A stretch of DNA of 35,135 nucleotides from Bacillota bacterium. Its GTDB lineage: Bacteria > Bacillota > JADQBR01. This document shows, piece after piece, positions 1 through 35,135 of the stretch. The DNA lies in NCBI GenBank assembly GCA_016278515.1, contig JADQBR010000149.1, positions 1 to 35,135 of the forward strand, written 5' to 3'. The notes under the pieces were generated by a model. The model ran no database searches. It saw only the letters and a program-made list of their open reading frames with translations, and had not been told where the DNA came from. Every line of letters begins with the position of its first letter. Within the stretch, counting starts at the first letter, position 1. The translations under genes and the position numbers were made by a program.

Positions 1-45
1 CAATTCATCTCCTACCTTAGAGGATAGGAGTATTCTTGCTGGGTT
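1..45 (+). mobile_element. Possible end of an IS200/IS605-type element (hairpin)
   Basis: Positions 9-14 (CTCCTA) and 25-30 (TAGGAG) form a short hairpin, followed by TATTCTTGCTGG. This layout of a hairpin plus a short tail resembles the right end of IS200/IS605/TnpB-type elements in Clostridia, from memory and not from a search. The Dam-like gene on the minus strand loses its reading frame right next to it, which fits an insertion whose body lies left of the window. No transposase is visible here, so the call is tentative. Confidence 0.35.
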
Positions 46-642
46 TTAGATAAATTTTCCAACAGGATAAGATGACCGTTGAGTATTACGGTAAGGTGGA
101 TCAAGGTAAAATAGGGTTGTGTCACTATCATAAAAGTTAATAATTTCTCTAAAATCTTTGCATTCAATGGTAACGTTAATTACTCTCGAATGAGCACTTT
201 TAATGTCTTCGGATATTTTGTCTATCCTTAATCTATTCTGATCTTTCGCTGCTCCAAATCCACATCCTCCGCCATCGGGCAAGCTGGCACCTGACCCTGC
301 TTTCAAAAGATAATACAATATATGAGCCTTTTCAATATTGTCTTGATAAGATTTACTTCTATATATTTCTTTATATTCATTGAACTGAGTTCGGCTTATT
401 ATTTCAAATTTAAAGCTTTCTGTGAACTCAATTCTATGGTTTTTTATGACATACCAAAAATTATACAAATTATCATCGAGGTCATTCAGAACTTCCCATT
501 TAGAAGTGCTTTTATCTTTCGCAAAAAGCACCCATCCCGCTCCGCCAAAGACTTCAACATAACCTTCATGATTTGGAAACAAGGACACTAGACGTTTCGC
601 CAGTTTTGACTTCCCACCAACCCATTTTATAGGACTTTTCAT
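46..642 (-). pseudogene. Dam-type (D12 class) adenine-N6 DNA methyltransferase, C-terminally truncated
   Basis: The protein begins KSPIKWVGGK, the usual N-terminus of D12-class adenine methylases. It has the S-adenosylmethionine loop (VFGGAG, motif I) near the start and the catalytic DPPY (motif IV) near the end, with a target-recognition region between them. It has about 198 residues, while family members usually have 260-300, and it stops some 15 residues after DPPY, so the rest of the catalytic fold is missing. The ATG at 642 is preferred over the upstream one at 654 because a GGGGGG ribosome site lies 5 bases before it. It is divergent from the nuclease-like gene at 748, which suggests a restriction-modification origin. 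The sequence beside its stop looks like an insertion-element end. It is probably inactive unless a downstream fragment complements it. Confidence 0.8.
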
Positions 643-712
643 ATAGCCCCCCATGAATTATTAATGGTAAAGTATATGGGGAATTGCTAATATAAGTACT
701 AGAAGTTTTCCT

Positions 713-727
713 GTAGTTACATACTAC
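713..727. promoter_or_regulatory. Short inverted repeat in the divergent methylase/nuclease intergenic region
   Basis: GTAGT at 713-717 and ACTAC at 723-727 flank a TACAT centre, just upstream of the ribosome site of the gene at 748. Short palindromes in this position often bind controllers of restriction-modification genes. Five-base arms are easily met by chance, and no controller gene is visible, so this is weak. Confidence 0.18.
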
Positions 728-747
728 TCATAGCAGGAGGGTGATTT

Positions 748-1551
748 ATGGCTCTTATTGAAGAAATTGTCAAAGCATTTAATTTAAATGGAAATAAATG
801 GATGACAAGGAATGAAATATACTCCCATATTGATAAAAGACTATTTGGGGAAAACAAAAAAGGCGCTCTAGGACACAAAAATATGATCTCACGAGATTTG
901 TCACAACGCTATACAGACCTTTTTGAAGAAAATGATAGCGTTAAGCCTAAAAGATATAGATTATTAACTACCGATATGGAAGAAATTAATCTAACCAAGA
1001 AATATTCTGTAAATGATATCAAATTATTTTTCGATGACAAAATATATGAAGAAATTTCCTTTGACACAGAGGATCAATATGAGAAGTTTGTAAAGAAAAA
1101 TCATAAGATTATTTTTGGTAAACACACTTATTATTATGATGTAAAAAAAGCTATAGGGAAACGAATATGTGATGGTATTCTCTACGATCAGGAGCTAGAT
1201 AAGTTAATTATTGTGGAAAATGAGTTAGCACAACATGATTTATGGGGGCATATAATTCCCCAGCTAGGTGGTTTCTTTAGTGGGCTGCAAGAAGAAGAAA
1301 CAAGAAATAACCTGAAATATAAAATAAAATGGGGCAAAAATGAGCTTAAAGTTATTAAAGCAATAGACAAAGCTCAGTTTGATATTATAGTAGTAATCGA
1401 TAGAATAACATTTAATATTAGAGAAGAATCAAGAAGAATAAATAAATATATACGGCACCTTACCAAACGAGGAAGTAAGCCAAACATACTATTTAAAGAA
1501 TTTAGAGTTTTTGTTTCTAAGGATGGTCATAAGATCTACCATGTGGAATGA
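748..1551 (+). CDS. Hypothetical protein with winged-helix-like N-terminus and PD-(D/E)XK-like nuclease core
   Basis: I do not recognise a named family. Residues 1-75 look like a small helix-turn-helix or winged-helix domain of the kind fused to restriction enzymes. Residues 105-180 carry a pattern close to a PD-(D/E)XK nuclease: a glutamate-rich helix, then D142-G143, a strand ending in E157-N-E159, and a downstream helix with H168 and Q172. The second motif is E-x-E rather than E-x-K, so catalytic competence is uncertain. The start is well supported by CAGGAGGG 7 bases before the ATG. Base composition is more AT-rich than the neighbouring operons, in keeping with transfer. Its divergent partner is a truncated adenine methylase, so a restriction endonuclease is the leading guess. 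A non-cleaving regulator is also possible. Confidence 0.6.
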   Translation: MALIEEIVKAFNLNGNKWMTRNEIYSHIDKRLFGENKKGALGHKNMISRDLSQRYTDLFEENDSVKPKRYRLLTTDMEEINLTKKYSVNDIKLFFDDKIYEEISFDTEDQYEKFVKKNHKIIFGKHTYYYDVKKAIGKRICDGILYDQELDKLIIVENELAQHDLWGHIIPQLGGFFSGLQEEETRNNLKYKIKWGKNELKVIKAIDKAQFDIIVVIDRITFNIREESRRINKYIRHLTKRGSKPNILFKEFRVFVSKDGHKIYHVE

Positions 1552-1677
1552 AAAAGTTCTGCAATTCCTTTCAACCAAAAACAATAATGAGCTCTATGCA
1601 TAGATTCGAAGCAATTCTATCCTCATGTTTGTGTTAATAGCCCTTATGTTCTCAACCATTGAACAGTTGAATAAATC

Positions 1678-1706
1678 AAAAAACACCTTCCCTCACTTTT
1701 GGGAAG
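1678..1706 (-). terminator. Rho-independent terminator downstream of glmS
   Basis: Read on the minus strand, CTTCCC and GGGAAG form a 6-bp stem with an 8-base loop, followed after two bases by six T. It lies about 140 bp past the glmS stop. The stem is short but the position and T run fit. Confidence 0.5.
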
Positions 1707-1755
1707 ATGCTTTTGGAATCTTGACTGGAACTTATAACCATTACAAGTGGCTGAT

Positions 1756-1814
1756 AGCTCACAGATTTTTTTTCAGTTCACAGAAGTTTTTCTTAGTTCA
1801 CAGATATTTTTTAT
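1756..1814. repeat. Three tandem ~20-bp repeats (AGTTCACAGA plus T-rich spacer)
   Basis: AGCTCACAGA at 1756, AGTTCACAGA at 1775 and AGTTCACAGA at 1795 recur with 19- and 20-base spacing, each followed by a T-rich stretch (A-rich when read on the glmS strand). This is the only structure seen, besides the terminator, in the 294-bp gap between the nuclease-like gene and glmS. The function is unknown. Confidence 0.6.
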
Positions 1815-1845
1815 TACTACAACAAAAAACTTACCTGCCTTCAAA

Positions 1846-3660
1846 CTACTCAACCGTAACACTCTTTGCTAAATTTCTTGGCTTATCTACGTCTGAGTCG
1901 CGGGCTATGGCTGCGTAGTAGGCAAGTAGTTGGAGTGGTACCACTGAAAGAATTGGTGCCAGTAATGGTATTGTGTTGGGTATTGCTATCACTTCATCAA
2001 CTGTCTCGCTGATGTCCACACCTTCGAAGACTAATCCAGTGACGTGGGCACCTCTGGCTTTTACTTCTTTAATATTACTGATGGTTTTGTCATAAATCCT
2101 GCCTTGGGTTGCCAGTGCTACTACAGGTATACCTTCTGTAATCAATGCTAAGGTGCCGTGTTTTAACTCACCTGCTGCATAGGCTTCGGCATGAATATAA
2201 GATATTTCTTTTAGCTTCAGAGAGCCTTCCTGAGCTACTGCCCAGTCTAAGCCGCGGCCGATAAAGAAAGCATTTTCTCGCTTTGCCCATTCATGTGCTA
2301 ATCTTTCAACTTTTCCCGCTTGTTCCAGCACTGTCTCTACATGACCGGGTAATTCCCTCAAGGCCTTGGTTATTTCAGATGTCTGTTTCGGTGTCAGTAT
2401 CCCTCTTTCTTGGGCTAAGAACAGTCCAAATAAATACATTGCCGCCAATTGGGTCAGGTAAGCTTTAGTCGATGCAACTGCTATTTCTGGGCCGGCCCAG
2501 GTATAAATTACCAGGTCTGCTTCCCGGGATACGGAGCTACCCACAACGTTGGTAACAGCAAGGACCTGTGCACCCTTGTTCTGTGCCTCGCGCATGGCCG
2601 CTAGGGTATCTGCTGTCTCTCCCGATTGGCTGATTACTACTACTAATGTTTTATCATCTATTATGGGATCTCGATAACGAAATTCAGATGCGATGTCTGC
2701 CTCAGCCGGAATTCGGGCCAAATTCTCTACTACGTCTTTACCCACTAGCCCGGCATGGTAAGCTGTTCCGCACGCTACAAAGTATACCTTATTAATCTTA
2801 TCCAGTCCTTTAATATCTCTCATTTCATCCAGAGTGACAGCGCCATTATTGAGTCTTCCTTTAAATGTTGCCCTTAAGGCCCGGGGTTGTTCAAAAATTT
2901 CTTTAAGCATAAAGTGAGGGTAACCGCCCTTTTCAGCAGCTTCGGCGTCCCACGTCACTTTGAATAATTCTTTATCTATTTTTTCTCCTTTTTGATATAC
3001 CTCAACTACGTCCTTTGTAATTGTCGCCACTTCGCCGTCTTCCAAAAGAAAAACCTTACGCGTATGCTTTAAGATGGCCGGTATATCAGAGGCTAAGAAA
3101 TTCTCTCCTTCACCTAAGCCAACTACCAAGGGGCTGTCTTTTCTTACACAGACAATTCTTTCCGGTTCGTCTTTAGCAATTACCGCCATGGCATATGCCC
3201 CATCTATCAACCCGATAACATGATGCACCGTTTGCAGTAAGTCTCCTTTATAATGCTTTTCTACTAAATGCGCTAATACTTCAGTATCTGTCTCAGAGAT
3301 AAATTTATGGCCTTCCGCTATTAGTTTTTTCTTTATTTCCTGATAATTTTCGATGATACCGTTATGAACAACGGCAAAGCTTTTGGAACAATCATAATGC
3401 GGATGAGCATTTTCATGAGAAGGCTTACCATGGGTAGCCCACCTTGTATGCCCGATCCCCACTTTTCCTGTTAAATCTTGTGCCTCTAATGCGGAAACTA
3501 GTTCCGCTAGTCTACCTTTTCTTTTAATGATTTCTATCTGGTGGTCCTCTAGTATTGCAATACCTGCAGAATCATAACCTCTATACTCCAATTTAGAAAG
3601 GCCCTCCACCATAAGCGGTGCCGCCGGTTTAGGCCCAATATATCCTACAATGCCACACAT
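1846..3660 (-). CDS. glmS: Glutamine-fructose-6-phosphate aminotransferase (isomerizing)
   Basis: Converts fructose-6-phosphate and glutamine to glucosamine-6-phosphate, the entry step to UDP-GlcNAc and peptidoglycan. The protein starts MCGIVGYIG, with the nucleophilic Cys2 exposed after Met removal. The glutaminase domain covers about residues 1-220 (TRWATHG, HNGIIENY), followed by two SIS sugar-isomerase domains (ISQSGETADT), and it ends with the conserved KSVTVE tail. About 604 residues is the normal length. The ATG at 3660 is chosen over the one at 3669 because the latter sits only 2 bases after GGAG, whereas 3660 has 11 bases and yields the invariant N-terminus. It lies downstream of glmM on the same strand, and the leader contains a glmS ribozyme, so product feedback at the mRNA level is expected. 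Confidence 0.98.
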   Translation of the reverse strand: MCGIVGYIGPKPAAPLMVEGLSKLEYRGYDSAGIAILEDHQIEIIKRKGRLAELVSALEAQDLTGKVGIGHTRWATHGKPSHENAHPHYDCSKSFAVVHNGIIENYQEIKKKLIAEGHKFISETDTEVLAHLVEKHYKGDLLQTVHHVIGLIDGAYAMAVIAKDEPERIVCVRKDSPLVVGLGEGENFLASDIPAILKHTRKVFLLEDGEVATITKDVVEVYQKGEKIDKELFKVTWDAEAAEKGGYPHFMLKEIFEQPRALRATFKGRLNNGAVTLDEMRDIKGLDKINKVYFVACGTAYHAGLVGKDVVENLARIPAEADIASEFRYRDPIIDDKTLVVVISQSGETADTLAAMREAQNKGAQVLAVTNVVGSSVSREADLVIYTWAGPEIAVASTKAYLTQLAAMYLFGLFLAQERGILTPKQTSEITKALRELPGHVETVLEQAGKVERLAHEWAKRENAFFIGRGLDWAVAQEGSLKLKEISYIHAEAYAAGELKHGTLALITEGIPVVALATQGRIYDKTISNIKEVKARGAHVTGLVFEGVDISETVDEVIAIPNTIPLLAPILSVVPLQLLAYYAAIARDSDVDKPRNLAKSVTVE

Positions 3661-3689
3661 GTTAGTCATCGCTCCTTCAAAAACACGTT

Positions 3690-3828
3690 ACCAATCAAAA
3701 CACCCTTTGTCCCCGAAGTTACTTCCGGGTTTTGTGGTGTTTGTAACGACCAGGTTTAGCCGGGAGGTACCCGCCGAATATTTCGATACACCTCCACCTC
3801 GTCAACCGCAAGATGCGGTTCAGGCGCT
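3690..3828 (-). promoter_or_regulatory. glmS ribozyme/riboswitch (glucosamine-6-phosphate responsive)
   Basis: Reading the minus strand, the core hallmarks appear in order: AGCGCC at the cleavage site, GTTGACGAGG followed by GGAGG and ATCGA, TTCGGCGG, CCTCCCGGC, and near the 3' end CGGGGACAAAGGG. This matches the glmS self-cleaving RNA. The cleavage should fall between A at 3828 and G at 3827. The 3' end is approximate. In known cases glucosamine-6-phosphate acts as the cofactor, and the cleaved mRNA is degraded. The ribozyme ends some 30 bases before the glmS start. A minus-strand 66-codon reading frame over this region (3756-3956) is an artefact of it. Confidence 0.95.
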
Positions 3829-3871
3829 TTTTTCACCAAAGACAACAAGCCATATTCACTTGTCATTATCT

Positions 3872-3948
3872 GCGCCACGGGGACGGTTCCATCGTCTTCC
3901 CTACGGCCCTTCGCTGCGCTCGGGGACGCTCGAACCGTCCCCATGACA
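3872..3948. repeat. REP/MITE-like inverted repeat with GGGGACGGTTC arms
   Basis: GGGGACGGTTC at 3879-3889 and its exact reverse complement at 3932-3942 bracket a 42-base GC-rich loop containing TTCGCTGCGCTCGGGGACG. Another palindrome with the same GACGGTTC/GAACCGTCCCC core occurs at 25797-25860. The sequence is much more GC-rich than its surroundings. It sits between glmM and the glmS ribozyme. Similar palindromes are scattered in Clostridia genomes (recalled, not searched). Confidence 0.75.
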
Positions 3949-4001
3949 CCGCTCATACCTCACCCCCTCAACTATCCAACTAACCACTAACCAACTATAT
4001 A

Positions 4002-5336
4002 TTATACCTGTTCCCTTACTACTTGAGCAATATCTTCCACAATTTGCCTGAGTTGTTCGGCGTCTGGGCCTTCACCCATGATGCGCAGTAAAGGTTCAGT
4101 TCCGGAAGGCCTTACTAATATTCGACCCTTTTCACCTAGAGTTTGTTCCGCTTTTTCAATAGCTTTTTTCAGCTCCTGGCTATTCATGGCAGTTTCATTG
4201 TCTTTTACTTTAACATTAACTAATATTTGCGGCAGGCGTGTCATTTGGGCGGCTAATTCTGAAAGCGGTTGACCGCTCTCCTTTATGACCGACAGCAGCT
4301 GTAGTCCTGTAATAATCCCGTCTCCCGTGGAATTATGATCAGCGAAAATTATGTGCCCCGATTGTTCACCGCCAAGACTGGCCTGGATCTTTCGCATTCT
4401 TTCTAAGACATACCGGTCGCCAACTTTTGTCTGCTCTGTTTTTATGTTATGTTCCTTAAGTGCTAAATGTAACCCTAAATTGCTCATCACAGTTACTACC
4501 AGGGTATTATTGTTTAAGTGTCCCTGTTTTTTTAGCTGCAGGGCGCAGGCCAGCATTATCTGATCACCGTCTACTAAATTGCCGTGTTCATCTACTGCCA
4601 GAACTCTATCAGCATCACCATCATGGGCAAGGCCAAGATGAGCGCCATGCTTAACAACCTCTTCCTGTAGTCTCTTTGTATAAGTTGAGCCGCAATCCTT
4701 ATTAATATTTACCCCATCAGGGTCATTGAAAATCGGGATAACCTCTGCTCCCAATATGTTTAAAGCTTGAGGAGCTACGCTGCTGGCAGCACCGTTGGCG
4801 CAATCGACTATTACTTTAAGGCCTGATAAATCAGAGCTTACTGTCTGGGTAACGAAACTTATATATCTGTCTTCGGCATCCAGTACCTGTATAGCACGGC
4901 CTACAAGATTGCCAGTGGGCCTGGGACCCTCATCTTTTACTATAACTTGTCTTTCGATTTCGGCTTCTATTTCGTCTTCTAATTTATATCCCTTGTCATT
5001 AAAAAATTTTATGCCGTTATCTTCAACAGGATTATGGGAAGCAGATATTACAACGCCTGCTGTGGCACCCAAATCTCTGGTGAGAAATGCAATAGCCGGC
5101 GTAGGCATCACACCTACTAACAGTGCATCTGCCCCTACAGAACAAATACCGGCAGTGAGGGCCGCTTCCAGCATATCCCCGGAAATGCGAGTATCCTTGC
5201 CGATAACTATTTTTGGGTTTTTATGTGATTTAGCCAGCACCTTTGCCCCTGCTCTGCCTAATTTAAAAGCTAGTTCCGGGGTTAATCCTTCATTAGCTAC
5301 CCCTCTTACACCATCAGTACCAAACATTCTACCCAT
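4002..5336 (-). CDS. glmM: Phosphoglucosamine mutase
   Basis: Interconverts glucosamine-6-phosphate and glucosamine-1-phosphate. The N-terminus [12 protein letters not shown] is diagnostic. The phosphoserine loop ISASHNP has the catalytic Ser at residue 100. The metal loop DGDADR, the sugar loop GGEQSGH and the phosphate loop [10 protein letters not shown] follow in the usual order. At 444 residues the length is typical. The ribosome site GAGGAGG lies 10 bases before the ATG. The gene follows the FAD oxidoreductase by 18 bp and precedes glmS, so precursor steps for cell-wall synthesis sit together. In other Firmicutes GlmM binds and modulates CdaA, which is encoded upstream in this operon. 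Confidence 0.98.
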
Positions 5337-5354
5337 ATCTATAAGTCCTCCTCA

Positions 5355-6953
5355 TCATTGCTTTGGTAAATTGTATTTATTAATAATATTTTCTGCTACC
5401 CTTACTCCATCCACCGCAGCACTCATTATCCCGCCTGCATAGCCCGCTCCTTCACCGGCAGGATATAAACCGGTAATATTAACCGCTTGTGTTTCCTTGT
5501 CTCTTAGTAGACGGACTGGGGAGGAAGTCCTAGTTTCAACCCCTGTTAGGGGAGCTTCCTTAGCTGCAAATCCAGGTATTTTTTTATCGAAATCAAGCAG
5601 TGCCCGTTTTATGACTGCAGCAATTTCCCCAGGTAAGCACTTGTTTAAGTCAGCGGGTGTAACCCCGGGCTTATATGTAGACTTTACCGTCGGAGATAAA
5701 TGTCCAAACCTGCCTGTAAGAAAGTCTTCTACAGACTGACAGGGAGCATGATAGTTTGCCCCGCCCAATTGAAAAGCCTGCTGTTCCCAATATCTCTGAA
5801 ATTCTATTCCCGATAAAATATGGCTGGACGAGAAATCCCTAGTATCTACAGTTACCACCACCGCACTATTAGCAACGCCGGAATCACGTGCTGCTTCACT
5901 CATGCCATTAGTAACCACGGTATCCGGTTCCGATGCACCGGCAACAACATAACCGCCTGGACACATGCAGAAAGTATAGGCCGAACGCCCAGTCTCTTTA
6001 TCCCGATACGTTAGATGATAATCTGCCGGACCCAAGCGTTGATGATGAGCGTATGCACCGTACTGCACCTTATCTATCAACTGTTGTGGATGTTCTATGC
6101 GAACGCCTATAGCAAATGGCTTATGTTCCATACTAATCTTTTCACTTAACATAGAATAGGTATCTCTTGCACTATGCCCTATTGCTAAGACTACGGCATC
6201 AGCGGGGATCTCAACCTCGTCATTGACGACTATGCCTACTACTCGGTCTTGTTGGAGGGTAAGATCTGTCACTTGGGATAAAAACCTCACCTGGCCGCCA
6301 AGGGAAATGATCTTACTTCTTATTTCCTTAACTATATCTTTTAGATGATCGGTACCGACATGAGGCTTTTGCTGGTATGCTATCTCTTCCGGCGCCCCGG
6401 CAGATATTAATTCCCGCAGCACTACCTCCACCCGCGGGTCTTTAATTCTGGTCGTAAGTTTGCCGTCGGAAAAAGTACCGGCCCCGCCTTCGCCAAACTG
6501 TACGTTAGATTGGGTATCGATAATCCCTTCCTGCCAGAATTTTTTCACATCCTCAGTGCGTTTGTCAACGTTATTACCCCTTTCTAAAAGCAGGGGTTTG
6601 AAGCCTTCTTGCGCCAGCAGCAGTGCTGCAAATAAACCCGCCGGCCCAGCACCTACGACCACCGGCGGGTAATTTAATGTTTCATTCCCGTGTTGAATAT
6701 TTTTAGGTTTATTGTCTTGTACCAGGGATAGCTTGGCATCCTGAGGCAGGTGATCGAGGGTGCCCTCCGCTATTTCTATTTCTACTGTGTAGACAAATGT
6801 TATTTCGCGCCTTCGGGCATCGACTGACTCTTTTTTTATGATTAACTTCAATATTTTTTCAGGAACTATCCCAAGTTTCTTGGCAGCCAACTCCCGTAAT
6901 TTTTCTTTTGGTTCATCTATCTTTAGACGAAGGTCACTAATTTTTATCTTCAT
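5355..6953 (-). CDS. FAD-dependent oxidoreductase (COG2509-type)
   Basis: The N-terminal ~90 residues form a small alpha-beta domain found only in this family. A Rossmann FAD loop follows (GAGPAGLFAA, glycines 101-106), then EGGAGTFSDGKL and, at the end, an FAD-closing stretch with PAGEGAGYAGGI. The 532-residue length fits the family of uncharacterised FAD-dependent dehydrogenases. The substrate is unknown. The ribosome site is weak (AGGAG about 20 bases upstream), and a 105-bp gap separates it from cdaR, so an internal promoter or coupling may matter. Its place between cdaR and glmM is shared by some Clostridia, as far as I recall, and hints at a link to envelope metabolism, but that is only guilt by association. 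Confidence 0.9.
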   Translation of the reverse strand: MKIKISDLRLKIDEPKEKLRELAAKKLGIVPEKILKLIIKKESVDARRREITFVYTVEIEIAEGTLDHLPQDAKLSLVQDNKPKNIQHGNETLNYPPVVVGAGPAGLFAALLLAQEGFKPLLLERGNNVDKRTEDVKKFWQEGIIDTQSNVQFGEGGAGTFSDGKLTTRIKDPRVEVVLRELISAGAPEEIAYQQKPHVGTDHLKDIVKEIRSKIISLGGQVRFLSQVTDLTLQQDRVVGIVVNDEVEIPADAVVLAIGHSARDTYSMLSEKISMEHKPFAIGVRIEHPQQLIDKVQYGAYAHHQRLGPADYHLTYRDKETGRSAYTFCMCPGGYVVAGASEPDTVVTNGMSEAARDSGVANSAVVVTVDTRDFSSSHILSGIEFQRYWEQQAFQLGGANYHAPCQSVEDFLTGRFGHLSPTVKSTYKPGVTPADLNKCLPGEIAAVIKRALLDFDKKIPGFAAKEAPLTGVETRTSSPVRLLRDKETQAVNITGLYPAGEGAGYAGGIMSAAVDGVRVAENIINKYNLPKQ

Positions 6954-7058
6954 AGCTTTTATTTCATTTAACTCCTATTCTCTTTTTATATTAGCATTTA
7001 CCGGGATAATCTATCATATCCAAAAGCTAATTTATCTTATTATGTTCAACCAAAAACG

Positions 7059-8021
7059 TTACTGAGTAATTTTCTCCTTCTCCTGCTCCTGCTCTTCTTC
7101 AAGGCCGATTTCGACAAATACATGAATAGGCGTAAATACACTTGGTGTAACGCCGGGCGGAAGGTCCAACTGCACTTGCTGCTGAATATTTCCTTCGGCA
7201 TCACTTATATCGACAGGGGTAGTTTCAAGGTATTGTTGGGGCAGCAATACGCTTAAATTGCCATATACCTTTACCATTTCAGGTTCGGTTACTATACGTT
7301 TAATAGCAAAACCTTCTGCTAATTCCCCTGTTAAAGTAGGCTTAACCAGCATGGTTTGGTTAGGTTTATCCTCCACCACAGGCACAAAAACTTCTACCGT
7401 TTGCGGAATAACCCTCACCCACTCCATCAATGTGTTTCCGGAGCTGTCTTCTACCTTGATAGGTAGGTTTTCCGTAATGTTTGTCCCCACTCTCTCGAGA
7501 TCAATTGTCACATATGCACGTTCAATATGCTCCAACACATTTCTGGGCCCTGTCACTAATGCCTGGGATGGAGTTAAGACTGGCTCAAGGGTGACATATT
7601 CAGGAGACGGTCTGCCGGTAAAACTGACTGTTACAGGCATTTGTCTGTCAGAAATCTCATCAACAGTAACTTCCGCCTGCTTTGGCTCAACGGATACTAA
7701 ATCAACGTTTTGTGGTGTTAAGACTTCCACGCTTAATAAATTCCCCCCTAAGTTAACACCTCTTAAATCAACAAGGGCTCTAATATCTCTTGAGGAAACA
7801 GCCTCAATAACCTGTTTTTTTCCTTCTAATCGCACGGTTACAGTTGCCGGTTTATCTTCTATAACCATATCGCTAGCTAGTGAACGGGTTTCCAATGGGA
7901 CATTGACTACGATTTCCGCCGTAGGGTTTGCTTGCCCGGTCACGTAGAGCCACATGACAATGGCTACCAGTATGGACAAAGTTTTTAAGATTGTATTGCG
8001 CTGCCAGAATTTTTTTTCCAT
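7059..8021 (-). CDS. cdaR: YbbR-domain protein CdaR, membrane-anchored partner of CdaA
   Basis: A single N-terminal membrane segment (residues about 11-28, TLSILVAIVMWLYV) anchors an extracellular part built of repeated YbbR domains, visible as recurring VPLETR / VTVSFTGRPS / VTGPRNVLEHI blocks through residue ~305. The C-terminus is a charged Glu/Gln/Lys tail. At 320 residues it has a typical length. CdaR interacts with and tunes the diadenylate cyclase CdaA in Bacillus and Listeria. It starts 5 bp after the cdaA stop, with its ribosome site TGGAGG inside the cdaA end, which indicates translational coupling. Confidence 0.95.
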   Translation of the reverse strand: MEKKFWQRNTILKTLSILVAIVMWLYVTGQANPTAEIVVNVPLETRSLASDMVIEDKPATVTVRLEGKKQVIEAVSSRDIRALVDLRGVNLGGNLLSVEVLTPQNVDLVSVEPKQAEVTVDEISDRQMPVTVSFTGRPSPEYVTLEPVLTPSQALVTGPRNVLEHIERAYVTIDLERVGTNITENLPIKVEDSSGNTLMEWVRVIPQTVEVFVPVVEDKPNQTMLVKPTLTGELAEGFAIKRIVTEPEMVKVYGNLSVLLPQQYLETTPVDISDAEGNIQQQVQLDLPPGVTPSVFTPIHVFVEIGLEEEQEQEKEKITQ

Positions 8022-8026
8022 TTAGG

Positions 8027-8848
8027 TCAGGACCTCCACTGCCAGAAGTGTTGACTGTCTGTCTTAGTAATTAAAAGTTCCTCTAAGGTTTCCCTGAGTG
8101 TATTTTCGTCTAAGTATCTTGTTAACTTTCCTTCTTCAGCCACAGATATGGTACCGGTTTCCTCTGAAACCATAATAGCAACTGCATCGGAAATCTCAGT
8201 AATTCCTAAGGCGGCGCGGTGGCGTGTTCCCAACTGACTGCTGAGGTAAGGACTATCCGTCAGGGGTAAAAAACAGCCCGCTGCTGCGACCCTGTCACCA
8301 CGGACTATCATAGCACCGTCATGTAGAGGAGTAGACGGCACAAAAACATTAACCAGCAGCTCTACTGAGACAACTCCGTCCAGTTTGACGCCGGTTTCAA
8401 TGTAATCGTTTAAGCCCGTTTCTTTTTCAACTACTATGAGTGCACCGTGTTTATTCTTTACCAGAACATTAACAGAACGGATAATCTCCCCAATAAGGCG
8501 GGACATATCTTCTGCACCAAGAGAAGAAAGCGGTCGAGCAAAAAATTTACCTCTACCCAACTGTTCCAGTGCTCTTCGAAGCTCAGGTTGGAAAACGATA
8601 GGCAAACCGACAAGAATGGCAATACGGGTCTGATCCAACATCCAGTTAATTGTTGTAAAGCCTAATATTTCACTAATAAACGAGGCGACAAAGAGGACTG
8701 CCAAACCTTTTAGCAGCTGCACGGCTCGGGTACCCTTAATCAGCATTATCCCTTTGTAAAGGACAAATGCTACTATAGAAATGTCTATAATAATCAAAAT
8801 AAAATCAAGGGGACCATAAAACTTTAGAAATTTTAGTTGTGATAGCAT
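8027..8848 (-). CDS. cdaA: Diadenylate cyclase CdaA (c-di-AMP synthase)
   Basis: Makes cyclic di-AMP from two ATP at the membrane; the messenger controls potassium, osmotic balance and wall homeostasis in Firmicutes. Three hydrophobic segments fill residues ~15-85 and the DAC domain follows. The catalytic motifs DGA (177-179) and RHR (209-211) are intact, and the order of domains and the 273-residue length match CdaA rather than DisA or CdaS. The ATG at 8848 has GGGGTG 6 bases upstream. It is the first gene of the cdaA-cdaR-FAD-glmM-glmS run, so the operon promoter should lie in the 256-bp gap 8849-9104; I found no convincing consensus there. Confidence 0.97.
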   Translation of the reverse strand: MLSQLKFLKFYGPLDFILIIIDISIVAFVLYKGIMLIKGTRAVQLLKGLAVLFVASFISEILGFTTINWMLDQTRIAILVGLPIVFQPELRRALEQLGRGKFFARPLSSLGAEDMSRLIGEIIRSVNVLVKNKHGALIVVEKETGLNDYIETGVKLDGVVSVELLVNVFVPSTPLHDGAMIVRGDRVAAAGCFLPLTDSPYLSSQLGTRHRAALGITEISDAVAIMVSEETGTISVAEEGKLTRYLDENTLRETLEELLITKTDSQHFWQWRS

Positions 8849-9104
8849 GCATTACACCCCGAATACCGCTTAATTAGCAAAATAGCTTGTATTAATTGAT
8901 TTTTTCTACATCTCTTTTAGAATTCCTTTTATTAGAAACTTAATTCTTTATCTAATAGTTTCCATTTATCTCGAGTATAGTATTCTTGCCACAGATTAAG
9001 AATGATTTCCACCCCTTATTGCTATGATATGAAAAGCAGCTATGCTTAATTGTATAAATTTAGCGCTGCAAGACAAAATAAGAAAAACTGAAAGGAGAAA
9101 ATAT

Positions 9105-10202
9105 ATGAAGAAACTACGAATGGGTATTGTTGGTATGGGAATGGCATTTGAAAGACTGCACTATCCGGCATACCAGAAATTACAAGACAAGTTTAAAATT
9201 ACCGCTATCTGTGACTTAGAAATAGAGAAAGCAGCAAACTGGCAACAAACTTTAGGGCTATCTCCAAAAGATATCTATGATGACTACAGGAAAATGCTAA
9301 ATAGAAACGATATAGATGCTTTTGATATTATGGTTCCTATTGAGCTTAATTTTAAGGTGACGGAAGATATAGCCAAAGCAGGCAAACCTATCATTTGCGA
9401 AAAGCCTCTGGCCCCGACTAGGGAACAGGCGGAAGCAGCCAAACAGCTACCGACAAAATTTGACATTCCAATTCTTATTGCAGAAAACTACCGATATAAT
9501 GACGAGATAAACATTATTAGAGACTTAGTAAGGAATAAGGACATCGGGGAGGTATATCACTTCATCCAAAATCGCGTAGTCGATTTTCCTAAAGATATGT
9601 TAAAGAACAAGTTTCCTGCCGTAGAATGGCGGCAGCACCCGGATTTCCCCGGTGGGGCCTTTTTAGATACGGGAGTACACGACATGAGTGCTTTACGCCA
9701 TATACTTGGTGCCGTCCATAGTGTTCATGCATTTGGGAAAGAGCAAAAAGAGGACTTCGCCCCTTATTCGGTAATTCAAGCCAATATGCGTTTCACTTCG
9801 GGGGTTATCGGCCAATTCACATTCTTCTCTGCTGGTAAGGAAATGCAGCGGCCTTTAGTTGGTTTAAGGATTTTTGGCACCAAGGGAGAAATTTTCTTAG
9901 AGGAAAGAGACTGCGGCACCGTCAATATAGCCTATAATGATGGGAGCGGCAAACAAATCCCTTATAAAGCACAGCAGGGCTACTATTATGAACTGCTCAA
10001 TTTCCATAAAGCCGCGTCAGGTGAAGAAGCATTGTCAGTTCCACCTGAACTAGAGTTTGGTGATGCCATAACTATCTTTGCCATCCTGGAATCAGCGCGG
10101 AAACAGACTATTGTACAGGTGGATGAGACAGAGGAGTTCGATTTCAAACCCTATCTGCAAACAAATACACTGCCTCAAACTGAGCAGCCCACAATACACT
10201 AA
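9105..10202 (+). CDS. Gfo/Idh/MocA-family NAD(P)-dependent oxidoreductase
   Basis: An N-terminal Rossmann fold starts with GIVGMGMA (residues 7-14), and the family motif EKP sits at 99-101. A C-terminal alpha/beta substrate domain includes GGAFLDTGVHDMSALRH. These enzymes oxidise or reduce sugars, inositols or related cyclic substrates; the substrate here cannot be told. The start at 9105 is chosen over the upstream 9042 because AAAGGAG lies 8 bases before it and MKKLRMGIVG is the normal family start, giving 365 residues. It is a monocistronic gene pointing away from cdaA and convergent with the branched-chain amino acid operon. Confidence 0.92.
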   Translation: MKKLRMGIVGMGMAFERLHYPAYQKLQDKFKITAICDLEIEKAANWQQTLGLSPKDIYDDYRKMLNRNDIDAFDIMVPIELNFKVTEDIAKAGKPIICEKPLAPTREQAEAAKQLPTKFDIPILIAENYRYNDEINIIRDLVRNKDIGEVYHFIQNRVVDFPKDMLKNKFPAVEWRQHPDFPGGAFLDTGVHDMSALRHILGAVHSVHAFGKEQKEDFAPYSVIQANMRFTSGVIGQFTFFSAGKEMQRPLVGLRIFGTKGEIFLEERDCGTVNIAYNDGSGKQIPYKAQQGYYYELLNFHKAASGEEALSVPPELEFGDAITIFAILESARKQTIVQVDETEEFDFKPYLQTNTLPQTEQPTIH

Positions 10203-10413
10203 ACAGGAACAAAAGTATTTTCATGCCTTACGGCTTTAAGCGGTTATGCTTTTGTTCTTACCCAGGGAACCAATGGTTCCCTAGGTCGGTTCCCTGTGAC
10301 CCTCCTTATTAATATAAGGGGGCACCCCCCCTTAATAACCCCCCCATGTATAGGAAATTATCCAAAACCCATGATTTCCTATACATGTGTAAAGTCCAGG
10401 CTATCGCCTGGAC
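10203..10413. repeat. Cluster of nested inverted repeats between convergent genes
   Basis: At least four separate hairpins are packed in 210 bp: 9-bp arms GAACAAAAG / CTTTTGTTC at 10207-10257; the palindrome AGGGAACC-AAT-GGTTCCCT at 10264-10282, with a third half-copy GGTTCCCTG after it; GGGGG-CAC-CCCCC flanked by TTATTAA / TTAATAA around 10306-10337; and a perfect 13-bp stem ATGTATAGGAAAT / ATTTCCTATACAT at 10346-10386. No coding potential was seen. It could be a multi-hairpin bidirectional terminator or remnants of small mobile repeats. Confidence 0.7.
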
Positions 10414-10414
10414 T
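10393..10414 (-). terminator. Strong hairpin at the end of the branched-chain amino acid operon
   Basis: AGTCCAGGC and GCCTGGACT form a perfect 9-bp stem with a TATC loop, touching the DUF401 stop codon. The T tract that follows on the minus strand is poor (TTTACAC), so it may work as an mRNA 3'-end stabiliser or with the neighbouring hairpins. Confidence 0.4.
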
Positions 10415-11634
10415 TAAATAATTGCCAATATAACTGCCGTGAGTAGTACTGCCGCCAATGGCGGAATTAGATATGGATACATTCCTCCGAAACGAGCTTG
10501 ACAGACTTCCCTTGTTAGTGCTAAGCACATGTGCACCGGTGAAGCCATATAACCAATCATCGTACTGATAAAGATGAGAGATAGAAAGGCCACTTTATCC
10601 ATTCCTGCAGGAACTAATGGCATAAACAGAGGAAATAGGATTCCTACCCCAGCTAAAGATGCACCAGTTGCAGTACCTGTAAGCAATGGAACAATTACGG
10701 CCAATACCAAAACAGGTATTCCCACACTTTCCAATTGATTAGCCAGAGTACCCATAGCACCTGAGGCCTCCACATAGCCTCTAAAAACCATAATCCCTAA
10801 CACCGCAGCAGACAGGTTCCAATCTACACTGGGCAACACATAAGACTTGACCCTATCAACGAATTGTCCACCGGATTTTACCCCGGACAGTAGTGCCGTC
10901 AGTATCCCCCCAGCGGCAGCGATAGAAAAATCAACCTGCAGCACTAAGGCTAAAAATAACAGAATTATGATAGGCAAAGCATAGTATATTAGGCGTATAA
11001 ATGCATCCAGCCATTTATCTTCTGTAACTTCTCGTTCTTCCCTCTTATCGCTAAACCGAAATAAAACTATAATACTAACTGCCAGGCCTATTGCCATTGG
11101 CCAAAATTGGTGTTTAACAAAGGCCATGATGGGTATTCCGCTCAAATCACTTGCCAAGATAAGGGTAGGGTAAAGTGGGAAGACAAGATAAACAAAGTGC
11201 CTAAACAGCACATTAGCAGCAGCTTGCCGTTCAGGAGATAACCCGGCTTTCTTCCCGGTTTCTACGACTAGAGGTGCGGACATAACAGCGCCTCCCGGAA
11301 CCGGCAATAAACCGATTATTGCTGGAATTGTAATTACCAATAACCTAACATCTTTCAAGACAATTAACATTTTTTGCACGATTTTTTCTAATGTGCCAGT
11401 CTTTTTAAGAATAAAACCTAACATATCAATTAAAGCAACTACCAACAGCAGTTCAAGAGTGACGCGCATAGTGGCACTCTGCCAAAATATACTTAAAACT
11501 TGACTAACACTAAATCCACCGGTTAGAGCCACTATAGCAGAACTGACTAACATTGCTAAACCGAAATTGTGCCAACGATTCAAGACAAAAATAGCCGCCA
11601 AGAATGCTGACAGTACCCCAATTACTGCTACCAT
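10414..11634 (-). CDS. DUF401 family membrane protein, putative permease
   Basis: Nearly the whole protein is hydrophobic, with about ten membrane segments and short polar loops. The conserved PVPGGAVMSAP loop (about residue 110) and the GTATGASLAGVGILFP loop (about 320) match the DUF401/COG1906 family, related in layout to anion and dicarboxylate/gluconate transporters. The start is placed at 11634 (MVAVIGVLSAF) because AAGGGGA lies 8 bases upstream; an extended frame to 11742 overlaps cimA and lacks a hydrophobic or conserved N-terminus. It is the last gene of the operon, 20 bp after cimA, which suggests transport of an intermediate or product such as citramalate, a keto acid or an amino acid. 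That role is inference. Confidence 0.85.
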   Translation of the reverse strand: MVAVIGVLSAFLAAIFVLNRWHNFGLAMLVSSAIVALTGGFSVSQVLSIFWQSATMRVTLELLLVVALIDMLGFILKKTGTLEKIVQKMLIVLKDVRLLVITIPAIIGLLPVPGGAVMSAPLVVETGKKAGLSPERQAAANVLFRHFVYLVFPLYPTLILASDLSGIPIMAFVKHQFWPMAIGLAVSIIVLFRFSDKREEREVTEDKWLDAFIRLIYYALPIIILLFLALVLQVDFSIAAAGGILTALLSGVKSGGQFVDRVKSYVLPSVDWNLSAAVLGIMVFRGYVEASGAMGTLANQLESVGIPVLVLAVIVPLLTGTATGASLAGVGILFPLFMPLVPAGMDKVAFLSLIFISTMIGYMASPVHMCLALTREVCQARFGGMYPYLIPPLAAVLLTAVILAII

Positions 11635-11654
11635 TAAAAGTTCCCCTTTTATAA

Positions 11655-13256
11655 TTACTTTACTTGTTCCAGTTTTTCCAATCCCTGTTTTTTCTCGTGA
11701 GCCAATAGTGCATAATCCATACTGTCTAACAACGCCTGCCAACTTGCTTCGATAATATTTTGGGAAACTCCTACCGTATTCCAGGAATTTTCTTTATTTT
11801 GAGATTCAATGAGCACCCGCACCTTAGCACCGGTACCATCCTTTTCATCCAGCACACGTACTTTATAGTCGCTTAAGTGCATGTCTTTTATCACCGGATA
11901 AATTTCTTCCAAAGCCTTTCTAATGGCATTATCCAACGCATTAACAGGCCCATTGCCTTCTGCAGCAGTATGCACTACCTGATCTTCCACCCTTATCTTT
12001 ATGATTGCCTCGGACAATGATTCTTGATTCTTTCTTTTTTCCACAAGAATTTTAAATGATTCAAGTTGGAAATGCTCCCGGTACTCTTTAAGGGCCTTCT
12101 TAATCTGAAGTTCTAAAGATGCTTCGGCCCCTTCAAATTGGTATCCCTTATGTTCCAGATGCTTTATTGTACTTATCAATTCCTTTGACTGATCCTTATC
12201 TTTTAGCATTTCAGTTATATTAAGCTCTTCGGCTTTATATCTGAGATTACTGGCTCCGCTTAACTCTGAAACCAATACTCGCCTTTTGTTGCCAACTTTT
12301 TCCGGTTCAATATGTTCATATGTACTGGGGTCCTTTAAAACCGCACTAACGTGAATCCCGCCCTTATGGGCAAAGGAACTTTTACCGACGAAAGCTTGGT
12401 TATTGGGCACCCTATTGTTTGCTACTTCGCTAATGTAAAGAGAAATTTCGGTTAATCTTTCCAGATGTCCTTTCGATAAACAATCATATCCTAATTTTAG
12501 CTCCAAATTAGGAATGATAGAGCACAGATTGGCATTGCCGCAGCGTTCACCCAGACCGTTAATTGTCCCATGAACCATGATGGCTCCAGCGTTTACCGCA
12601 GCTATGCTATTGGCAACCGCCAGTTCACCGTCATTATGAGCATGAATTCCAATGGGGACTGACAGTTTGCTCTGAACCTGATTAATCATCGAAACGATCT
12701 CCTCGGGCAGGCACCCCCCGTTAGTATCGCAGAGGGTTATCCAATCCGCCCCACCTTCTACTGCAGCTTCAAGCGTATCCATGGCATATTTTTTGTCTTG
12801 CTTGTATCCGTCAAAAAAATGTTCTGCGTCATAAACTACTTCCAACCCGCTGCTTTTAAAATATTCAACCGTCTCTCTGATCATAGCAATATTCTCTTCC
12901 AATGTTGTCTCTAGCGCTCTGTAAACGTGTAAATCCCAACTCTTTCCGAAAACAGCAACCGCATCAACTTTGGCATCCATTACCGCTTTCAGATTAGCAT
13001 CTTCTTGCACTGACAGGTGTGGACGGCGAGTACTTGTAAAGGCAGTCAGTTTGGCATGGCACAAGGGATACCTCTTAGCCTGCCTAAAAAACTCCAAATC
13101 CTTTGGATTGGATCCGGGCCAACCGCCTTCCACATAATCGACGCCTAAATAATCTAATTTTTGGGCAATTTTTAATTTATCCTGGACACTTAAGCTGATG
13201 CCTTCACCTTGAGATCCATCCCTAAGAGTAGTGTCAAAGATATATACTTTGCTCAT
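11655..13256 (-). CDS. cimA: Citramalate synthase
   Basis: Condenses pyruvate with acetyl-CoA to (R)-citramalate, opening the threonine-independent route to 2-oxobutyrate and isoleucine. The catalytic TIM barrel begins [15 protein letters not shown] and contains the VEGGWPGSNPKD signature that separates this citramalate group from 2-isopropylmalate synthases; metal ligands are in GIHAHNDGELAVANS. The C-terminal ~130 residues are a LeuA-type regulatory domain, presumably for isoleucine feedback. The length of 533 residues is typical. It lies 38 bp after leuB. LeuCD and LeuB, encoded just upstream, can also process citramalate, so clustering makes biochemical sense. The assignment relies on remembered motifs. 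Confidence 0.92.
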   Translation of the reverse strand: MSKVYIFDTTLRDGSQGEGISLSVQDKLKIAQKLDYLGVDYVEGGWPGSNPKDLEFFRQAKRYPLCHAKLTAFTSTRRPHLSVQEDANLKAVMDAKVDAVAVFGKSWDLHVYRALETTLEENIAMIRETVEYFKSSGLEVVYDAEHFFDGYKQDKKYAMDTLEAAVEGGADWITLCDTNGGCLPEEIVSMINQVQSKLSVPIGIHAHNDGELAVANSIAAVNAGAIMVHGTINGLGERCGNANLCSIIPNLELKLGYDCLSKGHLERLTEISLYISEVANNRVPNNQAFVGKSSFAHKGGIHVSAVLKDPSTYEHIEPEKVGNKRRVLVSELSGASNLRYKAEELNITEMLKDKDQSKELISTIKHLEHKGYQFEGAEASLELQIKKALKEYREHFQLESFKILVEKRKNQESLSEAIIKIRVEDQVVHTAAEGNGPVNALDNAIRKALEEIYPVIKDMHLSDYKVRVLDEKDGTGAKVRVLIESQNKENSWNTVGVSQNIIEASWQALLDSMDYALLAHEKKQGLEKLEQVK

Positions 13257-13294
13257 ACTGAGCTCACCTCACAAGGGTTTAGAGCTTCGTCTGC

Positions 13295-14383
13295 TTATAA
13301 TCTTTCTCTAATCAATGCACCCATCTCAACAGTACCCACCTGCCGACAGCCGGGTGACATAATATCACCTGTGCGATAGCCTGCTTCCAGCACATCACCT
13401 ACTGCCTTACGAATGGACTGAGCCGCATCAGGTAAGTCAAAAGTTATTTCCAGCATCATTGCTACTGAAAGAATAGTTGCTATGGGGTTTGCCAAATCTT
13501 TACCGGCAATATCCGGAGCGGACCCGTGGGACGGCTCATACAGTGCTACTTCCCCGCCAACACTAGCTGAAGGAAGCATGCCTATGGAACCACTCAGCAT
13601 GGATGCCTGGTCGCTAAGAATATCGCCAAAAGTATTTTCTGTCACAATAACGTCAAATTGTTTTGGGTTACGGACCAGCTGCATAGCGCAATTATCTACG
13701 TAGATATGTTCCAGATTAATTTCCGGGTATTCTTCTATCATTTTATCCGCAGTTTCCCGCCATAAACGAGAGCTTTCCAATACGTTGGCCTTATCAACCG
13801 ACGTCACTTTCCCTGACCGTTTTTTGGCCAAATCAAAGGCCAATGCCAAGATGCGCTTTATCTCCGGCGTAGTGTAGACTAAGGTATCTATCGCCCTTTC
13901 CGCACTTTCGGTTTTATCACCGGAAGAAAAAGTATAGGTTTCTCGTGACTTTTTACCAAAGTAAAGGCCGCCTGTTAACTCACGAATAACTACTAAATCG
14001 GTTCCTTCAACTACTTCTTTCTTCAAGGTGGATGAGTCTGCTAAAGCAGAGTATAAAAGGCATGGTCTGATATTGGCGTAGAGTCCCAAACCTTTTCTTA
14101 AAGGTAGTAAGGCCGCTACTTCCGGGCGCTCGCTAGCAGGCAGGGTATCCCATTTAGGCCCGCCCACAGCACCTAAAAGCACTGCATCGCTGGCACGGGA
14201 AGCCTCTAAGGTTTCTTCGGGCAGTGATTTACCTACTTTATCGATAGCGGCGCCGCCTATCAAACCTTCTTGAAATTCCAATTCTAGGCCATATTTAGGG
14301 GCTACTTTCTCCAATACTTTAACTGCCTCCGGTACAATTTCCGGACCGATACCATCCCCGGGCAACACCAAGATTTTAGGCAC
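13295..14383 (-). CDS. leuB: 3-isopropylmalate dehydrogenase
   Basis: Oxidises and decarboxylates 3-isopropylmalate (and probably 3-methylmalate) with NAD. It opens with [13 protein letters not shown], and has the substrate loop [10 protein letters not shown], the metal-binding aspartates in [16 protein letters not shown], and the NAD loop [12 protein letters not shown]. The start is set at a GTG (14383) overlapping the end of leuD by 8 bases (GTGCCTAA). AAGGAGG lies 9 bases upstream, and the product then starts MPKILVLPG as in homologues. A longer frame from 14407 would run against the leuD tail and has no conserved residues. It has 362 residues. Confidence 0.97.
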
Positions 14384-14876
14384 GTTGCTTCGCCTCCTTG
14401 GCAACATATTTCATAAGTCCACCTGCATCAATAAGTTTCTGCATAAACTCAGGGAATGGAACCGCTTGGTATTCCTTGCCCGTAGTTAAATTGACTATTT
14501 TTCCTGAGTCTGCATCTACTTTTACCTTATCACCCTCTGCGATATCTTTAGCCGCTTCTTCGCATTCGAAAATGGGTAATCCTATGTTGATGGCATTGCG
14601 GTAAAAAATGCGGGCAAATGAAAATGCAATGACACATGACAACCCAGCTGCCTTAATGGCAATTGGCGCATGTTCCCGAGAGCTGCCGCAACCGAAGTTC
14701 TTTCCGGCCACAATGATATCACCGGTTTTAACCTTGTCATAAAAAGTCTCATCCGCATCTTCCATACAGTGTTTTGCCAGTTCTGCCGGTTCGGATGTGT
14801 TTAAATATCGCGCCGGAATAATAGCATCAGTATCCACGTCACTGCCAAATTTCCATGTCCTACCTGTAAATTCCAT
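14376..14876 (-). CDS. leuD: 3-isopropylmalate dehydratase small subunit
   Basis: The small swivelling subunit of isopropylmalate isomerase. [18 protein letters not shown] and [14 protein letters not shown] are the hallmark sequences. At 166 residues it is the short form usual in Clostridia and archaea, not the ~200-residue enterobacterial type. The ATG follows the leuC stop directly (TAAATG), with the ribosome site GGAGGTG inside leuC, so the subunits are translationally coupled. Confidence 0.97.
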
Positions 14877-16139
14877 TTACAGCACCTCCTCAGGACTAGC
14901 TATTCTGCCGAGTACCGCACTTGCAGCAGCTACCGCCGGCCCACTTAAATATACTTCACTTTCAGGGTGGCCCATCCGCCCGACAAAGTTTCTATTGGTT
15001 GTGCTGACGCACCGCTCACCTTTGGCTAAGATACCCATGTACCCGCCTAAACAAGGTCCGCAAGTTGGTGTGCTTACGACTGCTTCGGCTTCAATGAAAA
15101 TATCCACAAGGCCTTCCGTCATAGCTTGGCGGTAGATTTCTTGAGTACCGGGAATAACTATGGCACGGATTTCGTTATGAACCTTATGGCCTTTAAGTAG
15201 TTTTGCAGCTACTCTTAAATCCTCTATCCGGCCATTAGTGCATGAACCGATCACTACTTGGTCAATAGTTATATTCCCTACTTCACTAATAGGACGAGTA
15301 TTCTCCGGTAAATGCGGGAATGAAACAACCGGTTCCAGTTCACTAACGTCATATTCAATCACTTTAGCATACTTGGCATCGGGATCACTTGCAAGAACCT
15401 GGTAATCTCTTTTAGCGCGTTTCTTAACATAATCTAATGTTTTATGGTCAGGCGCAATGATGCCGTTTTTACCACCAGCCTCGATGGCCATATTAGCCAT
15501 GGTGAGTCTGCCTTCGACTGATAAATCATCAATGGCTTCACCTGTAAATTCCATAGCCATATAACGGGCACCGTCCACCCCAATGTCTCCAATTGTGTGG
15601 AGAATTAAGTCCTTACCGCCCACCCATGGCTTTAATTTGCCGTGATAGACAAACTTAATAGTCTCAGGCACCTTAAACCAAGCCTCACCGGTAGCCATAG
15701 CAGCAGCCATGTCGGTACTGCCTACTCCGGTTGCAAAGGCACCTAACGCCCCATAAGTACAGGTATGGGAGTCAGCGCCGATAATAAGATCGCCAGGTAA
15801 TACCAGACCCGCTTCAGGTAATAAGCAGTGTTCAATTCCCATCCTACCTACTTCAAAGTAGTTAACTATACCGTGTTTCTTAGCAAACGTTCGCATAGCC
15901 AATGCCTGTTCCGCAGACTGAATATCCTTATTAGGAATAAAATGGTCAGGCACTAAAACTACTCGTTTTTTATCAAATACTTGATCCATTCCCAGTTTCT
16001 CAAATTCCCTAATTGCAACCGGTGCCGTGATATCGTTACCCAGCACCACGTCCAACTTGGCATTAATCAACTGTCCCGGCTCCACATTATCCAATCCGGC
16101 ATGGCGGGCAAGGATTTTTTCGGTTATAGTCATCCCCAT
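14877..16139 (-). CDS. leuC: 3-isopropylmalate dehydratase large subunit
   Basis: Aconitase-family [4Fe-4S] enzyme that isomerises 2- to 3-isopropylmalate together with LeuD, and probably citramalate to 3-methylmalate. The three cluster cysteines are in place: C300 in GSCTNGR, and C360 and C363 in TCGPCLGG. Other conserved stretches are [11 protein letters not shown] and [21 protein letters not shown]-type substrate loops. At 420 residues it is the shorter form matched to the short LeuD. Two in-frame ATG codons (16139 and 16133) compete; the first has GAGGGGGAG about 8 bases upstream and is chosen. It lies 16 bp after leuA. Confidence 0.97.
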
Positions 16140-16155
16140 AAACTTTACTCCCCCT

Positions 16156-17688
16156 CTACTTTACTTTCTGCAGCTCATTTTCTTCTTCATATACCAGCTT
16201 ATTTATAGCGTTAATATAGGCCTTGGCACTGGCTTCTATAATATCGGTACTGATGCCGCGCCCGATAAACACCCGATCCCCATACTTAACTTTTGCCGTT
16301 ACTTCACCGATGGCATCGGTGCCGCCGGTAATGGCATTGAGGTTATAATACAGTAAGTTCACTTGCAAATTTGTCACTTTATCAATTGCTTTAAAAGCTG
16401 CATCCACTGAACCTTCGCCCAGCGCAGCTTCCTCCCGCAGTTCGCCGTCGATAACTATGCCTACCGTTGCCGTAGGCACAGTACGGTTGCCTGAGAAAAC
16501 ATGCAGATGCTCCAGATGAAATTTTTCGGGAATTCTGCGGATTTCTGCCTCGACTATTGCCTCAATATCTCGATCAGTTATTTCTTTTTTACTATCAGCC
16601 ATATCTTTGAAACGTCTAAAAGCCTTATCCGCTTCTTCTTGTTCAAGTTCAAAGCCTAACTCTAACAAACGTTGACGAAAGGCGTGCCGTCCTGAATGTT
16701 TTCCCAGTACTAGGTTGTTTTGAATCAGACCAATCATTTCAGGATTCATGATTTCATAGGTGGTGCGTTCCTTTAAGACACCATCTTGGTGAATTCCTGA
16801 CTCATGGGCAAAGGCATTTTTACCTACTATTGCCTTGTTTGGTTGAATGCTCATACCCGTTAAGCGGCTTACCAGTTTACTGGTTCGATAAATCTCTTTG
16901 GTGTTGATGTCGGTATAGTAATCAAAATAGTCCTTGCGGGTATGAAGTGCCATGACAACTTCTTCAATGGCCGTATTCCCCGCTCTTTCACCTATCCCGT
17001 TTACTGCACCCTCAACTTGCTGCGCACCATTTGCCACTGCTGCCAAAGAGTTAGCCACTGCCAGGCCGAGATCATTATGGCAATGCACACTTAAAATGGC
17101 TTTATTTATGTTTGGCACCCTGCTGCGAATATCAGCAATAAATTTCCCGAACTCCCCCGGCGTAGCATAACCCACTGTATCCGGGATATTGATAGTGGTA
17201 GCACCTGCGTCTATGGCTGCCTCCACTATCTGACAAATGAAACCCAAGTCGCTCCTAAAACCATCTTCTGGTGAAAATTCCACGTCTTCAGTATATTGTT
17301 TTGCATGCTTTACGCCTTTAATGGTTTGCTCCAATACTTCCTCCGGGGATAGTCTTAATTTATATTTCATATGAATATCCGAGGTAGCAATGAAAATGTG
17401 AATACGTGGTTTTTCAGCGTATTTTACCGCTTCCCAGGCTCTATCAATGTCCACCGGAGAGATCCTTGCCAGTCCTGTAATAGTCGGTCCCTTTACGTTT
17501 TCTGCAATTAACTTAACGGCCTGAAAATCACCTTCAGATGCAATGGGAAAACCAGCTTCAATGATATCTACCCCCATCCGTGCCAGTTGGATAGCTATCT
17601 CCAATTTTTCCTTAGCGTTGAGACTTACTCCGGGGGATTGCTCTCCATCCCTCAGAGTGGTGTCAAAAATATAAACGCGTTTACTCAT
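16156..17688 (-). CDS. leuA: 2-isopropylmalate synthase
   Basis: Joins 2-oxoisovalerate with acetyl-CoA, the committed leucine step. The barrel begins [18 protein letters not shown], with metal ligands in the [19 protein letters not shown] loop and [12 protein letters not shown]. The C-terminal ~140 residues form the allosteric leucine-binding domain. The start at 17688 is supported by GGAGGAG 7 bases upstream; this site overlaps the end of ilvB at 17693. The frame could be extended to 17790, but this would overlap ilvB and lack homology. The 510-residue product has normal length. Confidence 0.97.
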
Positions 17689-17692
17689 AATT

Positions 17693-19378
17693 TCACTCCT
17701 CCCCATATGGGAATTCAACCATTTCATCCAAACCTCTCGCATTGGGAACCATGGGAAGAACCAATTCTTCCTCACTGATCTTAACCTCAATGATGGTCAG
17801 CTTGCCATTATTCAATGCCTCTTTCAGTACCGGTTCCACCTGCTCAGGTGTTTCTATTTTTAGGCCTACCGCATTATAGCATTCAGCGAATTTTGCAAAA
17901 TCCGGGTTACCGGTAAAGTTGACAGCCGTATAGCGTTTATCACAATAAAAATGCTGGAGTTGACGTACTAACGCCAAGCAGTTGTTGTTAAACAGCATTA
18001 TTTTAATCGGTAAGTCTTGTTCCACCGCCGTGCCCATTTCCTGCATAGCCATTTGGAAACTGCCATCTCCCGTCACGGCCACTACTAATGCATCACGATC
18101 AGCCATCTGAGCACCAATAGCTGCGGGGAAACCATAGCCCATTGTTCCCAGACCGCCGGAAGTCAAAAAGCCCCGGGGCCGTTCGAAGGCATAGTACTGC
18201 GCTGCCCACATTTGATGCTGGCCTACGTCGGAGGTAACTAAGGCATTATGATTAGTAAGCTCGCCCAACTTCTCCATAACATATTGAGGGCGCAGTTTTC
18301 CCCCTTGGCCGTATTGCAAAGGATGTTCTGCCTTCCACCGTCTGATTTGTTCCAGCCACTCAGAGTGTTCCTGGGGCTCAAGTTTACTTATTAAATCAAT
18401 CAATACTAGCCGCAGGTCACCTACTATAGGTACATCTACCCCCACATTCTTGCCAATCTCCGCAGGGTCGATGTCAATGTGAATTATCTTGGCCTGAGGG
18501 GCAAACTTTTCTATTGCACCGGTTACCCGGTCATCAAAGCGAACTCCCAGGCCTATTAACAGATCTGCTTGAGTAACTGCATAGTTAGCAAAAGGAGTCC
18601 CGTGCAGGCCCAGCATTCTCAATGATAATTTATGGTTTTCGGGAAAACTACCTAAACCCATTAATGTGGTAGTTACAGGAATCTGTGCCTTCTCTGCAAA
18701 TTCCAGTAACTGTTCCGTTGCCCTTGAATTGATGACCCCGCCACCCACATAAATTACAGGCTTTTGGGATTGATTAATCATTTTCAGCGCCCGTTCAATC
18801 TGCTGGGGATGGCCTTTATAGTTGGGCTTATAACCCCTCAGTTCAACCTTATCTGAGGGCTCGGCAATGCAAATATCTGATGCGACATCCTTTGGGATAT
18901 CAACCAAAACCGGACCCGGCCTGCCGGAACGGGCAATGTGAAATGCCTCTTTCATGATTCTGGGGATATCTTTTGTTTCTTTAACCAAATAGTTATGCTT
19001 GGTAATCGGTATGGTAATACCCGTAATATCAACTTCCTGAAAAGCATCAGTACCCACCATACTGGTGGCCACCTGGCCAGTAATAATTACTACAGGTACG
19101 GAATCCATGTAAGCTGTCGCAATACCCGTTACCAAATTGGTAGCACCAGGCCCAGAAGTAGCCATACATACACCCACTTGCCCGGAAGTACGAGCGTAGC
19201 CGTTTGCCATGTGAACGGAGCCCTGTTCGTGTCTTACTAACACATGTTCTATCTCTGAATCCAACAGTGCATCATAAATAGGTAATACCGCACCACCTGG
19301 ATAACCAAATACCTGTTTCACGCCTTCTGCTTCTAATATTTTAACTAAAGCTTGCGCTCCTGTTATTGTTGATGCCAA
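17693..19378 (-). CDS. ilvB: Acetolactate synthase large subunit, second copy
   Basis: Thiamine-diphosphate enzyme making 2-acetolactate or 2-aceto-2-hydroxybutyrate. The catalytic glutamate is in [16 protein letters not shown], the FAD/ThDP loops include [12 protein letters not shown], and the cofactor motif is [12 protein letters not shown] followed by NNN. Translation probably starts with TTG at 19378, because GAGGAGGTG lies 7 bases before it and the first residues [14 protein letters not shown] align with other subunits. It is 561 residues long. It is one of two large subunits flanking a single regulatory subunit; the two differ along their whole length, so this is an old duplication rather than a recent one. 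Confidence 0.96.
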
Positions 19379-19407
19379 TCAATTCACCTCCTCAACGAAA
19401 TTACTAA

Positions 19408-19905
19408 CTATTCATTGTGCCGATTTTTTGCCCCGCGTACCAATGCAACTTTGCCTGTCCTAACCAATTCTTTGATACCGAAAGGCTTTAAAGATGTTTC
19501 TATGGCACTAACCTTGCCGCCGTCTCCGGTAGCTTCGATAATTACCGTATTTCTTCCCATATCTACGATGCGGGCCCTAAAAATATCCACAATCTGAATT
19601 ATTTCCGCACGATTTGAGGAATCACAACAAACTTTAATCATTATCAATTCTCTATCTACAAACTCATCTTGTGTAATGTCGTTTAGCTTAATTACGTCAA
19701 CCAATTTGTTTAGCTGCTTGGTAACCTGTTCTATAATTCTCTCGTCTTCTCCATCTACAACTATAGTCATGCGGGAAACTTCCGGGTCTTCCGTCTCTCC
19801 TACCGCCAGGCTGTTTATATTAAAACCCCTGCGGGCAAAGAGCCCGGCGATGCGTGTTAGTACACCAGGCCTGTTTTCAACTAATACCGATAATGTATGC
19901 TTCAT
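19408..19905 (-). CDS. ilvN: Acetolactate synthase small (regulatory) subunit
   Basis: An N-terminal ACT domain ([26 protein letters not shown], residues about 4-30) binds valine and confers feedback inhibition; a C-terminal domain follows, with the conserved GKVALVRG near the end. At 165 residues it has the usual short-form length. The ATG overlaps the ilvB stop upstream by one base (TAATG), with GGGAGGT as ribosome site inside that gene. It sits between two large-subunit genes and could serve either. Confidence 0.97.
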
Positions 19906-21590
19906 TAATCGCTACCTCCCAGCATCTTATTTAGCGAACCTCCGGGTGGTACCATGGGAAAGACATTCTCTTCCTCTTCCACCACAAAATCCAATACAAA
20001 AGGTTTCGGCGATTTAATCGCCTGCTCGATGGCCGATCTTACATCTTCAGGTCTTTCCACCCGCAGACCTTCCGCCCCATAAGCCTGGGCAAGCTTCACA
20101 AAGTCCGGATTACCCTCCAATCTTGTATGGGAGTACCGTTTATCTAAGAATAAATCCTGCCACTGTCGTACCATGCCCAGAAAGTTATTATTTAAGATTG
20201 CAATGTTTACGGGTAGTTGATAATGCACCGCCGTAGCCAATTCTTGGGAATTCATTTGAATACTCCCGTCACCAGCAATGTCAAAGACTATTGATTCGGG
20301 GTAAGCCATCTGTACACCAAGTGCGGCCGGAAAACCATAACCCATGGTGCCTAGACCGCCGGATGACATGAATTGCCTCGGGTATTTACATTTATAATAC
20401 TGGGCCGCCCACATTTGATGCTGGCCGGTTTCAGTCGTGACAAATGCCTCTCCGTTTGTTGCCTTATATATTTCTTCAATTACAAACTGTGGTTTAATCA
20501 CGTCCGTCGTGGTGCAGTATTTTAATGGGTACTCCCGCCGCCACTGATAGACAGTATCCAGCCAAGGCTTGTGTTGTTTCGCGGTTACTTGTTTGAGTAA
20601 GCTAGTCAGTATTTTTCGCACGTCACCCACCAGCGGAATATCAATTTGTACGTTTTTGCCCACCTCGGCCGGATCGATATCAATATGAACAACCTTAGCG
20701 TTTGGTGCAAAGGCATCAATTCTACCCGTAACCCGGTCGTCAAAACGCACTCCCAAGCCAATTAGCAAATCACATTCGGATAATGAGTAGTTAGCGTAAC
20801 TAGTGCCGTGCATTCCAGGCATACCGAGGGCCAATGGATGGTCATCGGGAAAGGCACCTTTTCCCATCATGGTAGTTGTTACCGGTGCATTAATCCTTTC
20901 TGCAAACTCCAATAATTCCGCATGGGCTCTCGATGCTTTGATCCCCCCGCCGGCATATATCAGCGGCTTTTCAGCCTTCTTTATTGCCTCAACAACCTGG
21001 GTAAGTTTAGCGGTAACACCATTATAGATATATTTATAGCCCGGCAAATCAAACTCCGGCGGATAGACGAACTCTGTTGACGAAACAGCTACATCTTTCG
21101 GTATATCTACCAAAACCGGACCCGGCCTGCCTGTAGAAGCAATATGAAAGGCCTCATGTATTACCCTTGCCAAATCCCGAACATCCTTTACCAGATAACT
21201 GTACTTGGTAATAGGCTGGGTAATACCTGTGATATCTGCTTCCTGGAAAGAATCCTTTCCGATCATATTGCAGGCAACCTGTCCTGTTATGGCTACCATC
21301 GGAACGGAGTCCATATATGCTGTGGCAATGCCGGTAACTAAATTTGTAGCACCCGGACCGGAAGTAGCCAATACTACACCTGGCTTATCAGTAGCTCTCG
21401 CATATCCATCTGCAGCGTGGGCCGCCCCCTGTTCGTGCCGGGTCAATACATGTTTAATTTGTTTCTCGTTATAAAGAGCATCATAAATATGCAGTACTTG
21501 ACCACCGGGGTAGCCAAAAATAACCTCTACCCCTTCTTCTTTCAACGCTCTTATTAATATTTCAGCACCTGTCAATGTTTTCGCTTTCAT
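19905..21590 (-). CDS. ilvB: Acetolactate synthase large subunit, first copy
   Basis: Same enzyme class as the copy at 17693: catalytic glutamate in [32 protein letters not shown], and the ThDP motif [12 protein letters not shown] followed by NNN. The start is uncertain. An ATG at 21620 overlaps the ilvD stop (ATGA) but has no good ribosome site and adds ten unconserved residues; the ATG at 21590 begins [15 protein letters not shown] as in homologues, with GGGG 5 bases upstream. This copy is directly coupled to ilvN and is therefore the likelier partner of the regulatory subunit. Confidence 0.96.
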
Positions 21591-21616
21591 TGAATCCCCA
21601 ACTTTCCTCACCTCCG

Positions 21617-23278
21617 TCATTTTTTTAAAACTGCTCCTGTATATGCAGAAGTCACTTGTTTTGCGTAACGTGCCATATATCCCTTTGTAATCTTAGGCTC
21701 CGGCGCTTTCCATTCTGCACGTCTCTTTTCTAGTTCAGCGTCATCTACCAACAATTCCAATTTATTATTTGGAATATCTATGGAAATAGTATCCCCTTCT
21801 TTAACCAAAGCAATGATACCGCCCTCAGCGGCCTCAGGTGAAATGTGTCCGATGGAAGCCCCTCTGCTGGCTCCGGAAAAACGTCCATCCGTAATTAAAG
21901 CAACTTTTTCATCAAGGCCCATGCCTGCAACGGCGGCGGTTGGGGAAAGCATTTCCCGCATTCCCGGACTGCCTTTAGGCCCCTCGTAACGAATAACAAT
22001 TACGTCACCAGGCTGGATTTTTTTACCTAAGATTGCTTCAATAGCATCTTCCTCAACCTCGAATACTCGAGCAGGCCCTTGATGAACCAACATTTTCTCA
22101 CTTACAGCGGCCTTTTTGACTACAGCGCCTTTAGCGGCAAGGTTACCCCAAAGAATAGCTAGACCACCTTTAGCGTTGTATGCAGTTTCTTTCGATCTAA
22201 TTACATCGCTATCTTTAACAGCGGCCTTCTCTAGATTCTCCTCAACGGTTTTGCAAGTAATAGTTTTACAGTCTGCATGAATTAATCCTAAATCATTTAA
22301 CTGCTTCATTACCGCGGAAATTCCACCGGCCTGATCCAGATCCTCCAGATGGTGTTCCCCGGCCGGGCTTAATTTACATAAGTGCGGTGTTTTTTCACTG
22401 ATTGCATTTATCTTTTCTAAATCAATCTTAATACCCGCCTCGTGGGCAATAGCTGGCAAATGTAATACTGTATTGGTGGAGCAGCCCATAGCCATATCCA
22501 CTATTAATGCGTTCTCAAAAGTGCTCTCAGTCAATATGTCCAATGGCTTTAGATCCTGCTTGAGCACCTCCATCACTTTCATGCCCGCCTGCTTGGCAAG
22601 GCGTTTACGACCAGCGTGAACACTGGGAATAGTGCCGTTACCAGGCAAACCTAATCCTAATGCCTCGGTTAAACAGTTCATGGAATTAGCAGTAAACATG
22701 CCTGCACAAGACCCACAACCAGGGCAGCAATTATCTTCTATTTCTTCCAAACGCTCATCATCAATTTTTCCCGATTCATAAGCACCAACTGCTTCAAATG
22801 CAGTGTTAATATCCATGATCTGATTGTTCAGTTTACCAGCCAGCATTGGCCCGCCGCTGACAAAAACGGAAGGCACATTAAGCCTAGCAGCAGCCATTAA
22901 CATTCCCGGCACTACCTTATCGCAGTTAGGTATAAGTACCAGTGCATCAAAAGCATGGGCTTCGGTCATAATCTCAATAGAATCTGCAATTAGTTCCCGG
23001 CTTGCCAGTGAATACTTCATTCCTTTATGACCCATAGCTAATCCGTCACAAACCGCAATCGCAGGGAATTCCAATGGTGTACCACCAGCCATACGCACCC
23101 CGGCTTTAACGGCTTCAGCAATTTCTCTTAAATGAATATGTCCCGGTACCACTTCATTGAAAGAGTTTACTATTCCTATTAACGGTCTTTCTATCTCTTC
23201 CTTTGTAAGGCCGTTGGCCTTCAATAATGACCTGTGTGGTGCCCTGCCAATACCTTTTTTCATGCGATCACTATTCAA
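21617..23278 (-). CDS. ilvD: Dihydroxy-acid dehydratase
   Basis: Fe-S enzyme that dehydrates 2,3-dihydroxy acids to the keto acids before valine and isoleucine. Iron-sulfur and metal residues are in AVCDGL, PNCDK (C119) and [18 protein letters not shown]-type sequence (C191). The C-terminal [19 protein letters not shown] is characteristic. The start is TTG at 23278, with AAAGGAG 9 bases upstream; an ATG five codons later is too far from that site. It has 553 residues. It is the second gene of the operon, 82 bp after ilvE. Confidence 0.97.
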
Positions 23279-23360
23279 AGTTAACCACTCCTTTAAGCTG
23301 TTTTTATTATTATTGATGTCTTTGATCTTTTATTTGAAGTTAACCGAAACGCACTTGGCT

Positions 23361-24239
23361 TTACTTATTGATCTTTGGTCCGTCAACTTTAGTCAATTCT
23401 CTATAGTCAGCAGTAAGTTCTTTGGTCATTGACCCAGGTTCGCCATTTGCTATGGTTCTGCCATCCACCTTCACAACTGGAACCACTTCTGATGCAGTAC
23501 CAGTTAAGAAAACCTCATCCGCAATAAAAATATCGTGTCTGGTAAACACTTTTTCCAGCACCGGAATACCGCGCTTTTCTGCCAATTCCATAACCGTATT
23601 ACGTGTAATTCCTTCTAAAATACCCACATGAATTGGTGGAGTAATCAGCATGCCTTCTTTTACGATAAAGATGTTGTCTGCCGTAGCCTCTGCTACATAA
23701 CCTTCATTATTTAACATAATGGCTTCCGGTGAATTGGACAGATGAGCTTCCATTTTCGCAAAAATGTTATTTAAATAATTAAGAGATTTAATTCTTGGAT
23801 TTAATGCTTCTGCTACGTTTCTTCTAGTAGGAACCGTAACAACTGCCATGCCTTTTTCATAAAGCTCTTCTGAGTAAAGGCGGATTCCTGCGGCAATACA
23901 GAATACAGTAGTTCTAGGACATTTTTTCGGATCCAACCCTAGATCGCCTTTCCCGCGAGTAACAACAAGACGAATATAGCCGTCCTGCAAATCATTTCTA
24001 CGTAATGTTTCCAATACAACTTCCGTCATTTCCTCAGGGGATAAGTCTATCTTTAATTGCAAGGTTTGGGCTGATTCATATAGCCTTTTAATGTGCTCCT
24101 TCAATTTAAATACCCTACCGTGGTAAGCACGTATGCCTTCAAAAATTCCATCGCCATATAGTAACCCGTGATCAAAAACTGAAACCTTAGCCTCTTCTTC
24201 CATTACGAATTGACCGTCAAAGTAAATAGTTAATCCCAT
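23361..24239 (-). CDS. ilvE: Branched-chain amino acid aminotransferase
   Basis: PLP fold-type IV transaminase that finishes valine, leucine and isoleucine synthesis. The N-terminal block FDHGLLYGDGIFEGIRAY is characteristic, the PLP lysine is K151 in NPRIKSLNYLNN, and EATADNIF and LTGTASEVVPV complete the cofactor site. D-amino acid transaminases share the fold, but the GIFEGIRAY and TGTASEV forms and the operon context favour IlvE. It has 292 residues. The ribosome site is AGGGGGA. It is the first gene after a long regulatory leader. Confidence 0.95.
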   Translation of the reverse strand: MGLTIYFDGQFVMEEEAKVSVFDHGLLYGDGIFEGIRAYHGRVFKLKEHIKRLYESAQTLQLKIDLSPEEMTEVVLETLRRNDLQDGYIRLVVTRGKGDLGLDPKKCPRTTVFCIAAGIRLYSEELYEKGMAVVTVPTRRNVAEALNPRIKSLNYLNNIFAKMEAHLSNSPEAIMLNNEGYVAEATADNIFIVKEGMLITPPIHVGILEGITRNTVMELAEKRGIPVLEKVFTRHDIFIADEVFLTGTASEVVPVVKVDGRTIANGEPGSMTKELTADYRELTKVDGPKINK

Positions 24240-24265
24240 TTTTAAAACTTTCCCCCTTTTGTAAT

Positions 24266-24290
24266 CCGGGACTTAATCCATAACTCCCGG
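24266..24290 (-). promoter_or_regulatory. Hairpin just upstream of the ilvE ribosome site
   Basis: CCGGGA and TCCCGG pair around a 13-base loop, ending 9 bases before the ilvE Shine-Dalgarno sequence. It lacks a T run, so it is not a terminator; it could protect or position the mRNA end. Confidence 0.35.
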
Positions 24291-24333
24291 TAAAATGTAA
24301 AAATCATTGAATGAAAAGAGATATTTAGATATT

Positions 24334-24400
24334 AAAAAGAGACTCCTAGATAAATTCCTCTGATACTCCCCGTGATACAGAGTGGAACCTATCCGCTGAG
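24334..24400 (-). terminator. Terminator following the ykkC-class riboswitch
   Basis: On the minus strand GACTC pairs with GAGTC and, inside this, GGATAGGTTCC pairs fully (with G-U pairs) with GGAATTTATCT; an inner ACTC/GAGT hairpin caps it. The stem is followed by TCTTTTTAAT. It starts directly after the aptamer, as expected for an expression platform acting on transcription. Confidence 0.75.
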
Positions 24401-24510
24401 TCTTTTATCCCCACGGTGTAACACCCGAACTAAGGATGTCTGTACCGCTCGGTCCAGTCCACCGCCAAATAAAACGGCGCGGAACCCTAGGTACACTTCC
24501 CTCTTTTTGA
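24401..24510 (-). promoter_or_regulatory. ykkC-class riboswitch, probably subtype 2a (ppGpp)
   Basis: Minus-strand sequence contains the two conserved ykkC blocks in order: GTACCTAGGGTTCCG (about 24497-24483), then GGACTGGACCGAGCGGTAC about 20 bases later, followed by an ACAGACAT segment and a GGTGTTACACC hairpin. ykkC RNAs sense guanidine, ppGpp or PRPP depending on subtype. Variants that bind ppGpp are known upstream of branched-chain amino acid genes in Clostridia, so ppGpp is the likely ligand here. A terminator lies immediately downstream and would be prevented when the ligand is bound. Subtype assignment rests on context, not on diagnostic nucleotides. Confidence 0.82.
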
Positions 24511-24546
24511 AAATTTTCTGCACTAGTATAACTAAATTAAGACATT

Positions 24547-24583
24547 AAAAAAGCCCTCCACTCCCATATAATGGGGCGAGAGG
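24547..24583 (-). terminator. T-box terminator
   Basis: After the T-box motif, the minus strand has a GC-rich hairpin (CCTCTCGCCCCAT ... ATGGGAGTGGAGGG) followed by CTTTTTTAATG. This is the standard attenuator position, competing with the antiterminator that includes the T-box sequence. Confidence 0.85.
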
Positions 24584-24842
24584 ACCCGCGGTACCACCCA
24601 AATTCGCTGCAAAAATGATTTGCAGCCTCTTAGTGCCTAAAAACACTGGACGCTATAACGGGCGTGCGCCTGTCCGGCAACCACCTATTCATGTAATAAT
24701 CAACCTCTTATTGCACTTTGGGTGGTGCAGCTTGGAAGGGATATTGCACAATTAGTTTATCGTCGGGTTTCCACCATTCCCCAACTCTCTATAGACAGGG
24801 ACCTACCGGCAACTTGTCTTCCGCATCGCGTTTCCTTCTGTT
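24584..24842 (-). promoter_or_regulatory. T-box leader (tRNA-sensing), probably isoleucine or another branched-chain tRNA
   Basis: The T-box sequence TGGGTGGTACCGCGG is exact at 24600-24586 on the minus strand. Upstream, stem I begins near 24840; its base pairs GGAAG with CTTCC and UUGC with GCAA, leaving the specifier loop as UAUCC next to 24743-24739. An AGAGAG segment and a GGTG-containing apical loop are also present. The codon could be AUC (Ile, 24742-24740), which fits the operon; the register is uncertain and UAU is a formal alternative. Uncharged tRNA would favour antitermination and expression of the ilv-leu genes. It comes first in the leader, before the ykkC riboswitch. Confidence 0.93.
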
Positions 24843-24855
24843 TATTTTAAACCTT

Positions 24856-24884
24856 AGTATACCCAAGGTTTCACAAGGTGTCAA
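24856..24884 (-). promoter_or_regulatory. Sigma-A promoter of the ilv-leu operon
   Basis: TTGACA (24884-24879), a 17-base spacer and TATACT (24861-24856) on the minus strand: a near-perfect vegetative promoter. Transcription would begin a few bases before T-box stem I and run through both riboregulators. Confidence 0.9.
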
Positions 24885-24980
24885 GAATTTTTAGACAAAA
24901 ATAAAAAATACTTTTTACCAAAAATTAGGTTTCATTATTTTTAAGCGTCCTTTATCTTTTCTTAAAACAAAAATACTTAA

Positions 24981-25011
24981 GTACATATTGATGATTTACT
25001 CTGGAATACTA
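24981..25011 (+). promoter_or_regulatory. Possible sporulation-type promoter for the small-gene operon
   Basis: GTACATA at 24981 and AATACTA at 25005 are separated by 17 bases. They loosely resemble -35/-10 elements of the sigma-E/F/G/K group, and the spacing to the ribosome site at 25028 is short and sensible. There is no good sigma-A alternative. Matches are partial, so this is a hint only. Confidence 0.3.
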
Positions 25012-25044
25012 AACAATAAGTAAACCTAAAAGGAGGTTTTTAGA

Positions 25045-25191
25045 TTGTCTTTAAATGGATACGAATACGCATCACTCTCGCATAATGATGTGGATGAAGT
25101 TCAAAACTTAGAAGAAGCTCTAAATTCAAGTTTAGAAGAAACAAACCCTAATGAGGAAGTTGTGCTAATCGCGTTCAAAAAGAACAAATAG
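25045..25191 (+). CDS. Small acidic hypothetical protein (48 residues)
   Basis: A short frame starting with TTG at 25045, 8 bases after a near-perfect AAAGGAGG, and ending TAG at 25191. The product starts MSLNGYEYASLSHNDVDEV and is acidic in the middle (several Glu/Asp), ending in a basic KKNK. It has no signal peptide or membrane segment. No family is recognised. The next gene starts within 15 bases and also begins TTG-Ser-Leu-Asn, so the two are probably cotranscribed and perhaps related at the N-terminus. The strong ribosome site and the operon position are the main reasons to accept it. Confidence 0.7.
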   Translation: MSLNGYEYASLSHNDVDEVQNLEEALNSSLEETNPNEEVVLIAFKKNK

Positions 25192-25203
25192 GTGGTGAGG
25201 ATT

Positions 25204-25539
25204 TTGTCCCTAAATAACATTATCAGAAAAAACCTATACCTGATGGAAGAACTAGCAACCATGCCTTTTTCCATAACTCAGGAACTCTGGAGCAGCTCCG
25301 CGGATGGTGACGATGACAACACAACCCTTGGCAGTACAATCAACCGATCTTTAAATATCATGCAGAGCTTAGTCAGTACACCATTTGAAATTGCATTGGA
25401 TTTTTTTGAACCGGATCAAAAGCAAAAACAAAACGCAACCGGGGGAACTGACCAAAGTGAACAAAACATGGCTACTAGCTCACAATACAGTGCGGCGCAA
25501 AATCAACAGCATCATTTTCCACCAAATGCAGAACACTAA
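25204..25539 (+). CDS. Hypothetical protein with an internal duplication
   Basis: No recognised family. With start TTG at 25204 it has 111 residues; GTG codons at 25192 and 25195 are alternatives. TTG is preferred because GGTGGTGAGG precedes it closely and the product then begins MSLNN, like its neighbour. Two ~23-residue segments (7-29 and 46-68) share the pattern I-x-x-x-L-x-x-M-x-x-L-x-x-x-P-F-x-I, spaced 39 residues apart and separated by an Asp-rich linker. Both look amphipathic. The C-terminal third is Gln/Asn/Ser-rich and probably disordered. The layout resembles small surface-binding or spore proteins, but no function can be assigned. Confidence 0.7.
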   Translation: MSLNNIIRKNLYLMEELATMPFSITQELWSSSADGDDDNTTLGSTINRSLNIMQSLVSTPFEIALDFFEPDQKQKQNATGGTDQSEQNMATSSQYSAAQNQQHHFPPNAEH

Positions 25540-25552
25540 AGGGGTGTTTTAG

Positions 25553-25795
25553 ATGACCTACTTCAACAAACAATTTAGTCCGAAACAAAAGCAAGGCAAA
25601 AAACTGCAAAGGCGCTCAGCCGGTGATGAAGCCGAAACCCTACCGCCTTATGACCCTTTGGGCACCAATGCCGAGTTTGCCACCGAAATAGCTGATGGGA
25701 AAAAGCCCAATACTCAATTCACCATTGAACCCCCGCCGTACGTAGGAAGAGGCGGCATGAAAGTAGACAAAGGTGGTCCTCCAAACAACTCCTAA
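25553..25795 (+). CDS. Small proline- and glycine-rich hypothetical protein (80 residues)
   Basis: Starts with ATG 13 bp after the preceding gene, with AGGGGTG as ribosome site. The N-terminus is basic and Gln/Lys-rich, the middle acidic with LPPYDPLG, and the C-terminus contains EPPPYVGRGGM. No membrane segment, cysteine or signal peptide is present; it is probably extended or disordered. No family is recognised. It forms the third gene of a compact run with the two upstream, and a long palindrome follows its stop directly. Confidence 0.7.
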   Translation: MTYFNKQFSPKQKQGKKLQRRSAGDEAETLPPYDPLGTNAEFATEIADGKKPNTQFTIEPPPYVGRGGMKVDKGGPPNNS

Positions 25796-25796
25796 G

Positions 25797-25860
25797 TTGA
25801 ATTTGGAGACGGTTCTCGATTTGAATTTAATTCAAATTTGAGAACCGTCCCCGAATTCAA
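25797..25860. repeat. Long palindromic element with GACGGTTCTC / GAGAACCGTCCCC arms
   Basis: A 64-bp near-perfect palindrome: outer arms of 21 bases differ at only two positions, and the inner ATTTGAATT/AATTCAAAT continues the stem. It shares its core with the repeat at 3872-3948. It lies between the end of the small-gene operon and the DUF3786 gene, and it contains the last nine codons and the stop of DUF3786. As a folded RNA it could also stop transcription from either side; a T run occurs at 25863-25868 on the plus strand. Confidence 0.85.
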
Positions 25861-26455
25861 GTAGTTTTTTAGATAGTTGAATACCTAGGAGGTAGAGGGT
25901 GTCTGTAGTTAAATAGGTTGGGGCGGAGGCGTCGTAAACTATGTTTGCTGTGGCGGGGAATTCGTCGTCACCTTGCCAGATGGCAACTCCCAATGGAATT
26001 TTGGGTAGAGCCCTTATTATGAAACCGGCGTCTCCGATGCCCAATGGTTTAGCGCCCAAGTCTTTAGCCGCCTTGATAAAAGTTTTCAAATCATTATCAA
26101 ATCTCTTTGCCAACGGATTAATTGCTTCTTTTTTAAAAGGTCCGTAATGATGAGGACCACCGGGAAGCTGCATAAATGATAGCCAGTTTCCCCGCAACGG
26201 CAGCCCACTGGCTTTAGCTAAATAATAGAGAAGGATTTGTTTATCTGCACCATTAACCTCTTTTGTTGGTGACACTTGACCGGAAGGGTAAGCCACATAG
26301 TAGGAACGATTGAAATACTTAATAGTAAACAGCTGCTTGTCCGCATCGAAGACGGACCCACTGCAATCCGCCATCAATAAGGGTTCTCCTGCCGCTACCA
26401 GTTCAGCCGCGCGTTGGCAACCACTTTGATAATTACCAGAGACTTCTTGAGTCAT
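25832..26455 (-). CDS. DUF3786 domain protein
   Basis: Matches the remembered layout of DUF3786: a YYVAYPSGQV-like strand, then ILLYYLAKASGLPL, GNWLSFMQLPGG, an ALPKIPLGVAIWQGDDEFPA block and a final APTYLTTDTLYLLG. The role of the family is unknown; it is found mainly in anaerobes. The ATG at 26455 is preferred to a GTG at 26470: GGGAGG lies 7 bases before it, and it overlaps the upstream GH18 stop by one base (TAATG), giving 207 residues. The last nine residues (LEFGDGSQI) are encoded by the palindromic repeat, so the native C-terminus may have been replaced by that insertion. Confidence 0.82.
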   Translation of the reverse strand: MTQEVSGNYQSGCQRAAELVAAGEPLLMADCSGSVFDADKQLFTIKYFNRSYYVAYPSGQVSPTKEVNGADKQILLYYLAKASGLPLRGNWLSFMQLPGGPHHYGPFKKEAINPLAKRFDNDLKTFIKAAKDLGAKPLGIGDAGFIIRALPKIPLGVAIWQGDDEFPATANIVYDASAPTYLTTDTLYLLGIQLSKKLLEFGDGSQI

Positions 26456-27375
26456 TATAAGACCTCCCACATTCCGTTAAATTGAAATCCTAAACGCCAA
26501 AAACCAATGCCTGCTAAACCCTTGGTTTGTGCCAAGGCTGCTTTTGCGCCTACAGATTGGATGTCTTGATACCAAACATAATGTTTCATATTGTCATTTA
26601 TATAACTGAAATGACTTTCCCCATGATATGCATCCCAATTACTAACATGCGAGGTGGTATCTAACAAATCCATCACCTGAGAATGCAGTATGGCCTTGGC
26701 TTTTCCCTTTTCGGGCCAATCATAGCCATAAAGAGGAACCCCTAGGAACAGCTGTTTTTCATTCCAGCCCCTGCTGAGAGCATAGTTAACTACCTTCCCC
26801 ATCCAAGGAACCGAGCTTACGGGTCCGGGATCCCCCCCCGGCCAATGCAAATCATAAGTCATCAGTAATGCAAAATCATTAAAATGGGATAACCCATAGT
26901 AATCATAACCTTTAAACCAAGTGGTATTTTTGGTTTTCGCCGGCAGCGCAATGCTGACACTTGCGTTAGGTCGTAACCTATAAGACAATTCCCGCATGAA
27001 GCCGTTTAACAGAGTCGGGTCGCCTTTATACCCTTCAAAATTGATATGCACTCCAGATAGATTATAGGTTTTGACTAACTGCACGCAGTTTTCAACTAAT
27101 TTCTTTCGTAGGTCACGGCTGCTGAGTATCTCTTCCAGCATTTTGCCATCAAAACCGCCTTTTACCAAATTCTGAACAACGGCTAAGATGTTTATCCCGG
27201 AATCCTTTAGACTCAATAATTCGGTGAAACCATTAGGTACTTTGACCGTTGCATTATGATCTAGATTAAAACCGATGACTGCTAAGTCTGTCAGGTATTT
27301 TTTAAAAGTAAATGCTTCCTTGTTATCTCTACCCGGAAGACAATATGCTAATTTCTTAAAGACCACCACGCGCAC
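26455..27375 (-). CDS. GH18-family protein with degenerate catalytic motif, cytoplasmic or spore-associated
   Basis: The fold of glycoside hydrolase family 18 is visible: VSIALPA, LLMTYDLHWPGGDPGPVSSVPW, LFLGVPLYGYDW and the closing GIGFWRLG. The family motif DGxxxDxE reads SGVHINFE here: both aspartates are replaced (S107, N112) and only E114 remains. The paralogue at 31448 keeps all three. Loss of the assisting aspartate suggests weak activity, altered specificity or a binding role. There is no signal peptide, unlike the paralogue, so it may act inside the cell or in the spore. Start at GTG 27375 is tentative. It is coupled to DUF3786 by a TAATG overlap. Confidence 0.88.
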   Translation of the reverse strand: MRVVVFKKLAYCLPGRDNKEAFTFKKYLTDLAVIGFNLDHNATVKVPNGFTELLSLKDSGINILAVVQNLVKGGFDGKMLEEILSSRDLRKKLVENCVQLVKTYNLSGVHINFEGYKGDPTLLNGFMRELSYRLRPNASVSIALPAKTKNTTWFKGYDYYGLSHFNDFALLMTYDLHWPGGDPGPVSSVPWMGKVVNYALSRGWNEKQLFLGVPLYGYDWPEKGKAKAILHSQVMDLLDTTSHVSNWDAYHGESHFSYINDNMKHYVWYQDIQSVGAKAALAQTKGLAGIGFWRLGFQFNGMWEVL

Positions 27376-27441
27376 CCCACTAGTCGTTTCTCTTATACTA
27401 TGTAGCTAAGAGCTAAGGAGTGAACGTCCGAAGTTAAATTC

Positions 27442-27654
27442 TTAACACCCGGAACAACCGCTGCAATTGGATGAAGAACACCCGCCGCCTGCGCCAGTAG
27501 TACTACCGGCAGATTTAGCATAAAGAAAACCGGTAAATATTTGTTCGCTTTTTCCGTCACATTTTGGGCAGGTTACTGCATCTTTCCCTTCATAACTAAC
27601 CCTGCTGCTAAATTTATGGTCACATTTCTTACAACGAAAATCATAATTAGGCAT
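27442..27654 (-). CDS. FmdB-family zinc-ribbon protein
   Basis: MPNYDFRCKKCDHKF with a second pair in CPKCDGK gives the CxxC...CxxC ribbon of FmdB-type small proteins. The C-terminus is Gly/Ser-rich with further cysteines (NCSGCSGC), a common ending in anaerobe homologues. It probably binds Zn; the biological role is unclear, although the name comes from a formamidase regulon. The start at 27654 has GAGGAGG 7 bases upstream; a longer frame to 27672 is disregarded. It has 70 residues and stands alone. Confidence 0.9.
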   Translation of the reverse strand: MPNYDFRCKKCDHKFSSRVSYEGKDAVTCPKCDGKSEQIFTGFLYAKSAGSTTGAGGGCSSSNCSGCSGC

Positions 27655-27778
27655 GTGATCCCTCCTCATCAATTTCCAACTTAATTATAACATAGAGCTC
27701 AACTAGTCTCGCTAATAAGGAGATGAGAATATTTATCTTTACATTGGATCTACTCTCATCCTTGCAAGAAAGTTATAG

Positions 27779-27811
27779 AAAAAAATACTGCCATGTTTAG
27801 GTGGCAGTATT
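27779..27811 (-). terminator. Rho-independent terminator of the ferredoxin gene
   Basis: AATACTGCCA and TGGCAGTATT form a perfect 10-bp stem with an 8-base loop, running directly into a T stretch on the minus strand. It lies 22 bp after the ferredoxin stop. Confidence 0.9.
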
Positions 27812-27832
27812 GATATTCTAAAAGATTATTTC

Positions 27833-28048
27833 TTATGCAGTAGCTTGTGCAGAAGTCTTGTCAATAGCCTCTACCGGACAAGCCTTAAAGCATTTAGCAC
27901 ATCTAATGCATTTATCCAAATCAATTTCGTATCTAAAATCATCATTAACAAATACTGCATCTTCTTGACATTCATTAACGCAAGTTGCACAATCCCAACA
28001 ATCTTCAGCTCTAATTAAATAATCAAACTTAAACTTTTTCTGGGCCAC
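27833..28048 (-). CDS. 2[4Fe-4S] ferredoxin-like protein
   Basis: Two full cluster motifs, CWDCATCVNECQ (from residue 17) and CIRCAKCFKACP, each with CxxCxxCxxxC spacing, support two [4Fe-4S] clusters. The acidic stretch between them is typical of bacterial ferredoxins. Its 71 residues begin with a GTG at 28048, which has GAGGAGG 6 bases upstream. The Trp in the first motif and the longer N-terminus differ slightly from the clostridial 55-residue type, so it may serve a specific oxidoreductase. It is a single-gene unit with its own terminator. Confidence 0.95.
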   Translation of the reverse strand: MAQKKFKFDYLIRAEDCWDCATCVNECQEDAVFVNDDFRYEIDLDKCIRCAKCFKACPVEAIDKTSAQATA

Positions 28049-28155
28049 AATAATCCTCCTCTTCCCTAATAATTTTACGCCGTTAGGCCTATTAATACAA
28101 TAGCTTTTATAAGGATTTCGACAACTATATTATGTATTCCTGCTTGAAATTATGA

Positions 28156-29109
28156 CTAATCAGGAACTATAACTAACCTGCATTCTTTAGAAGCAGCTTT
28201 GCTAAATCCTATAATTTTTGGATGGCGTAATTTAAAATCATCGGTCCACTCTAAAAATTCTACTGAGAGCACCAATTCTGGTTTGACCCAATGGACGGTT
28301 TCTGAAACTTTTGACATATTGGCAAAAGGGCAGTCGTATCTTATAATACTCTCTAAATAAGTTTTTAACTTTTTCTGTTCCTCTGCTTTGAATGCAGCGT
28401 TTACTTTGCCTATGTAATAAAACTGACCATCAAGATAACCTCCCAAAAGAAATGCCGCTAATTGCTTATTGCTTAATGTGTAACCACCGATGACACAATC
28501 GATTTTTTTCCATACTTTTGCTTTTTTCCACAGTTTATTTTTTCCACCTAAAATATACTTACTTGACCGTTTCTTAGCAACAACGCCTTCCAATTGATGC
28601 TGCATAACGCTGTGAAAGAGGGCGGTGCCCTCTCCATCAACCGTATCGGTTATTACCAACCGATCACTCTCTATAACATTCTGGGATAATTGCGCCTGTC
28701 TTTCCTCCCAGGACCAAGCGCGAAGGTCCCGGCCGTCTAAATATATAATATCAAATAGCATATAGTTTACCGGCAGTTCTCTTTGCAAAGTTTTAATAGA
28801 AAATTCATTTTGCGCCCCGTCTCTGCGAATTACATCATAAAAATTTGGTTTCCCCTTTTTCAGGACAATAAACTCCCCGTCCAAAATAGCCTCCCCTGCT
28901 TTGACAGAATTCTTTAAGAGTGGAAGTAATTCAGGGTACTGGCTGGTCCTTTCATTCAGCCTCTTATTAAATAACCTAACTCCGTCATTTGTTAAATGTG
29001 CTAGCATGCGTACCCCATCCCATTTGACCTGATAGGCCCAATCATTGTCATCAAAAATGTCATTAATTAACACCGGATCCATTGGCTTAAATGGTTCTCC
29101 TAATTTCAT
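28156..29109 (-). CDS. ATP-dependent DNA ligase, LigD-ligase-domain type, standalone
   Basis: The nucleotidyl-transfer motif KWDGVR places the catalytic lysine at K29. DGEFIVL (motif III), EGVVAKK (motif IV) and a downstream KIDCVIGGYT-like segment are in the usual order, followed by an OB fold. At 317 residues it is only the ligase module; bacterial non-homologous end-joining usually has it fused to polymerase and nuclease parts as LigD, or as a standalone partner of Ku. No ku gene is in the window. The ribosome site AGGGAGG supports the ATG at 29109. In spore-formers such ligases help repair breaks in dormant cells; this role is inferred. Confidence 0.92.
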   Translation of the reverse strand: MKLGEPFKPMDPVLINDIFDDNDWAYQVKWDGVRMLAHLTNDGVRLFNKRLNERTSQYPELLPLLKNSVKAGEAILDGEFIVLKKGKPNFYDVIRRDGAQNEFSIKTLQRELPVNYMLFDIIYLDGRDLRAWSWEERQAQLSQNVIESDRLVITDTVDGEGTALFHSVMQHQLEGVVAKKRSSKYILGGKNKLWKKAKVWKKIDCVIGGYTLSNKQLAAFLLGGYLDGQFYYIGKVNAAFKAEEQKKLKTYLESIIRYDCPFANMSKVSETVHWVKPELVLSVEFLEWTDDFKLRHPKIIGFSKAASKECRLVIVPD

Positions 29110-29141
29110 ATGAAAACCTCCCTAAAACTAGGCTCCCCAGC

Positions 29142-29170
29142 TTGCCATGAAAATTTGCAAGTGGTATAGT
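29142..29170 (+). promoter_or_regulatory. Sigma-A promoter of the mgtE transcript
   Basis: TTGCCA at 29142-29147, a 17-base spacer and TATAGT at 29165-29170. It is placed properly upstream of the M-box and diverges from the ligase gene. Confidence 0.75.
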
Positions 29171-29199
29171 ATATTTAAATAAATAAGAACTTGCTTAAA

Positions 29200-29370
29200 G
29201 AGTTATGCCTAAACTTCGTTAGGCGAGGCTCCTGTATGGAAATAGGCTTCTGCCCAAAAATGTCGAGAGACGCCAATGGGTACAACAGGTATTGCCGGAT
29301 TAAGGCTCTACCTAAGGTAGCTGGGATACAACCCTACGCCATACAGTGCCGAAGCTAAACAAGTGAAGTG
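29200..29370 (+). promoter_or_regulatory. M-box (ykoK) magnesium riboswitch
   Basis: The characteristic blocks are all present: CTTCGTTAGGCGAGGCTCC, then TGTATGG, CTGCCCAAAAATGTCGAGA, GACGCCAATGGGTACAACAG, CTGGGATACAACC and ACGCCATACAGTGCCGAAGC. The RNA folds compactly when Mg2+ is plentiful. AACAAGTGAA at 29358-29367 is exactly complementary to TTCACTTGTT at 29416-29425 and forms the antiterminator, excluding the terminator. High Mg2+ ties up the first strand in the aptamer, so transcription stops; low Mg2+ allows mgtE expression. Confidence 0.96.
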
Positions 29371-29411
29371 TGTTTTTTGGTGCATATATGTTTTTATAAT
29401 GCTATCGGAAT

Positions 29412-29441
29412 GCCTTTCACTTGTTAGTGGAAGGCTTTTTT
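29412..29441 (+). terminator. M-box terminator
   Basis: GCCTTTCACT and AGTGGAAGGC pair with one G-U mismatch around a TGTT loop, followed directly by six T. Part of the left arm is shared with the antiterminator. Confidence 0.92.
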
Positions 29442-29468
29442 AGTTTACTTTCCCGGGAGGTGGTAAAA

Positions 29469-29609
29469 ATGGAATCTGACGACGATTATTTAAAAAAGGC
29501 ATACTCAGTAAAAATAACCTTATCCATTTTTATCGACAGTTGTTGGGAAAGGAGCGAGAAAGATGACCGCAGAAATCATCAACATTTTTCGCAAGGCAAT
29601 AGAAAATAA
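29469..29609 (+). CDS. Short upstream ORF overlapping mgtE, possible Mg2+-sensing leader peptide
   Basis: An ATG at 29469 is preceded by an excellent ribosome site (GGGAGGTGG, spacing 5). The 46-residue product begins MESDDDYLKK, an acidic run early in translation, and ends 47 bases inside mgtE in another frame. The mgtE ribosome site lies within this ORF. In E. coli the MgtL leader starts with acidic and proline residues that destabilise the ribosome at low Mg2+. The position here, between an M-box and a Mg2+ transporter, suggests a comparable second layer of control, but only the sequence layout supports it. A frame extended upstream to 29421 lies on the terminator and is discounted. Confidence 0.5.
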   Translation: MESDDDYLKKAYSVKITLSIFIDSCWERSEKDDRRNHQHFSQGNRK

Positions 29610-30906
29610 CGATAAGAAGCAGCTTGCTTTGCTGCTAGAAGAAATCCACCCTGTTGACCAGAGTCAACTTCTATTAGAGTTGGAGCAGGACGAAAGGGCT
29701 AAAATCTATAATTTTCTTGAAACGGAAACGCTAGCAGATATTATTCAGGAATTAGATCCTGATGAACAGCTAGTATTACTGGAAGAACTTCAACCCAGAC
29801 AAATACCTGAGGTACTGAATGAGATGTCCTCAGACGACGCCGCCGACTTATTAGGCAGTCTGCAGGACGATCATGCCCAAAACCTACTTAATTCCATGAG
29901 CATCGAAGACGCTGCCGAAGTTAGGAGGTTATTAACCTTCCCGGAAGAAACAGCCGGGGGATTAATGACCACTGAGTTTGTAGCAATAAGGCGTAATTTA
30001 ACTGCTTCAGAAACCTTGTCGGAGTTACGTAAGATTGCACCGAATGCAGAAACTATCTATTATATTTATGTTACAGACGATAAGAATCGTTTGGCTGGTG
30101 TCATCTCTTTAAGAGATCTGATTGTGGCACCGCCGGAACAGATGATTGAAGCCATCATGTCTGAAAATGTAGTATCAGTATCAGTCACCATGGATCAGGA
30201 AGACGTGGCATCAGTAATCGATAAATATGACTTCTTAGCTGTACCCGTAGTTGATGAAAACAATGTTTTACTGGGAATTGTTACAGTAGATGATGTGCTG
30301 GATGTTTTAAAGGAAGAGGCAACACAAGACATCGGGCACCTCTCGGCTATTCCTCATATGGATGAAATTAAGGTAACTGCATTGCAATCAGCCAAAAGGC
30401 GGTTACCTTGGCTAATACTACTATTATTTGTAGACTTAATGTCGGGAAGTATAATCTCCCGTTTTGAAACCACTTTGGAACAAGTAATAATATTGGCTGC
30501 GTTTATACCTTTAATCGCCGACATGGCAGGCAACACCGGCACCCAATCCTTAGCAATAGTAGTGAGGGGTCTTGCACTCGGTGAATTTACTAAAAAAGAT
30601 GTGGTGCAAATAATAAAAAGGGAATTTGCTACAGGATTAATTATTGGCACTACCTGTGGTGTGATAATTGCCGTAGCCGCCTTTATCTGGCAAGGAAACC
30701 CATATTTGGGTGTTGTAGTAGGATTTTCCCTGTGGGCAACTTTAATTTCTGCAACCTTGGCCGGTGCCATAGTTCCCATATTTATAAATTATTTGAATTT
30801 GGATCCTGCTGTAGCCTCGGGACCATTCATCACTACAATAAATGATATCATCGGTTTGACAATTTTCTTTACTACCGCTACCGCATTTATGAGTTATTTA
30901 ATATAG
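29563..30906 (+). CDS. mgtE: Magnesium transporter MgtE
   Basis: The N-terminal helical superfamily domain (residues 1-130) has recurring leucine/aspartate blocks such as LDPDEQLVLLEEL and MSSDDAADLL. Two CBS domains follow (about 135-255), then about five membrane helices (270-447) with PLIADMAGNTGTQSLAIVVRGLALGE, the conserved pore and selectivity segment. It is a 447-residue channel-like importer whose cytosolic domains close the pore when Mg2+ is high. The ribosome site GGAG lies 8 bases before the ATG and inside the upstream ORF. The M-box in the leader agrees with this function. Confidence 0.98.
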   Translation: MTAEIINIFRKAIENNDKKQLALLLEEIHPVDQSQLLLELEQDERAKIYNFLETETLADIIQELDPDEQLVLLEELQPRQIPEVLNEMSSDDAADLLGSLQDDHAQNLLNSMSIEDAAEVRRLLTFPEETAGGLMTTEFVAIRRNLTASETLSELRKIAPNAETIYYIYVTDDKNRLAGVISLRDLIVAPPEQMIEAIMSENVVSVSVTMDQEDVASVIDKYDFLAVPVVDENNVLLGIVTVDDVLDVLKEEATQDIGHLSAIPHMDEIKVTALQSAKRRLPWLILLLFVDLMSGSIISRFETTLEQVIILAAFIPLIADMAGNTGTQSLAIVVRGLALGEFTKKDVVQIIKREFATGLIIGTTCGVIIAVAAFIWQGNPYLGVVVGFSLWATLISATLAGAIVPIFINYLNLDPAVASGPFITTINDIIGLTIFFTTATAFMSYLI

Positions 30907-31055
30907 AGGGAAGATGACGTAGAAATCTTGTACTTCAAAACATTACGGACATAATTAAAAATTTTTAAATCCAATTATTGGTTTAATAAAACGTCTCCTT
31001 TCAGGGAATCTTAATAATTGTACGGGCAATACAAAAATTTGAGGAGGCGTTATTA

Positions 31056-31328
31056 ATGGATAAAATCCAAAAAGCTAACCAAAAGGTACAACAAGCACTA
31101 CAAAAGAGCCAGCAGTATATGCAGGAGATTGGCCAAATGGCTTCGCAGCAGCAATCAAAGCAGCAGCAAGGTCAACAAAATGCTCAACAGCAAGCTGGCC
31201 AGCAGCAGCAGCAACAACAACTTATGCAAAAAGCTCAGCAAGCTCAGCAGGAATTGCAGCAGGCTTCTAATGAATTACAGCAGCAAGCTCAGCAAATCCA
31301 GCAAGCCCAACAACAGCAGCAAAAATAA
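31056..31328 (+). CDS. Glutamine-rich small coiled-coil-like protein
   Basis: Of 90 residues, 46 are glutamine, with Ala, Lys, Leu and Met spaced in a pattern that could form long amphipathic helices; no cysteine, proline or tryptophan. The run QQQQQQQ lies mid-protein. The ribosome site GAGGAGG, 8 bases before ATG, and a strong terminator right after the gene show it is real. Codons alternate CAG and CAA, so the tract is not a simple DNA slippage repeat. No family can be named; similar short Q-rich proteins occur in spore-forming Clostridia, and a spore or matrix role is a guess. Confidence 0.82.
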   Translation: MDKIQKANQKVQQALQKSQQYMQEIGQMASQQQSKQQQGQQNAQQQAGQQQQQQQLMQKAQQAQQELQQASNELQQQAQQIQQAQQQQQK

Positions 31329-31338
31329 TAGTGATTCA

Positions 31339-31364
31339 AAAAGCACGGTAACCCCGTGCTTTTT
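31339..31364 (+). terminator. Rho-independent terminator after the Q-rich gene
   Basis: AAAAGCACGG and CCGTGCTTTTT form a stem of about ten pairs with a 5-base loop and terminal T run, 10 bp after the stop codon. Confidence 0.92.
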
Positions 31365-31447
31365 GGTTTATATTACCGAAAGGTAATCCTTTTATATCGT
31401 TGAATAGGTTAATTTGTATTATTTTTCGATCTGAAAGGGGTTATCTT

Positions 31448-32971
31448 TTGAAACGGTCAATAATCGTATTAATTACACTTTGCCTAATTGCCACACTGGC
31501 GGCACCGGCTTTTGGTCAATATTCCTTAGGACTTACATATCTCTATGGGCGGTCTGACACCAGCGATTTAAATCAACTAAAAGGCCTTCAAAATGAATTG
31601 GATGTAGTAATGCCCGACTACTTTGACATTAATACTGAAAGCAAAGTAACAATCAAAGTTAATAAAGATTTTATCAAACAGGCCAAAGATTTAGGTTATA
31701 GGGTTGTACCCTTTGTGAGCAATCATTTTGATAAAACCGCTGCCCATAATGCCCTGATAAATCAGGATAGTGTAATTAAGCAAATTATAACTGCAGTTGA
31801 TCAATATAATCTAGACGGTATTAATCTGGATTTAGAAAATATACCTTTAGCTGATAAGGAAGCTTACAATAGTTTGGTAGAAAAGCTGGCAAATAAGCTG
31901 CACTCTAGAGGTAAAACTTTATCCATAGCGTTACCTGCAGTGGATAATTTCCCAGCAGTTGGTTGGATGCAGGCCTATGACTTTGAAACTTTAGCAAACT
32001 ACGCTGACTATGTAATTTTAATGACTTATGACGAACATTGGTTAAAACCGGGACCCATCGCATCGGTACCTTGGGTGGATCATGTTATTAAGGCGGCAGT
32101 GGAAGTAATACCCAGCGAAAAAATTATGTTAGGTTTACCATTCTATGGCCGTCATTGGATAAATAATCAACGGGTCAACGAACTAAGCTATCAGCAGGTT
32201 TTAGATGTTGCTGCCACCTATTTCGTGCAAGCCCAATGGGATGATGAAAGCCAATCACCGCTTCTTAAGTTTAAGGACTACAATGGAGATCTTCACGAAA
32301 TATGGTATGAAAATGCTGCCAGCTTAAAAATAAAACTGAACTTAATTGATAAGTATGATTTAGCTGGTGCAGCCAGCTGGCGCTTAGGGTTGGAGGACCC
32401 GGCATTTTGGCAGGCCTATAACCAGTTTCTTAGTAATCAACCCGTTCAGAATGCCGTTTTTAAAGATGTTTTCAGGCATTGGGCCTACGATGATATAACT
32501 TTCCTTTATGAGGAAGGCCTAATAGGCGGCTATCAAGATAATACTTTTCGTCCCAATGCAAAAATAACGCGGGCTGAAGTTACCGCCATATTGGAGCGTT
32601 GGCTGCAGTTTCCCGACAGTCAAAAAACCCCATACAGGGATGTACCAAGTAAGCATTGGGCTTATGATGATATACTAGCTGCTTCGGCGGGCGGGGTTAT
32701 CTCAGGCTATGCAGACGGCACCTTTAGACCAGGACAGTCCATCACCAGAGCGGAATTAGCCTCCCTCCTCTCCCGGGTATTTGGTGACTCACACCTGCAG
32801 GGCAGTGGATTTCAAGACGTGGAGAGTAGCCATTGGGCTTATGATGCGATTGTTGCAATGCAGGGGCAAGGTCTCATTTCAGGATATTCCGATGGATTAT
32901 TTAAGCCGGAAGCTCCGGTAACCCGGGCTGAATTCAGCGCAATGTTGGCACGCAGCATCAAAAGCAAATAG
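31448..32971 (+). CDS. Secreted GH18 glycosidase with three S-layer-homology domains
   Basis: A signal peptide (KRSIIVLITLCLIATLAAPAFG) ends before QYS. Residues 25-330 form a GH18 barrel with the complete motif DGINLDLE (D123, D128, E130), LLMTYDEHW-like strand and GLPFYGRHW. Three SLH domains follow (338-385, 396-444, 454-502), each with HWAYDDI-like and TRAE blocks, and attach the enzyme to the wall via pyruvylated polymers. It may cleave peptidoglycan or chitin-like sugars. The start is TTG at 31448, with AAAGGGG 7 bases upstream; a frame from 31400 has no ribosome site. It has 507 residues. The GH18 part is related to the protein at 26455. Confidence 0.93.
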   Translation: MKRSIIVLITLCLIATLAAPAFGQYSLGLTYLYGRSDTSDLNQLKGLQNELDVVMPDYFDINTESKVTIKVNKDFIKQAKDLGYRVVPFVSNHFDKTAAHNALINQDSVIKQIITAVDQYNLDGINLDLENIPLADKEAYNSLVEKLANKLHSRGKTLSIALPAVDNFPAVGWMQAYDFETLANYADYVILMTYDEHWLKPGPIASVPWVDHVIKAAVEVIPSEKIMLGLPFYGRHWINNQRVNELSYQQVLDVAATYFVQAQWDDESQSPLLKFKDYNGDLHEIWYENAASLKIKLNLIDKYDLAGAASWRLGLEDPAFWQAYNQFLSNQPVQNAVFKDVFRHWAYDDITFLYEEGLIGGYQDNTFRPNAKITRAEVTAILERWLQFPDSQKTPYRDVPSKHWAYDDILAASAGGVISGYADGTFRPGQSITRAELASLLSRVFGDSHLQGSGFQDVESSHWAYDAIVAMQGQGLISGYSDGLFKPEAPVTRAEFSAMLARSIKSK

Positions 32972-32991
32972 AAATAAGGAGCCAATAATAC

Positions 32992-33252
32992 TCAAGCCCT
33001 CTTTGATAGTTTTTTGAACCGATTCTTGTTTTTTAACTTGAGCACTTCAAACTTGTTGTTTATAGCTGGATAACGTTTTTTAATCCGATTAAACAATCTA
33101 GCCGCCCATGGCGTTTCATGTGAAAGAAAGTAGAGCCCAATTAAAAGAAAAAGAATCCCTTGTAAAACAGGAAGAAAAAGTCCTATAATCCCGAGTATTA
33201 GTAAAGCCCATCCAAGAGCTTTAGTTATAATGCGTTTAATTTTACTGACCAT
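32992..33252 (-). CDS. Small membrane protein, PGPGW/DUF454-like
   Basis: 86 residues with two hydrophobic segments (about 12-28 and 30-46) joined by FLPVLQGILF, and a basic C-terminal tail (KKRYP, KLKNKNRFKKL). The arrangement GWALLILGIIGLFLP followed by LLIGLYFLS-x-PWAARL matches the PGPGW / DUF454-type small membrane proteins. Function unknown. AGGAGAGG precedes the ATG. It lies convergent to the SLH glycosidase, 20 bp apart. Confidence 0.8.
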   Translation of the reverse strand: MVSKIKRIITKALGWALLILGIIGLFLPVLQGILFLLIGLYFLSHETPWAARLFNRIKKRYPAINNKFEVLKLKNKNRFKKLSKRA

Positions 33253-33487
33253 GGCTTAATTCCTCTCCTATTAATACCTCGCTTTGCCGAAACTATTGTT
33301 CCTTACATAGCATTTATGTCCTACTTCCCAATTAATATTTTGGTATGTTCGTCATTTATCGCAGTTTCTTTTTGTTTTTTCCATTAAGCAAAAACAGTTA
33401 TCTCTTTACTTCAAAAAAAATCCTGCAGTATGAAATAGATTATATTTCCATAATTACTTTAATGTCAACCTTCACACATTAAATTTG

Positions 33488-33515
33488 TTTCATTATGTCT
33501 ATTTTTTCATATAAT
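33488..33515 (+). promoter_or_regulatory. Possible promoter of the LysM gene
   Basis: TATAAT at 33510-33515 has TTTCAT 16 bases upstream. The -10 is perfect, the -35 weak. The same site contains CATATAATG, which also resembles sporulation -10 elements. The rest of the 296-bp AT-rich gap 33253-33548 shows nothing else. Confidence 0.4.
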
Positions 33516-33548
33516 GTATTAACAATAGATTAACAGGAGGTAATTCAG

Positions 33549-34118
33549 TTGAGTAATAAGAAACGTACGCGTCCCCTGGCTCCTATGACAAGGCAGAATA
33601 TTCCGAGTCCACCCGAAAGCTGTGAAGGTCAGTTTTACACTGTACGGGCCGCGGATACACTTTTTTTAATTGGTCGTAGGTTTGGAGCGACAGTCCAACA
33701 GATTCTAGCTGCAAACCCACAGATCACAAACCCCGATCTTATCTTTATTGGGCAGGTGATTTGCATTCCTATAGTTACACCCGAACCGCAATTTAGGGTT
33801 CTTTCACTCAGGTTTCTGACAGAAGCGGGCCAAAAACTCCCCACAGTTGATGGAGCTGTTCAGCTTATCGGCCGGGTAATTGTTCGGGCAACATTCACCC
33901 GCCCAGTTTCGAGAGCCTTCTTCTTTCTGGAACCTACCGGCACAGAAACTTGTGAATTGGCCCGCCTGATAGGTGTCGACTGCCCCAGTGCAGTCACTGG
34001 TGTTGCCGAGATACTATGGGTGGTCCCGTCGGGCACTTTGGGCCGCGTGTTTGTTGTAGCATGTATCGATAGTATTTGTGCAAAATCTGATGAGGTTCTC
34101 GTTATTCGTAATGACTAA
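33549..34118 (+). CDS. LysM-domain protein, probably spore or cell-surface
   Basis: Residues about 28-75 form one LysM domain (YTVRAADTLFLIGRRFGATVQQIL...NPDLIFIGQVICIP), which binds peptidoglycan or chitin-like sugars. Residues 82-188 form a beta-rich domain I do not recognise, with four cysteines that could make disulfides (CELA, DCPS, ACIDSIC). There is no signal peptide; proteins of this type occur in spore coats. It starts with TTG at 33549, with AGGAGG 8 bases upstream, and has its own terminator. It has 189 residues. Confidence 0.88.
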   Translation: MSNKKRTRPLAPMTRQNIPSPPESCEGQFYTVRAADTLFLIGRRFGATVQQILAANPQITNPDLIFIGQVICIPIVTPEPQFRVLSLRFLTEAGQKLPTVDGAVQLIGRVIVRATFTRPVSRAFFFLEPTGTETCELARLIGVDCPSAVTGVAEILWVVPSGTLGRVFVVACIDSICAKSDEVLVIRND

Positions 34119-34119
34119 T

Positions 34120-34149
34120 AAAAACCGTGGACTTAGTCCGCGGTTTTTA
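34120..34149 (+). terminator. Rho-independent terminator of the LysM gene
   Basis: AAAACCGTGGACT and AGTCCGCGGTTTTT pair with a single G-U or mismatch, forming a long stem with a 2-base loop and ending in T. It comes right after the stop codon. Confidence 0.92.
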
Positions 34150-34232
34150 GTTCAATTCTCAGAAATATTAGCTTGTTTATCATTATTAACTTAATTTTGA
34201 TGGAGAAATTCACATCAGTAGATTTGCTTTAG

Positions 34233-34538
34233 CAACCTTTTGAAGGCGCAAATATTAAGTTAGCTTCTGTTGTAAGCGAAATCAATGGCAAATCGTCCCG
34301 ACAAATGCTTAATATGCTCGCAGCTGGATGCAATGATGTTCAAGCGATGGCAGACAAGGCACTTAGACAAATGCTTAAGAAAATACCACTAATTGAAGAA
34401 GCACTTTATGGGTTTATGGGCGAACATCAAAGGCTGATGTTGAGCCTAATGCTTCAGCATATTGATTTCCTTGACGCAGAGATCTTTTCACTTGACCAAG
34501 CAATCCAAAAAAGCAACGCCGAAAAAATGAGATTGTAA
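34233..34538 (+). pseudogene. IS110-family transposase remnant (middle part)
   Basis: The frame reads EGANIKLASVVSEINGKSSR, then IPLIEEALYGFMGEHQRLML and HIDFLDAEIFSLD, which match the middle of IS110 transposases. Directly upstream in the same frame is a TAG stop, preceded by KFTSVDLL, also transposase-like. The catalytic DEDD part and the C-terminal half are absent. The open part starting with ATG at 34305 would give a 77-residue product, but it is a decayed fragment. The remaining stretch to 34620 keeps some coding-like sequence (KRLEALGYTVAIE) but no complete gene. Confidence 0.82.
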
Positions 34539-34622
34539 ATAAATCTGTCAAACGGCTTGAAGCACTTGGGTATACCGTTGCTATTGAGCAACAAACGTCA
34601 GTGGGAACTCTTTTACAGGTAA

Positions 34623-34651
34623 TTGTAATATCGGTACAAATATGTTATAAT
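34623..34651 (+). promoter_or_regulatory. Promoter of the HEPN/MNT operon
   Basis: TTGTAA at 34623-34628, a 17-base spacer, and TATAAT at 34646-34651, about 27 bases before the HEPN start. It lies right after the IS110 remnant. Confidence 0.75.
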
Positions 34652-34677
34652 TTTTCCCGAGAGGTGGAAAAAACTGT

Positions 34678-35055
34678 ATGCTAGCAGAAGAGTGGTTTTC
34701 ACAAGCTAAATATGATTACGAGACTGCTGAGGCTATGTATACTGGCCAAAGATATGTTTATACGGTATTCATGTGCCACCTTTCGCTGGAAAAGGTGCTG
34801 AAAGGATTAATTGCAGAGCGTAGCAAAACCGTCCCACCCAGAATCCATAATCTCTTGAAATTAACTAAGCTTTCAAAGGCAGAACTAGATAAGAAACATC
34901 GTGAATTCATTTCAATATTAAATACTGCAGCAATTAACACCCGGTACCCTGAAATGCTTCAAAAGGCTGTTGAGAAATACCCTCGCCATGTAGCTGCGAA
35001 ATACCTCGCTAAGACAAAGGAAGTGCTACTATGTCTACAGAAACAACTAGACTAG
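34678..35055 (+). CDS. HEPN-domain protein (toxin component of HEPN/MNT pair)
   Basis: A 125-residue all-helical protein. LAEEWFSQAKYDYETAEAMY and YTVFMCHLSLEKVLKGLI form the first helices of the HEPN fold; PPRIHNLLKL and NTRYPEM are the conserved motifs of the COG1895/COG2250 group. HEPN partners of MNT nucleotidyltransferases act as RNases neutralised by AMPylation of the toxin. The ribosome site is GAGAGGTGG, 10 bases before ATG. The gene overlaps the following MNT gene by 25 bases, the usual coupling of such pairs. Confidence 0.9.
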   Translation: MLAEEWFSQAKYDYETAEAMYTGQRYVYTVFMCHLSLEKVLKGLIAERSKTVPPRIHNLLKLTKLSKAELDKKHREFISILNTAAINTRYPEMLQKAVEKYPRHVAAKYLAKTKEVLLCLQKQLD

Positions 35056-35135
35056 ATAAGATTATTTCGGACTATATAGCCGCCATCAAGCAGCAAGGTA
35101 TTAAAATAGAAAAGTACTACCTGTTTGGTTCCCAT
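35031..35135 (+). CDS. MNT-domain nucleotidyltransferase (antitoxin), partial at the window edge
   Basis: Starts with ATG at 35031 inside the end of the HEPN gene and runs off the window. The 35 visible residues start MSTETTRLDKIISDYI and end YYLFGSH, the beginning of the nucleotidyltransferase signature (GS followed, beyond the window, by an expected DxD). With the HEPN gene this makes a typical HEPN/MNT (type VII) toxin-antitoxin module. Confidence 0.85.
   Translation, partial: MSTETTRLDKIISDYIAAIKQQGIKIEKYYLFGSH

Follow-up and report, generated by a model that had tools for sequence, protein, structure and literature searches.

What controls the ilv-leu operon in a stretch of 35,135 nucleotides from a Bacillota bacterium (contig JADQBR010000149.1, called the window below), and could two RNA switches in its leader act together as a gate? 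An earlier note on this DNA had placed at 24334-24884 a consensus promoter, a T-box with its terminator, and a ykkC-class aptamer, probably for ppGpp, with a second terminator before ilvE. This span has proved exact, its limits being the last base of the second U-run and the first base of the -35 box, and the order promoter, T-box, terminator, ykkC aptamer, terminator, ilvE holds, with all elements on the minus strand. We have found in the window both RNA folds, the specifier codon, the residues that mark the ligand class, and computed structures that exclude each other. The locus is very probably a two-stage transcription attenuator, whose ligand binding, antitermination and AND logic we infer. 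The leader features are as follows.

24856..24884, minus strand: sigma-70-type promoter, TTGACA-17 nt-TATACT (11/12 consensus)
24569..24835, minus strand: T-box leader with stem I, AGAGAG motif, specifier loop, F-box CCGUUA and antiterminator (RF00230, 94.9 bits)
24740..24742, minus strand: specifier codon AUC (Ile), followed after a one-nucleotide spacer by the CUUC strand of lower stem I (position in the Rfam alignment)
24593..24596, minus strand: UGGU of the T-box bulge, sequence GGGUGGUACCGCGGG (aligned to the Rfam model)
24551..24587, minus strand: T-box terminator hairpin followed by UUUUUU, with strands in common with the antiterminator (fold -21.3 kcal/mol)
24380..24503, minus strand: ykkC aptamer assigned to the ppGpp type (subtype 2a) from covariance models, folding and residues, with P0 helix GAGGGAA/UUCCACUC
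24340..24403, minus strand: second terminator hairpin followed by CUUUUU, whose 5' arm AGACUC..GGAUAGGUUCC doubles as the 3' portion of the aptamer (fold -23.3 kcal/mol)
24334..24338, minus strand: U-run of the second terminator (read from the sequence)

The promoter upstream of the T-box is near-consensus, and a promoter match is weak evidence alone, as about 1.9 matches at 9/12 or better are obtained from shuffles of the region. The consensus scan found no other minus-strand promoter of at least 9/12 within 24200-25050, hence none between the two switches.

Downstream, profile matches have identified the operon as ilvE-ilvD-ilvB-ilvN-ilvB-leuACDB-cimA, in agreement with the ilv-leu operon originally proposed.

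23361..24239, minus strand: ilvE, branched-chain aminotransferase, the first gene, start at 24239 (NF006185, 479 bits; TIGR01122, 343.5 bits; both above cut-off)
21617..23278, minus strand: ilvD (TIGR00110)
19905..21620, minus strand: ilvB, first acetolactate synthase large subunit (TIGR00118)
19408..19905, minus strand: ilvN (TIGR00119)
17693..19378, minus strand: second ilvB, 54% identical to the first (TIGR00118)
13295..17790, minus strand: leuA, leuC, leuD and leuB (TIGR00973, TIGR02083, TIGR02084, TIGR00169)
11655..13256, minus strand: cimA, citramalate synthase (TIGR00977, 770 bits, cut-off 450)

The genes from ilvE to cimA follow each other with little or nothing between them, and their order is constant across three genera of the family (leuD is not separately listed for one of these). 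The two genes for the acetolactate synthase large subunit flank a single small-subunit gene (17693-21620), an arrangement that is also kept in the three genera. The ilvC gene is located on another contig and lacks a T-box/ykkC leader; no Rfam match at cut-off was found around it. The genome further encodes one Rel-type RelA_SpoT protein and two CodY-type proteins.

Which amino acid does the T-box sense? The covariance-model scan of the whole window bears out the T-box itself: RF00230 covers 24835-24569 over model positions 1-219, i.e., completely, at 94.9 bits (E 8e-20), just exceeding the curated cut-off of 93 bits. For the specifier, we have taken from the Rfam alignment the three bases ahead of the one-base spacer that leads into the strand of lower stem I. 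This rule gave the expected amino acid at nine other T-boxes of the same genome, namely AUC before ileS, UCC before serA, GUC before valS, UUC before a DAHP synthase gene, UGC before cysE, UUC before pheS, GCC before alaS, AUG before metS and ACC before thrS, the downstream genes being named by eye from their protein sequences. A tenth T-box, ahead of an Lrp-type regulator, reads GCC and carries no clear expectation. As the rule works on the control T-boxes, the T-box of the window, with its specifier AUC, is read as an isoleucine sensor. That is, the branched-chain tRNA left open in the earlier note, which named tRNA-Ile for an assay, is specified as isoleucine.

The specifier also matches the regulated pathway, standing ahead of the ilv genes and cimA. 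Together with leuCD, leuB and the ilv genes, cimA provides isoleucine from pyruvate by the citramalate route, which is independent of threonine. From this pathway knowledge, the citramalate route would explain an isoleucine sensor over leu genes.

The second unit is hidden from a default Rfam scan, because its 57.1 bits with RF00442 (Guanidine-I) fall short of the gathering cut-off of 63 bits. The match, at 24501-24391 with an E value of 1.9e-9, came from a permissive search of a 721-base stretch. Scores around or below the cut-off are typical of subtype-2 aptamers, and the ilvE-linked relatives reach 53 to 68 bits. We have also built a model (R1) from five ilvE-linked tandem aptamers, which gave 117.6 bits for the ilvE copy of the window vs 69.3 bits for the purE-linked copy of the same genome; as the window's own sequence is among the five, some of its high score follows from the way the model was made, while the gap between the classes does not. 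In a sample of the phylum, eight places in genomes with ilvE-linked tandems scored at least 105 with this model, and the next best scored 89. Overall, a ykkC-class aptamer is present as claimed.

Covariation among relatives supports the fold. Folded alone, the aptamer forms P0, P1, P2 and P3, and the ykkC core, the P0 helix and the extended 5' and 3' conservation are all found in the window. Among 27 distinct tandem relatives, standard pairs fill 96.9% of the pair cells, and 11 of 39 pairs have changed on both sides, in an alignment that was fitted to the structure model. None of 500 shuffles reached as high, and slid controls were at most 48.4% paired. The double changes sit in helices 1, 4 and 5; helices 2, 3 and 6 barely vary and are little informative.

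Two positions distinguish the ligand classes of such aptamers (PMC6031431). Position 49 is A in guanidine-I (the equivalent A46) and a pyrimidine in the PRPP and ppGpp aptamers. Position 96, where the latter two mainly differ, is G in over 97% of PRPP aptamers and absent or A, C or U in ppGpp aptamers. In the window, position 49 is C (GACCGAGCGG), i.e., a subtype-2 pyrimidine. Between the P3 strand CUC and CGG there is only the linker AG, and position 96 is absent, a call that for this two-nucleotide linker rests on alignment with relatives keeping an A. PRPP aptamers have a three-letter linker with a middle G, whereas relatives with three letters read AAG or GAG. We have further counted position 96 in 25 distinct aptamers that are preceded by a T-box and followed by ilvE: it is A in 18, absent in 7 and G in none. 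Among 71 purE-linked aptamers, it is G in 70 of the 70 that could be scored, with one unscored. The residues thus fit the ppGpp class, neither guanidine nor PRPP, as the earlier note had supposed from the operon. Membership of the window aptamer in the ppGpp class (ykkC subtype 2a) is supported, and ppGpp is its predicted ligand.

A guanidine-I riboswitch as the second unit would turn the tandem into a sensor of isoleucine shortage and guanidine, as proposed in a 2025 survey (PMC12452182), whose authors list these genes as preceded by T-box/guanidine tandems and speculate on a role of guanidine (Table 2, Fig. 7). This reading draws on RF00442 being the Rfam family that matches the window aptamer and on the T-box/Guanidine name that the survey gives to tandems before such operons. 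We regard it as extremely improbable. The match lies under the family cut-off; the conserved A46 is replaced by C in the window and in 24 of the 25 distinct ilvE-linked aptamers, the other being unscored; the window aptamer has the P0 extension; and ykkC RNAs before branched-chain genes fail to bind guanidine in published tests (PMC7266159). PRPP as the ligand (subtype 2b) is more delicate, since the scaffold with P0 is closely similar and the discrimination comes down mainly to position 96 (PMC6031431). In the window copy, the marker G is missing from this position under the preferred alignment, and one alternative placement, which leaves the position short of full certainty, would put a G there. 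Nevertheless, PRPP is highly unlikely: relatives with a three-nucleotide linker carry A at 96 and never G, the purE-linked copies carry G, the gene context of the window is branched-chain synthesis, and the PRPP-type copy of this genome is found before purE, adjoining a guanine aptamer. Both readings of the window aptamer were rejected on residues 49 and 96, and we return to the ppGpp class below.

The purE-linked copy thus serves as a built-in control, an internal contrast to the ilvE aptamer in the same genome (CCCAGACGGG vs CUCAGCGGA for the window). Upstream of purE, a PRPP-type ykkC aptamer comes immediately after a guanine aptamer (G000:C67:3295-3493; L002 1414-1610), so the genome carries two different two-input RNA gates. 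The guanine/PRPP tandem is known as an IMPLY gate (PMC5912903) and likewise has a ykkC subtype 2 aptamer as its second element; it differs from the ilvE tandem in the ligand-discriminating base and in that its two aptamers use one terminator jointly.

How could the two units control transcription? Both proposed terminators are present, as hairpins at 24587-24551 and 24403-24340 with a U-run after each. At the T-box, the computed terminator and antiterminator are mutually exclusive (the antiterminator alone folds at -9.8 kcal/mol). At the aptamer, once the downstream arm is included, the terminator captures the 3' strands of P3 and P0, with -58.4 kcal/mol vs -53.8 kcal/mol when P0 is enforced. 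The same aptamer strand serves as the 5' arm of the terminator in the relatives that we folded.

Based on these structures, RNA polymerase would start from the promoter at 24884-24856 and make the T-box RNA first. Uncharged tRNA-Ile(GAU) would read the AUC specifier, and its 3' end ACCA would pair with the UGGU bulge, as is known for T-boxes, so that formation of the antiterminator lets the polymerase pass the first terminator. The ppGpp-class ykkC aptamer would be transcribed next, and bound ppGpp would keep the helices P0 and P3 together, which would leave their 3' strands unavailable as the 5' arm of the second terminator. With this terminator blocked, transcription would proceed into ilvE-D-B-N-B-leuACDB-cimA. 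As the two checkpoints are in series, full expression is predicted only when isoleucine is short and the stringent-response alarmone is present. This would be a natural two-input RNA gate, with AND logic predicted, that combines the tRNA of one amino acid with a global starvation alarm.

On the other hand, both RNAs may be real without forming an AND gate in the cell, either as the two signals rise together or as an undetected internal start bypasses the T-box. Uncharged tRNA activates ppGpp synthesis, and the two inputs may therefore rarely differ in the cell. In addition, a TATACT is present in the gap between the switches, at about 24530-24525. Even so, no minus-strand promoter of at least 9/12, and hence no candidate for such a bypass at this threshold, was found in this gap between the T-box and the ykkC aptamer. 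Moreover, each unit has its own terminator, which is kept in the tandems folded or scored, with the exception of one genus in which the second hairpin lacks a clear U-run. We consider the absence of an AND gate unlikely.

The tandem is not confined to the window. A T-box and a ppGpp-type aptamer precede ilvE in all three genomes examined of its family and class; as the class is represented by only these three genomes, searches of the lineage at order and class level gave no additional cases. Desulfotomaculum copahuensis (L020) has the tandem too, as do many genomes from the order to which G342 belongs. We have read the specifier in 29 tandems of the order T-box to ppGpp (27 by script, L269 by eye and L230 from the alignment), and it is AUC (Ile) in 29/29, with the order fixed; since some records have identical leaders, the independent tandems are fewer than 29. 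A Leu or Val specifier for these ilvE tandems was ruled out, as AUC is read throughout. Two related ilvE leaders (L018 2657-2914 and L019 977-1196) have a T-box and no ykkC match, which makes the ppGpp unit a module that is gained or lost. In L231 and L232, from the same genus, the ppGpp aptamer is followed by a much longer hairpin that has no clear U-run; the switch may work differently there or stop elsewhere. Subtype-2 ykkC aptamers with odd letters around position 96 were also met in L233 (G064:C33), L189, L171, L185 and L252, and no ilv or purE gene match was found downstream of these five.

Tandems of a T box and a ppGpp aptamer are already in the literature as predicted AND gates, with either unit in first place (PMC9481103, PMC5912903), which agrees with the caution in the earlier note that the locus may be a further example rather than wholly new. 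Table 2 of PMC9481103 counts 16 cases of T box-Leu/ppGpp in the order of the window and 15 in reverse. Like the window, this tandem (PMC9481103; PMC5912903, Fig. 6C) places a T-box ahead of a ppGpp aptamer, gives each its own expression platform and lies upstream of branched-chain genes. It differs in its label, as the tRNA-Leu specificity is not found in the window, where the specifier is AUC (Ile), nor in any of the 29 tandems of the same order (Leu specifier, 0/29). The ppGpp element alone can be compared with the ilvE riboswitch of Desulfitobacterium hafniense (ykkC subtype 2a), which acts through termination and serves as an in vivo reporter of (p)ppGpp (PMC12373219, citing Sherlock 2018); gene, class and terminator control are as in the window, where a T-box precedes the aptamer.

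New here are only the Ile specifier, its fit with a citramalate-route operon, and what follows for the T-box/guanidine reading of such tandems in the survey. T-box-to-ppGpp tandems before ilvE, tabulated as leucine sensors, likely sense isoleucine instead; with cimA and the shared leuCDB genes in the operon, the citramalate route to isoleucine may be what the gate is tuned to, and the ligand class would correct the T-box/guanidine reading of 2025. Judged from the residues counted here, the tandems so named in PMC12452182 probably carry ppGpp riboswitches that were picked up with the Guanidine-I family. This Rfam family hides ppGpp and PRPP riboswitches, which is probably behind the guanidine interpretation in print. 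With constant order and Ile specifier in 29 tandems, the AND prediction can be tested with one tRNA and one nucleotide.

The ilv-leu leader of Bacillus subtilis is under T-box control with the specifier CUC (Leu) and without a riboswitch. It shares with the window a T-box on a branched-chain operon, and the window differs by its Ile specifier and the added riboswitch.

Elsewhere in the window, two further regulatory RNAs of ordinary kind were observed. An M-box magnesium riboswitch (29208-29374, plus strand, 159 bits) lies ahead of mgtE at 29563, and a glmS ribozyme (3688-3839, minus strand, 101 bits) lies ahead of an open reading frame at 1846-3669 that reads as glmS.
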